Assembly (NCBI RefSeq): GCF_947500325.1
Contig: NZ_CANMRQ010000014.1
Coordinates: 1 to 64,000, forward strand
Direction of reading: 5' to 3'
DNA length: 64,000 bases
Source: an uncultured Lacinutrix sp.
GTDB taxonomy: Bacteria > Bacteroidota > Bacteroidia > Flavobacteriales > Flavobacteriaceae
How positions within the stretch are numbered: the stretch's first letter is position 1; every line of letters begins with the position of its first letter. The translations under genes and the position numbers were made by a program. The notes under the pieces were generated by a model, which was not told where the DNA came from, did no database searches, and saw only the letters and a program-made list of their open reading frames with translations. Shown here one piece after another: positions 1 to 64,000 of this stretch.

Positions 1-4
1 AAAA

Positions 5-30
5 ATCCTGTGAAGCTAGCTTCACAGGAT
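5..30. terminator. perfect 26-bp palindrome, probable terminator of an upstream gene
   Basis: The two 13-base arms are exact reverse complements (positions 5-17 and 18-30), preceded by a run of A at 1-5. As RNA the central GCTAGC would form the loop. The T tract follows on the minus strand, so it fits a hairpin ending leftward transcription or acting in both directions. Its gene partner lies outside the window, so the role is inferred. Confidence 0.45.
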
Positions 31-179
31 AGTAATTAATTATTTTATAATCTGTCAACCTATTTTAGGACGACTCAAATAATTTACATTAGTTAAAATG
101 GACTTAAAATATCTTATATGCTATTAAGCTAAATATTTTAAAATTATTAACGTTATGGGATTAATATATTTAATATACT

Positions 180-1223
180 ATGCCTAGACATTTACTCAAA
201 TTATTTTTATTTATAAGCTTTCTTTCTAATGCTCAAATACAAAATGAATATGTTATTGCTGTTCATGGTGATGGTATTTATTCTTTACTAAGAAAGCATG
301 GTTTAAATCCAGCAAAGTATTACAAAGCTTTTGTTGCTTTAAACAAAAAAAAGATAAGTAAAAATGATGGTTTATTTGTAGGGGAAACCTATATGCTACC
401 ATTTAATAAAGATGTTTTTGTTAAAATAGACACCGTTCCTAATAATAAGATAGTGTTAAAAAATAGCAAAGACAGTACATCGTTAATTAAAACAGAAAAG
501 CATATTCTTTTTGGAGAAGAAAATGCACTAGTTACAATTGAAAATGAAGAGCTAAAAGGTGCTGTTTATTATTTGATTTCTGGACATGGAGGTCCAGATC
601 CAGGCGCGATTACTACCTATAAAAATAAATTGATTTCTGAAGATGAATATGCTTACGATGTTACATTACGTCTTGCTAAACGCTTAATTTCTTATGGAGC
701 AAAAGTATATGTCATTATTAAGGATATGAATGATGGTATTAGAGATGAAAGTATATTAGAAGTTGATTATGATGAGGTTAATCACCCTAATAAAAAGATA
801 AGTAAAAGTCAAATATTACGTTTAAAACAACGTACACAAGCAGTAAATAGCTTGTTTTTAAAACATACAAACAAATACCAAAGGTTAATAGTTACGCATG
901 TGGATAGTAGAAGTGAAAGTAAAAATATTGATGTCTTTTTCTATCATCATAAAAATAGTAAAAAAGGAAAACGGCTTGCCGAGAATATTCATAACTCTTT
1001 TAAACAGAAATATGCTAAACACCAACCTAATAGAACCTATACCGGAACAGTTGGTTCTAGAGGTTTGTATTTAATACGTAATACATTGCCAGCGATGGTT
1101 TATATTGAATTAGGAAATATTAAAAATGCTAAAGATCAAAAGCGTATTCTTAATTATCATAATAGAGAAGCTTTAGCTAATTGGATTTCTATTGGGCTTT
1201 TAAATGATTTTAAAACTTTATAA
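180..1223 (+). CDS. N-acetylmuramoyl-L-alanine amidase (Amidase_3 family)
   Basis: Exported zinc amidase that would cleave the amide bond between MurNAc and the stem peptide during cell-wall turnover. Residues 1-19 form a signal peptide ending SNAQ. Residues 22-76 look like a LysM-like region (YSLLRKHGLNPAKYY). The catalytic domain starts near 130 with SGHGGPDPGA. Likely zinc ligands and catalytic acids are H136, E156, H240 (VTHVDS in place of the usual SIHAD/N) and E310 (YIELGNI). The length of 347 aa is normal for flavobacterial homologues. It converges on the S8 protease gene and shares a bidirectional terminator with it. No Shine-Dalgarno is seen, as expected for the phylum. Confidence 0.85.
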   Translation: MPRHLLKLFLFISFLSNAQIQNEYVIAVHGDGIYSLLRKHGLNPAKYYKAFVALNKKKISKNDGLFVGETYMLPFNKDVFVKIDTVPNNKIVLKNSKDSTSLIKTEKHILFGEENALVTIENEELKGAVYYLISGHGGPDPGAITTYKNKLISEDEYAYDVTLRLAKRLISYGAKVYVIIKDMNDGIRDESILEVDYDEVNHPNKKISKSQILRLKQRTQAVNSLFLKHTNKYQRLIVTHVDSRSESKNIDVFFYHHKNSKKGKRLAENIHNSFKQKYAKHQPNRTYTGTVGSRGLYLIRNTLPAMVYIELGNIKNAKDQKRILNYHNREALANWISIGLLNDFKTL

Positions 1224-1228
1224 ATAAG

Positions 1229-1271
1229 AAAACCCTTTCAAAATTATTAATTGATTTTGAAAGGGTTTTTT
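1229..1271. terminator. bidirectional rho-independent terminator
   Basis: A 14-bp perfect stem (1231-1244 with 1254-1267, starting AACCCTTTC) encloses a 9-base loop and is flanked by A and T runs. It sits between two convergent genes and can serve both. Confidence 0.9.
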
Positions 1272-1286
1272 AAATTTAATCTAAGT

Positions 1287-2786
1287 TTATTGTACAGCCT
1301 GTAAAGCATCTATGTTTCCATAGCCAAAGCTTGAATTCTTATTTGGATAAAAATCTGAAGATTGTTTTAATTTGTTTAAAACTTGAGTTCTACTCCAACT
1401 AGGGTGTCTTGACCAAACTAGAGCTGCTATGCCTGCAGTAGTTGCAGTTGCTACAGAAGATCCACCTGTGTAACGTCTTTGATTATTATAGAAACCTAAT
1501 ACAGGAGGATGCTTACTTGTATCATTATCACCTTCCATAATTATAGTAAAATCTATTTTACTTCCGCTGTGACATATATCACATCTTTCATAACTAGATC
1601 TGTCAGTAACACCAGTTACAGCAACAGTTTCGCTCATTGTTGCTGGAAAAATAACACCATACCAGTTAGTAAAACTTGTAGAAGTTCCTCCGGCAGCAAA
1701 AATAAGTTTTCCTTTACTGTAGGCATATTTTACAGCGTCTTTAACATTACCAATAGACCATGGGTAGCCAATAGACATAGAGATTATTTTAACGTCACTT
1801 CTGTTTCCTAATTGTGTTAATGCGTCTGAAACACCTTTACGTTCATGATAGTCGTTTAAAACAACATCTTCTGTTGCTCTATAAGCTACTAAATTCGCAT
1901 TGTATGCTACACCAACAGGCATACCGTTATCATTTCTTGGCGCCGCCATAGTAGAAGCCATTTGTGTACCATGACCACATTTATCATGTGGACCATCATA
2001 GTTGCTAGACCACCACCAAGAAGAATCTATAAATGTGCCATATTTTTGAACAAAACGACCATTAGAATAACCATCGTTTATACCACTAGAGTTTAATAGC
2101 GACTGAGACTGTGATATTCCAGTGTCTATTAAGCCTATTGTAATGCCAGAACCTGTACTGTAATTCCATGCTTGAGGAATGTTGTGTTCGCTAAAATTCC
2201 AAGCTACTTGTGCATTATTTGGAGCAATTGTAGTGTAATGAGCACTATTAATTGATTGTCCATTTTTATCGCATCCAGCACTTGAACGTTGCTGATTGTC
2301 TTGGCCAAAATGATTATAGCCATTTGGTTCTAAATATCTTATATTATTCGCTTTCCTAAGCAGCTTAATCGTTTCAAAATTTTCAACTTTAACATCTACA
2401 ACATTAATAATTTCATGCTCTACAACTGTTTCGTTACCTCTTTTGTAGCCTTCAGATGATTCAACGATTTGTAAAATAGCATCTTTTTTACTTTCTAATG
2501 CAGCAGAACGTTGTTCGCTGAAACTTTCTGTTTCGCTACCATAGCCAATAGTTAAGATAGCATTACCGTGATGTACAGCACTCCATAGAAAATGATCTGA
2601 TTCGTTTTTCCAATCAAAAGTTTCTCCACTATTTAATTGTGTTTCAATTTTAGTGTTTATTTCTTGAATAGTTAATGGTTTAGAAAAATCTTGAGCTTGT
2701 TCTTTTTCTTCAATAAGTGCGTTTTCATCTTTAGAACAAGAAAAGACAGCAAGTAATACAAAAAGGGATGCAATGGTTTTTTTCAT
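1287..2786 (-). CDS. S8 (subtilisin-like) serine protease lipoprotein
   Basis: Predicted outer- or periplasmic-membrane-anchored protease. The N-terminus has a lipobox ending AVFSC, giving an acylated Cys17. Residues 35-160 resemble a propeptide-like region. The catalytic domain runs from about 195 to 499. The triad is D221 (IGLIDTG), H272 (CGHGTQMA) and S444 (GGSSVATATTAG). The oxyanion-hole Asn usually found in AAGN is replaced (FAAGGTS), and the Pro usually found after GTSMA is Ala. Cys residues at 402 and 405 (CDIC) could form a disulfide. It stands alone between amidase and tatA. Activity is probable but the altered oxyanion position makes it less certain. Confidence 0.85.
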   Translation of the reverse strand: MKKTIASLFVLLAVFSCSKDENALIEEKEQAQDFSKPLTIQEINTKIETQLNSGETFDWKNESDHFLWSAVHHGNAILTIGYGSETESFSEQRSAALESKKDAILQIVESSEGYKRGNETVVEHEIINVVDVKVENFETIKLLRKANNIRYLEPNGYNHFGQDNQQRSSAGCDKNGQSINSAHYTTIAPNNAQVAWNFSEHNIPQAWNYSTGSGITIGLIDTGISQSQSLLNSSGINDGYSNGRFVQKYGTFIDSSWWWSSNYDGPHDKCGHGTQMASTMAAPRNDNGMPVGVAYNANLVAYRATEDVVLNDYHERKGVSDALTQLGNRSDVKIISMSIGYPWSIGNVKDAVKYAYSKGKLIFAAGGTSTSFTNWYGVIFPATMSETVAVTGVTDRSSYERCDICHSGSKIDFTIIMEGDNDTSKHPPVLGFYNNQRRYTGGSSVATATTAGIAALVWSRHPSWSRTQVLNKLKQSSDFYPNKNSSFGYGNIDALQAVQ

Positions 2787-2902
2787 AATAGTTTTAATGA
2801 ATTAGTTAATATTTTTGTTAAGATATTAAATAATCATAAAAATACAATGCTTGCATAGTAAATTTCGTAAAATAAAGATTGTTTTTTTGAGTAATTGTGA
2901 AT

Positions 2903-3190
2903 TTAAAACTTACGTTTTATTGAGCCAGTAAAATCTTCTAAGTCTTCTTTTACTTTTTTTAGCTCTTCATTTACGCCATCTGTAATACTAGTATCGATAC
3001 CTTGTTGTTCGGCACTTTTTGTAATTTCAGATTTGATGTCATTAGTTGCGTCTTTAAGCGTGCGCATACCTTTTCCTAGACCTCTTGCAATTTCAGGAAT
3101 TTTGTCGGCACCAAAAACCATAACTACTATAAGTAAAATTAAGGCTATTTCTCCGCCGCTAATAAATAAGAATGTTGCTTTTGATATCAC
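2903..3190 (-). CDS. tatA: Sec-independent translocase subunit TatA/TatE
   Basis: Pore-forming component of the twin-arginine pathway, exporting folded proteins with TatC. At 95 aa it has a single N-terminal transmembrane helix (about residues 10-26), the FGADKIPEIARGLGKGM hinge and amphipathic helix typical of TatA, then a charged C-terminal tail. The FGxxKxPE signature is decisive. tatC is not in the window. A hairpin at 3241-3271 separates it from ppa upstream, so it is probably transcribed on its own. Confidence 0.93.
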   Translation of the reverse strand: MISKATFLFISGGEIALILLIVVMVFGADKIPEIARGLGKGMRTLKDATNDIKSEITKSAEQQGIDTSITDGVNEELKKVKEDLEDFTGSIKRKF

Positions 3191-3237
3191 GATACAAATA
3201 TAATAAGTTGTTTTGTGATTAAACTATTTTATAAGTT

Positions 3238-3274
3238 AAAAAGCCTTTCAATAATATATTATGAAAGGCTTTTT
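3238..3274. terminator. rho-independent terminator between ppa and tatA
   Basis: A 10-bp perfect stem AAGCCTTTCA/TGAAAGGCTT (3241-3250, 3262-3271) has A and T runs on either side. For the minus strand it lies just after the ppa stop codon. Confidence 0.88.
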
Positions 3275-3295
3275 ATTTTCTATTTATGGAATTTA

Positions 3296-3823
3296 CTAAA
3301 TTTTAAAATCTCCATTAGTCTTATGTTCACTATTTTCATAGCGTTCAACACACTTGTTTAATATGTCATATGCTTCCTCTGCATTTCCCCAACCACCAAC
3401 ATCTACTTTTTTCTTTTCTAAATCTTTATATACTTGGAAAAAATGAGTAATTTCTTTAATACGGTGCGGATTTAAATCGTCAATATCATTATAGCTATTC
3501 CAAATAGGATCTGTAACAGGTACACAAATTAATTTTTCATCAGGACCTTTTTCGTCAGCCATATGAAAAACACCAATTGGTTTAACTTCCATTACACACA
3601 TTGGGAATGTAGGTTCTGTACCCATAACTAGTACATCTAAAGGATCACCATCTAAAGCTAATGTTTCTGGAATAAAACCATAGTCACCTGGATACATCAT
3701 AGATGAAAATAACATACGATCGAAACGAATTTTATTTAAATCGAAATCATATTCATATTTATTTCTACTTCCTTTTGGTATTTCTATTAAAACATCGAAC
3801 GTTAATTTTCCTGCTGGACTCAT
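3296..3823 (-). CDS. ppa: inorganic pyrophosphatase (family I)
   Basis: Cytoplasmic enzyme hydrolysing pyrophosphate to two phosphates, which drives biosynthetic reactions. At 175 aa it is the normal bacterial length. The signature DGDPLDV (residues 58-64) carries the metal-binding aspartates. The nearby MMYPGDYGFIPET segment and the SxGxEYDF-like N-terminus also fit family I. The start is supported by a well-spaced Bacteroidetes promoter upstream (3911-3942). The 5' leader contains a small hairpin, TTCCGT/ACGGAA, at 3844-3858. The gene is followed by its own terminator and so forms a single-gene unit. Confidence 0.96.
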   Translation of the reverse strand: MSPAGKLTFDVLIEIPKGSRNKYEYDFDLNKIRFDRMLFSSMMYPGDYGFIPETLALDGDPLDVLVMGTEPTFPMCVMEVKPIGVFHMADEKGPDEKLICVPVTDPIWNSYNDIDDLNPHRIKEITHFFQVYKDLEKKKVDVGGWGNAEEAYDILNKCVERYENSEHKTNGDFKI

Positions 3824-3910
3824 TTAAAAATATTTTTATTCATTTCCGTTTTACGGAATCTTAATTATTTAACTACTTTTTTACCTTAAAACGATAGGTT
3901 TTTCGGGCTG

Positions 3911-3942
3911 CAAAAGTACTGAAACATTTGAGTTTGTACAAA
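3911..3942 (-). promoter_or_regulatory. ppa promoter (-33 TTTG, -7 TACTTTTG)
   Basis: On the minus strand TTTG (3942-3939), a 20-base spacer, then TACTTTTG (3918-3911) match the phylum consensus TTTG-N19-21-TAnnTTTG. The start codon lies about 90 bases downstream. Confidence 0.75.
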
Positions 3943-4016
3943 CAAAATAAGATTTGATTACATTTTAATAACGTTAGTAATGTTATAAGGGCGTTTTTTA
4001 ATTGATATTATTCCTT

Positions 4017-6536
4017 TTAAAAATAAAACCCGAAGCTACCAGTGACTCCAAATTTACGAGCATCTGGGTTTAAGTTTTGATCTAAGTAATTTCCTCTAAA
4101 GTTAAAGTCTATTCTAAAAACCTTAAAAATATTACCAACACCAACACTATACTCATAATAAGCTTCTTTATTAGGGGAAACATATGTAAATGGAGTTCCA
4201 TCAGGATTAAAAGAAGCATTTAAATCTCTGTTTTCTTGAGAAACATTACCCATAACACCTCTAAAACCGACAATGGCTCTTAGGTTTAGTTTTTTTAGTA
4301 GTGGAATTCTAGAGAATAAACGCCCGTTAAAATTATGTTCTACATGTAATGTCGCGTATTCATCTGTAACAAATTCGTAAAAATCTAATTGAGAGAATGT
4401 ATTGTATATTGAAAAATAGGATTGATTACCTGGTACAACGCTCATTAATGCTAAAGGCACTTGACCATACGTTTTACCAACTTCGATTGTGGTGTAAAGT
4501 CTTCCAAAACCACCAATGGCCCATGGTTGTAAATATGAGAATTGTAGTTTAGTATAATTAAAGTCACCATCAAAAATGGCTTTATCTCCTCGAGTTACTT
4601 GGGCAAAAAGCTGTGCGAAATCATCATTCTTTACTCGACGTTCCACTCCAAAGCCAGTCATTTCTCTTTTTGGCATATATCTAAGTGAGAATGCTGTTTC
4701 AAATTGTTTAATTTCAGAAGCTGTAGTTGTTTGCGTATTATCTGTATAATAATCCAAACTAAAAGTAGGTGAAGCAGATTCTAAAGTTCTATACGTTCCA
4801 CTAAGACGAGTTACAAAGTTTCTAAATGGTTCTGCTTGTACAGCAAGAGTAGTTAAGTTTACGTTAGTTAACTTGTCATTGATTCCTGTTCCTACTATAG
4901 ATGACGAGGCTAAACTTCTACCTAAAACATCGGTTGAAGTAGTTAAACTAGCTCCTATTTGTTCAACATCTCTTCTATTTCCTCCAGAAATAATTAATCG
5001 CCTTCTTTTATCAATTAACCATTTACCTGAGATGCCATATTTAAACTTATTGTCTTTAAATCCATAAGCAGTAAAACCTTCTAATCGCCATAAATCATTT
5101 TGTCCAAAATATGTTCTTCCTCCAGCACGAAGTCTCAAACCTTCAACAGCATTGAAGCCAAAAGTTGAAAAAACACTACCATAATCGAAATTAAGTTCGT
5201 CGAATTCTATATAACCAGAGGCGAGAATGCTTCCTATATTATAAAGACGCTTAAACTTTTTAGTTTTTTTAAGGGAATCTAGCATCACATATACGCCTTT
5301 TTCATCCTTACTTAATTTTTCCATTCTATTTTTCTCCCAAAAAGCATCATCTTGATTGTATAAATCTTCATCAAAACTGTATACTTTTTCTTTATAGAAT
5401 TTTGGGTCTTTTTCTATATCAAATTTGTAATTGTTATATAAAGAAGTTCGTTTACCATAAATACCTTGAGATTTTTCTTTTTTATTAAAAGCAAAATCCG
5501 ACATAAAATAATCGCGCTTAATAAGAAATATAGAATCGTTTAAAACATCAAATTCTTGTTCTATATAAATCTCTTTTACCCAGTTTATATTGGCGCTTTT
5601 TGAGGCTTGCATATTAATATCTTTAATTGCAAATGTGGTATCTGCCACCCAAAAATCTCCTTTAAAAGTCAATTCGTTTTTACGTCTTGGATAATATATA
5701 ATATTGTAGCACCATTTATTATCTATAAAAGCACTATCTGCTAAAACATAATTATACACATTAATTCCTGTTCTTGAAATTGGGCTTGTAAAACTTTTAT
5801 CGAAAAACTTCAAGTAATTATCATAGACATCAAAATCACTATATAAATCATCTACAAAGTCAATAATAACTTGATTGTTACTAAATCCAGAGTTCTTATT
5901 TCCTTTTAAAACGTCTCTTTTTGCATTAATAACATTATCTCCATAGACTTCACTCGAAGACTCATTAATAAACATTGGTAAATATGTTTTACCAGTTACT
6001 TTAGAGGTGTCAACTTGTTCAAAAACAAATTCCATACCTTTAAAAAGTTTACTTTTTATAGTAGAACTATCTATCGTATTTAAGTCGAATTCTACTTTTT
6101 CGTATTTATCGTATTGATACTGTTTATACTTTTTAAGTCCATTACTTCTTTTGTTAGCCCATATCTTTCTTAAAATATCTATAGCTGGATTATTCTTTTT
6201 TGGTTGTTTTCCGGAAACAATAAGTACTTCATCTAATGCTGCAACATCTTCTTTTAAAACAATATTAAAATTGTAATTTACTTTCTTTTCAAGCGTAATA
6301 GTTTGTTCTACATAACTAATAAAAGAAACAATTACAGTATCGTGGTTATCACCATCTTCTAAGTAAAATTTTCCATTCTCATCAGAAATGGTACCTATAC
6401 TGGTGCCTTGAAAATAGACATTGGCGTAGGCTATAGGTTCATTACTTTCGTCGAAAATGTGACCACTGATTTTTGTTTGGGCTAATACAGAAAAACTTCC
6501 GAAAAGAAACAAAAAGAATAATATTTTATAATTCAT
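4017..6536 (-). CDS. DUF5686 outer-membrane protein with carboxypeptidase-regulatory-like domain
   Basis: Predicted outer-membrane protein of unknown role, found throughout the Bacteroidetes. Signal peptide 1-19 ends SVLAQ. Residues 21-108 form a CarboxypepD_reg-like beta sandwich (ISGHIFDESNEPIAYANVY). The remaining 730 residues are the DUF5686 region: a mixed N-terminal part, then many aromatic-rich amphipathic strands. The protein ends in VTGSFGFYF, whose C-terminal Phe is typical of BAM-assembled barrels. The length of 839 aa is normal. It is not a TonB-dependent receptor: no plug domain is visible. Transcribed in the same direction as ppa, but the 193-base gap suggests its own promoter. 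Confidence 0.85.
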   Translation of the reverse strand: MNYKILFFLFLFGSFSVLAQTKISGHIFDESNEPIAYANVYFQGTSIGTISDENGKFYLEDGDNHDTVIVSFISYVEQTITLEKKVNYNFNIVLKEDVAALDEVLIVSGKQPKKNNPAIDILRKIWANKRSNGLKKYKQYQYDKYEKVEFDLNTIDSSTIKSKLFKGMEFVFEQVDTSKVTGKTYLPMFINESSSEVYGDNVINAKRDVLKGNKNSGFSNNQVIIDFVDDLYSDFDVYDNYLKFFDKSFTSPISRTGINVYNYVLADSAFIDNKWCYNIIYYPRRKNELTFKGDFWVADTTFAIKDINMQASKSANINWVKEIYIEQEFDVLNDSIFLIKRDYFMSDFAFNKKEKSQGIYGKRTSLYNNYKFDIEKDPKFYKEKVYSFDEDLYNQDDAFWEKNRMEKLSKDEKGVYVMLDSLKKTKKFKRLYNIGSILASGYIEFDELNFDYGSVFSTFGFNAVEGLRLRAGGRTYFGQNDLWRLEGFTAYGFKDNKFKYGISGKWLIDKRRRLIISGGNRRDVEQIGASLTTSTDVLGRSLASSSIVGTGINDKLTNVNLTTLAVQAEPFRNFVTRLSGTYRTLESASPTFSLDYYTDNTQTTTASEIKQFETAFSLRYMPKREMTGFGVERRVKNDDFAQLFAQVTRGDKAIFDGDFNYTKLQFSYLQPWAIGGFGRLYTTIEVGKTYGQVPLALMSVVPGNQSYFSIYNTFSQLDFYEFVTDEYATLHVEHNFNGRLFSRIPLLKKLNLRAIVGFRGVMGNVSQENRDLNASFNPDGTPFTYVSPNKEAYYEYSVGVGNIFKVFRIDFNFRGNYLDQNLNPDARKFGVTGSFGFYF

Positions 6537-6551
6537 TAAATTAGTTTAAAC

Positions 6552-6588
6552 AAAAAACTTCATCAACAATCATGCTAATGAAGTTTTT
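6552..6588 (-). terminator. rho-independent terminator after pdhB
   Basis: An ACTTCAT/ATGAAGT stem (6557-6563 with 6578-6584, extended by A/T pairs) is followed on the minus strand by a U tract. It separates pdhB from the DUF5686 gene. Confidence 0.7.
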
Positions 6589-6607
6589 ATAAAAATAATA
6601 TTTTATC

Positions 6608-7585
6608 TTATTTATACATTACTTTTTTTACAGCTTTAACAACTTCATTATGATTTGGTAACCATTCTGCTAGTAAAACCGGTGAATATGGAGCAGGTGT
6701 GTCTGCAGTATTTATTTTTATAACAGGAGCATCTAAATAATCAAAAGCTTCAGATTGCACTATATATGTTAATTCTGTTGAAACGTTTCCAAAAGGCCAT
6801 GCTTCTTCTAAAACAACTAAACGATTGGTTTTTTTAACAGATTCTAAAACTGCCTTTTTATCCAAAGGACGTACGGTGCGTAAATCTATAATTTCGCAAG
6901 AAATTCCTTCTTTAGCTAATTCGTCTGCAGCTTTATATGCTTCTTTAATGATTTTTCCAAAAGAAACTATAGTAACATCTGTTCCTTCTCTTTTTATTTC
7001 AGCTACACCTAATGGAATAGTATATTCTCCTTCAGGAACTTCACCCTTATCACCATACATTTGTTCACTTTCCATGAAAATTACTGGATCATCATCACGA
7101 ATAGCAGATTTTAATAGCCCTTTAGCGTCGTATGGGTTAGATGGAACAACCACTTTTAATCCAGGTGTATTTGCAAACCAGTTTTCAAAAGCTTGAGAGT
7201 GTGTTGCTGCTAATTGTCCTGCAGATGCAGTTGGACCACGAAATACAATAGGGCACTTAAATTGCCCACCAGACATTTGTCTAATCTTAGCTGCATTATT
7301 AATAATTTGATCAATACCAACCAAAGAAAAGTTAAATGTCATATATTCTACTATTGGTCTATTTCCAGTCATTGTAGACCCAATAGCAATACCAGCAAAA
7401 CCTAGTTCTGCAATTGGAGTATCGATTACACGTTTAGCTCCAAATTCATCTAACATACCTTTGGACGCTTTATAAGCACCATTATATTCTGCTACTTCTT
7501 CTCCCATTAAATAAATGCTTTCATCACGACGCATTTCTTCACTCATTGCTTCACATATAGCTTCTCTAAATTGAATTGTCTTCAT
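6608..7585 (-). CDS. pdhB: pyruvate dehydrogenase E1 component, beta subunit
   Basis: Beta chain of the thiamine-diphosphate E1 heterotetramer that decarboxylates pyruvate for acetyl-CoA synthesis. At 325 aa it shows MGEEVAEYNGAYKASKGM near residue 27 (the Glu activates ThDP), DTPIAELGFAGIAIG and the C-terminal transketolase domain with LEEAWPFGNVS. The alpha subunit and E2 are not adjacent here, which is common in flavobacteria. It is divergent from etfB. On the minus strand a TATTTTTG -7 box lies at 7615-7608, about 22 bases upstream of the start. A branched-chain oxoacid E1-beta is less likely given the close pyruvate-type sequence. Confidence 0.92.
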   Translation of the reverse strand: MKTIQFREAICEAMSEEMRRDESIYLMGEEVAEYNGAYKASKGMLDEFGAKRVIDTPIAELGFAGIAIGSTMTGNRPIVEYMTFNFSLVGIDQIINNAAKIRQMSGGQFKCPIVFRGPTASAGQLAATHSQAFENWFANTPGLKVVVPSNPYDAKGLLKSAIRDDDPVIFMESEQMYGDKGEVPEGEYTIPLGVAEIKREGTDVTIVSFGKIIKEAYKAADELAKEGISCEIIDLRTVRPLDKKAVLESVKKTNRLVVLEEAWPFGNVSTELTYIVQSEAFDYLDAPVIKINTADTPAPYSPVLLAEWLPNHNEVVKAVKKVMYK

Positions 7586-7607
7586 ATACCTTATAAAAAT
7601 TGAATAG

Positions 7608-7615
7608 CAAAAATA
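7608..7615 (-). promoter_or_regulatory. pdhB -7 box TATTTTTG
   Basis: Exact match to TAnnTTTG on the minus strand, 22 bases before the pdhB start. No convincing -33 element is seen at the usual distance. Confidence 0.5.
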
Positions 7616-7735
7616 AGAATAACTATAAACTATTAAAGAACAATTTATTTAAAATTTATTATGCATGCATAGTATATTTTCGAAATAAAATATTTATCTT
7701 CGTAACCTCAAAAATTGAAGCATTGGATGAATAGT

Positions 7736-7749
7736 TAACGATATCGTTA
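7736..7749. promoter_or_regulatory. 14-bp palindrome in etfBA leader
   Basis: Perfect palindrome TAACGATATCGTTA, flanked on both sides by copies of atagtt. It lies 47 bases before the etfB start, between a TATCTTCG -7-like element (7695-7702) and the gene. It may be an operator or mRNA hairpin. No regulator is identified. Confidence 0.35.
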
Positions 7750-7796
7750 TAGTTCTTAGCTTCACAAACAAATAGTCTTAATTTAATTATATAAAT

Positions 7797-8543
7797 ATGA
7801 AAATTTTAGTGTGTATAAGTCACGTTCCAGACACTACATCAAAAATTAATTTTACGGATGGAGATTCTAAATTTGACACAAATGGTGTTCAATTTGTTAT
7901 AAATCCGAATGATGAGTTTGGTTTAACACGCGCCATGTGGTTTAAAGAAAAGCAGGGAGCAAGTGTTGATGTTGTAAATGTTGGTGGTGCAGAAACAGAA
8001 CCTACTTTAAGAAAAGCTTTAGCTATTGGTGCAGATTCTGCAATAAGAGTAAACACTGAAGCTAAAGATGGTTTTCAAGTAGCTAAAGAACTAGCAAAAG
8101 TGGCTAAAGATGGTGGATATGATTTGGTTATTGCTGGTCGTGAATCTATTGATTATAATGGAGGAATGGTACCAGGAATGTTAGCCGAATTAACTAATGC
8201 TAACTATGTTACTAACTGTATAAGTCTAGAAGTTGAAGGTGTAAACGCAACAGCTGTTAGAGAAATTGATGGAGGAAAAGAGACAGTGACAACAAGTTTA
8301 CCTTTAGTAATTGGAGGACAAAAAGGATTAGTTGAAGAGACAGATTTACGTATTCCTAATATGAGAGGAATTATGATGGCTCGTAAAAAACCTTTAAATG
8401 TTGTAGAAGCAACAACATCTGGATCTGAAACGACTTCTGTTAAATTTGAAAAGCCAGCGCCAAAAGGAGCTGTTACTTTAGTAGATGCAGGGAATTTAGA
8501 TGAGTTAGTAAGCTTACTTCATAATGAAGCGAAAGTAATTTAA
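7797..8543 (+). CDS. etfB: electron transfer flavoprotein beta subunit
   Basis: Beta (FixA-type) subunit of ETF, the soluble FAD/AMP heterodimer that takes electrons from acyl-CoA dehydrogenases and passes them to the quinone pool. At 248 aa it has the alpha/beta AMP-binding fold, starting MKILVCISHVPDTTSKI, and the ETF-beta signature region VKEETDLRIPNMRGIMMARKK (partly VEETDLRIPN) near residue 180. It is followed after 22 bases by etfA, so the two are co-transcribed. The long leader (about 210 bases shared with divergent pdhB) carries a 14-bp palindrome. Confidence 0.95.
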   Translation: MKILVCISHVPDTTSKINFTDGDSKFDTNGVQFVINPNDEFGLTRAMWFKEKQGASVDVVNVGGAETEPTLRKALAIGADSAIRVNTEAKDGFQVAKELAKVAKDGGYDLVIAGRESIDYNGGMVPGMLAELTNANYVTNCISLEVEGVNATAVREIDGGKETVTTSLPLVIGGQKGLVEETDLRIPNMRGIMMARKKPLNVVEATTSGSETTSVKFEKPAPKGAVTLVDAGNLDELVSLLHNEAKVI

Positions 8544-8565
8544 TTACCTTTTAAAAAACAAAAAG

Positions 8566-9528
8566 ATGTCAGTTTTAGTATATACAGAATCAGAAAACGG
8601 AAAATTTAAGAAAACAGCCTTAGAAGTTGCTTCTTATGCCAAAGCAGTAGCTAACCAATTAGGAACCACCGTTACTGCTGTAGCAGTTAATGTAGCAGAT
8701 GCAAGTGAATTGGGTAATTACGGTGTAGATAAAGTATTGAATGTGTCAAATTCAACTTTAGACAAATTTAATGCTAGATCTTATGCTGCAGTTATAAAAG
8801 AAGCTGCACAAAAAGAAGGCGCAAAAATAGTAGTTGTTAGTCAAAGTGCTGATAGTAAATATTTAGCACCAGTTTTAGCAGTAGGATTAGAAGCGGGTTA
8901 TGCTTCTAATGTAGTTGAAGCGCCTTTAAATACAGCGCCTTTTACAGTAAAACGTACTGCGTTTACAAATAAAGCATTTAATATTACAACTATAGATACA
9001 GATGTAAAAGTAGTGGGCGTTTCTAATAACTCATTTGGATTAGTTGAAAATAGTGGAAGTGCTTCTGCGGAAGATTTTTCTCCAGCAATTCCAGATGCAG
9101 GTGTAACAGTACAATCTGTGGATAAAGCAACAGATAAAGTTACTATAGCAGATGCAGAAATTGTAGTATCTGCAGGACGAGGTATGAAAGGACCAGAAAA
9201 TTGGGGAATGATAGAAGAATTAGCAGATGTATTAGGGGCAGCAACAGCATGTTCAAAACCTGTTAGTGATTTAGGTTGGAGACCACATGGGGAACACGTA
9301 GGTCAAACAGGAAAGCCTGTAGCTTCTAACTTATATATTGCTATTGGTATTTCTGGAGCGATACAGCATTTAGCAGGAATCAATGCTTCAAAAGTAAAGG
9401 TTGTTGTAAATACAGATCCTGAAGCACCTTTTTTCAAGGCTGCAGATTATGGTGTTGTTGGTGATGCTTTTGAAGTTGTACCAGCGTTAATAGAAAAATT
9501 AAAAGCATTTAAAGCGGCAAACGCTTAA
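8566..9528 (+). CDS. etfA: electron transfer flavoprotein alpha subunit
   Basis: FAD-carrying subunit of ETF, partner of the preceding gene. At 320 aa it has an N-terminal ETF domain (1-190) and a C-terminal FAD-binding domain from about 200 (SAGRGMKGPENW). The ETF-alpha signature is LYIAIGISGAIQHLAGI followed by NTDPEAPFF near residue 285. Spacing of 22 bases from etfB indicates one mRNA, which ends at a strong hairpin just downstream. It would function in the cytoplasm in fatty-acid and amino-acid oxidation. Confidence 0.95.
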   Translation: MSVLVYTESENGKFKKTALEVASYAKAVANQLGTTVTAVAVNVADASELGNYGVDKVLNVSNSTLDKFNARSYAAVIKEAAQKEGAKIVVVSQSADSKYLAPVLAVGLEAGYASNVVEAPLNTAPFTVKRTAFTNKAFNITTIDTDVKVVGVSNNSFGLVENSGSASAEDFSPAIPDAGVTVQSVDKATDKVTIADAEIVVSAGRGMKGPENWGMIEELADVLGAATACSKPVSDLGWRPHGEHVGQTGKPVASNLYIAIGISGAIQHLAGINASKVKVVVNTDPEAPFFKAADYGVVGDAFEVVPALIEKLKAFKAANA

Positions 9529-9549
9529 TTTTTTATAAATTGTGCTCGT

Positions 9550-9595
9550 AAAAAAGCGGTTTAAATTCCATTTTACAATTTAAACCGCTTTTTTT
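9550..9595 (+). terminator. strong rho-independent terminator after etfBA
   Basis: Long stem: AAAAAGCGGTTTAAATT (from 9551) pairs with 9577-9594, with a 9-base loop and a T tract. It ends only about 12 bases before the next start codon. Confidence 0.92.
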
Positions 9596-9606
9596 ATTTT
9601 TTATAT

Positions 9607-10221
9607 ATGAGTTTAGTAAGATTAAAAATAAAAGGAATTTCTTATAGCCAAACCCAAAATGGAGCTTATGCTTTAATTTTGAATGAAGTAGATGGCGAAC
9701 GAAAATTACCAATCGTTATAGGGGCATTTGAAGCACAATCTATTGCTATTGCATTAGAAAAAGAAATTCGTCCACCAAGACCATTAACTCACGATTTGTT
9801 TAAGAATTTTGCAGATCGATTTGATATTGTTGTTAAACAAGTGATTATTCATAAATTAGTTGATGGTGTATTCTATTCGAGCCTTATTTGCGAACGAGAT
9901 AAAATTGAAGAGATTATTGATGCTAGAACAAGTGACGCTATAGCTTTAGCATTACGTTTTCAAGCACCAATATTTACTTATAAAAACATCTTAGATAAAG
10001 CAGGTATCTATTTAAAAGTAGATCCTAGTAAAGAAGAAGAAGACACTCAAGATAATATCTTAGTTGAAGATATTATTAATGAAGAATTAGAATTAACGAC
10101 TACGCAAGAAGACTATACATCTCATACAACTGAAGAATTACACAAGTTGTTAGACGAAGCTGTAAACAACGAAGACTACGAAAAAGCAGCGAAAATTCGT
10201 GATGAGATTTCTAAACGTTAA
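9607..10221 (+). CDS. bifunctional nuclease family protein (DUF151/BFN) with UVR motif
   Basis: Two-part cytoplasmic protein. Residues 1-130 are the BFN/DUF151 domain (LPIVIGAFEAQSIAIALE; DARTSDAIALALRFQAPIF). Residues 168-204 form a UvrB/UvrC-type helical motif (LHKLLDEAVNNEDYEKAAKIRDEI). Family members have reported RNase/DNase activity; the cellular role in Bacteroidetes is not established. The start codon lies immediately behind the etfBA terminator with no separate promoter visible, so expression may depend on read-through. The nucleoside transporter gene starts 4 bases after its stop, which suggests co-transcription. Confidence 0.88.
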   Translation: MSLVRLKIKGISYSQTQNGAYALILNEVDGERKLPIVIGAFEAQSIAIALEKEIRPPRPLTHDLFKNFADRFDIVVKQVIIHKLVDGVFYSSLICERDKIEEIIDARTSDAIALALRFQAPIFTYKNILDKAGIYLKVDPSKEEEDTQDNILVEDIINEELELTTTQEDYTSHTTEELHKLLDEAVNNEDYEKAAKIRDEISKR

Positions 10222-10225
10222 CCTT

Positions 10226-11947
10226 ATGATTAAAAAAATACTTTTAGCTGTTACAGCTATTTTTTTTGTAACGACATCTGTTTTAGCTCAAGATTTAGAT
10301 AAATCTTGGGAGTTTAAATCTATCCAAAATAGTATAGGAGAAGATCTTTTTAACGTTTCAAAAGAAGATATCTTAGAATTAAAAAAAGGAGAATTTAGTT
10401 ATTCTTTATTAGCCAAAGATAGTTTGAAAGCTTCTGGAGATTATATTTTTCAAAATAATCTATTAGTTTTTTATTATAATAAACCAAAAGATACTGTTCG
10501 CCGCTATAAAATTAAAGAGTTTACAGATTCTACATTAGTTTTTCAAGAAAAAGCAATAACATATTCTTTTTTAGCTTCAAAAGATGATAAAGCTAAAGCA
10601 GAACTCATAACAAATAATGATAGTGGAAATGAGATTATTCCTAGCCAAGGATTCTCTATTGGCAGTCTTTGGCGTGGAGCTTTAGGAATGATTTCACTAA
10701 TTTTTATAGCGTTTTTGTTTAGTAGTAACAGAAGAGCAATCAATTGGAAAACAGTTGGGATTGGTTTAGCATTTCAACTTATTATAGCTGTTGGGGTATT
10801 AAAAATAGATTTTATAAAGACGGTTTTTGAGTTTATAGGCTTAGGGTTTATTAAACTTTTAGGTTTTACTCAAGCAGGAAGTGAATTTTTGTTTGGTGGC
10901 ATGTTAGATATAAATTCTTATGGTTTTATTTTTGCTTTTCAAGTATTGCCTACAATATTATTCTTTTCAGCTTTAACTTCAGTATTATTTTATTTAGGTC
11001 TTATTCAGAAATTAGTGAAAGCTATGGGTTGGTTGTTGTCTAAGATTTTAGGTATTTCTGGGGCAGAGAGTTTAAGTGTTGCTGGGAATATTTTCTTAGG
11101 CCAAACAGAAGCACCATTATTAATTAAGGCTTATTTAGAAAAGATGAATAAGTCTGAAATTCTATTGGTTATGATTGGTGGTATGGCAACCGTTGCTGGT
11201 GCTGTATTGGCGGCTTATATTGGTTTTTTAGGTGGAGAAGATGAAGCTCTCAAATTATTTTATGCGAAACATTTGTTGGCAGCATCTGTTATGGCAGCGC
11301 CTGGTGCTATTGTAATCTCTAAAATATTATATCCGCAAACAGAAAAAATAGACACAGATGTTTCTGTATCTCAAGAAAAAATAGGCTCTAACTTTTTAGA
11401 TGCTATAGCTAATGGTACTACAGAAGGTTTAAAATTAGCAGTTAATGTAGGTGCCATGCTTTTAGTATTTGTTGCTTTTATTGCCATGTTTAATGGTATT
11501 TTAGGCTGGGTTGGAGATGTTACTTCTTTGAATACTGTTATAGCAGCTAATACACCATATCAAACCTTATCTCTTGAACTTATTTTAGGTTATGCTTTTG
11601 CTCCTTTAATGTGGTTAATGGGAGTAGCAAAAGAAGATGTTACACTAATGGGGCAGTTGTTAGGAATCAAATTAGCAGCTAGTGAATTTATTGGGTACAT
11701 ACAATTGGCCGAACTTAAAGAAGTAGCAAGCGCAACCCATTTAAAATTCGAAAAATCAATCATTATGGCAACGTACATGTTATGTGGTTTTGCAAATTTC
11801 GCATCTATTGGTATTCAAATTGGAGGTATTGGTTCTTTAGCGCCAGGGCAACGTAAAACATTGTCTAAATTTGGAATAAAAGCTTTAATTGGAGGGACAA
11901 TTGCATCATTAATTTCTGCAACTATTGCAGGAATGATAATAGGTTAA
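10226..11947 (+). CDS. Na+-dependent nucleoside transporter (CNT/NupC family) with N-terminal periplasmic domain
   Basis: Inner-membrane uptake system for nucleosides. I chose ATG 10226 because it gives a clean signal peptide (MIKKILLAVTAIFFVTTSVLAQ); the upstream GTG start overlaps the previous gene. Residues 24-130 form an extra-cytoplasmic beta-rich, lipocalin-like domain not found in NupC of enterobacteria. The CNT membrane domain starts near 150 and contains about ten helices, including the hallmark GNIFLGQTEAPLLIK, the gate region TVAGAVLAAY and AFAPLMWLMGV. Neighbours thyA and DHFR suggest a link to nucleotide supply. A strong terminator follows. Confidence 0.88.
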   Translation: MIKKILLAVTAIFFVTTSVLAQDLDKSWEFKSIQNSIGEDLFNVSKEDILELKKGEFSYSLLAKDSLKASGDYIFQNNLLVFYYNKPKDTVRRYKIKEFTDSTLVFQEKAITYSFLASKDDKAKAELITNNDSGNEIIPSQGFSIGSLWRGALGMISLIFIAFLFSSNRRAINWKTVGIGLAFQLIIAVGVLKIDFIKTVFEFIGLGFIKLLGFTQAGSEFLFGGMLDINSYGFIFAFQVLPTILFFSALTSVLFYLGLIQKLVKAMGWLLSKILGISGAESLSVAGNIFLGQTEAPLLIKAYLEKMNKSEILLVMIGGMATVAGAVLAAYIGFLGGEDEALKLFYAKHLLAASVMAAPGAIVISKILYPQTEKIDTDVSVSQEKIGSNFLDAIANGTTEGLKLAVNVGAMLLVFVAFIAMFNGILGWVGDVTSLNTVIAANTPYQTLSLELILGYAFAPLMWLMGVAKEDVTLMGQLLGIKLAASEFIGYIQLAELKEVASATHLKFEKSIIMATYMLCGFANFASIGIQIGGIGSLAPGQRKTLSKFGIKALIGGTIASLISATIAGMIIG

Positions 11948-11983
11948 GCGAAAAGAGTAAAGCAGTTAATAACTTTTAATATT

Positions 11984-12022
11984 AATAAGGGTTGAATCGA
12001 TTAGATTCAACCCTTATTTTTT
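11984..12022 (+). terminator. rho-independent terminator after the nucleoside transporter
   Basis: A 15-bp perfect stem (11984-11998 with 12004-12018; arm begins AATAAGGGTTG), a 5-base loop and a T run. Confidence 0.93.
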
Positions 12023-12060
12023 ATTTTTAAAACTTGAAATAGAAGTATAATTTAATGAGA

Positions 12061-12078
12061 TTTTCGCTTTTGCGAAAA
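12061..12078. repeat. short hairpin TTTTCGC-TTTT-GCGAAAA before thyA
   Basis: A 7-bp inverted repeat ends one base before the first candidate ATG of thyA. It could occlude upstream starts or be one of the small GCGAAA-type palindromes scattered in related genomes. Function unknown. Confidence 0.4.
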
Positions 12079-12084
12079 ATGAAT

Positions 12085-12909
12085 ATGAAGCAATATCACG
12101 ACTTAGTAAAGCACGTTTTAGAAAACGGAAACGAAAAAGGAGATAGAACAGGTACTGGAACAAAAAGTGTTTTTGGACATCAAATGCGTTTTGATTTAAG
12201 TGAGGGTTTTCCAATGGTTACTACCAAAAAGTTACATTTAAAATCTATAGTTTACGAATTGCTTTGGTTTTTAAAAGGAGATACTAATATTAATTACCTA
12301 ACGGAAAACGGGGTTAGAATTTGGAATGAATGGGCAGATGAAAATGGAGATTTAGGACCCGTTTATGGTCACCAATGGCGTAATTGGAATAGTGATGAAG
12401 TTGACCAAATTAAAGAAGTTATTGAAACTTTAAAAAACAATCCCAATAGTAGACGTATGTTAGTTTCTGCATGGAATCCATCAGTATTGCCAGATACTTC
12501 AAAATCATTTAGCGAAAATGTAGCTAATGGAAAAGCTGCTCTACCACCTTGTCACGCTTTTTTTCAGTTTTATGTAGCTAATGGTAAATTATCATGTCAA
12601 CTATACCAGCGAAGCGCAGATATTTTTTTAGGAGTTCCATTTAATATTGCATCTTATGCTCTATTTACAATGATGATGGCACAAGTTTGCGGTTATCAAG
12701 CTGGAGAGTTTATTCATACTTTTGGTGACGCTCATATTTATAGTAATCATTATGAGCAATTAGAATTACAAATGTCTCGTGATATACGTCCATTACCAAC
12801 CATGAAAATTAATCCAGAAGTAAAAGACATTTTCGATTTTAAATTTGAAGATTTTACTTTAGAAAATTATAATCCACATCCACATATTAAAGGCATTGTT
12901 GCTGTTTAA
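12085..12909 (+). CDS. thyA: thymidylate synthase
   Basis: Converts dUMP to dTMP using methylene-tetrahydrofolate, leaving dihydrofolate for the DHFR encoded three genes downstream. I chose ATG 12085 because [15 protein letters not shown] aligns with the start of classical ThyA; starts at 12055 or 12079 only add residues that overlap a hairpin. At 274 aa it contains the active-site [12 protein letters not shown] with C156, the folate- and dUMP-binding [18 protein letters not shown] and the C-terminal [10 protein letters not shown]. The 3' 170 bases are partly duplicated as a relic downstream (13872-14033). Confidence 0.96.
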
Positions 12910-12915
12910 ATTTTA

Positions 12916-13833
12916 ATGAGAAAAATAACGCTACTTATAATCTTGTTTGCTTTTAGTATTTCAGGATTTTCAAAAGGTAAAGTGATTGAAATTGACACTG
13001 ATGATCTTGATAAAGAAACTATTGATGTTATAAAACAAGATGATGAAGATCTAACTAAAGATGTTGTTAGCGTAAAAGAGCATAATGATACTGAAGAAGT
13101 TTCATTTGATATTATAGAAAATGTTCCAATTCATAAAAATTGTAATGAAAATTTAAGTAATGAGGAACTTAAAAAGTGTATGAGTGATGAAATTAATGTT
13201 TTAGTTTCGAAAAACTTCAATACTAGTGTTGTTAATGGATTAGGTTTAAATGATGGACCTACTAGAATTAATGTGTTTTTTACTTTCAACGAAGAAGGAA
13301 ATATTGAAAATATTAAAACTAGAGCAGAACATTTATTATTAGAGAAAGAGGCCCGACGTGTAGTTAATTTAATACCAAAATTAAAAAGACCAGGACTTGT
13401 TAGAGAAAAACCTGTAAAAGTAGCTTTCTTCCTTCCTATTACTTTTAATGTTGTAAACTCTAAAACTAAACTGTCTACTGGAAGTACTAAAATTGATAGG
13501 TTTCCAACTCATAAAAGATGTGATGATAATTTAGATAGTAAAACACTTAGAGATTGTACCACAGAGAAAATTGTTAATTTTATTAAATTAGGTGTAGATT
13601 TAGAGTTAGCAGATAAGTTATTTCCACATGATAAATCTACTCAATTTCAAGTTGATTTTATTATTAATAAAAAAGGAAAGGTACAGGATGTAACAGCTAA
13701 AGCTCATAAAAGAGAAATGGCAGCTGAAGCTATTAAAGTAACTAAGCGATTGCCAAAATTTATTGAGCCAGGATATTTTAAAGGAAAACCTGTTAATACA
13801 CCTGTAAGTATATTAATTACAATATACTTTTAA
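12916..13833 (+). CDS. protein with two tandem TonB-C-like domains
   Basis: Exported protein of unknown role. Residues 1-19 are a signal peptide; there is no proline-rich spacer, so it is not a canonical TonB. Two copies of a TonB C-terminal-like domain follow: about 75-185 (FDIIENVPIHKNCNENL) and about 195-305 (IDRFPTHKRCDDNL). Each has a Cys pair and an LIPKLKRPG / RLPKFIEPG segment before a K-x-x-x-V-x-V strand. The gene starts 6 bases after thyA, so it is co-transcribed. A one-domain paralogue is the next gene. Long acidic linker at residues 23-70. Confidence 0.7.
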   Translation: MRKITLLIILFAFSISGFSKGKVIEIDTDDLDKETIDVIKQDDEDLTKDVVSVKEHNDTEEVSFDIIENVPIHKNCNENLSNEELKKCMSDEINVLVSKNFNTSVVNGLGLNDGPTRINVFFTFNEEGNIENIKTRAEHLLLEKEARRVVNLIPKLKRPGLVREKPVKVAFFLPITFNVVNSKTKLSTGSTKIDRFPTHKRCDDNLDSKTLRDCTTEKIVNFIKLGVDLELADKLFPHDKSTQFQVDFIINKKGKVQDVTAKAHKREMAAEAIKVTKRLPKFIEPGYFKGKPVNTPVSILITIYF

Positions 13834-13871
13834 TACTATTTTCAAATCTTTAACTTTACATAAATTTATTA

Positions 13872-14033
13872 TAGTAATCACTATGAGGAATTATAATTAT
13901 CTAGAGATTGTAGACCAATACCAACTGTGAAAATTAATCCAGAAATAAAGGATATTTTCGATTTTAAATTTGAAGATTTAATTTAGAAAATTATAATCCA
14001 CATCCGCATATTAAAGGCATTGTTGCTGTTTAA
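13872..14033 (+). pseudogene. decayed duplicate of the thyA 3' end
   Basis: The sequence matches thyA 12741-12909 over most of its length, from tagtaatca[c]tatgag to the same final codons and stop (GIVAV, taa). It has small deletions and substitutions, and an in-frame stop near 13980 (ATTTAG for ACTTTAG). It has no start and is not translatable. It lies 9 bases before the second TonB-C gene, mirroring the thyA to TonB-C spacing. It shows that a unit of thyA tail plus TonB-C gene was duplicated in tandem. Confidence 0.93.
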
Positions 14034-14042
14034 AATAAAAAT

Positions 14043-14546
14043 ATGAAAAAAATAATATTTGTTTTAGCTTTTAGTCTTTGTAATTTTTTGTTTGCTCAAG
14101 AAATAATTCCTGTTGAAGAAGGTAAAGAAGTTGTTGCCTTTAGTGTTATAGAAGAGGTTCCTGTATACGATGGTTGTGAAACAAAAAAAGGAAACAAAGC
14201 TTTAAAATCATGTATGGAAAACTCTATCAGAAAGTTGGTAGCAAAAAAGTTTAATGGAGATTTAGGAAATGATTTAGGTTTACCAGAAGGATTTGCTTCT
14301 ATTATGGTGGCTTTCAAAATAGATGAGAATGGAGAAATCATAGATGTGAAAGCAAGGGCGCCACATGAAAAATTAAAAGAAGAAGGTCTTAGAGTTGTCA
14401 ATTTAATTCCTAAGTTTAAAAAACCAGGATTACAAAAAGGTAAACCAGTAAAAGTATCTTATACTTTACCAATAAAATTTTATATTATTGGAGAGCCGAA
14501 AACTAAAGAAGACTCTTTAGAAGAGAATGGTAAACAAAAAGAGTAG
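14043..14546 (+). CDS. single TonB-C-like domain protein, paralogue of the preceding gene
   Basis: At 167 aa it has a signal peptide (1-18, ending LFAQ) and one TonB-C-like domain (about 38-150). Motifs are VAFSVIEEVPVYDGC, a paired Cys in LKSCMENSI, LVAKKFN, RVVNLIPKFKKPG and KPVKVSYTLPIKF. It is clearly paralogous to the first domain of the upstream gene and carries an extra Lys/Glu-rich tail. The preceding thyA relic indicates origin by tandem duplication. It may be an extracytoplasmic partner in TonB-like interactions, but lacks a membrane anchor. The DHFR fusion gene starts 22 bases downstream. Confidence 0.7.
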   Translation: MKKIIFVLAFSLCNFLFAQEIIPVEEGKEVVAFSVIEEVPVYDGCETKKGNKALKSCMENSIRKLVAKKFNGDLGNDLGLPEGFASIMVAFKIDENGEIIDVKARAPHEKLKEEGLRVVNLIPKFKKPGLQKGKPVKVSYTLPIKFYIIGEPKTKEDSLEENGKQKE

Positions 14547-14568
14547 AACATTATCTAATTAATAAAGC

Positions 14569-15480
14569 ATGTTCGGAAAAAAGAAGCAAAAACCACAAAT
14601 AGATCAAGAGCAATTAGAGCTTATTCAAAATGCACAACGTCGCGTTAAGCAAAAGAAACGCTTATACATTCACTTTGTTATTTTTATTATTGGCGCATTA
14701 TTTTTAGTGTTAGCAAATACTGTTTTGGGTATTGGAGAAGGTTTTAAAATTTTTGAATTAGATTGGTTCGTTGTCGCTATTTTTGCTTGGCTATTTTTCT
14801 TTTTATACCATGTTTTAAATGTGTTTGTTCTTAATAAATTTATGGGGAAAGACTGGGAGAAAATACAGTTAGATAAATTAGTAGAAAAACAGAAAACACG
14901 AATCGAAAAGATAAAAACAGAATTAAAAAAAGAAGCGCCACTTATTGCAGAAAGCCAAGTTTATAATGAAGAATTGGTGCAGAAAAAAAGTAGTAATCTT
15001 ACAATGATTGTTGCTGCTGGTGAAAACAATGAAATAGGTAAAGACAATGATTTAATCTGGCATTTAAGAGACGATTTGAAACGTTTTAAAGCGCTAACTT
15101 CTGGTCATCATATTATTATGGGACGTAAAACTTTTGAAAGTTTTCCAAAACCATTACCTAATAGAACTCATATCGTTATATCAAGACAAAAAGATTATCA
15201 AGTTCCAGAAGGAGTCATTGTTGTTAATTCATTAGAAGCAGCAATAGAAAAAGCAAAAAACGATTCTCAACCATTTATTATTGGCGGTGGTGAAATTTAT
15301 AAGCAAGCAATGCCTTTAGCTAATAAAATTGAATTAACGCGAGTACATTCTACATTTGATGCTGATACTTTTTTTCCTGAGGTTGATAAATCAATATGGA
15401 AAGAAACGGCTAATACATTTCACACTAAAGATGAAAATCATGAATATGAGTTTTCATTTTTAACATTCGAAAGAAAATAA
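14569..15480 (+). CDS. folA: 2TM-domain / dihydrofolate reductase fusion
   Basis: Membrane-tethered DHFR that reduces dihydrofolate to tetrahydrofolate with NADPH, regenerating the cofactor oxidised by ThyA. Residues 1-90 form a 2TM domain: helices at about 33-53 and 66-88, with basic flanks. Residues 95-125 are a charged, probably coiled-coil linker. DHFR spans 144-303: MIVAAGENNEIGKDNDLIWHL, with catalytic acid D169 (E. coli Asp27 position), then HHIIMGRKTFESF and FIIGGGEIYKQAMPLA. The enzyme part has full length (160 aa). It is in the thyA operon; the next gene follows after 16 bases. Confidence 0.92.
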   Translation: MFGKKKQKPQIDQEQLELIQNAQRRVKQKKRLYIHFVIFIIGALFLVLANTVLGIGEGFKIFELDWFVVAIFAWLFFFLYHVLNVFVLNKFMGKDWEKIQLDKLVEKQKTRIEKIKTELKKEAPLIAESQVYNEELVQKKSSNLTMIVAAGENNEIGKDNDLIWHLRDDLKRFKALTSGHHIIMGRKTFESFPKPLPNRTHIVISRQKDYQVPEGVIVVNSLEAAIEKAKNDSQPFIIGGGEIYKQAMPLANKIELTRVHSTFDADTFFPEVDKSIWKETANTFHTKDENHEYEFSFLTFERK

Positions 15481-15496
15481 TTATACGCTAGTAGTT

Positions 15497-16246
15497 ATGG
15501 TAGGTGTAAATAAAGATATATTGACTTTTTCAGATACTAATACACCTGCATTTACAGAAACCGACTTTCCTTTAGATTGGTCTATGACTAGGAATGAACG
15601 TTATGGATTTATTCATTTATTGCAAAAAATAAAACCTAAAGTAGCTATTGAAATTGGAACATATAATGGTGGTAGCTTACAAGTTATCAGTCAATATGCC
15701 GATAAGGTTTATGCTATAGATAATGATCCATCTGTTGTAGAACGTTTAGGTAAGCAATTTAAAAACGTAGAATTTTTAATTGGAGACTCTAAAGATATAG
15801 TTCCTAAACTAATTCAAGATATTAAAGATAAAGGAGAGTTGTTAGAGTTTGCCTTAATAGATGGTGATCACAGCTCAAAAGGTGTAGCTACAGATATTCA
15901 AAATTTAATTAATTATATACCAAAAAGTAATTATCATATTGTATTGCATGATAGTTTTAACCCTAATTGTCGTAAAGGCATGAAAATGGTTAATTATAGT
16001 GCTAATAAACAAGTACATTATGTAGAGTTAGATTTTATTTCTGGAGTATATGCTCCAGATAATTTAAAACGAGAAATGTGGGGTGGATTAGCGCACATTA
16101 TACTTATGCCTGAGGCTAGGCAAACGTCTTTTCAAATCTATGAAAGCCAAGAAAAGTTATATAATATAGCTTATAAACGCTCTATTCATTATGTTAAAGA
16201 TACTTTGAGTTTTTTAAAGCCATTAGTTCGATTGTTTAGAAAGTAA
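15497..16246 (+). CDS. class I SAM-dependent methyltransferase (Methyltransf_24-like)
   Basis: At 249 aa it has a Rossmann methyltransferase core. Motif I is AIEIGTYNGGSLQVIS near residue 52, the acidic end of strand 2 is AIDNDPS, and the FALIDGDHSSKGVATDI segment is typical of the cephalosporin-hydroxylase/Methyltransf_24 group. A basic, helical C-terminus (RSIHYVKDTLSFLKPLVRLFRK) could associate with the membrane. The substrate is unknown; relatives sit in polysaccharide clusters. It is the last gene of the thyA-DHFR operon (16-base gap). Confidence 0.72.
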   Translation: MVGVNKDILTFSDTNTPAFTETDFPLDWSMTRNERYGFIHLLQKIKPKVAIEIGTYNGGSLQVISQYADKVYAIDNDPSVVERLGKQFKNVEFLIGDSKDIVPKLIQDIKDKGELLEFALIDGDHSSKGVATDIQNLINYIPKSNYHIVLHDSFNPNCRKGMKMVNYSANKQVHYVELDFISGVYAPDNLKREMWGGLAHIILMPEARQTSFQIYESQEKLYNIAYKRSIHYVKDTLSFLKPLVRLFRK

Positions 16247-16320
16247 ATAACCATATTTATATTGTCTATTTAATAGTTAGGCAACCTTTCCTATTTTTTT
16301 TACGTCTTTATAATTGTAGA

Positions 16321-16344
16321 TATATTTTATATGTATAAAATATA
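16321..16344. promoter_or_regulatory. AT-only inverted repeat upstream of the ABC operon
   Basis: Arms TATATTTTAT and ATAAAATATA (10 bp each) are separated by 4 bases, 73 bases before the ATPase start. It resembles a repressor operator or a weak hairpin; no dedicated regulator gene is next to it. Confidence 0.35.
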
Positions 16345-16416
16345 AGCATCATAGTTTGTAACATTTTTTTTAAATAAGAGTCTTACTTACATCAATCAAT
16401 CAAAAAACACATATTC

Positions 16417-17301
16417 ATGAGTACATTAAAAATCAATAACTTATCTAAAACATATGCTAATGGTGTAAAAGCATTAGACAATGTTAATCTAGAATTAGAG
16501 AACGGAATGTTTGGTCTTTTAGGGCCAAATGGTGCAGGGAAATCTTCTTTAATGAGAACATTGGCAACACTTCAAGAAGCAGATTCTGGAACAGCAACTT
16601 TAGATGATATAGATATTCTTAATCAGCCAGCAGAATTACGTAAGGTATTAGGTTATTTACCACAAGAATTTGGTGTATATCCACGTATTACAGCCGAGCA
16701 ACTATTAACTCATTTAGCTGTTTTAAAAGGAATTACTAATGCTAAAGAGCGTAAAGAATTAGTGAAATATCTTTTAGATAAGGTTAATCTTTACGACAAG
16801 CGAAACAAATCTGTAAAAGGGTTTTCTGGAGGAATGAAACAACGTGTAGGTATTGCGCAAGCTTTAATTGGGAAGCCTAAATTAATTATTGTAGATGAAC
16901 CAACAGCTGGATTGGATCCTGGGGAGCGCAATCGTTTTTACAATTTATTGGCAGATGTAGGTAAAGAGGTTATTGTTATTTTATCAACACATATTGTAGA
17001 TGATGTTCGTGAGCTTTGTACCAAAATGGCGATCATGAATTTAGGAGAAATAGTATATCATGGTTCTCCACAAACAGCAATAGATGAACTTAGAAGTAAA
17101 GTCTATCAAAGAATAGTTAGTAGAGAAGAACTTCAAAATTATGCTAACGATTATAAAATTATTTCAAATAAAATGGTGGGTGGACAACCGCTTATTCATG
17201 TGTTTAGTGAAAGTCATCCACAAAATGGCTTTGAGCAAGTAACACCTAATTTAGAGGATGTTTTCTTTTCAAAAATCAATACTTCAAACGTACTTGTATA
17301 A
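16417..17301 (+). CDS. ABC transporter ATP-binding protein
   Basis: ATPase subunit, 294 aa, working with the permease/peptidase encoded 21 bases downstream. Walker A GPNGAGKS is near residue 36; the Q-loop is LPQEFGVYP; the signature is FSGGMKQR near 138; Walker B is LIIVDEPTAGLDP near 160; the switch His is in LSTHIVDDV. It is of the CcmA/NatA type used for efflux or membrane remodelling. An AT-rich palindrome at 16321-16344 lies in its 170-base upstream gap. The transported substrate cannot be told from sequence. Confidence 0.92.
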   Translation: MSTLKINNLSKTYANGVKALDNVNLELENGMFGLLGPNGAGKSSLMRTLATLQEADSGTATLDDIDILNQPAELRKVLGYLPQEFGVYPRITAEQLLTHLAVLKGITNAKERKELVKYLLDKVNLYDKRNKSVKGFSGGMKQRVGIAQALIGKPKLIIVDEPTAGLDPGERNRFYNLLADVGKEVIVILSTHIVDDVRELCTKMAIMNLGEIVYHGSPQTAIDELRSKVYQRIVSREELQNYANDYKIISNKMVGGQPLIHVFSESHPQNGFEQVTPNLEDVFFSKINTSNVLV

Positions 17302-17322
17302 CATTCACTAAACCATTTTATC

Positions 17323-20300
17323 ATGTTTAAAACATTTTTTATTTCAGAATTGAAATATACACTTAAACAACCTATGGTGTATATTTTCATGTTTATTATA
17401 GGTTTATTGGAGTTTGGAGCTACCGTTAGCGATAATGTCCAAATTGGTGGAGCTATTGGTAACGTAAATATAAATTCGCCATATACCTTAACTATTCATA
17501 TTACCATATGGTGCATTTTAGCACTGTTAATGGCTGCTGCATTTTTTAATAATGCTGCTTTAAGAGACCACAATAATGAATTTAATGAAATTTTATTTAC
17601 AACACCTTTAAGCAAACCAGGTTACTTTTTTGGACGCTTTTTTGGTGCGCTATTCGTGTCAACATTACCTATACTTGGTGCTTTTATAGGACTCATAATT
17701 GGATATTGGCTTAACCTAATTAATGATTGGGTAGACCCAGAGCGGTTTGGTCCTTTTTACTTAAAAACTTTTGTAAATAATTACCTGCTATTCATTTTGC
17801 CAAATATGTTTCTTGCTGGAACAGTAATATTTGCCATGGCCAATAAATGGAAAAGCACCGTTATTTCTTTTGTTGGCGGTTTGTTAATTATTGTAGCATA
17901 TACTGTTGCTGGTACATTTGCATCAGATGTGGATAATGAAACTGTCGCTGCTTTAACAGATATGTTTGCTATTAATACTTATAGTATTGAAACAAAATAT
18001 TACACACCTATAGAAAAGAATACCATAAGTCCTGGATTCTCAGGATTATTGCTTTATAATCGTTTAATTTGGGTTGGTGTTGGCTTAATCATTTTAGCAT
18101 TATCTTATTTTAATTTTTCATTCAAGCAGAAAAACAAAAAGGTTAAAAAAGAAAAAACAAAAGCTTCAAAAACCGAAACTGTTTTTGCGTTACCTAAGTT
18201 AAATCCATCATTCAATGGTGCTACAAACTGGCAACAATTCAAAAGTTTTTTTCATATTAATTTTCTGAGTATTGTTAAGAGTATTACCTTCAAAATACTC
18301 TTCTTATTCTGTGTTATTATTTTGATAGCAGATCTTGCTGGTGGCTTTGAGTATTTTGGCTTACAGTCTTATCCTGTAACCTATAAACTCATAGATTCTA
18401 TAAATAGTAATACAAATATTTTCATCATAATTATAGTTATCTTTTTTAGTGGAGAACTCATTTGGAGAGACAGAGATCATAAAATAAATGAAGTTATTGA
18501 TGCTACGGCTCACACCTCTTTAATATCAATGGTGGCTAAAACATTATCTCTTGTAAGTATTGCTACCATCCTTAATATATTTTTTATTGGTATTGGTGTT
18601 CTTTATCAATTAATTAATGGTTATACACGTATAGAGTTTGATGTATATCTATTAGATTTCTTTTATAGCAACCTACCTTTCTTTTTTGTGTTTGGAGCGA
18701 TTACTATATTGATACAAGTATTAGCCAGCAATAAGTATATTGGTTATTTTGTGGCTGTTCTTATTTTATTTGGGTTAAATATAATTTTAAGTGTTTTTGA
18801 TATCTACACTAACATGATGGATATCGCTGTTACGCCATCTATTCAATATTCAGATATGAATAATTTTGGACCTGGTCTTAAAGGCGCACTCTGGTTTAAC
18901 CTGTATTGGTGTCTATTTGCCGTTATAGGATTATTAATTGCCGGTGCGCTATGGAATCGTGGCTCGAAAAGTTCACTTTTAAGCAGAATAAAAACAGCCC
19001 GAAAAGAAGTCCCAAAAAGTTATAGAGGTCTTATTATAGGCTCTGCCATTATATGGATAGCTGTTGCTGTATTTGTATATTATAATACACAAATTTTAAA
19101 TCCTTATTACTCTGGCGATACTCAAGAGCAACTTGCTATAGATTACGAAAAAACATACAGTAAATACAGAAATGTAGCTTCACCAAAAATTATAGATGCT
19201 AAGTATTTTATTGATATTTTTCCTAATGAAAGAAACATTCTGGTTAAAGCAGAGTTAGAAATGACAAATGCAACCAACAAGCCTCTTGATTCTATACATA
19301 TTTATGGGCAAGAAGATTGGGACATGACACTAAACATACCAAACGCAAAACCCGTATTTAAAGACAGTACTTATTTATTTACAATTTATAAGTTAACACC
19401 TGCTTTACAGCCAGGAGAAAAACTAATTGCAAAACTGGAGAGTAATTATATTACTAAAGGATTTACCAATGGTCGAGGAAATACAAACATAATTAAAAAC
19501 GGAACTTTTATAAATAATGGTAGTATTCTCCCAACAATGGGTTATAATGAAGGCCTTGAGATCAATGACAAGAATACTCGAAAAAAATATGACTTACCAG
19601 AAAAAGTACGTACTCCAGAATTAACTTCTGGTGTAACAGAATTACATATGGGTAATTACTTATCAGGCGAACAAGGTGACTTTATAAATGTAGAAACGGT
19701 TATTTCTACCTCAAAAGATCAAACAGCAATAGCTCCAGGATCTTTAACAAAACAATGGGAAGAAAATGACAGGCAATATTTTCATTATAAAATAGACACA
19801 CCATCGTTAAATTTCTATTCGTTTATTTCTGCTGATTTTGAAATTGCAAAGCGTAAATGGAATGGTGTAGACATCGAAATATATCACGATAAAAAACATA
19901 CTGTGAATATTGATATGATGCTTGATGCTGTCCAACGTTCTCTAGAATATTACACCAAAAATTTCGGACCTTATTACCATAAACAAGCTCGCATTATTGA
20001 GTTTCCGCGATATGCGAATTTTGCACAAGCGTTTCCTGGTACGATGCCTTATTCTGAGTCTTTTGGTTTTATAACAAATCTAGAAGATGAAACAGAAAAC
20101 AATGTTATCGACTTTGTTATAGCTCATGAAATGGCGCATCAATGGTGGGCGCATCAAGTTATTGGAGCAGAAATGCAAGGCGGCACCATGCTTAGTGAAA
20201 GTTTTTCTCAATATTCTGCTACTATGACAATGAAAGGTATTACTGAAAACCCTATGAAAATGCGTGATTTTTTAAAGTACGACCATGACAGATATTTATC

Positions 20301-20904
20301 AGGAAGAAGTGGTGAACGTCTTAAAGAATTACCGCTTTATAAAGTAGAAGATCAATCTTATATTCATTACGGAAAAGGTAGTGTAGTTTTATATGCGCTT
20401 CAAGATTATATAGGTGAAGAAAAGGTTAATAATGCAATGAAGAGCTTCTTAGAGGAGTACAAGTATAATGCGCCGCCATATCCAAGTACACACGACTTTT
20501 TACGTCATTTAGAACCTCAAGTACCAGATTCCTTAAAGTATTTAGTAACAGATTGGTTTAAAGAGATTACTTTATATGATAATCGTTTAAAAGAAGCTAC
20601 TTACAAGAAGTTAGATAATGGTAAATATCAAATTAAAATGGATATTGAAAGCTATAAAATAAAGTCTGATAGCCTTGGTAATGAAACAAGAGTAGGTATT
20701 AACGATTGGGTAGATGTAGGATTCTTTATGGATGATGAAGAGGAGAACTTATATGAACAAAAACGAGTGAAATTTAATAAAGAAACATCTTCAATTACAA
20801 TGGAATTAGATTCATTACCTGTTAAGGCAGCTATAGATCCTAGGCACCTTTTAATAGATCGTGTGTATAAAGACAATATTAAAAAAATAAGCCATGAAGA
20901 ATAA
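17323..20904 (+). CDS. ABC permease fused to M1-family aminopeptidase domain
   Basis: Large inner-membrane protein, 1193 aa. Residues 1-270 and 310-590 hold two ABC-2-like sets of about six helices each. After a last helix near 575-595, residues 600-1193 form an extracytoplasmic M1 gluzincin domain. HEMAH at 935-939 supplies two zinc His and the catalytic Glu, and E959 (LSESFSQY) is the third ligand, one residue further from HEXXH than in typical M1 enzymes. FPGTMPYSESFGF stands in for the GAMEN exopeptidase motif, so the aminopeptidase activity is uncertain. It pairs with the ATPase upstream and is followed by a strong terminator. Confidence 0.88.
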   Translation: MFKTFFISELKYTLKQPMVYIFMFIIGLLEFGATVSDNVQIGGAIGNVNINSPYTLTIHITIWCILALLMAAAFFNNAALRDHNNEFNEILFTTPLSKPGYFFGRFFGALFVSTLPILGAFIGLIIGYWLNLINDWVDPERFGPFYLKTFVNNYLLFILPNMFLAGTVIFAMANKWKSTVISFVGGLLIIVAYTVAGTFASDVDNETVAALTDMFAINTYSIETKYYTPIEKNTISPGFSGLLLYNRLIWVGVGLIILALSYFNFSFKQKNKKVKKEKTKASKTETVFALPKLNPSFNGATNWQQFKSFFHINFLSIVKSITFKILFLFCVIILIADLAGGFEYFGLQSYPVTYKLIDSINSNTNIFIIIIVIFFSGELIWRDRDHKINEVIDATAHTSLISMVAKTLSLVSIATILNIFFIGIGVLYQLINGYTRIEFDVYLLDFFYSNLPFFFVFGAITILIQVLASNKYIGYFVAVLILFGLNIILSVFDIYTNMMDIAVTPSIQYSDMNNFGPGLKGALWFNLYWCLFAVIGLLIAGALWNRGSKSSLLSRIKTARKEVPKSYRGLIIGSAIIWIAVAVFVYYNTQILNPYYSGDTQEQLAIDYEKTYSKYRNVASPKIIDAKYFIDIFPNERNILVKAELEMTNATNKPLDSIHIYGQEDWDMTLNIPNAKPVFKDSTYLFTIYKLTPALQPGEKLIAKLESNYITKGFTNGRGNTNIIKNGTFINNGSILPTMGYNEGLEINDKNTRKKYDLPEKVRTPELTSGVTELHMGNYLSGEQGDFINVETVISTSKDQTAIAPGSLTKQWEENDRQYFHYKIDTPSLNFYSFISADFEIAKRKWNGVDIEIYHDKKHTVNIDMMLDAVQRSLEYYTKNFGPYYHKQARIIEFPRYANFAQAFPGTMPYSESFGFITNLEDETENNVIDFVIAHEMAHQWWAHQVIGAEMQGGTMLSESFSQYSATMTMKGITENPMKMRDFLKYDHDRYLSGRSGERLKELPLYKVEDQSYIHYGKGSVVLYALQDYIGEEKVNNAMKSFLEEYKYNAPPYPSTHDFLRHLEPQVPDSLKYLVTDWFKEITLYDNRLKEATYKKLDNGKYQIKMDIESYKIKSDSLGNETRVGINDWVDVGFFMDDEEENLYEQKRVKFNKETSSITMELDSLPVKAAIDPRHLLIDRVYKDNIKKISHEE

Positions 20905-20920
20905 TTCTTTATAAAATATG

Positions 20921-20955
20921 CATCCTAAAATAGTTTTGTTTTAGGATGTTTTTTT
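20921..20955 (+). terminator. rho-independent terminator after the ABC operon
   Basis: A 10-bp stem CATCCTAAAA/TTTTAGGATG (20921-20930, 20939-20948) is followed by seven T. Confidence 0.92.
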
Positions 20956-21039
20956 AGGTTAGTATGTCTAATAGGCTTGTATATTTTTGTAATTTGCAAA
21001 GTAAGAATTGATTTTGCTATCTTATTAAATGTATAAAAA

Positions 21040-22134
21040 ATGAATTTCTGGGAAACTATTTTTTTGTTTTTTGCCTTTCTCTCTTTCTTATTGTCCTTTC
21101 TTTTTTTCTTCAAGAAAAAAGGCGATAGGATAGCGAATGTTATTTTAGGGGTTTACCTTTTGCTTTTTTCACTAAATCTAGTCTATAATGTTTTATACTG
21201 GACAAAAAAACTTTTTACGGCTACTTACATTAATTTTTTTGGCTTACTTGTTATTATTTGGGCAGCATATTCTCCATTAATGTATTTATATACAAAACAT
21301 TTTCTTAATCAGAATAAATTAAAGAAAAGAGATATATTTCATTTATTTGGACCATTATTAATGGTTGTACTATATTCTAGATTCTTTTTATTGAATTCTA
21401 AAGCTAAAGGTCAAGCTTTGTTAAATGCTAATTTGTATGATTATATCTATTTAGGGAAGTATATTCATGCTATCATTGCTTGTATAATGATCTTTTATCT
21501 AGCAATGATTTATAATGCTTTTAGTAAGAACAAGAGTTTAGAGATCAATAAAAAAAGATGGTTAAAATGGGTTGTCATTGCTTTTTCTTCTTATGTCTTA
21601 GCAATGCTTGCCTATTTTACTTTATCATATTTTCAGTTAATTACAACAGATTATGATTATTTTATAATGTATACCATTATATTTTTTATTGCCTTAGTAG
21701 CTTATTTTGGGTTTATGCAACCGGAAGTGTTTAATGGTTTATCTATGGATAAGATTTTACCCTTTAAAAAATATCAAAAAACGGGGCTTAGCAAAAGCCT
21801 TTCTATTGAATTAAAAGAACAACTAATAGAGGTAATGAATGATGAAAAACCTCATTTAAATAGTGAATTAAGATTAAGTGACTTAGCTGAAAGATTAAAT
21901 GTTTCTAAGCATCATATGTCGCAAATTATAAACGAACATTTTGATTCAAATTTTTTCTTTTTTATTAATACTTATAGAATCGCAGAAGCTAAAATGTTAT
22001 TAAAAAATAATAACGATTTAAATATTACCGATGTAATTTATTCAAGCGGGTTTAATAACAGGGTGTCTTTTTATAATGCTTTTAAAACGCATACAGGTAC
22101 AACGCCTACTCAATTCAAACTTCAAAGTATATAA
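21040..22134 (+). CDS. membrane-bound AraC-family transcriptional regulator
   Basis: At 364 aa, residues 1-225 contain about seven transmembrane helices. Residues 255-362 form a double helix-turn-helix AraC domain (LRLSDLAERLNVSKHHMSQIINEHF; then ITDVIYSSGFNNRVSFYNAFKTHTG). The layout suggests a regulator that senses a membrane or extracytoplasmic signal directly. A TATTTTTG -7-like box lies at 20982-20989. Its target is unknown; the divergently unrelated neighbours give no firm hint, though the T9SS/NHL gene directly downstream (115-base gap) is a candidate. Confidence 0.85.
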   Translation: MNFWETIFLFFAFLSFLLSFLFFFKKKGDRIANVILGVYLLLFSLNLVYNVLYWTKKLFTATYINFFGLLVIIWAAYSPLMYLYTKHFLNQNKLKKRDIFHLFGPLLMVVLYSRFFLLNSKAKGQALLNANLYDYIYLGKYIHAIIACIMIFYLAMIYNAFSKNKSLEINKKRWLKWVVIAFSSYVLAMLAYFTLSYFQLITTDYDYFIMYTIIFFIALVAYFGFMQPEVFNGLSMDKILPFKKYQKTGLSKSLSIELKEQLIEVMNDEKPHLNSELRLSDLAERLNVSKHHMSQIINEHFDSNFFFFINTYRIAEAKMLLKNNNDLNITDVIYSSGFNNRVSFYNAFKTHTGTTPTQFKLQSI

Positions 22135-22248
22135 TCTATATAATTAAGCATACTTGTAAATCTATCTCGGGTTTGTTGTAAATGTTTATAGGGAGTAACT
22201 TATTTAGATAGACAAAATATTTTCTTTAATCAAAATTTTAAACATTTT

Positions 22249-23439
22249 ATGATTATGAGAAAACTATACTTTATTTTAATTTTTGTTAGTACTGTTTCTT
22301 TTGCACAGATTAATGTTAGTACTATTACACCAACATTTAATGGCAGCGGAGGCGTTACTATTGATGATGCAGGAAACGTTTATATTGGAGATTTTGGAGA
22401 TTTTTTAGGTGGTCCAGATAACGATGGAATTCCAAACAATGTTATGATGTTAGATACAGATTTAAATTTAACTGTTTTTGCAAATGATTTTACCGGAGCT
22501 TCAGGGAATGAATTTGATTCTAATGGTATTTTATATCAGGCAGACATAAGAGATAATGCTGTATATAAAATTACAAATGGATCTAGAGAATTATATGCCT
22601 CTACAGGATTGGTTTTACCAGTAGGAATCGCTTTTGATAGTAGTGACAATCTTTACGTCTGTAATTGTGGTAATAATACAATAAGGAAAATTACTCCAGG
22701 AGGTGTTTCTACATTGTTTTCAAATGGAAATGGTTTTTTTGCATGTCCTAATGGTATGACTATAGATGAAAATGGAAATTTATATGTTGTAAACTTCTCT
22801 AATCCATTTATTGTCAAGATAGAACCAGATGGCACAACATCAAACATTGGTAGTACAAATTCTGGAAATGGGCATATAGATTATGATTCAAATACAAATA
22901 ATTTATACATAGCAAGCTTTGGAGGAAATCAAATTTTTTACATGGATTTAACAGATTTAAATGTTGGGCTTATAGCAGGAACAGGAACTGCTGGTAATGA
23001 TGATGGGGCAGCAGCTAGTTCTACTTTTTCTTCGCCAAATGGTATAGCCGTTTCTAAAACTGGTGATTCTATATATGTAAACAGTTCTGCAACATTAAAT
23101 AATGCAAACTTAAACCCTCAATATGTAAGACTTTTAACAAATGTGCTTTCAACGCTTTCAGTTGATGAATATGAAACGATAGAAAATAAATTGAAACTAT
23201 ACCCTAATCCAGTAAAAGATGAATTTGTTATAGAATCTAAATTGGAGACCAATTTAGATGATTTGTCAATAACAATATGGGGTATTAATGGTGTTATTAT
23301 AAAAAAAATAACAAATTTAGATTTTAAGGACACGTCAAAAATAAAAATTGATATATCTAACTTTCAATCTGGAATCTATTATTATGCTATAAAATCAGGA
23401 AAACGAAAATTAAAACTTGGAAAAATACTAAAAAATTAA
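22249..23439 (+). CDS. secreted NHL/SMP-30-type beta-propeller with T9SS sorting domain
   Basis: At 396 aa it has a signal peptide (MRKLYFILIFVSTVSFAQ; ATG 22255 is an equally good start). Residues 25-300 are propeller repeats of the form GVTIDDAGNVYIGD, GIAFDSSDNLYVCN, GMTIDENGNLYVVN and GIAVSKTGDSIYVN. The C-terminal 75 residues are a type A T9SS sorting domain (LYPNPVKDEF ... GIYYYAIKSGKRKLKLGKILKN). It is therefore probably delivered to the cell surface or medium by the gliding-linked type IX system. Ligand or enzyme activity is unknown. Confidence 0.85.
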   Translation: MIMRKLYFILIFVSTVSFAQINVSTITPTFNGSGGVTIDDAGNVYIGDFGDFLGGPDNDGIPNNVMMLDTDLNLTVFANDFTGASGNEFDSNGILYQADIRDNAVYKITNGSRELYASTGLVLPVGIAFDSSDNLYVCNCGNNTIRKITPGGVSTLFSNGNGFFACPNGMTIDENGNLYVVNFSNPFIVKIEPDGTTSNIGSTNSGNGHIDYDSNTNNLYIASFGGNQIFYMDLTDLNVGLIAGTGTAGNDDGAAASSTFSSPNGIAVSKTGDSIYVNSSATLNNANLNPQYVRLLTNVLSTLSVDEYETIENKLKLYPNPVKDEFVIESKLETNLDDLSITIWGINGVIIKKITNLDFKDTSKIKIDISNFQSGIYYYAIKSGKRKLKLGKILKN

Positions 23440-23549
23440 ATTTTACTATTATAACTGTTATTTAACCATGTATAGGTCATAGTATTCATTAATGATTTTT
23501 GATAAACAGAATAATTTTATTAGCAAAACGAATATGATATAAAAATCAG

Positions 23550-23557
23550 TAGTTTTG
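23550..23557 (+). promoter_or_regulatory. -7 box TAGTTTTG directly before an ATG
   Basis: Exact TAnnTTTG match ending 4 bases before the start codon at 23562, which would give an almost leaderless mRNA. No clear -33 element. Confidence 0.5.
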
Positions 23558-23561
23558 CAAC

Positions 23562-25118
23562 ATGGTAAAAGAGGTTCAATTAAGGGTAACATTAAAAGAA
23601 GAAGAATTTCAAGATATTTTATTGGTGAAGGCAGCTAAGTGGTTGGCCATACCAAAGGAAGAAATTACTGGAATAAAAGTGCTTCGTAAGTCTATTGATG
23701 CTCGTAAACCTAAAATCATTTTTAATTATAAAGTAGCTGTTTATATTCGTCAGGTTTTACCCAAAACATCAGAATATGAATTTCAATATCAAGATGTCTC
23801 TAAAGCAAAACCAATTCATATTATTGGTTTTGGTCCAGCAGGAATGTGGGCAGCTTTACGTTGCATAGAGCTAGGTTTTAAACCTATTGTTTTAGAACGA
23901 GGAAAGAATGTACAAGATCGCCGTCGTGATTTAAAAGCAATTAATCAAGATCATTTTGTTAATGAAGATTCTAATTATTGTTTTGGAGAAGGTGGCGCAG
24001 GAACCTATAGTGATGGTAAATTGTATACACGTAGTTTAAAACGTGGTGATGTTAGAAAAATATTCGAAAACTTAGTGTTTCATGGTGCAACAGACCAAAT
24101 TCTTGTAGATGCACATCCGCATATTGGGACTAATAAATTACCTAAAGTTGTTCAAAATATTCGCGAGACCATATTAAAGTATGGAGGAGAAGTTCACTTT
24201 GAAACACGTGTAACTGATTTTGGTATTAAGAATAATAAAATTGAAAGCATTCAATTTCAAAACGGGAATGAAACGGCTGTAGAACGTGTTATTTTAGCAA
24301 CAGGTCATTCCGCAAGAGATATTTATTATTTACTTAATAAAAAAGCGATAGCAATTAAGTCTAAGTCTTTTGCAATGGGAGTAAGAGTTGAGCATCCACA
24401 GCACATTATAGATTCTATACAATACCATTGCTCGGATGAAAGACATGAGTTGTTACCTGCGGCATCTTACAGCTTGGTACAACAGGTAAATGACCGTGGT
24501 GTGTATTCATTTTGTATGTGTCCAGGAGGCTTTATAGTGCCAGCAGCAACAGCAAATGGAGAAGTAGTTGTTAATGGAATGTCTCCATCTCGTAGAAATA
24601 ATAAGTTTGCTAATTCTGGAATAGTTGTAGAAATTAATGCTGAAAAAGATTTGCATAAATACGAGCAATTTGGCGAATTAAAAGGGTTGGAATTTCAAAA
24701 AAACTTAGAGCGTTTAGCATTTACTTCTGGAGGTAGAAGTCAAGTAGCTCCAGGGCAGCGTTTAACCGATTTTGTTGAAGGTCGTTTATCTAATTCTTTA
24801 AATGATACGTCTTATCAACCAGGGTTAAAAAGTGCTCCTATGCATTCGTTATTACCAAAACTAATTGGAGGTAGATTAAGAAAGGGTTTTGAAGCTTTTG
24901 GAAGGAAAATGAAAGGTTATTATACAGAAGAAGCTAATATTGTTGGGGTAGAATCTCGTACATCGTCACCAGTAAATATACCACGAAATGAAAGTCTAGT
25001 ACATCCTCAAATTTCAAACTTATTCCCTTGTGGAGAAGGTGGTGGTTATGCAGGTGGTATTATTAGTGCTGCTATGGATGGAGAACGTTGTGCAGAAGCT
25101 GCAATAATTGGAATGTAA
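23562..25118 (+). CDS. FAD-dependent dehydrogenase (uncharacterised NAD(FAD)-utilising family)
   Basis: At 518 aa it has an N-terminal approximately 85-residue alpha/beta domain, then an FAD-binding Rossmann motif IIGFGPAGMWAALRC near residue 87 ending in VLERG. A second dinucleotide segment is RVILATGHSARDIYY. The GEGGAGTYSDGKLYTR stretch and the C-terminal FPCGEGGGYAGGIISAAMDG close the FAD site. This is the family often annotated as FixC/thi4-like or simply FAD-dependent oxidoreductase; the substrate is unknown. A -7 box sits immediately before the ATG. fabD follows after 56 bases. Confidence 0.8.
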   Translation: MVKEVQLRVTLKEEEFQDILLVKAAKWLAIPKEEITGIKVLRKSIDARKPKIIFNYKVAVYIRQVLPKTSEYEFQYQDVSKAKPIHIIGFGPAGMWAALRCIELGFKPIVLERGKNVQDRRRDLKAINQDHFVNEDSNYCFGEGGAGTYSDGKLYTRSLKRGDVRKIFENLVFHGATDQILVDAHPHIGTNKLPKVVQNIRETILKYGGEVHFETRVTDFGIKNNKIESIQFQNGNETAVERVILATGHSARDIYYLLNKKAIAIKSKSFAMGVRVEHPQHIIDSIQYHCSDERHELLPAASYSLVQQVNDRGVYSFCMCPGGFIVPAATANGEVVVNGMSPSRRNNKFANSGIVVEINAEKDLHKYEQFGELKGLEFQKNLERLAFTSGGRSQVAPGQRLTDFVEGRLSNSLNDTSYQPGLKSAPMHSLLPKLIGGRLRKGFEAFGRKMKGYYTEEANIVGVESRTSSPVNIPRNESLVHPQISNLFPCGEGGGYAGGIISAAMDGERCAEAAIIGM

Positions 25119-25148
25119 TTTAAACGAATACTTTAAAGATATTATTCC

Positions 25149-25156
25149 TATTTTTG
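25149..25156 (+). promoter_or_regulatory. fabD -7 box TATTTTTG
   Basis: Exact TAnnTTTG match 18 bases before ATG 25175. It overlaps the ATG at 25154, which argues for the downstream start. Confidence 0.55.
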
Positions 25157-25174
25157 CCACACAAAATTAAACTA

Positions 25175-26068
25175 ATGAAAGCATATATATTTCCAGGTCA
25201 AGGAGCCCAATTTTCAGGAATGGGATTAGACTTATACGAGAACTCACCAGAAGCACAACATTTATTTGAAGATGCTAATGAAATTTTAGGATTTCATATC
25301 ACAGATATTATGTTTGAAGGCACGGCAGAAGCTTTAAAAGAAACCAAAGTAACACAGCCAGCTATATTTTTGCATTCTGTAATTTTAGCAAAAACTTTAG
25401 GAGAAAGCTTTAAACCGGATATGGTTGCGGGGCATTCATTAGGAGAACTTTCTGCTTTAGTAGCAAATGGAACTTTAACGTTTGAAGATGGTTTGAAATT
25501 AGTGTCGCAAAGAGCACAAGCTATGCAAAAAGCATGCGAAATTCAGCCAAGTACTATGGCAGCAGTATTAAGTTTAGAAGATGCCGTTGTTGAAAGAATA
25601 TGTGCTGAGACTGAAGGTGTGGTTGTCGCTGCAAATTATAACTGTCCAGGGCAATTAGTTATTTCAGGAGAAGTTGATGCTATCAATAGAGCATGTGAAG
25701 CAATGAAAGAAGCAGGAGCCAGACGCGCTTTGGTATTACCAGTAGGTGGTGCATTTCATTCGCCAATGATGGAACCAGCAAGGGAAGAACTTGCAACAGC
25801 AATTGAAAATACTATGTTTAGTAAACCTAATTGTCCAATCTATCAAAATGTTACAGCTAGTGCAATTATTGATGAAACAGAAATTAAAAAGAATTTAATG
25901 TCACAATTAACGGCACCTGTTCGCTGGACACAATCTGTGCAACAAATGATTACTGATGGCGCAACATTGTTTACAGAAGTTGGACCAGGAAAAGTATTAC
26001 AAGGTTTGGTTAAAAAAATAAATAGAGAAGCTGAAACAGCATCTGCAACTATAGAAAGTGCTAACTAA
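25175..26068 (+). CDS. fabD: malonyl-CoA:ACP transacylase
   Basis: Loads malonyl groups onto acyl carrier protein to start fatty-acid elongation. I chose the ATG at 25175 (MKAYIFPGQGAQFSGMG), which matches the family N-terminus; the ATG at 25154 overlaps a -7 box. At 297 aa it is of normal length. The nucleophile is S88 in GHSLGE, the active-site His is in GGAFHSPMM near residue 197, and QPAIFLHS and the oxyanion Gln in FPGQGAQ are present. lspA starts 2 bases after the stop, so they are co-transcribed. Confidence 0.95.
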   Translation: MKAYIFPGQGAQFSGMGLDLYENSPEAQHLFEDANEILGFHITDIMFEGTAEALKETKVTQPAIFLHSVILAKTLGESFKPDMVAGHSLGELSALVANGTLTFEDGLKLVSQRAQAMQKACEIQPSTMAAVLSLEDAVVERICAETEGVVVAANYNCPGQLVISGEVDAINRACEAMKEAGARRALVLPVGGAFHSPMMEPAREELATAIENTMFSKPNCPIYQNVTASAIIDETEIKKNLMSQLTAPVRWTQSVQQMITDGATLFTEVGPGKVLQGLVKKINREAETASATIESAN

Positions 26069-26070
26069 AT

Positions 26071-26577
26071 ATGAAAAAAAACAGAACACTTCTTATAAGT
26101 CTTATTATTGTTTTTAATATTGCTTTAGATCAAGTTTCAAAATTTTGGGTAAGAACTAATGTTTTAAAGAAGTCCCAATCTGAAATTATAGGCGATTTTT
26201 TTACATTACATAATGTAGAGAACACTGGTGCGTTTTTAGGCTTGGGAAGTGATTTTAATCCAATATTAAAAATTATTTTATTAAATGTATTGCCTGTAGT
26301 GGTCATTACATTAGTGCTTATTCATATTTTTAGAGATAAAACTCTTGACCGTTTTTCATTAATTGGTTTTGCTTGTATCATTGGAGGAGGTATTGCTAAT
26401 ATATACGATCGTATTCTTTATAGTTCTGTAACCGATTTTTTACATATAGATTTAGGCGGGGTTTTTAGAACCGGTATATTTAACTTAGCAGACGTCTCGG
26501 TTATGGTTGGTATGGGACTATTAATTTTAGGGAACTTTAAGAAGAAGCCTAAAGAAGAAGAAACATTAAAAGTATAA
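26071..26577 (+). CDS. lspA: lipoprotein signal peptidase (signal peptidase II)
   Basis: Inner-membrane aspartic protease that removes signal peptides from lipid-modified prolipoproteins. At 168 aa it has four helices. The conserved motifs are ALDQVSKFWV (residues 18-27), NVENTGAFLGLG and the two catalytic aspartates in GGGIANIYDRI and GIFNLADVSVM. It is translationally close to fabD. Its stop codon lies inside the base of the terminator stem. Confidence 0.95.
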   Translation: MKKNRTLLISLIIVFNIALDQVSKFWVRTNVLKKSQSEIIGDFFTLHNVENTGAFLGLGSDFNPILKIILLNVLPVVVITLVLIHIFRDKTLDRFSLIGFACIIGGGIANIYDRILYSSVTDFLHIDLGGVFRTGIFNLADVSVMVGMGLLILGNFKKKPKEEETLKV

Positions 26578-26614
26578 AAAAAGACCTCTTATTTAAGAGG
26601 TCTTTTTTTATACT
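26571..26614. terminator. bidirectional terminator between lspA and the amidohydrolase gene
   Basis: Near-perfect inverted repeat with core AAGACCTCTTA/TAAGAGGTCTT and long A and T flanks; it serves two convergent genes. Confidence 0.93.
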
Positions 26615-26629
26615 TTTAATTATAGTGTT

Positions 26630-27907
26630 TTATTGCTTATATACTTTGCCTTCTTTCATTACAAATACTACATTTTCCATAGTGCTTATATTATCTACAG
26701 GATTATCATTAGTAGCTACAATATCTGCAATAAACCCATTTTTTAACTGACCTAATTGATTTTCCATTTTTAGTATCATAGCATTAGTAATAGTAGCACT
26801 TTGTATCGTTTCCATAGCTGGCATACCAGCTTCTACCATAAAACCAAATTCTTTTGCATTGTCGCCATGATAAAACACAGCAGCATCAGTTCCAAAAGCA
26901 ATACCTACACCTGCTTTATATGCACGTCCAAACATATCTTGAATTTTTGGGCCAATATCTAATGCTTTTGGTACAATTACATCTGGATAGTAATTTTTAA
27001 TTTGTGCTTTTTCAGAAACAAATTTCCCAGCACTTATAGTAGGAACTAAATACACATCGTGTTTTTTCATTAGTTCCATGGTTTCTTTACTCATTAGTGT
27101 ACCATGTTCTATGGTTTTAACGCCTCCTAAAATTGCACGTTGTATACCTTCATCTCCATGTGCATGTGCAGCTACATGAAAGCCATAATCTTTTGCAGTT
27201 TCGCAAATAGCTTTTATTTCTTCAATAGTAAATTGAGGGTTGGAACTATTTTTAGCCACACTTAGAACACCACCAGTAGCCGTAATTTTAATTAAATCTG
27301 CACCATTTTTATAACGTTGACGTACAGCTTTTTTAGCGTCTTCAACACTATTAACTACACCTTCTTTGGGGCCAGGATTACCTGCTAAATCTCTACGGTA
27401 TCCATTTGTAGGATCTGCATGACCGCCAGTTGTAGCTAATGACTTTTCAGCAGTAAAAATTCGCGGTCCAACAATCTTTCCTGATGCTACAGCTTTTTTT
27501 AAAGCAACATTTACTCCAGAACCACCTAAATCCCTTACAGTTGTAAAACCACTCATTAATGAGGTTTTAGCATATTGAGTTGAAGTAAATGCTACATCTG
27601 CTTCGTTCTGTGTAAACACTTCAAGATATTTTTTTGGATTAGTTTCAGATTCTATATGCACATGCATGTCAATTAAACCGGGCATTACCGTTTTAGATTT
27701 TAAATCAATAACAATATCATTATTGTTTTTTGGACTTACATATCCATTTTCTATTGCAGTAATTTTTTTGCCTGAAACTATAATCGTCTTTTTAGTTAAT
27801 ACTGTGCCAGACTTAGTGTCTATTAATTTTCCGCAATGTAAATAAGTGTTTTGTGCAAAAATTAATACTGAAAATAATAATGAGCAAAGGAGAATTAGTT
27901 TTTTCAT
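26630..27907 (-). CDS. exported metal-dependent amidohydrolase
   Basis: Periplasmic amidohydrolase-superfamily enzyme of the imidazolonepropionase/prolidase-like group, 425 aa. The signal peptide is at 1-18 (ending IFAQN). The first metal pair is in PGLIDMHVHIE; TATGGVLSV likely carries the region before the bridging residue; HVAAHAHGDEG and KTIEHGTLM supply metal His; FGTDAAVFYHG supplies the catalytic Asp. Relatives hydrolyse dipeptides or cyclic amides; the substrate here cannot be read. galE ends 3 bases upstream, so it is probably in the same operon. Confidence 0.85.
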   Translation of the reverse strand: MKKLILLCSLLFSVLIFAQNTYLHCGKLIDTKSGTVLTKKTIIVSGKKITAIENGYVSPKNNNDIVIDLKSKTVMPGLIDMHVHIESETNPKKYLEVFTQNEADVAFTSTQYAKTSLMSGFTTVRDLGGSGVNVALKKAVASGKIVGPRIFTAEKSLATTGGHADPTNGYRRDLAGNPGPKEGVVNSVEDAKKAVRQRYKNGADLIKITATGGVLSVAKNSSNPQFTIEEIKAICETAKDYGFHVAAHAHGDEGIQRAILGGVKTIEHGTLMSKETMELMKKHDVYLVPTISAGKFVSEKAQIKNYYPDVIVPKALDIGPKIQDMFGRAYKAGVGIAFGTDAAVFYHGDNAKEFGFMVEAGMPAMETIQSATITNAMILKMENQLGQLKNGFIADIVATNDNPVDNISTMENVVFVMKEGKVYKQ

Positions 27908-27910
27908 AAG

Positions 27911-28921
27911 TTATAGTTTTTGTTGCCATTTCCATGCAGAAAGCATAGCATCATCTAGTGAAGATTCTGCTTTCCAACCTAAAACAGTATTTGCTTTTTT
28001 TGTGTCTGCATAGGCTGAAATAACATCGCCCTCACGACGATTAACGATTTTATAATTTAATTTTTGGTTAGAAACACGCTCAAAAGATTGAATGACTTCT
28101 AAAACACTACTTCCAGTTCCTGTTCCTAAGTTAAAGACCTCAAAATTTGTATCATTTTTAAAATCCAGAAGTCTTTGTAATGCTATAACATGGGCTTTTG
28201 CTATATCAACAACATGAATATAGTCGCGAATACATGTGCCATCATTAGTTGGGTAATTATCACCAAAAACAGATAGCTCTTTTCTAATACCTGCAGCAGT
28301 TTGAGTAATGTAAGGGACTAAGTTTTGAGGTACACCAATTGGTAACTCTCCAATATTGGCGCTTTTATGAGCGCCAATGGGATTAAAATAACGTAAAGCA
28401 ATAGCATTAAAAGATTCTTTTATTTTACAAACATCTTTAATTATAGTTTCACCTATTTGTTTCGTATTGCCATAAGGCGATTCTGCAGGTTTTATAGGAG
28501 CGCTTTCAGATATAGGCATTGAATCTGCTTGCCCATAAACAGTACAAGAAGAGCTAAAAATAAAATTACAACGTTCTAATTTTTTTACTTCCTGTATAAT
28601 ATAAACTAATGAGTTTATATTGTTTTCATAGTATAGTAAAGGGTTTTCAACACTTTCGCCAACAGCTTTGCTAGCTGCAAAATGAATAACACCAGAAATA
28701 TCTTCATTGCTTTTAAAAAACTGCTGTACCTCTGCTTTGTCTTTTAAATCTAACTTTTCAAAAATTGGGGTTTTACCTGTGATTGAGACAATTCCATCCA
28801 TAACATCAATAGAAGCATTAGATAGATTGTCTATAATAATAACATCAAAACCTGAGTTTTGGAGTTCTACAACAGTATGAGATCCTATAAAGCCTAATCC
28901 ACCTGTTACTAATACTTTCAT
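27911..28921 (-). CDS. galE: UDP-glucose 4-epimerase
   Basis: Interconverts UDP-glucose and UDP-galactose for surface polysaccharide synthesis. At 336 aa it is an extended SDR: NAD-binding GGLGFIGSHTVVEL at 7-20, FAASKAVGES, then catalytic Ser/Thr (SSSCTVYG) and the YxxxK pair in SPYGNTKQ, and the GxGxGxSVLEVI substrate region. It lies between the aminotransferase (8-base gap) and the amidohydrolase (3-base gap). A UDP-GlcNAc 4-epimerase activity is also possible. Confidence 0.92.
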   Translation of the reverse strand: MKVLVTGGLGFIGSHTVVELQNSGFDVIIIDNLSNASIDVMDGIVSITGKTPIFEKLDLKDKAEVQQFFKSNEDISGVIHFAASKAVGESVENPLLYYENNINSLVYIIQEVKKLERCNFIFSSSCTVYGQADSMPISESAPIKPAESPYGNTKQIGETIIKDVCKIKESFNAIALRYFNPIGAHKSANIGELPIGVPQNLVPYITQTAAGIRKELSVFGDNYPTNDGTCIRDYIHVVDIAKAHVIALQRLLDFKNDTNFEVFNLGTGTGSSVLEVIQSFERVSNQKLNYKIVNRREGDVISAYADTKKANTVLGWKAESSLDDAMLSAWKWQQKL

Positions 28922-28929
28922 ATAGAATT

Positions 28930-30087
28930 CTAGTTGTTGTCTATAAAATTAATAATAGTATTAGTAATAAAGTCTATTTGTTCGTCATCAAGTTCTGTAT
29001 GCATTGGTAATGAAATAACTTCTTTTACTAGTTGATTAGTTACAACAAAATCTTCTTCTTTATATCTTGAGTCTAAATATGCTTTTTGTTTATGTAAAGG
29101 TATTGGGTAATATACGCCACATGGAATGCCATTATCATTAAGGTGTTTCGCAAGAGCATCTCTATCTGCATTTTTTATTTTTAATGTATACTGGTGGAAT
29201 ACGTGACAATCACATGCATCGCATATGTCGTCACAACCATTCACAGTTTTTGGAGTTGTAATTTTTGGATGATTAGTAAATGCTTTGTTATATTTTTTCG
29301 CGGCATTTCTTCTTTTATTGTTATAAGAGTCTAAATGCGGTAGTTTAGCATCTAAAACAGCCGCTTGAATAGAGTCTAATCGAGAATTTACACCAACAAC
29401 ATCATGATGGTAGCGTTTATACATACCATGATTTACAATACCTCGAATAATATGGGCTAGATCATCATCATTTGTAAAAATCGCACCACCATCTCCATAA
29501 CAACCTAAATTTTTAGAAGGGAAAAAAGATGTAGATGCCACATGTCCAATAGTTCCAGACATTACTTTTTCTCCTTTAGAATTTTTGTACTTAGCACCTA
29601 TGCCTTGAGCATTATCTTCTATAATATACAGGTTATGTTCTTTAGCTAATGCCATTAAGGCATCCATATTTGCACACTGACCAAATAAATGAACAGGAAC
29701 TATAGCTTTAGTTTTTGGAGTAATTGCTTTTTTTACAGCATCAATATCAATATTAAATGTTTCAGGATCTACATCAACTAAAACAGGAGTGAGGTTTAAA
29801 AGAGCAATGACTTCAACTGTTGCAGCAAAAGTAAAATCGGCAGTAATAACTTCATCTCCAGGTTTTAAACCTAATCCCATCATGGCTATTTGTAAAGCAT
29901 CTGTACCATTTGCACATGGAATAACATGCTTTACTCCTAAATAGTTTTCTAAGTTTTTTTGAAACTCATGAACTTTAGGTCCATTAACAAAAGCTGTAGT
30001 TTCTAAGACCTCTTGAATAGAATCATTAACCTCTTTTTTTATCTCTGCATATTGACCTTTTAAGTCAACCATTTGTATTTTTCTCAT
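28930..30087 (-). CDS. DegT/DnrJ/EryC1/StrS-family aminotransferase
   Basis: PLP enzyme expected to aminate a keto-sugar nucleotide in surface-glycan synthesis, 385 aa (a start at the fifth codon downstream, MVDLKGQYAEI, is equally likely). The PLP lysine is K192 in STSFFPSKNLGCYGDGGAIFTN; EDNAQGIGA is the Asp that contacts the PLP nitrogen. It contains an unusual Cys cluster, C285, C289, C292 and C294 (CDDICDACDC), just before the conserved HVFHQYTL. Upstream of galE in the same direction. Its start region overlaps the divergent waaA leader. Confidence 0.88.
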   Translation of the reverse strand: MRKIQMVDLKGQYAEIKKEVNDSIQEVLETTAFVNGPKVHEFQKNLENYLGVKHVIPCANGTDALQIAMMGLGLKPGDEVITADFTFAATVEVIALLNLTPVLVDVDPETFNIDIDAVKKAITPKTKAIVPVHLFGQCANMDALMALAKEHNLYIIEDNAQGIGAKYKNSKGEKVMSGTIGHVASTSFFPSKNLGCYGDGGAIFTNDDDLAHIIRGIVNHGMYKRYHHDVVGVNSRLDSIQAAVLDAKLPHLDSYNNKRRNAAKKYNKAFTNHPKITTPKTVNGCDDICDACDCHVFHQYTLKIKNADRDALAKHLNDNGIPCGVYYPIPLHKQKAYLDSRYKEEDFVVTNQLVKEVISLPMHTELDDEQIDFITNTIINFIDNN

Positions 30088-30111
30088 GAAACGAATTTAC
30101 AAAATTCGTAC

Positions 30112-31392
30112 ATGCTAAACAATGAATTATGTATTTTAGCACAAAGCAAATTTAAGTTGAATTTAATTTACTCTTTAGGAATATATTTAGCCAGTTTAAT
30201 ACTGAAAGTTATTGCATTATTTAACACGAAGATTAAGCTTGGTGTTATTGGAAGGCGTCAAGTGTTTAAGGTTTTAAAAGCCAAAATTTCAAATAATGAT
30301 AAAACATTGTGGTTTCATTGTGCATCTTTAGGAGAGTACGAACAAGGCTTACCTGTGTTTACAAATCTTAGAACACAGTATCCTAAACATAAGATTGTAT
30401 TATCTTTTTTCTCGCCTTCAGGTTATGAAATTAAAAAAAATGCTCCTTTTGCAGATGTGGTTGTGTATTTACCTTTAGATACTAAAAATAATGCAAAACG
30501 TTTTTTAAATGTTGTACATCCTGAATTAACTGTGTTTGTAAAATATGAGATATGGCCTAATTTTTTAAATGAATTAAAGAGAAGACAATTAAGAGCTATT
30601 CTAATCTCTGCTACATTTAGAGAAAATCAATCTTTTTTTAAATGGTATGGAAAGCATACCAAAGAGGCTTTATTTGCCTTTGAACATATTTTTACTCAAA
30701 ATGAAAGCTCAAAACTACTTTTACAAAATATAGAGTATAAATCTGTAACCGTTTCTGGGGATACAAGATTTGATAGAGTGTCAAATCAACTAAATCAAGA
30801 TAATACAATAGACTTTATAAAAGATTTTAAAGCCAGTGATTTATGTGTTGTTGTAGGTAGTTCTTGGGAAGAAGATGAAAAGTTCCTAGTAGAGTATATT
30901 AATAATCATTTAAAAGTAGGAGTAAAATTCATTATTGCTCCTCATAATATTAAGCCTACACAAATTCAAAGCTTAAAAAATAGTATTGAAAAGAAATGTG
31001 TTTTGTTTTCTGAAAAAGAAGGGAAGTTAATCTCTAACTATCAAATACTTATTCTAGATACTATTGGTTTGTTAACCAAAGTATATAACTATGCAGATAT
31101 TGCATATATAGGTGGTGCAATGGGAACAACAGGTTTGCATAATACATTAGAAGCAGCGGTTTTTGGAGTGCCAATAATTATTGGCAAAAATCATGATAAG
31201 TTTCCTGAAGCTCAAGAAATGATTGATAATGAAGGTCTAATTTCTGTGAATAATCAACAAGAACTGAATACAGCTTTGAATAATTTTGTAGATAACGAAA
31301 ATAAAAGAGCCATTTTTGGGAAAAATAATAGAGACTATATAAAAAATAATGAAGGTGCGGTCATCCAAATTCTTAATTTTTTACGTAGATAA
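30112..31392 (+). CDS. waaA: 3-deoxy-D-manno-octulosonic acid (Kdo) transferase
   Basis: Inner-membrane-associated GT30 enzyme that adds Kdo to lipid IVA. From ATG 30112 it has 426 aa. A TTG at 30157 (NLIYSLGIYLA) would match the family N-terminus better, and the ATG at 30073 would overlap the divergent aminotransferase gene. The N-terminal helix is followed by LWFHCASLGEYEQGLP (catalytic Glu), SFFSPSGYEI, LFVKYEIWPNFL, VSGDTRFDRV and the donor-site GGAMGTTGLHNTLEA. Lone + strand gene between two minus-strand groups. Confidence 0.92.
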   Translation: MLNNELCILAQSKFKLNLIYSLGIYLASLILKVIALFNTKIKLGVIGRRQVFKVLKAKISNNDKTLWFHCASLGEYEQGLPVFTNLRTQYPKHKIVLSFFSPSGYEIKKNAPFADVVVYLPLDTKNNAKRFLNVVHPELTVFVKYEIWPNFLNELKRRQLRAILISATFRENQSFFKWYGKHTKEALFAFEHIFTQNESSKLLLQNIEYKSVTVSGDTRFDRVSNQLNQDNTIDFIKDFKASDLCVVVGSSWEEDEKFLVEYINNHLKVGVKFIIAPHNIKPTQIQSLKNSIEKKCVLFSEKEGKLISNYQILILDTIGLLTKVYNYADIAYIGGAMGTTGLHNTLEAAVFGVPIIIGKNHDKFPEAQEMIDNEGLISVNNQQELNTALNNFVDNENKRAIFGKNNRDYIKNNEGAVIQILNFLRR

Positions 31393-31507
31393 GCTATAAT
31401 ATTGACATATTATCGATGAAATGTTAAAATTTGTTAAAAAAAATCACTGAAATTAGCTTACAAAATATTACTTTCACGACATATTTAAAACTCAAATAAC
31501 GAAACCA

Positions 31508-31939
31508 ATGAAAAAAATTTTATTTAGCGCAGCTTTATTATTAGCATTAAGCGCAACGTTCACATCATGTAGAGATGTAAAAGAAGGAGCTGATAAAGCT
31601 GGAGATGCAGTTGAAAATGCTGTAGAAGCAACTGGAGATGCAGTTGAAAATGCTGCTGAAGCAACTGGAGATGCAGTTGAAAATGCTGTAGAAGCAACTG
31701 GTGATGCAATTGAAAATGCTGCAGAGGCTACTAAAGATGCTGCAGGAAATGTAGTAGATGGCGCTAAAGACATGGCAAAAGATGCTGGAGATGCAATTGA
31801 AGGAGCTGCAGATGCTGCTAAAGATGCTGCAGGTAATGCAGTAGATGGCGCTAAAGATATGGCTAAAGATGCTGGAGATGCAGTGAATAAAGCTGCTGAA
31901 GATGTAAAAGGGAAAGTAAATGATTTAAAGAAAAATTAA
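31508..31939 (+). CDS. repetitive Ala/Asp/Glu-rich lipoprotein (LEA-like hendecad repeats)
   Basis: At 143 aa it has a lipoprotein signal peptide with Cys21 (ATFTSC). The mature part is a low-complexity, highly charged helix. Four 11-residue units of the type GDAVENAVEAT are followed by two 29-residue units (KDAAGN[VA]VDGAKDMAKDAGDA...). This pattern resembles group 3 LEA and apolipoprotein-like amphipathic helices that fold on membranes or on drying. No catalytic motif. The repeats exist at DNA level as 33-bp and 87-bp tandem repeats. Role unknown; stress protection or envelope stabilisation is a guess. Confidence 0.75.
   Translation: MKKILFSAALLLALSATFTSCRDVKEGADKAGDAVENAVEATGDAVENAAEATGDAVENAVEATGDAIENAAEATKDAAGNVVDGAKDMAKDAGDAIEGAADAAKDAAGNAVDGAKDMAKDAGDAVNKAAEDVKGKVNDLKKN
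31601..31732 (+). repeat. four tandem 33-bp units in the LEA-like gene
   Basis: Units begin at 31601, 31634, 31667 and 31700 (each starting gg[a/t]gatgca), differing by few substitutions; units 1 and 3 are the most alike. They keep the reading frame. Confidence 0.92.
31733..31906 (+). repeat. two tandem 87-bp units in the LEA-like gene
   Basis: 31733-31819 and 31820-31906 encode two 29-residue blocks that both start KDAAGN. The high nucleotide similarity suggests recent in-frame duplication. Confidence 0.88.
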
Positions 31940-31974
31940 TTTATTACTTTTTTAAAATAATATCTAAGAAAGAG

Positions 31975-31999
31975 CCCAATCTATTGATTGGGTTTTTTT
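31975..31999 (+). terminator. rho-independent terminator after the LEA-like gene
   Basis: A 7-bp stem CCCAATC/GATTGGG, TATT loop and seven T. Its tail overlaps possible upstream starts of the endonuclease gene, supporting the start at 32027. Confidence 0.88.
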
Positions 32000-32026
32000 A
32001 TATCATGTTCTTTCATTAATTATTTT

Positions 32027-32836
32027 ATGACTAAAAAAACAATTTATTCTATTCTTACAGCTATAGTGTTAATAGCTTTTTATTCTTACAATCTATATTC
32101 TGAAAAAGAAGCAGAACAACAAATTGTAACCCAAGGTGCTTCAGTAAAAAATGATACTAATGAATATTTTCTACCAAAAAGTACAACAGGACAAATTATA
32201 CATCATGAAGGTTACAGTTTAAGCTACAGCGAACCGCATGAGCAAGCTGAATGGGTAGCTTACGAATTAAAAAAATCTCATTTAAGCAATACTAATTTTA
32301 AACGCCCTTATTTTGAAGTCGATAAAGCTGTAAAAACAAAAGCCGCGCATTGGAGAAATTATAAAAAATCTGGTTACGATCGTGGGCATTTATGCCCAGC
32401 TGGTGACAGGAAATATAGTAAATATGCTCATGATGAAACGTTCTTAACAAGTAATATTAGTCCTCAAACGCATGAATTTAATTCAGGAGTTTGGAATCGC
32501 TTAGAGCAAAAAGTTCGTTATTGGGCAAGTAAGTATGATGGTGTATTTGTTGTTACTGGCGGTGTTTTAAAAGGAAAAATGAAAACAATAGGTTCAGAAA
32601 AGGTAGCTGTGCCAAATCAATTCTATAAAGTTATAATAGATAACAATTCAGGAAATACAAAGGTATTAGCGTTTTTGTTAAATCATAAAGATTCAAAAGA
32701 ACCTCTGTATAAATTTGTAGTATCTGTGGATGAAGTGGAGAAATTAACAGGGATAGATTTCTTTTCCGAACTTGAAGATACTAAAGAAAATAGATTAGAA
32801 GCTTCAAATAGTTATAAAGCATGGAGTTTCAATTAG
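32027..32836 (+). CDS. DNA/RNA non-specific endonuclease (EndoG/NucA family)
   Basis: Membrane-anchored or secreted beta-beta-alpha-metal nuclease. From ATG 32027 it has 269 aa, with a hydrophobic N-terminus (residues 5-22, MTKKTIYSILTAIVLIAF). The active site is YDRGHLCPAGD with general-base H121. The metal-binding Asn is N152 in FNSGVWNRLE. GGVLKG and VPNQFYKVI follow as in the family. The role may be nutrient DNA degradation or competition. No immunity protein is evident next to it. Confidence 0.9.
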   Translation: MTKKTIYSILTAIVLIAFYSYNLYSEKEAEQQIVTQGASVKNDTNEYFLPKSTTGQIIHHEGYSLSYSEPHEQAEWVAYELKKSHLSNTNFKRPYFEVDKAVKTKAAHWRNYKKSGYDRGHLCPAGDRKYSKYAHDETFLTSNISPQTHEFNSGVWNRLEQKVRYWASKYDGVFVVTGGVLKGKMKTIGSEKVAVPNQFYKVIIDNNSGNTKVLAFLLNHKDSKEPLYKFVVSVDEVEKLTGIDFFSELEDTKENRLEASNSYKAWSFN

Positions 32837-32859
32837 AATGATTTTGTTAAAAATGAAAA

Positions 32860-33711
32860 TTATTTTTTTAACTTTTGTAAAATGTTTTTCCAGCGTAACT
32901 TTCTAATAAAAACACCTTGAGATATTGTTACTAGTCGATCAGGTTTATTAATTACTGCTTTACAATAGCCAACCATATAATTATTAAAATAAGAAATTTT
33001 TCTTTTTTTAACTCCCATTTTTAAAGCTGTTAAAAGATTTAATAAAAAGCCATAACGCATTTTGTACATGGCTTCCCCTTGTAAATATTTTGCAGATTTG
33101 TTATAGTTAATTCCTGTAGGTTTTAAATGCTTGACATGTAGGGAGCTATCTGTTAATAATTCCCAATCATAATATTGAGCTAAAAGCTCGTCTACTGTAT
33201 CCCAACCCATTGCAGGTTTTAGTTTGCCAATATCATTAAAACATTTTTTTCTGTAAGCTTTTAATGCACCTCTAATGTGATCTTTTCGTGTTAGATTTTC
33301 TATAACCCAATTATCATTTTTACTAATGTAGCAGAAACCAGCTGCCATTCCTAATTTTGCATTTCCTTTAAAATGATTGGAGATTTTTTCTAAATAGTTT
33401 TCAGGAAAAATCAAATCTGCATCAAACTTGCAGATAATATCATAATTGCTATCTAGTATTTTAAAACCCTTATAAAAAGCATTTATAATTTTTGAACCTG
33501 GTAAATGTTTATTTGAGGATGTTGAATTTATTAGTGTAATCCAAGAATGTTTCGATACGAATTTTTCAACAATACTTTTTGTATTATCTGTAGAATTGTC
33601 GTTTACGATAACAAGTTGTTTTGGTAAAAGAGTTTGTTTTACTATAGATTCTAATGTTAGACTAATACAATCTGCTTCATTGTGAGCAGGGATTACAATA
33701 TATATGTTCAA
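32860..33711 (-). CDS. family 2 glycosyltransferase (downstream paralogue)
   Basis: Cytoplasmic GT-A enzyme, 283 aa, transferring a sugar from a nucleotide donor. It shows IYIVIPAHNEADCI at the start, VNDNSTDNT, the metal-binding DAD in CKFDADLIFP and GWDTVDELLAQYY as the acceptor-side acidic region. It is the same length as the next gene upstream and similar along its whole length, so the two arose by tandem duplication. They lie 34 bases apart. With the methyltransferase and KAS III genes they form a four-gene minus-strand cluster, probably making a surface glycolipid or glycan. Confidence 0.85.
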   Translation of the reverse strand: MNIYIVIPAHNEADCISLTLESIVKQTLLPKQLVIVNDNSTDNTKSIVEKFVSKHSWITLINSTSSNKHLPGSKIINAFYKGFKILDSNYDIICKFDADLIFPENYLEKISNHFKGNAKLGMAAGFCYISKNDNWVIENLTRKDHIRGALKAYRKKCFNDIGKLKPAMGWDTVDELLAQYYDWELLTDSSLHVKHLKPTGINYNKSAKYLQGEAMYKMRYGFLLNLLTALKMGVKKRKISYFNNYMVGYCKAVINKPDRLVTISQGVFIRKLRWKNILQKLKK

Positions 33712-33745
33712 AATCGGAAAATTATAAATTCAAAGTTACAGACAT

Positions 33746-34597
33746 TTAAATAAATTTTTTGTAAAAGTTTCTCCAAAGTAATTTTCTTATAAACTGACCT
33801 TGTTGATTGGTGATTATAAAATCAATATTATTATTATTATTCGTTTTAAAAAAACCTAATATAGTATAAAAAAAATAAGTTATATCTCTTTTACTTATCG
33901 CATTCCTTAATGCAAACATAGTAGACAAAATAAATCCATAACGCATCTTATATAATGCTTCTCCTTGTAAATATTTACTACTTTTATGATAGGTTTTTCC
34001 TGTAGGTTTTAAATGCTTTACCTGTAGGGACTTATCTGTTTTAATTGTCCAATGATAGTATTGAGCCAATAGTACGTCTATTGTGTCCCATCCAATACTA
34101 AGTTTTAAACCATCAATATCTTTAAAGCATTGTTTTCTATAGGCTTTAAATGGACCGCGAACATGGTTCTTGGACGCAATTGTTTCGTAAATCCATTGCT
34201 GGCCTTTTTTTATATATGCCAATCCACCAGCAATGCCAACTTTTGGGTCGCTATTAAAAAGCTTTATTAATGATTCTAAATAATTATTAGGTAAAATAAT
34301 GTCAGCATCAAACTTACAGATAATATCATAATCGTTATCTAGAGTTTCGTAGCCCTTATAGAAGGCATTAATTACTTTACTTCCCGGAATGTGATCTTTT
34401 GAAGATTGAATGCTTATTACATTTAACCATTTATATGTAGAAGATAATTTGTTTGCAATATCGATAGTGGAATCCGTAGAATTATCGTTAACTACAACTA
34501 CTTTTTTGGGTAGAACGGTTTGTTTGGCTAAGGAATCGAGCATTAAACCAATACAGTCTTCTTCATTATGAGCAGGAATGACAATGTAAAAATTCAT
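33746..34597 (-). CDS. family 2 glycosyltransferase (upstream paralogue)
   Basis: 283 aa, paralogue of the adjacent GT2. Motifs: FYIVIPAHNEEDCIGL, VVNDNSTDST, CKFDADIILP (DxD), KAYRKQCFKDI, GWDTIDVLLAQYY and KHLKPTGKTYHKS. The two copies agree closely in the N-terminal and middle parts but diverge in the last 70 residues, so acceptor or partner contacts may differ. No transmembrane segments. Confidence 0.85.
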   Translation of the reverse strand: MNFYIVIPAHNEEDCIGLMLDSLAKQTVLPKKVVVVNDNSTDSTIDIANKLSSTYKWLNVISIQSSKDHIPGSKVINAFYKGYETLDNDYDIICKFDADIILPNNYLESLIKLFNSDPKVGIAGGLAYIKKGQQWIYETIASKNHVRGPFKAYRKQCFKDIDGLKLSIGWDTIDVLLAQYYHWTIKTDKSLQVKHLKPTGKTYHKSSKYLQGEALYKMRYGFILSTMFALRNAISKRDITYFFYTILGFFKTNNNNNIDFIITNQQGQFIRKLLWRNFYKKFI

Positions 34598-34668
34598 AAA
34601 GACAAATTACAGTAATTAAATTCCAAAATCCAATACAATTGGGAGAGTCTTTTTAGTAATTAAAAATT

Positions 34669-35196
34669 TCAATTTTTAATTCTCTCTGCGTATACAATAT
34701 AATAACGCGGTGTAAACCATCTTAAAATTGGGCGTATTCCAATTTTTTTAGTTGGATTGGTCCATTTTTTTGAATCTATTATTTTCCAACCTGCCTTTTC
34801 TAATAACCAATCAAATTGCCAATCTTCAAATTCATGAAAATGTCTATCCCATTTATCTGTTTTGCTTCTGTATGCTGAAGAAAACCATAAACGCATTGGT
34901 ATACTTGCGATTAGTTTGTCTGCTTTTATAGATTGTAGTACAGTTAAAGGAGATAATAGATGTTCAAATATTTCAAATGCAGTAACAACATCGGCATTAG
35001 AATTTTCAATAGCAGAAGAATCAAAGTCTAAATCTTCACCATTGGTGTTCTCTACTTTGAACCCTGCATTTACCATAACTTCTGTAAACGGATTAATAAC
35101 ACCTAAATCTAAAATAGATTGTTCTTTAGAGATGTGCTTTTCTAAAAACTCAAAAGTTAATTTATAGCGCTTGTGAGGAAATTTACCTTCGTACAA
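34669..35196 (-). CDS. class I SAM-dependent methyltransferase
   Basis: Short (175 aa) methyltransferase. Motif I is reduced to SILDLGVINPFTEVM (residues 27-41), lacking the usual GxGxG. Motif post-I is VENTNGEDLDFD, and NADVVTAFEIFEHLLSP is the clear Methyltransf_11/23-type segment. The C-terminus is aromatic and basic (RPILRWFTPRYYIVYAE). KAS III ends 9 bases upstream, so they are co-transcribed. The substrate is probably a lipid or glycan intermediate of the same cluster. Confidence 0.7.
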   Translation of the reverse strand: MYEGKFPHKRYKLTFEFLEKHISKEQSILDLGVINPFTEVMVNAGFKVENTNGEDLDFDSSAIENSNADVVTAFEIFEHLLSPLTVLQSIKADKLIASIPMRLWFSSAYRSKTDKWDRHFHEFEDWQFDWLLEKAGWKIIDSKKWTNPTKKIGIRPILRWFTPRYYIVYAERIKN

Positions 35197-35205
35197 AATG
35201 ATGAA

Positions 35206-36264
35206 TTAGTATTTATAAACTATAGCGTTAATATGCATTCCGCTACCAACACTTGCAAATATAATAACATCACCTTTTTTTATCTCTTGATTTTCTAATT
35301 TATTATTTCTAATTAGATCAAAAAGTGTTGGTACAGTTGCTACAGAGCTATTTCCAAGCTTATGAATACTCATGGGCATAATGCCTTTAGGTTCTGGAGT
35401 TTTGTATAAGCGATAAAAACGTTTAATAATTGCTTCATCCATTTTTTCATTGGCTTGATGAATCAATATTTTTTTTACGTCTTTTATATCAATACCACTT
35501 TTGTCTAAACAAGTTTTCATTGCTTGAGGGACATTATTTAATGCGAATTCGTAAATTTTTCTACCATGCATCTTAAGATATCTTACATCTGTAGGTAATG
35601 TTTGGTTGTTTGAATTTCCATAGAATAAATAATAAGCCTCATCGTATGTATAGCTAGCAGTTTCATGAGCTAAAATGCCTCCTTCATTGTCTGTAGATTC
35701 TATAACAGCAGCTCCAGCGCCATCACTATATATCATTGAATCTCGATCGTGTTTATCTACAACTCGAGATAAAGTTTCGCTACCTACTACTAAACATTTT
35801 TTTGCTATTCCAGCTTTTATAAATGCTTGAGCCTGTATAACACCTTCAATCCAACCAGGGCAGCCAAATAAAATATCATAGGCAACACATTTAGGGTTTT
35901 TTATGCGTAAACTATGTTTAACTCGAGATGCTAAACAGGGTAAAATATCACTTTGAACAGTTTCGTGTTTTACATCTCCAAAATTATGAGCAACAATAAT
36001 ATAGTCGAGAGTTTCAGGATCTATGTTAGCATTTACAATTGCTTTTTCTGCAGCAAAAAAAGCTAAATCAGATGAGGTTAAATGTGGCTTAGCATAACGC
36101 CTTTCATCTATACCTGTTATAGCTTTAAATTTTTCTACAATAACTTCATTAGAATGGTTAATGGAAGAACCATCAATATTTAAGAATCTATGTTGATGGA
36201 AATCTTCATTTTTTTCAATACCACTAGGAATGTAACTTCCTGTTCCTGTAAACTTAATATTCAT
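35206..36264 (-). CDS. 3-oxoacyl-ACP synthase III family protein
   Basis: Thiolase-fold condensing enzyme, 352 aa. Catalytic triad C135 (ILFGCPGW), H269 (ILIHQANEKMDE) and N305 (KLGNSSVATVPTL). GDGAGAAV-like (SDGAGAAVIES) is present. It is longer and more divergent than housekeeping FabH and is not next to plsX or acpP. It leads a cluster with a methyltransferase and two GT2 enzymes, so I infer a role in a specialised lipid rather than general fatty-acid initiation. The promoter region is enclosed by a 19-bp inverted repeat (36273-36344). Confidence 0.82.
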   Translation of the reverse strand: MNIKFTGTGSYIPSGIEKNEDFHQHRFLNIDGSSINHSNEVIVEKFKAITGIDERRYAKPHLTSSDLAFFAAEKAIVNANIDPETLDYIIVAHNFGDVKHETVQSDILPCLASRVKHSLRIKNPKCVAYDILFGCPGWIEGVIQAQAFIKAGIAKKCLVVGSETLSRVVDKHDRDSMIYSDGAGAAVIESTDNEGGILAHETASYTYDEAYYLFYGNSNNQTLPTDVRYLKMHGRKIYEFALNNVPQAMKTCLDKSGIDIKDVKKILIHQANEKMDEAIIKRFYRLYKTPEPKGIMPMSIHKLGNSSVATVPTLFDLIRNNKLENQEIKKGDVIIFASVGSGMHINAIVYKY

Positions 36265-36272
36265 ATAAAAGG

Positions 36273-36344
36273 ATTTGCCTTTAATTATTTGGGGACTTTT
36301 TTTGCTAATGTAGCGAATATAAAGTCAAATAATTAAAGGCAAAT
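36273..36344. promoter_or_regulatory. 19-bp perfect inverted repeat bracketing the KAS III promoter
   Basis: Arms 36273-36291 (ATTTGCCTTTAATTATTTG) and 36326-36344 are exact reverse complements across a 34-base spacer. Inside are further pairs (GACTTT/AAAGTC and GCTA/TAGC), so the whole could fold as a long hairpin. On the minus strand TTTG (36343-36340) and TATATTCG (36321-36314), 18 bases apart, form a plausible promoter inside it. The arm nearest the gene lies in the 5' leader. Confidence 0.6.
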
Positions 36345-36381
36345 TTTATTTTATTCTATTTTACGACGTTCAATCGTGGTA

Positions 36382-39231
36382 TTATGCTTCCATATAGGCT
36401 TCAATTGGTGCACATGTACATATTAAATTCCTGTCTCCATAAGCATCATCAACACGACGTACTGTAGGCCAGAATTTATTATCATAGACATAATCTAATG
36501 GGAAAGCCGCTTTTTCACGTGAATACGGTAATAACCATTCGTCACTAGTAACCATAGCCATTGTATGAGGTGCATTCTTTAAAGGGTTATTAGTGTCTTC
36601 TTTTGTTGCTTGGTCAATTTCTTGTCTAATAGAAATCATGGCATCACAAAAACGATCCATTTCTGCTTTACTTTCACTTTCGGTAGGTTCAATCATCATA
36701 GTTCCTGCTACTGGAAATGAAACTGTTGGTGCATGAAAACCATAATCCATTAAACGTTTAGCAATATCAACAACTTCGATACCATGTGCTTTAAATGGAC
36801 GACAATCTATAATCATTTCATGAGCCGCTCTACCACGTTCACCAGAATATAATGTTTCGAATGAGCCTTGTAATCTTTCTTTAATGTAATTTGCATTTAA
36901 GATTGCAATCTCTGTAGATTTCTTTAAACCTTTAGCTCCTAACATTTTTATATAGCCATAAGAAATTAAACAAGCTAAAGCAGAACCAAAAGGAGCTGCA
37001 GAAATAGCTGTAATTGCTTTTTCTCCTCCAGTTTTTATTAATGGATTCCCCGGTAAGAATGGTACTAATTGTTTTGCAACACAAATTGGCCCAACTCCTG
37101 GTCCGCCACCACCGTGAGGAATAGCGAAGGTTTTATGTAAGTTTAAGTGGCAAACATCTGCTCCAATATTCCCTGGGTTTGTTAAACCTACTTGGGCATT
37201 CATATTTGCGCCATCCATATATACTTGTCCGCCATTGTCATGAATTAACTGTGTAATTTCTTTAATAGCAGATTCATACACACCATGCGTAGATGGATAG
37301 GTAACCATTAATGCAGCTAAGTTATCTTTGTGTAATTCAGCTTTTTCTCTTAAATCATTAACGTCAATATTACCTTCTTCAGTAGCTTTTGTTACAACTA
37401 CTTTCATACCAGCCATTATTGCACTAGCAGGATTTGTACCATGAGCAGATGAAGGTATTAAACAAATGTTTCTATTATAATCACCACGAGATTCATGATA
37501 AGCTCTAATAACCATTAAACCTGCAAATTCTCCTTGAGCGCCTGAGTTAGGTTGTAAAGAAGTACCTGCAAAACCTGTTATTTCTGTTAATTGATCTTCT
37601 AATGCACTTAAAACTGTTTGGTAACCTTTAGCTTGCTCAATTGGAACAAAAGGGTGGATGTTACCCCAATTTGGTGAGCTTAATGGTAGCATTTCTGAAG
37701 CTGCATTAAGTTTCATTGTACAAGATCCTAAAGAAATCATAGAATGATTTAATGATAAATCTTTACGTTCTAATAATTTTATATAACGCATCAATTCTGT
37801 TTCAGAATGATGACTATTAAATACGTCTAATGTTAAAAAATCTGTTTCACGTTGTAATGATTGTTCTATATTGTTAGATTCAGAAATAGCATCTATACTA
37901 AATGAATCCTTATTTGTAGCCTCAGCAAATATTGAAATGATTTCATTAATGTCTGAAACCGTTGTTGTTTCATTAACAGAAATTGTTACCGTTTCAGCAT
38001 TTGGATAATTGAAATTTACTTCATGTTTCTCTGCAATAACCTTTACTGTTGTGGCATTTGCATTTAATTGTATAGTATCGAAAAAGGAAGTGTTAGTTTG
38101 CTCTATGCCTAATTTAACTAAAGCATTTGCTAAAGTTGATGCGGTATTATGAACGCCTTCAGCTATGTGTGTTAAACCTTTTGGGCCATGATAAACACCA
38201 TACATTCCTGCCATAACTGCTAATAGTACTTGAGCTGTACAAATGTTAGAAGTAGCTTTGTCTCTTTTTATATGTTGTTCTCGTGTTTGTAGAGCCATAC
38301 GTAAAGCTCTGTTGCCATTCTTATCTTTAGTTACACCAATAATACGACCAGGAATATCTCGTTTGTAAGCTTCTTTTGTAGCAAAATAGGCTGCATGAGG
38401 TCCGCCATAACCTAAAGGGATTCCGAAACGTTGCGTTGTTCCAACAACAACATCTGCACCAAACTTTCCAGGTGATTCAAGTTTTACTAAACTTAAAATG
38501 TCTGCAGCTACAGCTACTTTAATTTGTGCTTCTTTAGCTTTTGCTATAAATGTTTTTATGTCGGTAACTTGTCCGTTTTGACCAGGATATTGTAGAATTG
38601 CTCCAAAAAAGTCTGAAGAAAAATCAAAATCAGTTTCATTACCAATAACTAATTCAATACCAATTGGTATAGCACGAGTTTGTAATAATGATAAAGTTTG
38701 AGGTAAAATAGTTTCAGAAACGAAAAACTTATTTACTCCTGCCTTTTTTTGTGCACGTTCTCTAACAGCAAATAATAAACTCATAGCTTCTGCTGCAGCA
38801 GTACTTTCGTCTAAGAGAGATGCATTTGCTAGCTCCATTCCTGTTAAATCGGTTACCATAGTCTGGAAATTTAGCAAAGCTTCTAAACGACCTTGGGCTA
38901 TTTCTGCTTGGTAAGGTGTATATGCAGTATACCAACCTGGATTTTCTAATATATTACGTTGAATTACTGCTGGTAAAATGGTTGGGTGATACCCTAAACC
39001 AATATAAGTTTTAAAGATTTTATTTTGTTTAGAGAGTTCGTTTATGTGAGACGAGTACTCAAATTCGCTCATAGCGGTATTTAAGTCTAAGTCTTGTTTT
39101 AAACGAATGTCGTCTGGTACAGTTTCGTATATAAGTTGTTCCATACTGTCTACTCCAAGTGAATTTAACATTTGGTTTTGATCCTCTTCTCTTGGACCAA
39201 TATGACGTAGTGCGAAAGACTTTGTATTCAT
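36382..39231 (-). CDS. gcvP: glycine dehydrogenase (decarboxylating), P protein
   Basis: PLP-dependent P protein of the glycine cleavage system, which decarboxylates glycine and passes the aminomethyl group to lipoyl-H protein. At 949 aa it is a fused P1+P2 form, as usual in flavobacteria. The N-terminus is FALRHIGPREEDQNQML; GYHPTILPAVIQRNILENPGWYTAYTPYQAEIAQG is the P1 hallmark region; the PLP lysine lies in HLNLHKTFAIPHGGGGPG. gcvT and gcvH are not in the window. On the minus strand a TACTTTTG -7 box is 27 bases upstream. Confidence 0.96.
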   Translation of the reverse strand: MNTKSFALRHIGPREEDQNQMLNSLGVDSMEQLIYETVPDDIRLKQDLDLNTAMSEFEYSSHINELSKQNKIFKTYIGLGYHPTILPAVIQRNILENPGWYTAYTPYQAEIAQGRLEALLNFQTMVTDLTGMELANASLLDESTAAAEAMSLLFAVRERAQKKAGVNKFFVSETILPQTLSLLQTRAIPIGIELVIGNETDFDFSSDFFGAILQYPGQNGQVTDIKTFIAKAKEAQIKVAVAADILSLVKLESPGKFGADVVVGTTQRFGIPLGYGGPHAAYFATKEAYKRDIPGRIIGVTKDKNGNRALRMALQTREQHIKRDKATSNICTAQVLLAVMAGMYGVYHGPKGLTHIAEGVHNTASTLANALVKLGIEQTNTSFFDTIQLNANATTVKVIAEKHEVNFNYPNAETVTISVNETTTVSDINEIISIFAEATNKDSFSIDAISESNNIEQSLQRETDFLTLDVFNSHHSETELMRYIKLLERKDLSLNHSMISLGSCTMKLNAASEMLPLSSPNWGNIHPFVPIEQAKGYQTVLSALEDQLTEITGFAGTSLQPNSGAQGEFAGLMVIRAYHESRGDYNRNICLIPSSAHGTNPASAIMAGMKVVVTKATEEGNIDVNDLREKAELHKDNLAALMVTYPSTHGVYESAIKEITQLIHDNGGQVYMDGANMNAQVGLTNPGNIGADVCHLNLHKTFAIPHGGGGPGVGPICVAKQLVPFLPGNPLIKTGGEKAITAISAAPFGSALACLISYGYIKMLGAKGLKKSTEIAILNANYIKERLQGSFETLYSGERGRAAHEMIIDCRPFKAHGIEVVDIAKRLMDYGFHAPTVSFPVAGTMMIEPTESESKAEMDRFCDAMISIRQEIDQATKEDTNNPLKNAPHTMAMVTSDEWLLPYSREKAAFPLDYVYDNKFWPTVRRVDDAYGDRNLICTCAPIEAYMEA

Positions 39232-39257
39232 TACAATTTGAGTTATAGTTGTTTGGA

Positions 39258-39265
39258 CAAAAGTA
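39258..39265 (-). promoter_or_regulatory. gcvP -7 box TACTTTTG
   Basis: Exact TAnnTTTG on the minus strand (39265-39258), 27 bases before the start. No clear -33. Confidence 0.55.
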
Positions 39266-39339
39266 AAGAAAACTAATGCTTTTTTTTATGTTAAAATTGA
39301 AAGTTTTTAACCATTTAAAGTTGTTATTAACAGTTTGAT

Positions 39340-39347
39340 TAACTTTG
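39340..39347 (+). promoter_or_regulatory. -7 box TAACTTTG directly before the UbiA-like gene
   Basis: Exact TAnnTTTG match ending 4 bases before ATG 39352, predicting a nearly leaderless mRNA. Confidence 0.5.
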
Positions 39348-39351
39348 TTTA

Positions 39352-40185
39352 ATGCGATTTTTTAAACAACTATATGATTTTTATCTTAATGCTAGTATTC
39401 ATGTAGCCTTTGCAGTATATGCTTTAACATGGATTACACTTAAAAACTTTAATATTGTATATGATGAGAGTATGTTATATTTTAATTTCTATGCTACCAT
39501 TACTGGTTATAATTTTGTAAAGTATTTTGGTATTGCAAAATTTCATCATCGTAGTTTAACAACATGGTTAAAAGTAATTCAAGTATTCTCTTTTGCTTGT
39601 TTTGTTTTAATGTGTTATTATGCTTGGTTTTTAGATAAAAATACTTTGATATGTATTTTTGTTTTTGGTATTATTACGTTTTTATATGCTATTCCATTTC
39701 TGCCAAAAAAAATGTACTTAGATAACCAGCAAAATTTAAGAGATATTAGTGGATTAAAAGTATATGTTGTAGGATTGGTTTGGTCTGGTGTTACTGTTTT
39801 TTTACCATTAATTAATAAAGGTTATGTATTTGATGCTGATGTTTATATTACAGGTTTTCAGCGCTTTATTTTTGTAATTGTTTTAGTCTTGCCATTTGAA
39901 ATTAGAGATCTTCAATTTGATAGTTTACGGCTATCTACTATTCCACAAAAAATTGGAATAAAACGAACTAAAATAATTGGAGTATTGTTATTGTTAGTGT
40001 TTTTCTTTTTGGAGTATTTTAAAAATGAGTTAACAAGTAAAAATATTATTATACACTTATTTACGTTTTTAATTACTGCTCTTTTTTTGATTTTTGCCAA
40101 CAAAAAAAGGAACCGTTCTTACAGTTCCTTTTGGGTAGAAAGTATTCCTATTTTTATTTTAGTGCTAATTATTATGATTAGCTAG
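39352..40185 (+). CDS. polytopic membrane protein, divergent UbiA-prenyltransferase-like
   Basis: At 277 aa it has about eight transmembrane helices. FEIRDLQFDSLRLSTIPQKIGIKRT near residues 183-207 matches the second Asp-rich motif of UbiA prenyltransferases (DxRDxxxD...TxPxxxG) with the first Asp as Glu. The first motif (NDxxDxxxD) is not recognisable; its place is taken by TGYNFVKYFG. It may be a degenerate or differently acting family member. The 3' end overlaps the convergent anti-sigma gene by 21 bases and contains that operon's terminator. Assignment is tentative. Confidence 0.5.
   Translation: MRFFKQLYDFYLNASIHVAFAVYALTWITLKNFNIVYDESMLYFNFYATITGYNFVKYFGIAKFHHRSLTTWLKVIQVFSFACFVLMCYYAWFLDKNTLICIFVFGIITFLYAIPFLPKKMYLDNQQNLRDISGLKVYVVGLVWSGVTVFLPLINKGYVFDADVYITGFQRFIFVIVLVLPFEIRDLQFDSLRLSTIPQKIGIKRTKIIGVLLLLVFFFLEYFKNELTSKNIIIHLFTFLITALFLIFANKKRNRSYSSFWVESIPIFILVLIIMIS
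40105..40132 (-). terminator. terminator of the sigma operon, inside the opposing coding sequence
   Basis: On the minus strand AAAAGGAAC (40132-40124), a 10-base loop and GTTCCTTTT (40113-40105) are followed by further U. It lies inside the last 30 codons of the + strand membrane protein and downstream of the minus-strand sigma/anti-sigma pair. Confidence 0.78.
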
Positions 40186-40419
40186 TTCTTTTTCAAATGT
40201 AGACTGTAATTTAGACTTTTCTTTAGTGTCTAATTTAACAGGTTTTTGCTTTACTAGTTTAGTTAATTTAGTATTGTTTTTTGTGTATTTTCTGCACGCA
40301 GCACAATAAGCTAAATGGATATTTAACTTAATTTTTTCCCACAAAGAAGCTTCTTTATACTGTGTTTTATCACATGTATGATTAGCTTCGTCACAACTTA
40401 AAAATATTTTATTACTCAT
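40165..40419 (-). CDS. small zinc-finger anti-sigma-like protein
   Basis: 84 aa, soluble. It has SCDEANHTCDK near the N-terminus and NIHLAYCAACRKY (H-x3-C-x2-C) near residues 33-45, the pattern of ZAS-type anti-sigma domains. No membrane helix is present. Its ATG directly follows the stop of the ECF sigma gene (TAA-ATG), indicating translational coupling. I infer it binds and restrains that sigma factor, perhaps with redox- or metal-dependent release. Short members of this family are often annotated only as hypothetical. Confidence 0.62.
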   Translation of the reverse strand: MSNKIFLSCDEANHTCDKTQYKEASLWEKIKLNIHLAYCAACRKYTKNNTKLTKLVKQKPVKLDTKEKSKLQSTFEKELANHNN

Positions 40420-40983
40420 TTAAAACCAATTTTTTTCTAGACAACCAGCCATAGCAGTTCTTGCTCTATGAATGATTACCCAAAGGTTAGACGCAGTAAT
40501 ATCCAATTCATTACAAATTGCTTCAGTTTCGTAATTTAAAATTGTTTTCATTTCAAAAACTTGAGCTTGTTTTTTAGGTAACTTGTCTAAACAATTATGT
40601 ATAGCAGAACCTAATTCTGTATTTTCTATAGCGTCTTCTGCTGTTTTATCAAAAGGATCTGCAACGCGTTCTTCTAGCCAATCTCCTTCTGTTTCTGTAT
40701 CGCTATTATAACTCATTCTAACTTCAGCTTTACCCTTATTAGAATTTATTTTACGGTAATAATCAATGATTTTTCGTTTTAAAATTGAGATTAACCATGT
40801 GCGTTCACTGGCTTCTCCTTTAAAGTTTTTCATTGATTTTAATCCAGCTAAAAAAGTTTCAGATACTAAGTCTTGTGCCATTTCTCTATCGCTTACACGA
40901 GAAACGGTATAATTAAATAAATAGTCTGAATACAAATTAATCCATTGGTTAGGATCTATTTTGTGATCTGGCATATTTGGCAT
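40420..40983 (-). CDS. ECF-type sigma-70 factor
   Basis: At 187 aa, region 2 (about 15-80: YLFNYTVSRVSDREMAQDLVSETFL, then RTWLISILKRKIIDYYRK) and region 4 (about 125-180: LDKLPKKQAQVFEMK, ITASNLWVIIHRARTAM). These are the core-binding/-10 and -35 recognition parts; no region 1.1 or 3. The acidic linker is unusually long. A TACATTTG -7 box ends 7 bases before the first ATG, so the ATG at 40974 (MPDHKIDPNQW) may be the true start. Co-transcribed with the anti-sigma candidate. Confidence 0.88.
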   Translation of the reverse strand: MPNMPDHKIDPNQWINLYSDYLFNYTVSRVSDREMAQDLVSETFLAGLKSMKNFKGEASERTWLISILKRKIIDYYRKINSNKGKAEVRMSYNSDTETEGDWLEERVADPFDKTAEDAIENTELGSAIHNCLDKLPKKQAQVFEMKTILNYETEAICNELDITASNLWVIIHRARTAMAGCLEKNWF

Positions 40984-40990
40984 TTTTTTT

Positions 40991-40998
40991 CAAATGTA
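40991..40998 (-). promoter_or_regulatory. -7 box TACATTTG before the ECF sigma gene
   Basis: Exact TAnnTTTG on the minus strand, 8 bases from the annotated start. The -33 element is not clear. Confidence 0.5.
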
Positions 40999-41098
40999 AA
41001 GAAAAAAATAATATACTAATGTTATCTGGCTAACTATATTGGTAATTGTTATTGCAGTATATATATGAATTATGACTTATGGTTGTATATCAGTTTTT

Positions 41099-41497
41099 TT
41101 ATTTATTAAAAAATATAATTAGAAATGTATAGCTAAAATAAACCCAAAATATTGAGAATATAATATGAATTATAGTTTCAAATTTTTTTCCTTTCCATAG
41201 TGAAGGTGAATAAATAAAAAGTTGAAAAAGCAATCTGAAAACCCAAAATACACCTAAACCTAAAGCAATAGTGTTTCCTAATTTAGTATTTATAATCTCA
41301 TTTGATGACGTTAAACAGAATAGCCCCATTAAAAAGATTGTAAGTGCAATAAAAAACGTATGAGTTGTCATCATTTGTTTATTTATAAGACTTAATGATT
41401 TTAATTCTTTATTCCATTTAAAATATTTCGGAAAAAAGATATGGATTAAAGCTAAACAGATTAATAGTATGCCTGTTATTTTTAAATGAATTTCCAT
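41099..41497 (-). CDS. hypothetical four-helix membrane protein, last gene of the GbsR-linked operon
   Basis: Unrecognised 132-aa protein from ATG 41497; a TTG 33 bases upstream would overlap the previous gene. Four hydrophobic segments at about 4-20, 36-60, 68-90 and 105-128; residues HIFFPKYFKWNKEL follow the first. No catalytic motif is visible. It is 13 bases from the end of the membrane methyltransferase gene and is read with it. It may assist a membrane-lipid modification carried out by its neighbours; that is inference from position only. Confidence 0.55.
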   Translation of the reverse strand: MEIHLKITGILLICLALIHIFFPKYFKWNKELKSLSLINKQMMTTHTFFIALTIFLMGLFCLTSSNEIINTKLGNTIALGLGVFWVFRLLFQLFIYSPSLWKGKKFETIIHIIFSIFWVYFSYTFLIIFFNK

Positions 41498-41510
41498 GTT
41501 TAGTAATTTA

Positions 41511-42260
41511 TTATTGACATTCGAATACAAATATTGACATGAATGGTGTGAATTTGGTTTCTTTAAATGATGAAAACCCTGCAGATTTAAATGAATTTAT
41601 CCATGTTTTTCTTGAAAAAAAATGTGTAAAACCAATTGAAAAAGCTAAAAAATTTGATAAATCACGTAAATGCTCAACCATTATTATTTTTCCATCTGAT
41701 TTACAAATGCGGCGACATTCTTTTAAAAATTCTACTTTTTCGTTATTCGAGCGTATTTCATGTGCTGTAGATAGTAAAAAAATGAGATCTGTAGACTTAT
41801 CTTTTAATGGTATTTGATCTGTTTTAATTTGTTTTGTTCCAGGATAGACAAGACTAACCTTTCTTGCTCTTACTATTGCAGGTTCTGTATGTTTTTTATC
41901 ATTGTAGAAGTCAAAAGTTTTTATTATTGATTTAGGGAAATGCTCTTCTAAGATGTAGCTAGTTTCATCAAAACCAGCATTAATATTGATTATTTTTTTT
42001 GATTTACTTAGGTTGTAGTTTTTTAGCCACTTAAAATTATAGTAACCTGAAAAATCATAAACATAAGCAGATACAAGTAAAGGCATAATCAATCCATAAA
42101 TAAATGCAGCAATAATTGCCCAAAACAAAATACTTGGCCATTTAAAAAACACTTGACTTCCAGTTAATAAAGTTAATATGCTTAATCCAATAACGTAAAA
42201 GTGCCTGTTAAAGCTCAAAATATTTAATACGCCTTGAAACTTTTTTCTTTTTATTTCCAT
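41511..42260 (-). CDS. membrane-anchored class I SAM-dependent methyltransferase
   Basis: From ATG 42260 (MEIKRKKF) it has 249 aa and overlaps the preceding stop by 10 bases. Two helices at about 20-40 and 45-70 are followed by a soluble methyltransferase domain. Motif I is degenerate (IININAGFDETSYIL), the acidic loop is TFDFYNDKKH, STDLIFLLSTAHEIRS is the Methyltransf_11-like segment, and IIMVEHLRDLSNF is post-motif III. The substrate is probably membrane-embedded. Part of a six-gene minus-strand operon. Confidence 0.65.
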   Translation of the reverse strand: MEIKRKKFQGVLNILSFNRHFYVIGLSILTLLTGSQVFFKWPSILFWAIIAAFIYGLIMPLLVSAYVYDFSGYYNFKWLKNYNLSKSKKIININAGFDETSYILEEHFPKSIIKTFDFYNDKKHTEPAIVRARKVSLVYPGTKQIKTDQIPLKDKSTDLIFLLSTAHEIRSNNEKVEFLKECRRICKSDGKIIMVEHLRDLSNFLAFSIGFTHFFSRKTWINSFKSAGFSSFKETKFTPFMSIFVFECQ

Positions 42261-42976
42261 AGTTCTATTCTCCCTTTTTTCCAATAATAAGGAATGTTTT
42301 CTATTATAAATGCATTAGCTAAGACAGGAGCTTTTAATTGTAGCGTGTCTAAGAATTTAATGTTGTAATTTTCAATATTTATAGGCTTGGGTTTCCAGTT
42401 TTGTCTCACTCCTTCAATTATTAAGACTTCTTTTGTTATTTTATTGTAAGTAAAAGTAAATGGTAATGGACCAGCAAATCGTCTGGCTTCTTTCCAGTTT
42501 TCAAAAGGTGAGTTTTTAGGCAAACAAATAGTGTTGCTTTGATTTTTAATAATAATTTTAAATTTTGATTTTTTAGAACTTATTTCGTTTTTACAACTAT
42601 TAATGTCTGTTGTTGTATAATTATAGTGAGTAAAAATATTTCCCATAAAAGCCATTTTCTTTTTATTGGTTTCAGACTTTAAAATATATAATCCACGTAG
42701 GCGTTTCCCTTTTTTATTTGTGTAACGAACGAATACACGATAACCAATTAAAAAAAAGTCATTGCCTAATATTTTAGGAAAACCTTTTGGTCTCAGGTTT
42801 TTTGTTTGTACCATGGCTAGAGCAACAAAAGCCCATTTATTTTGAAATAAATCTAGACTTAAACATTCCGGAATTAGATCTTCTAGTTCTTCTTTTGGAA
42901 CAGCAAATGTTAAGACTAGTGAGCTTTTAAAAAATGCCTCTACTGCAAATGGATGGTTTTTAAGTTTGTTTAGCAT
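42251..42976 (-). CDS. DUF2071 (YqjF-like) protein
   Basis: At 241 aa, soluble. It starts HPFAVEAFFKSSLVLTFAVPKEELEDLIPECL, the typical DUF2071 opening, and continues with ALAMVQTKNLRPKGFP and FFLIGYRVFVRYTN. The fold is acetoacetate-decarboxylase-like, but no catalytic Lys is evident and no activity is established for the family. It overlaps the upstream DoxX-like gene by 7 bases and the downstream methyltransferase, indicating tight co-expression. Confidence 0.72.
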   Translation of the reverse strand: MLNKLKNHPFAVEAFFKSSLVLTFAVPKEELEDLIPECLSLDLFQNKWAFVALAMVQTKNLRPKGFPKILGNDFFLIGYRVFVRYTNKKGKRLRGLYILKSETNKKKMAFMGNIFTHYNYTTTDINSCKNEISSKKSKFKIIIKNQSNTICLPKNSPFENWKEARRFAGPLPFTFTYNKITKEVLIIEGVRQNWKPKPINIENYNIKFLDTLQLKAPVLANAFIIENIPYYWKKGRIELWK

Positions 42977-43368
42977 TGTCTTAAGTTGTTGTTTTTATTG
43001 AAACGGAAATTGTTTAAATACACCAATATGATGAATGATATAGCAAATATTATATTAAGTTCTCCCCAAAGCAATAGGTCTGGAACCAATATAAACTCAA
43101 TAATATTCATAGCTAAAACAATTGACATTTGAAGCAAAGCATTTAATTTTTGTTTATAACCAATTATAATCCATATGGCTAAACAAATTTCTAATAATCC
43201 AATCATGATTGTTATTGTCCTAGAGTAGTCTGTATTTAAAATCCTTGCGACTATTTCTTGATGCCTTGGTACTTGGTTTAATATTTTGCAATAAAGACCA
43301 TTAATGAACCAAACTAAGGCTATTATTAGGTTTATAGTTTTATAAGCAATTTTAGGTTTCATTATCAT
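42970..43368 (-). CDS. DoxX-like four-helix membrane protein
   Basis: At 132 aa it has four transmembrane helices: residues 10-26, 50-68, 76-94 and 102-120. ALVWFINGLYCKIL resembles the DoxX/DoxX-like N-terminal motif and the GLLEICLAIWIIIGY segment matches helix 2 with its Glu. DoxX-like proteins are thought to take part in quinone- or thiol-linked redox, but function is unproven. It is often found fused or next to DUF2071, as here (7-base overlap). Confidence 0.65.
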   Translation of the reverse strand: MIMKPKIAYKTINLIIALVWFINGLYCKILNQVPRHQEIVARILNTDYSRTITIMIGLLEICLAIWIIIGYKQKLNALLQMSIVLAMNIIEFILVPDLLLWGELNIIFAISFIILVYLNNFRFNKNNNLRQC

Positions 43369-43373
43369 AAAAA

Positions 43374-44249
43374 TTATTTAGTACAGCTTATAATATAGTA
43401 ACCAAAGCTTTTTATATGTAATCCAGATAATAGAGCATAGAATGAGCCTTTAAGATTATGTAAGCTTTCTCTTTTTAAGAGATTATTTGAAAATATTTTT
43501 TTTATAATAAATCCAAGGATGGCAAATGGAACATGTAAAACAGAAGGCGCTACTCTAAAAGAAACATCTTCTACTTTAATATTTTTAAAACCTAATATTT
43601 TTAAATCATTTTCAATATTCTCTATTAACCCCAAATTACTTAAACTCCAATGTGAGCAAAGTTTCCTGTACGCGTAATTTGAGCCATAGCATAATTCTTT
43701 TTCTTCTTTTTTCAAGAAGGCATCAGCAATAACGAACCTTCCGTTAGGTTTTAATATACGATAGGCTTCTTTTAAAGATTTTTTATTATGACCATCGTGA
43801 CATAAGCTTTCAATAGCTAAAGCCGCATCAAAAGTATTTGGTTTAAACGAAGTGTTATTGTAATTTTTATTTAATATAGTACCATTCTTACCTCTTAGTA
43901 ATTGGTTGCCTTTTTCTACTTGAAAGCTTGAAAGTGTTACTCCAAAAACAGATATGTTTTTGATTTTTTTTAAAGCATATCTCATTGTGCCTCCAGCACC
44001 GCAACCCAAATCTATAAGATTATTTTTTTTGTTTTTTAGATTTAATCGCTTAAGTACTTGATTATTCATTTCGTTAAGCATAGTATTTCTTTTAAAGAGA
44101 CTGTTTTTAAAAGGCGAGTAATAACCAAAATGCATATTTAAATCTTTACTCCAAAATTCATAATCTTCAGTAGCAACATTGTAGAAATCTATCATTTCTA
44201 TTTTGTCTTTTTTTAATTTTTTTTGCTGATTAAGTAGTATTGATTTCAT
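43374..44249 (-). CDS. class I SAM methyltransferase, sterol/tocopherol C-methyltransferase-like
   Basis: At 291 aa it has strong motif I LIDLGCGAGGTMRYAL (residues 79-94), post-I GVTLSSFQVEKGNQLL (the G-V-T-L-S-x-x-Q pattern of the SMT/gamma-tocopherol group), FDAALAIESLCHDGHN as motif II and LKPNGRFVIADAF as motif III. The N-terminal YDxVxxDYEFWSKDLNMHFGYY motif is also typical. It probably methylates a hydrophobic acceptor such as an isoprenoid, quinone or fatty chain. It lies 12 bases after the small membrane gene and 5 bases before the DoxX-like gene. Confidence 0.78.
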   Translation of the reverse strand: MKSILLNQQKKLKKDKIEMIDFYNVATEDYEFWSKDLNMHFGYYSPFKNSLFKRNTMLNEMNNQVLKRLNLKNKKNNLIDLGCGAGGTMRYALKKIKNISVFGVTLSSFQVEKGNQLLRGKNGTILNKNYNNTSFKPNTFDAALAIESLCHDGHNKKSLKEAYRILKPNGRFVIADAFLKKEEKELCYGSNYAYRKLCSHWSLSNLGLIENIENDLKILGFKNIKVEDVSFRVAPSVLHVPFAILGFIIKKIFSNNLLKRESLHNLKGSFYALLSGLHIKSFGYYIISCTK

Positions 44250-44261
44250 AATTGTTTAATC

Positions 44262-44636
44262 TTAAATGTTTAGCAATAGTTCACTCTTTTTTTCTAGATA
44301 ATATTCTTTTGTAACACTATCTAAAAGGGTAATAAAATATACAGAAATAGATAATGGAATAATTATTAGACCAATTACAAATCCAAATGTGTTTTCTAAA
44401 GAGTTTGGCCATGGAATTAACCAACCAATCCAATATATTACTACAAAAGACCAATAATTGAACAGTTTGTTTTTATTTTTTTTAGATGTAGATTTCCAAT
44501 AAAAAATAAGAATTAAAGACGTTAAAACTTGAGTTACACCTAGTACTACTTGAGCATATAATCCCAATATTACAGTTAAATAAAGTATAGCTGTCGTTAT
44601 GATGATAAATAGGTTGATGTTGTTTAAATATTTCAT
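44262..44636 (-). CDS. hypothetical four-helix membrane protein, first gene after the GbsR-type regulator
   Basis: Unrecognised 124-aa protein with hydrophobic segments at about 8-25, 28-46, 60-78 and 84-110. No known motif. The start is 17 bases downstream of a 26-bp operator-like palindrome identical in half-sites to the one before the regulator gene, so it is likely the first gene of the repressed operon running to 41099. Confidence 0.5.
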   Translation of the reverse strand: MKYLNNINLFIIITTAILYLTVILGLYAQVVLGVTQVLTSLILIFYWKSTSKKNKNKLFNYWSFVVIYWIGWLIPWPNSLENTFGFVIGLIIIPLSISVYFITLLDSVTKEYYLEKKSELLLNI

Positions 44637-44652
44637 AATTTTTAATTGTTTT

Positions 44653-44678
44653 AAACTTTCAGAAAAAATTGAAAGTTT
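44653..44678. promoter_or_regulatory. second GbsR-type operator, upstream of the membrane/methyltransferase operon
   Basis: Arms AAACTTTCA and TGAAAGTTT enclose 8 bases. This is the same arm sequence, spacer length and total length (26 bp) as the site at 45219-45244. It lies between the regulator stop and the next start codon. Confidence 0.7.
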
Positions 44679-44691
44679 TATTTAAATTTTT

Positions 44692-45195
44692 TTATTTAAA
44701 AAGTTTAAGAACAGATTTTGTTATCCAGTTTTGTTTTTGATTTACTAGTTTGTTTATCATAGCATCTGCTGTCTCGGTTAATTCATGTAATGCTTTAGTT
44801 TGTTTAATTAATTCTTTAGTTTTTGCTGTGCCATCGTTTTTAATAGAAGACACTTCGTCTAGTACTTTAATTACTGGTTTTATTTCTCTTCGACTTCTTT
44901 CTTTTGCTACAATTCTTGCTAATTCTTGTACGTCTTTTTCTGTAGTGAAAAATTCTTTTCTTTCTCCAGCAACAAATGTTTTAGTGACGATACCCCAATC
45001 CATTAATTGTCTTAAATTCATAGAAGTATTACCTCTAGAAATTTTTAAATCTTCCATTATCTCTTCCATAGATAATGGTTTTGTAGAAATAAAAAGTAAC
45101 GCTTGAATTTGTGCCATAGCTTTATTAATGCCCCAAAGAGAACCTAAGCTTCCCCAGGTACTAATGAATTTTATTTTTGCTTCTTTGTATTCCAT
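44692..45195 (-). CDS. GbsR/MarR-family winged-helix transcriptional regulator
   Basis: At 167 aa it begins FISTWGSLGSLWGINKAMAQIQALLF, which is the GbsR family hallmark. The winged helix-turn-helix follows (STKPLSMEEIMEDLKISRGNTSMNLRQL, residues 37-64) with a basic wing (GERKEFF). The C-terminal 70 residues are helical and probably mediate dimerisation. A perfect palindrome 24 bases upstream overlaps the promoter (-7 box TATATTTG) and a second copy precedes the next gene. I infer an autorepressor that also controls the downstream operon. Ligand unknown. Confidence 0.88.
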   Translation of the reverse strand: MEYKEAKIKFISTWGSLGSLWGINKAMAQIQALLFISTKPLSMEEIMEDLKISRGNTSMNLRQLMDWGIVTKTFVAGERKEFFTTEKDVQELARIVAKERSRREIKPVIKVLDEVSSIKNDGTAKTKELIKQTKALHELTETADAMINKLVNQKQNWITKSVLKLFK

Positions 45196-45199
45196 GGTT

Positions 45200-45207
45200 C
45201 AAATATA
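45200..45207 (-). promoter_or_regulatory. -7 box TATATTTG of the GbsR-type regulator gene
   Basis: Exact TAnnTTTG on the minus strand. A TTG within the adjacent palindrome, 18 bases upstream, could be the -33, so a bound repressor would block RNA polymerase. Confidence 0.6.
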
Positions 45208-45218
45208 CAATAATTTTT

Positions 45219-45244
45219 AAACTTTCAATAATTATTGAAAGTTT
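45219..45244. promoter_or_regulatory. GbsR-type operator 1: perfect 26-bp palindrome
   Basis: 13-bp arms beginning AAACTTTCAATAA are exact reverse complements. It lies 24 bases upstream of the regulator start and overlaps the last two bases of the gene ending at 45243. Confidence 0.75.
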
Positions 45245-46034
45245 ATTTTATTTGTAAATGAATATGATCATCATGTCTTACTGCTTTACAACCATGAAAC
45301 CTTATTTTATTGTAGCGGTTTAATTTTAGTTCTGTTTTTAAATAAGGTTCAATAAATATTTTTTGAGTTGCGGATTTTGATAGAAAAGTTGTAATAATTT
45401 TTTTAGTGGCATTTGCATCAAAATCTAAATTGTTTATTGTGCCAAGAGTAAGGTATTTAGGGAAATCATATTGCCAATAGCCTTTTTCTATGCAATTTTT
45501 AGTTGCTATATTTTCTTTTTTTACATAAACACCATAGCCAGATATAGATGGCTTTTTATTTGTTGATAGCCCATTTTTAGTTTTATACATAAAACAGATG
45601 TCAATTTTTTTGCCATCATTATGACTTCTATGCGGGAGTAGAGGAAATCCATCATAAAATGGGAAGTTTGCGTCTAAATAAGTGATTTTTATGTTGTCTT
45701 GTTCTATTAAAGATAAAGCAGAATCTTCTAATAGTTTTTTTAATTTGGGTTTTACATAATTTCTAAAAAGAATAGGATAGGTAATGTTTTTACATTTTAG
45801 ACCTTGTTTAGAAATAGGAAGTCTTACTCTTCCAAAATAGTTAGCTATAGGAGGAATAATAACTGCATTGAAAAGTAAATATAGAGCTATAAAAACATAT
45901 CTTTTTTTCCATTGTTTTAATTTACATAGTATTAAGGTAAGGACCCAAATAAAGCCTCCAACTTGTGTTAAAGCGGTAAGTAAAATAATCCATACAATAT
46001 GAGTTATTATTTTAAATACGTTTTTAATAGACAT
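45243..46034 (-). CDS. membrane-anchored LAS-type (M74/M15-like) metallopeptidase candidate
   Basis: From ATG 46034 it has 263 aa; the ATG at 46055 lies inside a terminator hairpin. Two N-terminal helices (about 7-40 and 45-65) precede an extracytoplasmic domain. HNDGKKID fits HxxGxxxD and the C-terminal RHDDHIHLQIK supplies an HxH, the zinc-site pattern of MepA-like murein endopeptidases and D,D-carboxypeptidases (His and Asp at about 138 and 145, last His about 259). I infer a peptidoglycan hydrolase. The rest of the domain is divergent, so it may act on another peptide. Confidence 0.55.
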   Translation of the reverse strand: MSIKNVFKIITHIVWIILLTALTQVGGFIWVLTLILCKLKQWKKRYVFIALYLLFNAVIIPPIANYFGRVRLPISKQGLKCKNITYPILFRNYVKPKLKKLLEDSALSLIEQDNIKITYLDANFPFYDGFPLLPHRSHNDGKKIDICFMYKTKNGLSTNKKPSISGYGVYVKKENIATKNCIEKGYWQYDFPKYLTLGTINNLDFDANATKKIITTFLSKSATQKIFIEPYLKTELKLNRYNKIRFHGCKAVRHDDHIHLQIK

Positions 46035-46036
46035 GC

Positions 46037-46064
46037 AAAAGGCGTTAGATATCATTCCAACGCC
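46037..46064 (-). terminator. terminator of the M3 peptidase gene
   Basis: On the minus strand GGCGTT (46064-46059), a 12-base loop and AACGCC (46046-46041) are followed by UUUU. It ends 3 bases before the next start codon. Confidence 0.72.
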
Positions 46065-46094
46065 TATATATTATATTTATTTTAAAAAAGAATC

Positions 46095-48125
46095 TTATTT
46101 AATTAAACCTGCGCGTTTTAATAAAGCTTCAGGTTTTGGTGCTTGACCTCTAAAACGTTTATATAAAACCATTGGGTTTTCTGTGCCACCTTGAGACAAT
46201 ACATGCTCTTTAAACTTAGTAGCTATTTCTTTATTGAATATGCCTTCTTGTTTAAAATAATCAAATGCATCAGCATCTAAAACTTCTGCCCATTTGTAGC
46301 TATAATAACCGGAAGAATAACCACCTTGAAATATATGTGAAAACGCTGTGCTCATACAGTTTTCTTCTACATCTGGGTATAAGTTAGTGTTTTTAAAAGT
46401 TTCTTTTTCATAAGACTTAACATTGTCAATATGTGTAGGGTTTTTGCCATGCCAAGACATGTCTAGTAAGCCAAAACTAATTTGTCTTAATGTTTGCATA
46501 CCTTCATGAAATGTTGCAGATTCCTTTATTTTATTAACTAAGTCCATTGGTATAATTTCTCCAGTTTCATAGTGTTTAGCAAATAGCTCTAAAGCTTCTT
46601 TTTCATAACACCAATTTTCCATAACCTGACTAGGTAATTCTACAAAATCCCAGAATACGCTTGTTCCAGATAAACTAGGATAAGTTGTGTTTGCTAGTAT
46701 ACCATGTAATGCATGACCAAACTCATGGAATAAAGTAGTGACTTCATTAAAAGTTAATAAAGAAGGTTTACTTTTTGTAGGCTTGGTAAAATTGCAAACT
46801 ATTGAAACATGTGGTCTTTCTTCTTCATTGTTTTTAACAAACTGAGATTTGTAAGATGTCATCCATGCGCCATTACGTTTTCCTTTTCTTGGGAAGAAAT
46901 CAGCATAAAAAAGAGATGTGAAACCGCCATTTTCATTAGTAACTTTATAAGTTAGAACATCTTCATGGTACTTATCTACATCATTAATTTCTTCAAAAGA
47001 TAAACCAAAAAGTTTTTTAGCTACTATAAAAGCGCCATTTATAACATTTTCTAATTTAAAGTATGGTTTTAATAATTCGTCATCTAAGCTAAAAAGTTTT
47101 TGTTTTAACTTTTCAGAATAATAAGCGGCATCCCATTTTTCTAGTCTGTCAATTTTGTCTATGTCTTTTGCAAAATTTTCAAGGTTTTTAAATTCATTTT
47201 CTGCTGCAGGTTTGGCTTTTAGTAGTAAATCGTTTAAAAAGTTTAAAACAGTTTCTGGAGTTTCGGCCATGCGTTCTTCTAATATAAAATGTGCATGTGT
47301 TTTATAACCTAAAATATTGGCACGTTCAAAACGTAAATTTGCAATATCTAAAACAATATTTTGATTGTCTAGCTTATCTTCCTTAAAGGCTTTGCTTCCT
47401 GCAGCTTTAGAGAGTGTCTCACGGAGTTTGCGATTATCGGCATACGTCATGAATGGTATATAACTTGGGTAGTCTAAAGTGATTAGCCAACCTTGCTTGT
47501 TTTTACTTTCAGCTAATTGTTTTGCTGCTTCTTTAGCACCATCTGGTAGGCCAGATAGTTGATCTTCATTAGTAATTAATAGCTCGTACTTATTTGTTTC
47601 TGCTAAGACATTTTCTCCAAATTGTAATTTAAGTTTAGAGAGTTTTTTATCTATTTCTCTAAGTTTTTGTTTTTCTATAGTATTTAAATTGGCTCCATTC
47701 CTAGAAAAACTTTTATATTTTTTATCTAATAGCGTGTTTTGTTCTGTAGAAAGATTTAAATTTTGTTTGTTTTCATATACAGCCTTTACGCGTAGAAATA
47801 ATTCTTCATTCAAGGTGATATCATTTGAAAACTCAGATAATATGGGTGATATATCTTGAGCTATTTTTTGAATATCTTCATTAGTCTCAGCAGAATTTAA
47901 ATTGAAAAAAATACTTGTTACACGGTTTAATTGTTGTCCGGAAAACTCTAAAGCTTCAATTGTATTTTCAAAAGTAGCAGACTCAGTATTGCTAGTAATT
48001 ACGTTAATTTCTGCTTTAGTAGATTCAATTAACTTAAGAATTGCAGGCTTGAAATCTTCATTTTTTATTTGAGTGAATGGAGATGAATTGTATTTCGTCG
48101 AAAAGTTTTTTGTTAAAGTACTCAT
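46095..48125 (-). CDS. M3-family metallopeptidase (oligopeptidase A / dipeptidyl carboxypeptidase type)
   Basis: Zinc oligopeptidase, 676 aa, the usual size for bacterial M3A enzymes. The active site is TLFHEFGHALHGIL, with the third ligand Glu in the FVELPSQVMENW segment, followed by conserved GLLDMSWHGK and SYKWAEVLDADAF. No signal peptide is evident (MSTLTKNFSTKYNSSPFTQIKNEDFKPAI), which suggests cytoplasmic peptide recycling. It ends before a hairpin that overlaps the next gene's leader. The 386-base gap upstream holds two small-RNA candidates on the opposite strand. Confidence 0.93.
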   Translation of the reverse strand: MSTLTKNFSTKYNSSPFTQIKNEDFKPAILKLIESTKAEINVITSNTESATFENTIEALEFSGQQLNRVTSIFFNLNSAETNEDIQKIAQDISPILSEFSNDITLNEELFLRVKAVYENKQNLNLSTEQNTLLDKKYKSFSRNGANLNTIEKQKLREIDKKLSKLKLQFGENVLAETNKYELLITNEDQLSGLPDGAKEAAKQLAESKNKQGWLITLDYPSYIPFMTYADNRKLRETLSKAAGSKAFKEDKLDNQNIVLDIANLRFERANILGYKTHAHFILEERMAETPETVLNFLNDLLLKAKPAAENEFKNLENFAKDIDKIDRLEKWDAAYYSEKLKQKLFSLDDELLKPYFKLENVINGAFIVAKKLFGLSFEEINDVDKYHEDVLTYKVTNENGGFTSLFYADFFPRKGKRNGAWMTSYKSQFVKNNEEERPHVSIVCNFTKPTKSKPSLLTFNEVTTLFHEFGHALHGILANTTYPSLSGTSVFWDFVELPSQVMENWCYEKEALELFAKHYETGEIIPMDLVNKIKESATFHEGMQTLRQISFGLLDMSWHGKNPTHIDNVKSYEKETFKNTNLYPDVEENCMSTAFSHIFQGGYSSGYYSYKWAEVLDADAFDYFKQEGIFNKEIATKFKEHVLSQGGTENPMVLYKRFRGQAPKPEALLKRAGLIK

Positions 48126-48203
48126 TTACAGTGTTATAAATTTTTAAAAGCTTAAAAGTTACTGGCTTTGTGTTAAATATATGTCAAATATTAGTTAAAT
48201 TCG

Positions 48204-48294
48204 CCTCAGATTTTTTCTCGAGAGTTGGTTACTCTCTTAAAAATTATTGATTAATAGCGATGAAAAGCCTCAAATTTATTTGGGGCTTTTTTTT
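48204..48294 (+). ncRNA. candidate small RNA 1
   Basis: Non-coding stretch with a hairpin GAGAGT/ACTCTC (48220-48225, 48231-48236), an AU-rich linker, the box GATTAATAGCGAT (48249-48261) and a rho-independent terminator (48263-48294) in the + direction although no + strand gene precedes it. A TAAATTCG -7-like element at 48196-48203 would start the RNA near 48209. Candidate 2 downstream repeats the same order of elements. The 5' end is approximate. Family not identified. Confidence 0.5.
48263..48294 (+). terminator. terminator of candidate small RNA 1
   Basis: A 13-bp stem AAAAGCCTCAAAT (48263-48275) with 48278-48290 including one G-U pair, followed by a T run. Confidence 0.78.
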
Positions 48295-48404
48295 ATCTCT
48301 TATAGTTTAAATTGAGAAGGAATACGTATTAAAATTACTTTTCATCGATTATTTATGCATTTCGTCTAAACTTTTATTTTTTTTAAGCTCAATTCTTCTG
48401 TTTG

Positions 48405-48506
48405 AGATCTATTTAAGAGATTTGCTATAAGTTTTTTTGATGTGAGTAAAACTCATATATAGAAGATTAATAGCGATTGAAAGCCCAGGAGACTGGGCTT
48501 TCTTAA
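48405..48506 (+). ncRNA. candidate small RNA 2
   Basis: Same architecture as candidate 1: hairpin TGAGT/ACTCA (48443-48455), a 9-base AU-rich linker, the box GATTAATAGCGAT (48465-48477) continuing TGAAAAGCC, then a terminator stem (48481-48502). The shared 21 to 22 bases at 48249-48269 and 48465-48486 differ by one inserted base. The 5' boundary is a guess; no good -7 box is seen. No open reading frame. Confidence 0.45.
48481..48506 (+). terminator. terminator of candidate small RNA 2
   Basis: 9-bp stem AAAGCCCAG/CTGGGCTTT with GAGA loop and a TTTCTTAATTT tail. It ends 7 bases before the convergent purE stop. Confidence 0.78.
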
Positions 48507-48512
48507 TTTATA

Positions 48513-48995
48513 TTATTTAAGTTTTTTAGAAGCTGTTTCTACTTTCAATTTTAATCCTTCTTTATAAGCCAAGATCTTATCTAAAACACATTTGTCGCTA
48601 GATCCAATTATTTGAGCAGCTAATATCCCAGCATTTTTTGCACCATCTAAAGCAACGGTAGCAACTGGTACGCCACCTGGCATTTGTAATATAGATAAGA
48701 TAGAATCCCATCCATCTATAGAGTTTCTACTTTTTACTGGTACTCCAATAACAGGTAAAGGAGACATAGATGCAACCATTCCAGGTAAATGCGCAGCTCC
48801 ACCAGCTCCTGCAACAATTACAGATATTCCACGTGTATGTGCATTTTTGCTATAGTCAAATAGTTTCTCTGGTGTTCTATGTGCAGATACAATATCTACT
48901 TCAACTTCAATATCAAAACCTTTTAAAATATCTATTGCCTCTTGCATTATTGGAAGATCACTATCACTTCCCATTATTACGCCAACTTTACTCAT
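48513..48995 (-). CDS. purE: N5-carboxyaminoimidazole ribonucleotide mutase
   Basis: Class I PurE, 160 aa, converting N5-CAIR to CAIR in purine synthesis. GVIMGSDSDLPIM (residues 5-17) binds the phosphate, SAHRTPEKLFDY carries the catalytic His, and VAGAGGAAHLPGM and PVIGVPV complete the active site. It starts 3 bases after the purK stop, so both enzymes of the bacterial two-step route are made together. Confidence 0.96.
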   Translation of the reverse strand: MSKVGVIMGSDSDLPIMQEAIDILKGFDIEVEVDIVSAHRTPEKLFDYSKNAHTRGISVIVAGAGGAAHLPGMVASMSPLPVIGVPVKSRNSIDGWDSILSILQMPGGVPVATVALDGAKNAGILAAQIIGSSDKCVLDKILAYKEGLKLKVETASKKLK

Positions 48996-48998
48996 AAT

Positions 48999-50153
48999 TT
49001 ATTTACTTATAACTTTTATGGTGTTTTTTACTTTTTCAGCAATTTGCCTTGCTATATTTAAATCTTCATTAACAATGGTTACATGTCCCATTTTGCGAAA
49101 TGGACGTGTTTGTTTCTTGCCATAGATATGAGGTGTTACACCTTCCATTTTCATAATACTATCTATGTTTTTATAAATAACACCTCCTGTATGACCTTCA
49201 GCTCCAACTAAATTTACCATAATACCACCAACTTTACTTTCGGTCTTACCTAATGGTAAATTTAAAATAGCTCTAATATGTTGTTCAAACTGCGAAGTGT
49301 AACTCGCTTCAATGGTTTGATGTCCTGAGTTATGAGGTCTTGGAGCAACTTCATTTATTAATATTTCGTCATTTTGTGTTTGAAATAACTCTACAGCTAA
49401 TAAACCAACATGGTTAAATGTTCTGGAAACGTTAAGAGCCACTTCTTGAGCTTTTTTAGCAACTTCATTAGAAATACGTGCTGGACAAATAACATACTCT
49501 ACTTGATTTGCTTCAGGATGAAATTCCATTTCAACTACTGGATATGTTTTTATTTCTCCATTTGAATTTCGTGCTACTATTACAGCTAATTCATTTTTGA
49601 AATCTACTAACTGTTCGGCAATACATTCGCCTTTGGGTAGGCCATCTAAATCTTTAAGAGAACGAACAATTTTTACACCAGTTCCATCATAACCAAATTG
49701 AGCACTCTTCCATACAAATGGAAATTGTAATCCGCCATTTAGAACAGTCTCTTTTATTTCTGATAGGTAAGCGAAACGAGAAAATGCCGATGTTGGTAAT
49801 TTATGATCTAAATAGAATAATTTTTGCTTAGCCTTATTTTGAATAATCCTTAAATTCTGAGACGAAGGAAATACTTTTACTCCTTCTTTTTCTAGTTTTT
49901 CAAGAGCATCTACGTTTACATTTTCAATTTCGAAAGTGAGAATATCAACACGTTTCCCAAAATTGTAAACGGTATCAAAATCCATTAAATCTCCTTTTGT
50001 AAATTGATTACATGCTATTTTGCATGGTGCTTCATCACTTGAATCTAAAACATGAGTCGTAATATCAAATGTTCTAGTAACATTAAGCATCATTTTACCT
50101 AATTGGCCACCGCCTAAAATTCCTAATTTAAATTGCGAAGAAAAGTAATTCAT
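48999..50153 (-). CDS. purK: N5-carboxyaminoimidazole ribonucleotide synthase
   Basis: ATP-grasp enzyme, 384 aa, making N5-CAIR from AIR, bicarbonate and ATP as substrate for PurE. It begins LGILGGGQLGKMML (residues 10-23). FPFVWKSAQFGYDGTGV carries the ATP-binding Lys and flexible loop, VAEQLVDF-like CIAEQLVDFKNELAV the hinge, and INEVAPRPHNSGHQTIEA the metal-binding and substrate region. On the minus strand a TATTTTTG -7 box lies 20 bases upstream. Confidence 0.95.
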   Translation of the reverse strand: MNYFSSQFKLGILGGGQLGKMMLNVTRTFDITTHVLDSSDEAPCKIACNQFTKGDLMDFDTVYNFGKRVDILTFEIENVNVDALEKLEKEGVKVFPSSQNLRIIQNKAKQKLFYLDHKLPTSAFSRFAYLSEIKETVLNGGLQFPFVWKSAQFGYDGTGVKIVRSLKDLDGLPKGECIAEQLVDFKNELAVIVARNSNGEIKTYPVVEMEFHPEANQVEYVICPARISNEVAKKAQEVALNVSRTFNHVGLLAVELFQTQNDEILINEVAPRPHNSGHQTIEASYTSQFEQHIRAILNLPLGKTESKVGGIMVNLVGAEGHTGGVIYKNIDSIMKMEGVTPHIYGKKQTRPFRKMGHVTIVNEDLNIARQIAEKVKNTIKVISK

Positions 50154-50172
50154 TAAAATGATTGATTTGGTA

Positions 50173-50180
50173 CAAAAATA
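50173..50180 (-). promoter_or_regulatory. purK -7 box TATTTTTG
   Basis: Exact TAnnTTTG on the minus strand, 20 bases before the purK start; -33 unclear. Confidence 0.5.
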
Positions 50181-50244
50181 CGTTTAAAAATGAAAAGAAA
50201 GCTATAAAAATTTGATGAAAATCGCATATCGATTAACAAATCCT

Positions 50245-50252
50245 TATCTTTG
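50245..50252 (+). promoter_or_regulatory. hpt-adk -7 box TATCTTTG
   Basis: Exact TAnnTTTG, 21 bases before the start codon at 50274. The nearest TTTG upstream is 30 bases away, so the -33 is weak. Confidence 0.55.
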
Positions 50253-50273
50253 CAGCTTTCATAAAAATAAGCC

Positions 50274-51383
50274 ATGATAAAGCTTCACGATAAATATTTT
50301 AAACCGTTTATATCTGAACAAGAAATAAGCGATACTGTTTCTAGAATGGCAGCAGAGGTTGCTAACGATTTAGGTGATGAAGTGCCTGTTTTTATTGGTA
50401 TTTTGAATGGTTCATTTATGTTTGTAAGTGATTTTGTAAAAAAATACCCCAAACCTTGCGAGGTCACATTTATAAAATTAGCATCTTATGAAGGGGTTAA
50501 GTCGACTGAAGATATCCAGAGACTTATTGGATTAACACAAGATTTAACAAATAGAACTGTTGTAATTCTTGAAGATATAATAGATTCTGGAAACACACTG
50601 CATGAAGTACACCGTATCTTTAAAAATGAAAATGTAAAGCAACTACTTATTGCTACATTGTTTTACAAACCAAATGCATATAAAAAAGACTTTAAATTAC
50701 ATTATGTTGGTATAGAGATTCCTAATAAATTCATAGTTGGTTATGGATTAGATTATGATGGTCTAGGAAGAGATTTACCAGCAGTTTATCAAATAAAAAC
50801 AACACAACACATGACTAATTTAGTATTATTTGGTCCTCCAGGAGCAGGTAAAGGCACGCAAGCTAATTTTTTAAAAGAAAAGTATAATTTGGTACACATT
50901 TCTACTGGAGATGTTTTTCGTTTTAATATGAAAAATGGCACAGCATTGGGGAATTTAGCACAGTCTTATATAGATAAAGGCGACTTAGTTCCAGATCAAG
51001 TTACAATAGATATGCTAGAAGCTGAAGTTGAAAAAAATGCAGATGCTCAAGGTTTTATATTTGATGGGTTTCCAAGAAATGAATTTCAAGCCAAAGCTTT
51101 AGATAGAATTATGGATAGTAAAGATTCTAAAGTTAATGCTATGATCGCTTTAGAAGTAGAAGATGAGGTTTTGGTTAAGCGATTGTTAGAACGTGGTAAA
51201 ACTAGTGGTCGTAAAGATGATTCTGATGAAAATATTATTAGAAACAGAATCGCAGTATATTATGACGAAACAGCTATTTTAAAAGACTATTATTCTGGAC
51301 AAGATAAATATTTTGGAGTTGATGGCTTTGGAAGTATAGAAGATATTACTGGACGTTTATGTGAGGTAATAGATAAATTATAA
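50274..51383 (+). CDS. adk: hypoxanthine phosphoribosyltransferase / adenylate kinase fusion
   Basis: One open frame of 369 aa encodes two complete purine enzymes. Residues 1-178 are HPRT: GSFMFVSDF, then the PRPP-binding VVILEDIIDSGNT (96-108). Residues 180-369 are adenylate kinase: P-loop GPPGAGKGT (187-195), STGDVFRFN, FIFDGFPRN and a short LID (RGKTSGRKDDSDENIIRNR) without zinc Cys. A Met at residue 180 (ATG 50811) is exactly where Adk would normally start, so separate translation from an internal start is possible. No stop codon lies between the two parts. Confidence 0.93.
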   Translation: MIKLHDKYFKPFISEQEISDTVSRMAAEVANDLGDEVPVFIGILNGSFMFVSDFVKKYPKPCEVTFIKLASYEGVKSTEDIQRLIGLTQDLTNRTVVILEDIIDSGNTLHEVHRIFKNENVKQLLIATLFYKPNAYKKDFKLHYVGIEIPNKFIVGYGLDYDGLGRDLPAVYQIKTTQHMTNLVLFGPPGAGKGTQANFLKEKYNLVHISTGDVFRFNMKNGTALGNLAQSYIDKGDLVPDQVTIDMLEAEVEKNADAQGFIFDGFPRNEFQAKALDRIMDSKDSKVNAMIALEVEDEVLVKRLLERGKTSGRKDDSDENIIRNRIAVYYDETAILKDYYSGQDKYFGVDGFGSIEDITGRLCEVIDKL

Positions 51384-51462
51384 TTTTATTCCTGTTTATT
51401 AAGGAATGATAATACTAAGTAAGTCCAAGAGATGTTAACTCTTACACTTATAACAAAAAACA

Positions 51463-52464
51463 ATGACTGAAGGAAATTTTGTAGACTACGTAAAAATGCA
51501 TGTGTCTTCTGGTAAAGGAGGGAAAGGATCAACACACTTACATCGTGAAAAATACATAGCAAAAGGCGGACCAGATGGTGGAGATGGAGGTCGTGGTGGA
51601 CATGTTATTTTAAAAGGAAATTCTAACCTTTGGACATTATTACATCTAAAATTTAAACGCCATATTAAAGCTGGACACGGAGCTCATGGAAGTAGTGGCA
51701 GAAGTACTGGTGCCGATGGAGAAGATAGATACATAGACGTGCCTTTAGGAACTGTTGTACGTGATACCGAAACTAATGAGATTCTTTTTGAAATTACCGA
51801 TGATGGTGAAGAAAGAATTGTTGCAGAAGGAGGAAAAGGAGGTCGTGGAAACTGGCATTTTAAAAGCTCTACGAACCAAACACCACGTTATGCACAGCCA
51901 GGGATTCCTTTAGAAGAAAAAGATATTACTTTAGAACTAAAGGTCTTGGCAGATGTTGGTTTGGTTGGTTTTCCTAATGCAGGAAAATCTACATTATTAT
52001 CAGTAATTACATCTGCAAAGCCCAAAATTGCCGATTATGAATTCACCACTTTAAAGCCTAATTTAGGAATTGTAAAGTATAGAGATTTTCAAACTTTTGT
52101 AATGGCAGATATCCCTGGAATTATTGAAGGAGCTGCTGAAGGTAAGGGTTTAGGATATTATTTTTTGCGTCATATAGAACGTAATTCTATTTTGTTATTT
52201 TTAATACCAGCTGATGCTCCAGATATTAAAAAACAATATGATATTCTTTTAGATGAATTACGCCGCTACAATCCTGAAATGTTAGATAAAGAGCGCTTAA
52301 TTGCTATCTCTAAATGTGATATGTTAGACGATGAATTAAAAGCAGAATTAAAAACGGAACTGGATAACGAATTACCAATTCCGTATTTGTTTATCTCTTC
52401 GGTTGCGCAACAAGGGTTAACAGAATTGAAAGATGTACTATGGAAAACGTTAAATGATGATTAA
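51463..52464 (+). CDS. obgE: Obg-family GTPase
   Basis: Essential ribosome-associated GTPase, 333 aa. The glycine-rich Obg domain spans 5-160 ([32 protein letters not shown]). The G domain follows: G1 [12 protein letters not shown]2 [13 protein letters not shown]3 [13 protein letters not shown]4 SKCD. The variable C-terminal TGS-like domain is absent, as in many Bacteroidetes. Its stop overlaps the stop of the convergent hydrolase gene by 4 bases. It follows hpt-adk after 79 bases. Confidence 0.95.
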
Positions 52465-53549
52465 AAACGTTTTAAAATCCAGTCTTTTATAATAACTAAT
52501 GCTCTTGGAGAGAAGGTTTCTTCTATTTTAGCGTATTCTTGCCCACTACCAGTTTCAGCAGTTTGAAATAAATGGTTCAAACCTTCTAATTGTTTTATTG
52601 TGACGTCTTTGTTGCCAGCTTTCTTTAAAGCTATTTCTATGGCTTCTAAATTTAGTTTTGGCAGTACTTGATAATCTTTACTGCCATTTAAGGCTAGAAT
52701 TGGACATGTAGTTCTTGATAAATAATCCTTAGGATCAGTTTTTATAAATGTTTGAAGCCAAGAAGATTTAACTGCATTTGCTTGTTGTTCTATAAAAGCA
52801 TCAGTTATTAAAGAAGCATATTGTGAGTTTGGGTTTTCAACTTTAAATGCTTTTAAGCCTGAAGATACTTCTGCTTTAATATTTTCAAAAGTATCATGTT
52901 TTTGTACAGCTCCATATATAATATTGGTTAGTTTTTCATTTTCATCTATGGCGCTTTTTGGAGCGCCAACAAGTTCTGCGGCACGACGTGTTTGGGTTTC
53001 CAAAATTATTTTTCCATCTACACCAGTTCCGGCAAGGGATATTAAAAAGGCAATGTCTTTATTTCTAGAAGCAACTATAGGAGCGATTAAGCCACCTTCG
53101 CTATGACCTATTAAACCAATTTTAGATATGTCAATATCATTTCTAGTTTTTAAATAGGTTACGGCAGCTTCAGTGTCTGTAGCAAAATCAAATGTAGTTG
53201 CAGACATGAAGTCTCCTTCAGATTTAGCAGTTCCTCTATCATCGTATCGTAATATAGCGATGCCGTTATTGGTTAAGTAATCGGCTAATACTAAAAACGG
53301 TTTGTGTCCAGCTAAACTTTCATTACGATCTTGCGGTCCAGATCCACTTATTAAAATGGCAACTGCAGGTTTTTTTACATTTTTAGGTAATGTAAGTGTA
53401 CCTGCTAATTTTATGTTTTCCGCTTTTGTATTTGTAAAGCTTATATCTTCAATTGTATAATTAAATGGCTCTTTAGGTTCTTGTGGTCTATTTTGTGAGA
53501 AGATTGCGCATGTAAAGAATAGAATTATAGTTGTTATTGTAAGTTTCAT
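52461..53549 (-). CDS. exported alpha/beta hydrolase
   Basis: At 362 aa it has a signal peptide 1-18 (ending AIFSQ), then an N-terminal beta region typical of the YqiA/BD-FAE-like hydrolases ([29 protein letters not shown]). The nucleophile is the Ser in [14 protein letters not shown] (near 148-161), the Asp lies in [11 protein letters not shown], and the His in [10 protein letters not shown]. Relatives are esterases or peptidases of unknown natural substrate. Convergent with obgE with a 4-base overlap. Confidence 0.85.
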
Positions 53550-53570
53550 TATGTGTTGATTTTTAATTGA

Positions 53571-54218
53571 TTAATGTGATGTTTCTATTTTTTTAAATAA
53601 TAAATAAGAATATACTATAGGTATTATGGTTAGAATGCTAGTAATGACTATAAAGAGTATTAAGTTTAATTTTTTGTCTAATAATAAACTTAATACTATT
53701 ATCAATAACCCTCCAAAAAACCAATATTTTCCAGCCATATTATGTGTTCTTTTCCATACAGTTTCATTTTCTAAAGCCCAAGGCGTTCTAATACCAATAA
53801 AGTAGTTAGGTTTAAATGTTTTCATGTAATTTCCAAGAACAACATACAGTAAACCTATTAATAATATTATAATATTAGGGTTTGTAAATGTTTGAGATTT
53901 TGAACTATATAATATAAATAATGCTAGAATCGACATGAAAAGAGTTAACAAAAACTTAATGTTGTAAAACTTATTACTCTTAGCATCTATTTTCTTTTTA
54001 GGGTCTATTTTTGGAATTACAGTAAGCAGTACATAGATTAATACAGGTAAAAGAAAAGGAATTAATAATAGCGTATTTTTTGATGACCAACCATCAATCT
54101 CTCCACTAGCATTCCAATGTGTAGGTACAGTTTCTGGCAAAGCATTCCATATGTAGGCTAAATAAATAAAAGGAATGAGAACAATAAGTAATAACGGAAG
54201 TTCTTTTTTTAAAGACAT
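53571..54218 (-). CDS. SdpI-like membrane protein (DUF1648/SdpI)
   Basis: At 215 aa it has about six helices. Residues 8-50 form the DUF1648 part (LPETVPTHWNASGEIDGW), and NYFIGIRTPWALENETVWKRTHNMAGK (around 135-161) is the SdpI signature. In Bacillus subtilis SdpI gives immunity to the SdpC toxin and acts as a signal receptor that sequesters SdpR. No SdpC homologue is seen here. It starts 4 bases after the ArsR-type regulator gene, giving the classic sdpRI arrangement. Confidence 0.85.
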   Translation of the reverse strand: MSLKKELPLLLIVLIPFIYLAYIWNALPETVPTHWNASGEIDGWSSKNTLLLIPFLLPVLIYVLLTVIPKIDPKKKIDAKSNKFYNIKFLLTLFMSILALFILYSSKSQTFTNPNIIILLIGLLYVVLGNYMKTFKPNYFIGIRTPWALENETVWKRTHNMAGKYWFFGGLLIIVLSLLLDKKLNLILFIVITSILTIIPIVYSYLLFKKIETSH

Positions 54219-54222
54219 AATT

Positions 54223-54477
54223 TTATTTTTTTAAAGTTAGAATCCATTGTAACACATCTTCTAAAATAGTAGTGTTAATGGAGTATTCAACAAATTGACC
54301 TTTCTTTTCGCTATTAACTAAATCTGCCCTTTTTAATATGTCTAAATGATGAGAAATACTTGGTTTAGAAATATTAAAAGCATTTGCTATTTCTCCAGCA
54401 GTAAGATCTTTTTCTTTAAGCAATTCCAAAATCTGCCGTCTAGTATCATCATTTAATGCTTTAAATAAAAGGTTCAT
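54223..54477 (-). CDS. SdpR-like ArsR-family autorepressor
   Basis: 84-aa winged helix-turn-helix protein: LFKALNDDTRRQILELLKEKDLTAGEIANAFNISKPSISHHLDILKRADLV, with a beta wing (KKGQFVEYSINTT). No metal-binding Cys, as in SdpR. Its promoter carries a symmetrical site (54496-54521) 18 bases upstream. I infer autorepression relieved when the partner SdpI-like protein recruits it to the membrane, by analogy with the B. subtilis system. Confidence 0.88.
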   Translation of the reverse strand: MNLLFKALNDDTRRQILELLKEKDLTAGEIANAFNISKPSISHHLDILKRADLVNSEKKGQFVEYSINTTILEDVLQWILTLKK

Positions 54478-54495
54478 GTATTTAGTTATTTAGAC

Positions 54496-54521
54496 AAATA
54501 TCTAAATATATGTAGATATTT
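54496..54521. promoter_or_regulatory. probable SdpR-like operator
   Basis: Perfect 9-bp arms AAATATCTA and TAGATATTT separated by 8 bases, located 18 bases upstream of the regulator start, overlapping the expected promoter. Size and symmetry fit an ArsR-family dimer. Confidence 0.68.
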
Positions 54522-54573
54522 CAAAATTTTTGTTACATAAGCTCATTAAAATTATATAATGAAACTTCGAATT

Positions 54574-54603
54574 TCCGTTTAAATAAATCATTTTACCATT
54601 CAT
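54574..54603 (+). promoter_or_regulatory. LytTR-type direct repeat upstream of the DUF6624/two-component operon
   Basis: Two direct repeats, TCCGTTTAA (54574-54582) and ACCATTCAT (54595-54603), are separated by 12 bases (ataaatcatttt). The first follows the general LytTR half-site [TA][AC][CA]GTTN[AG][TG] except for the last base; the second has ATT for GTT. The repeat ends 33 bases before the -7-like TATATTTAC (54637-54645). The copy at 57819-57848 has the same spacer and distance. Confidence 0.78.
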
Positions 54604-54636
54604 CATAATTTAGACTTTAAGACTTTAAATAGGATG

Positions 54637-54645
54637 TATATTTAC
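54637..54645 (+). promoter_or_regulatory. -7-like element TATATTTAC
   Basis: One base from TAnnTTTG. No recognisable -33 element, consistent with activator dependence. The same nonamer stands at the same distance from the second LytTR site (57882-57890). Confidence 0.6.
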
Positions 54646-54696
54646 AGTATCAATTAAAAAACAAACAGTATAACAATCATCAAAAAACAAACAGTT

Positions 54697-54756
54697 ATGT
54701 TTAATTTAGTAAAAGTAGTCGTGGAAGTATTAATTGCAGTATTAACGACTATGTAA
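54697..54756 (+). CDS. possible 19-residue hydrophobic peptide
   Basis: Short open frame MFNLVKVVVEVLIAVLTTM ending in TAA, about 50 bases downstream of the predicted LytTR-controlled promoter. The peptide is amphipathic to hydrophobic with one Lys and one Glu, a possible single membrane helix or signal peptide. Upstream is a 14-base direct repeat (aaaaaacaaacagt at 54656-54669 and 54682-54695) ending just before the ATG. The coding bases also form an inverted repeat (AGTCGT/ACGACT), so an RNA function is an alternative. Not proven to be translated. Confidence 0.4.
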   Translation: MFNLVKVVVEVLIAVLTTM

Positions 54757-54866
54757 GATTTAATCAATCAATTTATACTAACCAACCAAAATAACCAAAA
54801 CAAAATTTACTTACCAATATACCTTGTATTCCCATAGTAATACAAAACAAAAAACTTTAAGGATCT

Positions 54867-55883
54867 ATGAGAAAGATACTAGTATTGTCGTTATTATTAA
54901 TATTTGCTTCTTGTAAGAATGAAAAGAAAGAAATAGTTATAAAAGAACCAACAGCAGAGCAAAAAGCTAAATATGCCGAATTAAAAAACGAAGCTTGGAA
55001 TCTTTATGAAAAGAAAGATTTCTTGAAATCGGCACAGAAATATTCTGAAGCTTTTAGGGCTACTGAAGGAAAAAGTAATACTACGGATAGATATAATGCT
55101 GCTTGTTCATGGGCTTTAGCAAAAGAAATTGACTCTTCATTTGTTCAATTATATAGAATAGCAAACAAAGGAGCTTATTCTAATTATGGTCATATAACGA
55201 CAGACGTAGATTTGTCAAATTTGCATTCAGATAAGCGATGGAATAAATTACTAGACGTAGTTAAATTAAATAAAGAAAAGGCTGAAGCAAATTTTGATAA
55301 ACCATTGGTAGCTATTTTAGATACTATCTATCAAGACGATCAAGGTTTAAGAAGAGAAATAAAAGATGTAGAAGAAAAATATGGTAGAGATTCTGATGAA
55401 ATGAAAGCGCATTGGAAAACCATAGCAGAGAAAGATTCAATTAATCTTATTAAAATTCAAAAAATATTAGATGAACGTGGTTGGCTAGGTCAAGATAAAA
55501 TTGGAGGTAGAGGGAATTCTACATTGTTTTTAGTAATTCAACATTCTCCACTAGAAGTACAGGAAAAGTATTTGCCTATGATGCGTGAAGCTGTAAAGAA
55601 AAATAATGCTAGAGCGAGCAGTCTAGCCTTACTGGAAGATAGGATAGCAATGAGAAAAGGTGAAAAACAAATTTATGGTAGTCAAATTATGAGAGATCAA
55701 GAAACAGGAAAATATTACGTGTCTCCGTTAATTGATCCTGAAAACGTAGATAAAAGAAGAGCAGAAGTTGGACTTGCACCTTTAACCGACTATGTAAGCA
55801 TGTGGAATATTACTTGGGATGTTGAAAAACATAAAGCAATGGCAGAAAAGTTAGAATCTGAAAAAAATAAAAACATGCAATAA
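54867..55883 (+). CDS. DUF6624 lipoprotein with TPR-like N-terminal region
   Basis: At 338 aa it has a lipoprotein signal peptide with Cys16 (LIFASCKNE). Residues 30-100 look like a TPR-type helical hairpin (AWNLYEKKDFLKSAQKYSEAF; YNAACSWALAKEIDSSF). Residues 180-300 carry the DUF6624 signature: ILDERGWLGQDKIGGRGN, FLVIQHSPLEVQEKYLP, SLALLEDRIAMRKGEKQIYGSQ. The activity of the domain is unknown. It leads the operon of the two-component system (82 bases to the kinase start) and lies 215 bases behind the LytTR-type promoter. Confidence 0.75.
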   Translation: MRKILVLSLLLIFASCKNEKKEIVIKEPTAEQKAKYAELKNEAWNLYEKKDFLKSAQKYSEAFRATEGKSNTTDRYNAACSWALAKEIDSSFVQLYRIANKGAYSNYGHITTDVDLSNLHSDKRWNKLLDVVKLNKEKAEANFDKPLVAILDTIYQDDQGLRREIKDVEEKYGRDSDEMKAHWKTIAEKDSINLIKIQKILDERGWLGQDKIGGRGNSTLFLVIQHSPLEVQEKYLPMMREAVKKNNARASSLALLEDRIAMRKGEKQIYGSQIMRDQETGKYYVSPLIDPENVDKRRAEVGLAPLTDYVSMWNITWDVEKHKAMAEKLESEKNKNMQ

Positions 55884-55965
55884 AAATTATAAGTGCATTA
55901 GAAATTGTATTAGATATAGAAGTGCGATATTTTAGTTTAAATTGCACAAGTTTAAAGTACAACAA

Positions 55966-57027
55966 ATGAAATTATCTCTAAATAAATATTATCTCATTTT
56001 TAGTTTAATAGGTTGGGTGTTTCTTTTTTTTATTACACTAGCACTTAGAAAAATGATTGGTGTAGAAACCTCACCAGAGCGTGTTAAATATTTAATTGCA
56101 GAATCTGTTGCTTGTGGGATATTAGCTTACTTAACAACATTTATAGTCTCTCTACATATAGACTATAAAATAGATTTTAATAATATTAAGCGCCTAGATA
56201 TCTATAAGGTAATAGGATTATTTATTATTATACAATTAATATATTCATGGTTACTCTGGCCATTATTAGATATGGTTGATTTCTGGGGAGGTAGTAGAGG
56301 TAAGTCTGGAGATATGACCTTTATACCGCTTTTATATAATGCTATATATTTTGCTACACTATATATTATATGGCTTTTTGTGTTTTTAACTATTAAAATG
56401 TATCATCATTTAAACGTTGTGAAAGTAAAACAACTCCAGTTAGAAAGTAACTTAAAAGAATCTCAATTAAATACTTTAAAAGGCCAAATTAATCCACACT
56501 TTATGTTTAATACTTTAAATAATATTCGTGGTTTAATGCTTGAAGATGTAAGTAAGGCTAGAAATATGTTAACAAATTTATCTGAAACATTACGATATTC
56601 ACTTACCAAAAGTGACGTAGATTCGATAGCTTTAGAAGATGAATTAGAAATGGTAGAGAATTATATAGCGATTTCTAAAATTCAATTAGAAGAACGTTTA
56701 CAATTTCAAACCGAAATAGATCCAAATACTTTAAGTAAACAAATACCTCCAATGATTATACAAATGTTAATTGAAAATGCAATTAAGCATGGTATTTCTA
56801 ATCTAAAAACGGGAGGTATATTAAGTTTAAATACACATATTAACAATAATGTTTTAGAAATAGTAGTAGCAAATCCTGGGCAATTAAAAGAAACAAAAAA
56901 TACGACTAGATTAGGTTTGAAAAATATTAAACGACGTCTTGAATTACTTTATGGCGATAGTGCTATATTTAATTTAAAAGAAGTAGATGCTAGAGTAATT
57001 GCAACTGTTAAAATTCCATTAGCGTAA
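55966..57027 (+). CDS. LytS/YehU-type sensor histidine kinase
   Basis: From ATG 55966 it has 353 aa; the TTG at 55942 only adds eight residues. Four transmembrane helices (about 8-26, 45-64, 81-101, 120-145) are followed by a coiled coil. The His_kinase domain has phospho-acceptor H178 in QINPHFMFNTLNNIRG. The ATP-binding domain has N-box IQMLIENAIKHGI and G-box RLGLKNIKRRLELLYG. There is no periplasmic sensor domain, so the signal is probably sensed within the membrane. Its stop overlaps the response-regulator ATG by one base (TAATG). Confidence 0.92.
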   Translation: MKLSLNKYYLIFSLIGWVFLFFITLALRKMIGVETSPERVKYLIAESVACGILAYLTTFIVSLHIDYKIDFNNIKRLDIYKVIGLFIIIQLIYSWLLWPLLDMVDFWGGSRGKSGDMTFIPLLYNAIYFATLYIIWLFVFLTIKMYHHLNVVKVKQLQLESNLKESQLNTLKGQINPHFMFNTLNNIRGLMLEDVSKARNMLTNLSETLRYSLTKSDVDSIALEDELEMVENYIAISKIQLEERLQFQTEIDPNTLSKQIPPMIIQMLIENAIKHGISNLKTGGILSLNTHINNNVLEIVVANPGQLKETKNTTRLGLKNIKRRLELLYGDSAIFNLKEVDARVIATVKIPLA

Positions 57028-57752
57028 TGAAGTTAAAAGCTGTCATAGTAGAGGATTCACGTTTAGCCAGAAATGAGTTGAAAGAACTTATGAAAGTACA
57101 TCCAGAGATTGAACTTATTGGTGAAGCAGAAAATGTAGATGAAGGTTATAAACTTATTAATAAATCTAATCCAGATTTGTTGTTTCTAGATATAAATATG
57201 CCCGAAAAAGATGGTTTTGAATTATTAGAAATGTTAGATGAGGTGCCAACAACCATTTTTACTACTGCTTTTGATGAATACGCTATTAAATCTTTTGAGT
57301 ATAATGCTTTTGATTATTTGTTAAAACCAATTAACCAAAAACGATTTTCGGCTACAATAAAAAAAGTTTTTGAAAATGCAACTGCTGCACCTTCTAATAT
57401 TTCTAATAAAGATGTTTTAGCATTAGATAAAAAAATCTTTATTAAAGATGGAGAAAAATGTTGGTTAGTAAAAATTCAAGATATTTCTCTTTTTGAAATA
57501 GTAGGTAATTATACACGTGTGTATTTTGAAGAAAATCAACCACTTATATATAAGTCATTAGTGCAAATAGAAGAGAAATTACCCCAAGATGTTTTTTTTA
57601 GAGCTAATAGACAGCAAATAATAAATATTAACCATGTAAATAAAGTAGTATCATGGTTTAACGGTAAGTTAAAAATAGAAATGCATTCTGGTGATGAAAT
57701 CGAAATTTCAAGAAGGCAATCTTATATTTTTAAAGACCAATTAAGTTTCTAA
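57027..57752 (+). CDS. LytTR-family response regulator
   Basis: At 241 aa, the receiver domain is at 1-120 with phospho-acceptor D55 (LLFLDINMPEKDG), the acidic pair E9/D10, the conserved Thr in TIFTTAF and Lys in DYLLKPI. The LytTR DNA-binding domain is at about 138-240 (IFIKDGEKCWLVKIQDISLFEIVGNYTRVYF; FFRANRQQIININHV). It binds direct repeats rather than palindromes; two matching sites flank the operon, one upstream of its own operon and one upstream of the next. Translationally coupled to the kinase. Confidence 0.94.
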   Translation: MKLKAVIVEDSRLARNELKELMKVHPEIELIGEAENVDEGYKLINKSNPDLLFLDINMPEKDGFELLEMLDEVPTTIFTTAFDEYAIKSFEYNAFDYLLKPINQKRFSATIKKVFENATAAPSNISNKDVLALDKKIFIKDGEKCWLVKIQDISLFEIVGNYTRVYFEENQPLIYKSLVQIEEKLPQDVFFRANRQQIININHVNKVVSWFNGKLKIEMHSGDEIEISRRQSYIFKDQLSF

Positions 57753-57818
57753 TTTAGAAATTATAAGTATTATTATTTCTATTAGTAAATAAAAATTTCC
57801 AAGTTAAAATTATTTTAT

Positions 57819-57848
57819 TCCGTTTAGATAAATCATTTTGCCATTCGT
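57819..57848 (+). promoter_or_regulatory. LytTR-type direct repeat upstream of the DinB/DoxX operon
   Basis: TCCGTTTAG (57819-57827), which matches the LytTR half-site pattern at every position, then the 12-base spacer ataaatcatttt, then GCCATTCGT (57840-57848). It is 33 bases before TATATTTAC (57882-57890), exactly as at the first site. Confidence 0.8.
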
Positions 57849-57881
57849 CATATTTTTTATGTTCAATGTCTGCCTCTAATA

Positions 57882-57890
57882 TATATTTAC
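57882..57890 (+). promoter_or_regulatory. -7-like element TATATTTAC
   Basis: Same nonamer and same distance from the LytTR repeat as at 54637-54645. It would give a leader of about 40 bases to ATG 57936. Confidence 0.6.
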
Positions 57891-57935
57891 GACTGTAAAT
57901 TGAACCTTAATCAATCAACTATATAAATCAAAAAA

Positions 57936-59069
57936 ATGAAAACAATTAAATGTATTATTCTTACATGCCTGCTAAGTATTGCAACACATGCTCAAAAAGA
58001 AGTTAAAGAAATCTCAAGGGATTGGACCTCTTTTAGTCAATTTTTAGATATAGAATCTAAGACAAAAAAGAAATTTAAAGTTATTGCTTCTGTAAAAGTT
58101 GACACTGAAGATAAACAAGCTTGGGCAGGAGTTTGGGCAAGGGTAGACAATAAAGAAGAAACCGGGTTTTTTGATAATATGGGAGATAGACCAGTGAAAA
58201 TTAATGAATGGAAGTCTTATACTGTAGAAGGTGTTATAGATGAAAATTCTAAACGATTAAATTTTGGAGGGTTATGTTTAATGAATGGCAAATTCTATTT
58301 TGATAATTATAAATTATTTATAGAAAACGATAAAGGAGTGTTAGAAGAAGTTCCTGTAGATAATTTCAGTTTTGAAACTTCATTTTCTAATAATGTAATT
58401 CCAAAATGGAATCAAGGTATTTCTAAAGGTAAAACTGTAAAAGTTAAAGAGTATAAGGTAACCACTACAGCAGATGCAGTAGAAGGTAATTCTGCATTGT
58501 TAATAGAAGGAAGTGGTATTAAGCCAACCTCAGATGGTACTATAGGAAATGTGGAAGGCGCTTCGCCTCAAATTGCAGCGATGATCTCTATGTTAGAAGA
58601 TTTAAAAGAGCGAGTAGAAAGAAGAGTAAAGAATATGTCTCAATATGAGATAGATCATTTACATGATGAAAAAGCAAATAGAATTGGGGCTTTAATTATG
58701 CATTTAGCTGCAGCTGAAAAATTTTATCAAGTATTTACTTTTGAAGGAAGAATGTTTAATGAAGAAGAGAAAAAGAAATGGGATGTAGCTTTAAATTTAG
58801 ATCAAGGCGGAAGAGATGAGTTTAAAGGTCATGATGTACAGTATTACTTAGATATTTATAATGAAGTAAGAGCAAAAACGATAGAAGAGTTAAAAAAGAG
58901 AGATGATAAATGGTTTCAAGAAATACAGCCAGCTTATGGTTGGAGTAATCATTATTGTTGGTTCCATGTTATGGAACATCAATCTAGTCATTTAGGACAA
59001 ATTTTATTTTTAGCAAAAAGAATTCCACCAGAGGCAGAGTTGAAACTACCAGAAAACATTAAAGATTAA
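57936..59069 (+). CDS. secreted protein: beta-rich domain plus DinB-like domain
   Basis: At 377 aa it has a signal peptide (1-19). Residues 22-195 form a beta-rich, probably jelly-roll domain (VKEISRDWTSFSQ, FKVIASVKV, GVWARVDN, GFFDNMGDRPV, FYFDNYKLFIE). Residues 210-366 are a DinB-superfamily four-helix domain with candidate metal ligands H256 (ALIMHLAA) and H344/H348/H352 (HVMEHQSSHLGQ). Extracytoplasmic DinB domains are unusual. The N-terminal half is paralogous to the next gene's, the C-terminal half to the gene at 61163. First gene behind a LytTR site; next gene 15 bases on. Confidence 0.8.
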   Translation: MKTIKCIILTCLLSIATHAQKEVKEISRDWTSFSQFLDIESKTKKKFKVIASVKVDTEDKQAWAGVWARVDNKEETGFFDNMGDRPVKINEWKSYTVEGVIDENSKRLNFGGLCLMNGKFYFDNYKLFIENDKGVLEEVPVDNFSFETSFSNNVIPKWNQGISKGKTVKVKEYKVTTTADAVEGNSALLIEGSGIKPTSDGTIGNVEGASPQIAAMISMLEDLKERVERRVKNMSQYEIDHLHDEKANRIGALIMHLAAAEKFYQVFTFEGRMFNEEEKKKWDVALNLDQGGRDEFKGHDVQYYLDIYNEVRAKTIEELKKRDDKWFQEIQPAYGWSNHYCWFHVMEHQSSHLGQILFLAKRIPPEAELKLPENIKD

Positions 59070-59084
59070 TATAATATTATTAAA

Positions 59085-61049
59085 ATGAAGAAATTATATT
59101 TCATACTATTTGCGATTCTAATTAGCTTTTCTCTATCTGGACAGACAGTAAAAGAAATTTCTAGAGATTGGGTTTCGTTTAGCCAAAAAATAGAGGTTAA
59201 AACAGACTCTATAAAAAAGTTTAAAGTCATTGCATCTGTAAAAGTAGAAGGAATTGATGAAAAGTCTAGAGCAGGAATTTGGGCAAGAGTAGATAATAAA
59301 CCAGAGCAAGGAAGAGGTTTTTTTGATAATATGGGAAATAGACCCATAACTGCTAATAAATGGGAGTCATATACAATTGTAGGTAGAATAGATTCTAAAT
59401 CTGAAGAGATAAATTTTGGAGCTATTTGCTATAATAATGGCAAGTTTTACTTTGATAAATTTGAACTCTATATAGAAGATGATAATGGAGAATATCAACC
59501 TGTAAAATTAGATAACGCTAGTTTTGAAAATAAAGTAGTAAATAGTGCTATTCCTAATTGGAGTAATGGTATAGGTCGCGCCGAACCTACAAGAATAAGA
59601 GAATTTACTTTCAATGCGAGTGAAGATGCAATAGATGGGGCATATGCTATAGTAATAGAAGGTAGTGGGATTGATAATAATACCGGTACTATTAAACCGT
59701 TTTATCCAAATATAGGAATATACATAGCTATACTATTTCTGTTAATATTTGTATTAACATTAATAACTAATATCTCATCAACTGAAGAGGATAAGTGGTC
59801 TAAGCTAGGGAGTTTTGGCTTTAGGTTTTCATTTATTTACTTTGGGTTAATTATTTTCTTTCAAAATAATGGGGCTTATCCATTTTTTGATTTTCTAGCT
59901 AAAAAACCACTGGAGTTAATGCAAAAATTCGCACCTTGGTTTGGAGAGCATGTTCTCGGAATTCCTTTTAAAATAGCTACAGGACCTAATGGTAGTGGAG
60001 ATACAACCTTTGATTATCTAGTTGTACTTATAATTTTTATTACAGCAGTATTAGGTGCTTTAATTTGGTCAGTTATAGATAGAAAGCGAACAAGTTACAA
60101 GAAACTATATTATTGGCTAACAACAGCAATGCGTTACTATGTTGGTTTAATGCTTATTAGTTATGGCTTAGTAAAAGTTATCCAACTACAATTTCCAGAA
60201 CCTAGTTTTTACAGATTATTACAACCTTATGGTGAATCTTCTCCTATGGGATTAGCTTGGACTTTTTTAGGTTTTTCAGAAGGTTATAATATGTTTATGG
60301 GTATTGCAGAAGTGTTAGCTGGTTTGTTATTGTTTAGAAGAACTCAAACATTAGGAGCGATCATCACTTTAATGACTGCTATGAATGTGATGGCAGTTAA
60401 TTACTTTTTCGATGTGCCTGTTAAGATATTATCTACTCATTTAGTGTTAATGACGTTGTTCTTGTTGTCTCGAGATATTAAGAAAGTAATGCAGTTTTTA
60501 TTAACCAATAATCCTGTTGAAAGATTAACAGTAATAAAGCGTCCCAAGCTAAAAAAATGGCTAGATGTTAGTCTTAAAGTGTTGAAGGGTTTAGTTATAG
60601 CCTATGCCTTAGGATATGGTTTCTACAATGTTCTAGATATGAATAAGCAATATAATCCAGATGTGCCTAAACCAGAATTATATGGTGTTTATAAGGTGAA
60701 AAATTATGTCATTAATAATGATACCATAACCAATTATAAAAATGATAGACTTTGGAAAACTATTATGTTTGAAAGAACAGGTTCTGTACAAATTGAAACA
60801 ATGAATGAGAAAAGAATTTCTTATAAAGTTGAAATAGATTCAATAACTAAAAAAATGAAATTTTCTAAATCTGGTGATCAATCAGATGCTTTTGATTTTA
60901 ATTATACAAAGACAGGTGCTAATTTAGATTTTAACTTTATCACAGAGAATGATACAATTTCTGGAAAGACCAAACGTATGAATGATGATGCTCTTTTATT
61001 AATCAATAGAGGTTTTAATTGGATTAGTGAACGTCCTTATAACAGATAA
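59085..61049 (+). CDS. beta-rich domain fused to DoxX-like membrane domain
   Basis: At 654 aa it has a signal peptide (1-19) and the same beta-rich domain as the preceding protein (about 21-197; VKEISRDWVSFSQ, GIWARVDNK, GFFDNMGNRPI, FYFDKFELYIE). Residues 207-480 hold about eight helices, including a DoxX-like part from about 345 (AMRYYVGLMLISYGLVKVIQLQFPEPS ... MGIAEVLAGLLLFRRTQTLGAII). After another helix (about 505-525) a 120-residue extracytoplasmic beta domain ends the protein. Possible redox or lipid-linked role, unproven. Co-transcribed with the DinB protein. Confidence 0.75.
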   Translation: MKKLYFILFAILISFSLSGQTVKEISRDWVSFSQKIEVKTDSIKKFKVIASVKVEGIDEKSRAGIWARVDNKPEQGRGFFDNMGNRPITANKWESYTIVGRIDSKSEEINFGAICYNNGKFYFDKFELYIEDDNGEYQPVKLDNASFENKVVNSAIPNWSNGIGRAEPTRIREFTFNASEDAIDGAYAIVIEGSGIDNNTGTIKPFYPNIGIYIAILFLLIFVLTLITNISSTEEDKWSKLGSFGFRFSFIYFGLIIFFQNNGAYPFFDFLAKKPLELMQKFAPWFGEHVLGIPFKIATGPNGSGDTTFDYLVVLIIFITAVLGALIWSVIDRKRTSYKKLYYWLTTAMRYYVGLMLISYGLVKVIQLQFPEPSFYRLLQPYGESSPMGLAWTFLGFSEGYNMFMGIAEVLAGLLLFRRTQTLGAIITLMTAMNVMAVNYFFDVPVKILSTHLVLMTLFLLSRDIKKVMQFLLTNNPVERLTVIKRPKLKKWLDVSLKVLKGLVIAYALGYGFYNVLDMNKQYNPDVPKPELYGVYKVKNYVINNDTITNYKNDRLWKTIMFERTGSVQIETMNEKRISYKVEIDSITKKMKFSKSGDQSDAFDFNYTKTGANLDFNFITENDTISGKTKRMNDDALLLINRGFNWISERPYNR

Positions 61050-61110
61050 TACAAGACACAAAACAAGCTTAATTGAAACCTCATTTTTTAGTTAAGTTTG
61101 TGTTAATTCG

Positions 61111-61141
61111 TTGATATTGAAAGTTTTAGGTTGTATTTTTG
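61111..61141 (+). promoter_or_regulatory. promoter of the free-standing DinB gene (TTG-N20-TATTTTTG)
   Basis: TTG at 61111-61113, a 20-base spacer and TATTTTTG at 61134-61141. A separate promoter without a LytTR repeat, 21 bases before ATG 61163. The non-ATG start at 61139 falls inside the -7 box. Confidence 0.68.
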
Positions 61142-61162
61142 AGAACAGTCAAAAATCGAACA

Positions 61163-61723
61163 ATGAAAAAATCAATTTTAATTACAATTCTGTTAATGAT
61201 TTGCTTTTTTGTAAATGGACAAAATTTAATTAAACCAGAAAAAGGGTTTACTAACGATATTGGTAACCTAGTATCTATGCTTAATGATTTAAAAGCAAGA
61301 GTAACAAGATCTGTTGAAGGAATGAGTCAATATGAGGCAGACTATTTATTAGACGACAATGCAAATAGAATAGGTGCAATGATTATGCACTTGGCAGCAA
61401 CTGAAGCCTACTATCAAGTTTATACTTTTGAAAACAGGGGTTTTAATAAAGATGAACAAAAGAAATGGAGTGTTGCTTTAAATCTTGGAGATAATGGTAG
61501 AGAAAAATTGCAAGGAAAACCAATAGAATACTATTTAGATATTTATAAAGAAGTAAGAGCTAAAACATTGAAGCTTTTAAAAACAAAAGATGATAAATGG
61601 TTAAAGGAGAAAAATAGTGCAGGGACAATGAACAACCATTGGGCTTGGTATCATGTTATGGAACATCAAGCTAATCATATGGGGCAAATACGGTTTTTAG
61701 CTAAACGAATTCCAAAAGAATAG
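61163..61723 (+). CDS. secreted DinB-like protein
   Basis: From ATG 61163 it has 186 aa with a signal peptide (1-19, ending FVNGQ). The mature part is a DinB-superfamily domain closely similar to the C-terminal half of the 57936 protein: MLNDLKARVTRSVEGMSQYEADYL, ANRIGAMIMHLAATEAYYQVYTF, ALNLGDNGREKL, WYHVMEHQANHMGQIRFLAKRIP. Candidate metal ligands are the His in IMHLAA and the three in HVMEHQANH. It has its own promoter. Possible thiol-dependent or structural role; unknown. Confidence 0.8.
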   Translation: MKKSILITILLMICFFVNGQNLIKPEKGFTNDIGNLVSMLNDLKARVTRSVEGMSQYEADYLLDDNANRIGAMIMHLAATEAYYQVYTFENRGFNKDEQKKWSVALNLGDNGREKLQGKPIEYYLDIYKEVRAKTLKLLKTKDDKWLKEKNSAGTMNNHWAWYHVMEHQANHMGQIRFLAKRIPKE

Positions 61724-61753
61724 AAAAAGGCTTCCAAATATGGAAGCCTTTTT
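61724..61753. terminator. bidirectional rho-independent terminator
   Basis: A 13-bp perfect stem AAAAAGGCTTCCA/TGGAAGCCTTTTT with a 4-base loop, between the convergent DinB and DoxX genes. Confidence 0.94.
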
Positions 61754-61775
61754 CATTACAGTTAGTTATAGATAG

Positions 61776-62147
61776 TTAGTTCAATAAGTCACTGTATTTG
61801 TTTTTATAGCCTATAAGTACAGCAATATTTAATATTAATAAAACAGCTGCACCACCAATTCCTCCAGGATCTAATACAGCATGAAATAATACCGCATTTA
61901 TAGATACACTCATTAGAATTAATGCCGATAAGGCGCCAAATTTGTTAAAAATTAAGGCTAAACCAGCTATTATTTCCACTAAAGCAACTAGTACCATTGT
62001 TTTAGAATTTGTTAATGCTCCAAAATAGGCACCTGCATCTGCAGATAACTCTGGCATTGGTAAAAAATCAGCAAATTTGTTAACTCCGAAGACTAAAACA
62101 AAGATTCCAAGTAAAATTCTTAGAACCATAAATACTTTTGGATTCAT
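61776..62147 (-). CDS. DoxX family membrane protein
   Basis: At 123 aa it has four helices. It starts VFMVLRILLGIFVLVFGVNKFADFLPMPELS, the canonical DoxX N-terminal motif, followed by VLVALVEIIAGLALIFNKFGALSALILM and AVLFHAVLDP. A stand-alone DoxX next to a cluster whose largest protein contains a DoxX-like domain suggests functional relation. It is on the opposite strand behind a shared terminator, so regulation may be separate. Confidence 0.88.
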   Translation of the reverse strand: MNPKVFMVLRILLGIFVLVFGVNKFADFLPMPELSADAGAYFGALTNSKTMVLVALVEIIAGLALIFNKFGALSALILMSVSINAVLFHAVLDPGGIGGAAVLLILNIAVLIGYKNKYSDLLN

Positions 62148-62284
62148 AATTTTTTTGTTTTTGGTTAGTACTTAAAGATAGGAAATATATTCCATGTAAT
62201 TAATTTCCTTGGTCGTAAACCAGAATTATACCTTTCATTATCAGTATATTGTAATTGTAAAGAGTCAAGTAGGTAATAACAATA

Positions 62285-64000
62285 TTACTCAACTGTTATG
62301 CGAGTACCTTCACTATGACTACTAAACTCTGGAGCATACATACTTTGTATAGTAGTAATGCCATTACTCATATTACCAGCATTACTAACACGTAAATCGT
62401 ATTCAAAAACATAAACCCCTTTTGGTAAATAATCGAAAAAGAAGTTTGTTGAAGCATCTTTTGTTGCTTCATAATATCCTAAACCATCTTGAGTTTTATA
62501 TCTAGATATAACATTTATAGGTTCTAAGCCGGCAGCTCTCATATCTTTCATATGTACAAATTCCATAGCGCGATCACTACGTAATTCTATACGTACTCTT
62601 ACTAAATCTCCTACTTCTAGTTTGGTGTTTTTTGTAATATCTGTAATCACTTCACCTTTGTCTGTATTTGTCTTTTTAAATAGTTTTTTCTTAAGTTTTA
62701 AAGGCGTTTCGGCAGAAGTAATTTTGTCTAAGTCTTCAAAATATTGCCAGTATAAACTTCCCCAAGCAATACCTTTACCTGTTTTCGTGATTTTTATTTC
62801 GCTCATTGCAGGTGTAATTTCAGTGCCAGTCCAATTTGTTTTATAATAACCAGTACCAGCTTCTACTTTTACAGCTTCTAGTTTTGATGGGGCAATAGGT
62901 TGGTTACCAATAACTACTTCTACCATGTCTGTAACGCTTAACCAATCGCTACCTTGAAGTAGTAAAGCATAAATAGCTTCTGTTGTTGCTTTTGTTGTTT
63001 TCCAACGATTAGTTTGTTTATTTTTTAATAACCAGATTTTAAGTTCATCTATAGTTTTAGTATCATTTTCAATTTCAGAGAACGCTTCAATCATCAGGGC
63101 TTGTGTTTCTATAGGTGCTTGATACCAATACCAAGAATTGGTGTTTTCTTTCCAATACATTCCTAACTCTTCACTGGTGATACTATTTTCTTTTAATGAT
63201 TTTAAAATCTTACTTGAGGTCGAATTATCATTCATTCTATGTGTTACTAATGCCATCATACCTTTTGCATATAAGGCACGTTTAGTCCAGTAATTTTTAA
63301 TTTGAGAATGGTAATAATCCATAATTTCTTTTACTTCTTTATTGGGTTTGTTTTCTGGGAAAAAACTACGCATGTATAAATAATGTAATTGAGTATAGCT
63401 TAATCGATCTAGATTTAAATCGGCTTTTTCGTCGTATTTTCTAATGTCTTTATATTCTTTTATGAATTGAGTATCTAAATATGGTAATGCTTTATTAATC
63501 ATAGTATTTTCTATGTCACTTAGTTTAACATTAAGCTGCTTTAAATGTCCAAAACCAGTAATGATATGTTGTGTGATATAGCGGTTCGCTCTATAATCTC
63601 CAAACCAAGACCAAGCACCATTAGACATTTGGTTTCTTTTAAGTTTGTTTTTTGCTTTAGATAATTCGTTATTCATTTTATTTAAATCGAATAACAAGGC
63701 GATACGTTTTTTCTGTTCAGTTTCACTTTGCGCATCACGTAACCAAGGTGTTTCTTGAATTAAAATAGATTTTAATTCTTGATTCTTTTCTAAGTTACTT
63801 AATAAAGCATCTGTGTTCTTCCATTGGTTAAATACGTCTTGAATTCTTGGATTAGAATTTGCAATATGACTTGCTAAAGTATTAGCATAATAACGGGAGA
63901 AGGTTTGCTCGTTACACTCGTAAGGATATTCCATTAAATATGGTAATGCTTGTACAGCATACCATGCTGGATTACTTGTCATTTCAAGCGTTAACTTATG
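62285..64000 (-). CDS. alpha-2-macroglobulin-like protein, C-terminal part (cut by window edge)
   Basis: The reading frame is open to base 64000, so the true start is outside the window; the Met at 63982 is internal. The visible 571 residues start just before the bait/thioester region, with ALPYLMEYPYECNEQTFSRYYAN: the CxEQ motif that forms the internal thioester in protease-trapping A2Ms. Alpha/alpha-toroid repeats follow, then beta domains (YLPKGVYVFEYDLRVSNAGNMSNG is the complement-type receptor-binding region). Bacterial homologues are periplasmic or outer-membrane protease inhibitors or colonisation factors. Confidence 0.86.
   Translation of the reverse strand, partial: HKLTLEMTSNPAWYAVQALPYLMEYPYECNEQTFSRYYANTLASHIANSNPRIQDVFNQWKNTDALLSNLEKNQELKSILIQETPWLRDAQSETEQKKRIALLFDLNKMNNELSKAKNKLKRNQMSNGAWSWFGDYRANRYITQHIITGFGHLKQLNVKLSDIENTMINKALPYLDTQFIKEYKDIRKYDEKADLNLDRLSYTQLHYLYMRSFFPENKPNKEVKEIMDYYHSQIKNYWTKRALYAKGMMALVTHRMNDNSTSSKILKSLKENSITSEELGMYWKENTNSWYWYQAPIETQALMIEAFSEIENDTKTIDELKIWLLKNKQTNRWKTTKATTEAIYALLLQGSDWLSVTDMVEVVIGNQPIAPSKLEAVKVEAGTGYYKTNWTGTEITPAMSEIKITKTGKGIAWGSLYWQYFEDLDKITSAETPLKLKKKLFKKTNTDKGEVITDITKNTKLEVGDLVRVRIELRSDRAMEFVHMKDMRAAGLEPINVISRYKTQDGLGYYEATKDASTNFFFDYLPKGVYVFEYDLRVSNAGNMSNGITTIQSMYAPEFSSHSEGTRITVE

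Follow-up and report, generated by a model that had tools for sequence, protein, structure and literature searches.

The window, that is, the whole 64,000-nucleotide stretch of DNA analysed, carries on its forward strand a kinase operon and, directly downstream, a second operon of three putative target genes. The kinase operon begins with the ORF of a 19-amino-acid micropeptide, MFNLVKVVVEVLIAVLTTM (54697–54756), recognized by ORF search, conservation and a codon test. This ORF is followed by the gene for a DUF6624 protein (PF20329; 54867–55883), with a lipoprotein-like start as judged by eye and a weak TPR-end match below the cut-off of that model, and by genes for a sensor histidine kinase (55966–57027, start taken at ATG 55966) and a response regulator with a LytTR DNA-binding domain (57027–57752). 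The kinase is of the LytS type (PF06580, 89 bits, over the cut-off), with about four hydrophobic N-terminal segments and no large extracytoplasmic domain. The LytTR-type regulator matched PF00072 and PF04397 at 72.8 and 80.8 bits, both over the Pfam cut-offs, and its best NCBIfam match was BtsR at 171 bits, below the cut-off of 246 for that model. The putative target genes encode a 377-aa protein with a C-terminal DinB/mycothiol-S-transferase-like domain (PF04978; 57936–59069), a 654-aa protein with no Pfam match (59085–61049) and a DinB/MST-family protein (PF04978, PF12867; 61163–61723, start taken at ATG 61163). A homologue of the first lies 21 nt after the regulator in one relative (L075), and homologues of the 654-aa protein adjoin orthologous systems in three others (L074, L077 and L088).

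Each operon is preceded by a 9-12-9 direct repeat on the same strand. The first, TCCGTTTAA / ACCATTCAT (54574–54603; full site TCCGTTTAAATAAATCATTTTACCATTCAT), was located by a repeat-pattern scan and matches promoter model R1 over its full length (E = 1.5e-12), the site being itself one of the 60 training rows of R1. The second, TCCGTTTAG / GCCATTCGT (57819–57848; full site TCCGTTTAGATAAATCATTTTGCCATTCGT), shares an identical 12-bp spacer with the first and matches R1 at E = 6.7e-11, likewise as a training row. Alignment places CATAATTT (54604–54611) and CATATTTT (57849–57856) immediately 3' of the respective second repeats, with CATA abutting the repeat in both operators. The motif scan found TATATTTA 33 bp past each operator (54637–54644 and 57882–57889), which we take to be a Bacteroidetes-type −7 element with the consensus TAnnTTTR. 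A previous sequence-only reading had claimed the two 30-bp sites, their identical spacer and the 33-bp distance to TATATTTAC; the window scan bore out all three. The sites are the sole window matches at up to three mismatches, with none in 100 dinucleotide shuffles, and TATATTTAC begins at 54637 and 57882, its only forward-strand copies in the window (three more are on the reverse strand). Divergence of the surrounding intergenic DNA, also claimed, was likewise found: from site to element, the two promoters agree at only 16 of 33 positions. The window sites and those of relatives agree with the LytTR operator as defined in PMC4847170, namely two repeats of 9–11 bp with an 11–13-bp spacer.

The promoter is rigidly conserved among the kinase-orthologue loci, taken as the best 80 of 553 relatives. 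TAnnTTTR stands exactly 33 bp downstream at 68 of 77 exact CCRYTYR-N14-CCRYTYR sites in these best 80 of 553, a fixed promoter distance as looked for in a LytTR operator. When up to one mismatch was allowed, 90 sites of the same set had TAnnTTTR at this distance, distributed over 67 of the 80 loci and all on the operon strand, and every other distance was represented by at most seven sites. CAT following the second repeat is invariant in 92 aligned sites, though absent from the search pattern; no conserved −33 element was evident in the aligned promoters. At a matrix score of at least 13, a promoter was found within 4.5 kb upstream of the kinase in 78 of the best 80 of 553 loci, and the matrix scan recognized none in the remaining two (L105 and L106). 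Many Flavobacteriaceae genera carry this arrangement of repeats, equally long spacer and −7 element at 33 bp before their orthologous kinase/LytTR operons.

Whole genomes show the same linkage. A clear kinase orthologue (E < 1e-70) is present in 20 of 199 Flavobacteriaceae genomes, and 19 of these 20 also carry the promoter (18 at E ≤ 1e-4 and one at 3.1e-4), in each case with a copy within 2.5 kb upstream of the kinase on the same strand; one (G463) has none at E ≤ 0.01. Conversely, only 1 of the 179 genomes lacking a clear kinase orthologue (G390) has a promoter at E ≤ 1e-4. Both the orthologue limit and the promoter limit of 1e-4 were chosen post hoc from the results, the kinase E values jumping from 2.3e-71 to 8.6e-50 around the former, and the sensitivity of the promoter search is flattered because the matrix and R1 were trained on the window and on loci several of which are present again in the 199 genomes. 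At the looser limit of E ≤ 0.01, some match was obtained in 48 of the 199 genomes, mostly short and partial. Class-wide, 8 of 395 genomes match the promoter at E ≤ 3e-4, the own genome and seven others, mostly partially. One genome of another family (G538) has two full-length matches with identical letters at 4.1e-5 (L224 and L229), and tblastn at 1e-3 over the short flanks of nine loci (L208 and L222–L229) returned no homologue of the window genes. The kinase does occur in G110, G134 and G187, which belong to a different family of the same order, together with a promoter and, after it, a short hydrophobic ORF (L066, L063 and L067, respectively); these are three genomes in all.

In the own genome, the two window sites are the only full-length matches to R1, and of nine exact repeat pairs just these two have TAnnTTTR at 33 bp. 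The repeat pattern is in no clear excess over its reversed control, either exact (9 versus 6) or with up to one mismatch (73 versus 68), and a dispersed regulon was rejected on these grounds. The regulon proposed by the sequence-only reading hence shrinks to two neighbouring promoters, although the search it had called for, in own and related genomes, did recover the pattern with its 33-bp element in relatives, and the absence of the repeats upstream of orthologous genes, which it had named as grounds for abandoning the idea, was not what we observed.

The micropeptide ORF, of 19 codons, begins 52 nt past the first TATATTTA; it heads the kinase operon and is conserved at the coding level. Neither this gene nor the CATA element had featured in the earlier reading. 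Across relatives its product is a conserved hydrophobic peptide of about 17–24 aa. Within the best 80 of 553 loci, such an ORF follows 61 of 78 kinase-proximal promoters but none of 28 distal ones, and shuffled leaders gave 1.45 of 78; by the rule of the matrix-promoter scan it is absent after 11 of the 78. A codon test on 22 of 26 independent pairs (at most 18 differences) counted 114 synonymous changes, where the null gave 63 on average and at most 81 in 500, indicative of purifying selection; the pairs came from 53 loci chosen by a regular expression that demanded Lys 6, so that this residue is conserved by construction. In L129 the start is GTG and the frame is kept. NCBIfam held no match for three micropeptide relatives of 20, 21 and 24 aa. 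We regard the micropeptide as almost certainly a genuine coding gene.

A short ORF placed first in its mRNA could instead be a regulatory leader, acting through attenuation, translational coupling or ribosome stalling, with a product that itself has no function. This is unlikely: conservation is at the amino-acid level with freer third codon positions, polar residues at positions 3, 10 and 14 are kept, and the content and distance of the sequence 3' of the ORF differ between loci. An RNA leader structure was rejected as well, the window leader folding no better than shuffles (z = −0.38) and having no Rfam match at E ≤ 1 (a single chance match elsewhere was far below its cut-off).

Gram-positive LytTR peptide systems, exemplified by AgrD/AgrC/AgrA, offer another precedent, in which the micropeptide would be a ligand or pheromone sensed by the neighbouring kinase. 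Its place as first gene of the kinase's own operon, the several transmembrane segments of a kinase without a large extracytoplasmic domain, and the LytTR regulator with its feedback layout would all suit such a role, as does a plain correlation between peptide and sensor region (Mantel test, r 0.40, p 0.001). However, controlling for regulator and kinase core removes this correlation (r 0.07, p 0.07), whereas the partial correlation of peptide with regulator persists (r 0.26, p 0.001). A peptide could be picked in 65 of the 81 loci, and these entered the test; the picks in L092, L123 and L134 are either wrong or out of register, and the L122 regulator is incomplete. L083 and L116 have peptides 94% identical and sensor regions 18% identical, and between L116 and L103 identity is 51% in the sensor region but 24% in the peptide. 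Agr-like covariation of peptide and receptor sensor domain is thus not seen, and Pfam revealed no domain for processing or export among the remaining genes of the window's kinase operon. As the peptide sequence tracks the regulator better than the sensor region, a dedicated kinase ligand is disfavoured, and we consider it quite improbable. The size, hydrophobicity and narrow polar face of the peptide may resemble those of TisB/Ibs-type families, and a membrane-damaging product of the type I toxin kind may be envisaged; yet a fixed first place in a signalling operon would be unusual for such toxins, and we doubt this reading strongly. The micropeptide may instead be a membrane-inserted product serving as output or local feedback element, not as a dedicated ligand of the sensor region, and we give a membrane-acting output slightly less than even credence.

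Since the genome holds 27 LytTR genes, a different LytTR regulator could bind the repeats, the local two-component system being merely a target. The promoter lies directly upstream of the kinase in nearly all kinase-bearing genomes and, at E ≤ 1e-4, is nearly confined to them, which speaks against this and renders it very improbable. Over the other 26 LytTR genes, examined as 25 regions, no short hydrophobic ORF was judged of the micropeptide kind, and one direct repeat of at least 8/9 was suitably distant from TAnnTTTR (L171), unlike the window motif; the same architecture at those genes was accordingly rejected. Two sites with one mismatch and a TAnnTTTR 33 bp away adjoin two other LytTR genes, but may be due to chance, because a distance of 30 bp also gave two sites in that scan and neither 33-bp site reached a matrix score of 9. 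That the second window site is a recent, functionless copy of the first is most improbable: the spacer identity of 12/12 does exceed that in all 23 two-site relative loci (mean 6.3, largest 10 of 12 bases, none sharing 11 or 12), but the repeats, CATA and 33-bp element of operator 2 match those conserved in the family, and it directly precedes an operon with homologues linked to the system in some relatives.

The reading we prefer is a LytTR operator pair activating its own operon and the adjacent one, and we consider this account as a whole probable. The LytTR response regulator would occupy both 9-bp direct repeats, which are spaced 21 bp apart, in tandem, and once bound would contact RNA polymerase located at the TAnnTTTR −7 element, exactly 33 bp further downstream. 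It would thereby activate its own operon of micropeptide, DUF6624 protein, kinase and regulator, as positive feedback, and likewise the adjacent DinB/654-aa/DinB operon. An operator of the LytTR kind with autoregulation is very likely on sequence grounds, the site standing upstream of its own regulator's operon and being kept in orthologues (78 of the best 80 of 553 loci, 19 of 20 genomes). We infer that the binding protein is the regulator encoded in the window, and the geometry points to activation as opposed to repression. The outcome is a precise operator rule for a Bacteroidetes LytTR regulator (9-12-9, CATA, 33 bp, TAnnTTTR) and a conserved 17–24-aa gene, easily overlooked by annotation, that heads a signalling operon in many Flavobacteriaceae. 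A literature search, with most subscription journals outside its scope, found neither described. Rather tentatively, the micropeptide may found an undescribed family of LytTR-controlled membrane peptides, forming with the regulator a stable module core to which sensor region and target operon would be interchangeable, and feeding back in or across the membrane; if true, this would be a Bacteroidetes counterpart of the Gram-positive LytTR peptide circuits.

Among known systems, the Agr type, with AgrA-driven phenol-soluble modulins, similarly has a LytTR regulator driving a tiny hydrophobic peptide gene, but is Gram-positive, and in the loci compared here the peptide sequence fails to follow that of the sensor region. 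BtsS/BtsR and YpdA/YpdB of Escherichia coli likewise combine a LytS-type kinase with a LytTR regulator, and YpdB binds two direct repeats; they differ in being pyruvate-responsive and switching on transporter genes, and the available portions of the sources mention no cotranscribed micropeptide (PMC5552118, PMC4847170). A kinase/LytTR pair of Flavobacterium johnsoniae that, according to PMC10197871, carries mutations in each of five coevolved lines was set aside as a functional hint because the mutated codon positions, as read here, misfit the EDSRLAR start of this regulator group. In PMC6193735, the LytTR regulatory systems (LRS) comprise HdrRM/BrsRM of Streptococcus mutans and relatives, positive autoregulation having been shown for HdrR. 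They share direct repeats of 9 bp and of the ACCACTTAT type, in most cases separated by 12 bp, and the −10 element lies 32–34 bp past the repeats in 20/20 rows of Table 3 (exactly 33 in 9/20, distances summed here). However, LRS consist of a LytTR regulator and a membrane inhibitor with no kinase, so that the window system, in which a kinase adjoins the regulator, is not an LRS in that sense; moreover, the S. mutans LRS themselves lie closer to the promoter, and the window combines a −7 element of the Bacteroidetes type with a micropeptide gene and lacks an evident conserved −33 element. The LRS-like operons of Bacteroides, of the same phylum, also have direct repeats upstream of a TATCTTTG promoter, but with 11-bp repeats, an 11-bp spacer, 34 bp to TATCTTTG, regulators with transmembrane segments and other membrane partners (same paper). 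Because its layout equals that of the promoters tabulated in PMC6193735, the operator itself is a further case of a known LytTR promoter layout, and the equal spacing despite different promoter elements would point to a common mode of contact with RNA polymerase across phyla. The main novelty is the conserved micropeptide heading the kinase operon.

The two putative LytTR operators, at 54574-54603 (operator 1) and 57819-57848 (operator 2), are present in the window as the sequence-only reading had claimed, each being a 9-12-9 direct repeat with the identical 12-bp spacer and each standing 33 bases from TATATTTAC. With up to three mismatches allowed, the site pattern was matched twice in the window versus zero times in 100 shuffles, and TATATTTAC occurs in two copies on the + strand, one behind each site. 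The operon behind operator 1 encodes a micropeptide (54697-54756), a DUF6624 protein, a PF06580 sensor histidine kinase (55966-57027) and a receiver-LytTR regulator (57027-57752); that behind operator 2 encodes two DinB/mycothiol-S-transferase-like proteins and one 654-aa protein without a Pfam match. The 12/12 spacer identity, which may point to a recent copy or to gene conversion, compares with at most 10 in the 23 two-site relative loci, and the same 12 bases were found in the relative locus L086. Adjoining operator 1, in the opposite direction (53571-54477, −), lie genes for an ArsR-type regulator and an SdpI/DUF1648 membrane protein, which we take to be an SdpRI-like pair. Further upstream, a single ORF (50274-51383, +) resembles by eye a hypoxanthine phosphoribosyltransferase fused to an adenylate kinase.

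The arrangement read from the window also holds in related genomes, where the repeats, the 33-bp spacing and the Bacteroidetes-type −7 element TAnnTTTR recur upstream of the kinase. Scanning of genome contigs with the kinase yielded at least 553 stretches encoding a relative, the best 80 of which were used; these loci represent many genera but are mutually related, and their counts should not be read as independent events. Every one of the 80 has a regulator homologue downstream of the kinase; the two genes are immediate neighbours in all but L135, where ~1 kb separates them. Among these best 80 loci the pattern CCRYTYR-N14-CCRYTYR occurs exactly 77 times, and TAnnTTTR starts exactly 33 bp past the 30-mer at 68 of these sites, other distances (10-69 bp) numbering five in all (32 bp twice; 27, 34 and 69 bp once each). 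Allowing one mismatch raised the number of sites at 33 bp to 90, spread over 67 loci (one site in 44, two in 23) and without exception on the operon strand; seven sites each were found at 35 and 54 bp, the latter distance being compatible with a shift by 21 bp along tandem repeats. A matrix derived from 92 sites (the 90 and the window's two) places a promoter upstream of the kinase, no more than 4.5 kb away, in 78 of the 80 loci at a score of at least 13, some of them scoring low with the spacing shifted by one base. Outside the search pattern, CAT is invariant directly after repeat 2 and is followed by A in 94%; TT precedes the repeats, and no TTTG-type upstream element is evident in the base profile. 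In L092, L094, L095, L141, L143, L145 and L149 the pair is preceded by a third repeat, 21 bp upstream.

On the genome scale, the pattern with its −7 element gave full-length matches in the window's own genome at the two window sites only (E 1.5e-12 and 6.7e-11), as judged with R1, a sequence-only model of the 74-bp promoter trained on 60 sequences, the window's two included; the next match is partial (E 0.003). Beside two other LytTR genes of the same genome, repeat pairs with one mismatch, again followed by TAnnTTTR at 33 bp, were seen at G000:C2 ~270735 (+; L160:1374) and G000:C1 ~508268 (−; L169:4851, reverse strand). Both have a low matrix score, and they may be due to chance or to other LytTR regulators sharing the same geometry. 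A family sample of 199 genomes from 198 genera was searched with R1 and with the kinase. R1 matched 19 of these genomes at E ≤ 1e-4 and 48 at E ≤ 0.01, most of the weaker matches being short. A clear kinase orthologue (E < 1e-70) was found in 20 of the 199, and 18 of these carry the promoter at E ≤ 1e-4, a sensitivity flattered because R1's training loci include some from several of these genomes; G312 follows at 3.1e-4, and G463 has no R1 promoter at E 0.01. In 19 of the 20, the kinase has a promoter upstream on the same strand at a distance of no more than 2.5 kb, and of the 179 family genomes lacking a clear orthologue a single one, G390, is matched at E ≤ 1e-4. Across the class, E 3e-4 is reached by 8 of 395 genomes, the window's own included, mostly with partial matches. 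G538, from another family of the class, has two full-length matches of the same letters at 4.1e-5 (L224 and L229), with no homologues of window genes within the flanks searched. In L063, L066 and L067, from another family of the same order, the kinase is accompanied by both the promoter and a short hydrophobic ORF.

A peptide of 17-24 residues is encoded by the first ORF past the kinase-operon promoter; it reads MFNLVKVVVEVLIAVLTTM in the window, MINLVKVIIEFIIEVVFS in Winogradskyella (L087), MITLAKLLITLLISILV in Allomuricauda (L133) and MVTIVVYVLKSIVSLIMSFF in a Flavobacterium (L100). Under a fixed definition (length 16-25 aa, AVILMFC content of 58% or more, ATG or GTG start no farther than 60 nt from the promoter), a peptide was found behind 61 of 78 kinase-proximal and 0 of 28 distal promoters in the best 80 loci, and in shuffled leaders at a mean of 1.45 per 78; widening to 300 nt gave 63, 0 and 5.75, respectively. 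The ORF is a coding sequence: in 22 of 26 independent pairs, changes at codon positions 1/2/3 number 93/21/126, and 114 are synonymous, where 500 random trials gave 63 on average and never more than 81. Positions 3, 10 and 14 are mostly occupied by polar residues (Lys 6 is conserved through the way the loci were chosen), and L129 replaces ATG by GTG with the frame kept. A slightly wider rule finds the peptide in 67 of the 78 and none in L088, L101, L108, L115, L121, L125, L127, L128, L131, L140 and L147, five of these 11 belonging to Tenacibaculum or Polaribacter. In L101, L108, L131 and L140, and likewise in L105 and L106, which have no recognised promoter, a short hydrophobic ORF is located closer to the kinase. 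NCBIfam gave no match for three peptide relatives of 20-24 aa.

In its N-terminal sensor region the kinase carries about four hydrophobic segments, and some species have a distant type of this region. That the peptide is a dedicated ligand of the sensor region would agree with the plain correlation of their distances (0.40 across 65 loci; kinase core 0.55, regulator 0.58, each p 0.001). However, under mutual control the sensor region drops to 0.07 (p 0.07) and the kinase core to 0.09 (p 0.07), the regulator retaining 0.26 (p 0.001). Likewise, L083 and L116 share 94% of the peptide and 85% of the regulator versus 18% of the sensor region (a faint similarity persists in blastp run without composition correction), and L116 and L103 show the opposite pattern, with 51% of the sensor region and 24% of the peptide shared. 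The peptide thus follows the regulator more closely than the sensor region, which speaks against a dedicated ligand, though both sensor types may share one way of sensing. The distant sensor type was seen in L103, L107 and L116, and the first two of these have a gene of 130 or 138 aa directly upstream of the kinase, suggesting a swapped sensor cassette.

The second operon varies by species: where the window has the DinB/654-aa group, L073 and L133 have an S9-family peptidase gene. Of the best 80 loci, 8 contain homologues of the window's putative target genes, placed 21 nt after the regulator (L075), between promoter and kinase (L077), with an own promoter at 33 bp (L074) or 34 bp (L088), or upstream without a recognised promoter of their own (L083, L098, L099, L116). 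This linkage lends moderate support to the second-operon genes as putative targets, and it is very improbable that operator 2 is a non-functional copy, even if only four of the eight relatives support the target operon. By eye, and with overlapping tblastn matches, the 377-aa and 654-aa proteins (57936-61049) share a similar N-terminal stretch, KEISRDW..FSQ... Most likely, the LytTR regulator would bind operator 1 and activate its own operon, positive autoregulation being combined with a small local regulon, and the peptide would be a membrane-inserted product of the activated operon.

PMC6193735 tabulates LytTR operon promoters of several phyla, whose repeats are of the kind ACCACTTAC-12-ACCACTTGC, among others. 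Adding up the columns of its Table 3, with TGN read as part of an extended −10, places the −10 element at 32, 33 and 34 bp past the repeats in 8, 9 and 3 of 20 rows, and the two Bacteroides rows have 11-bp repeats 34 bp from TATCTTTG. The 33 bp to TAnnTTTR in the window promoters lies within this tabulated range. Similarly, the general layout described in PMC4847170 comprises two repeats with 11-13-bp spacers, and the importance it assigns to flanking DNA fits the CATA directly after repeat 2. Matching these published promoters in distance and layout, the putative operator is of a known kind, here with a Bacteroidetes promoter.
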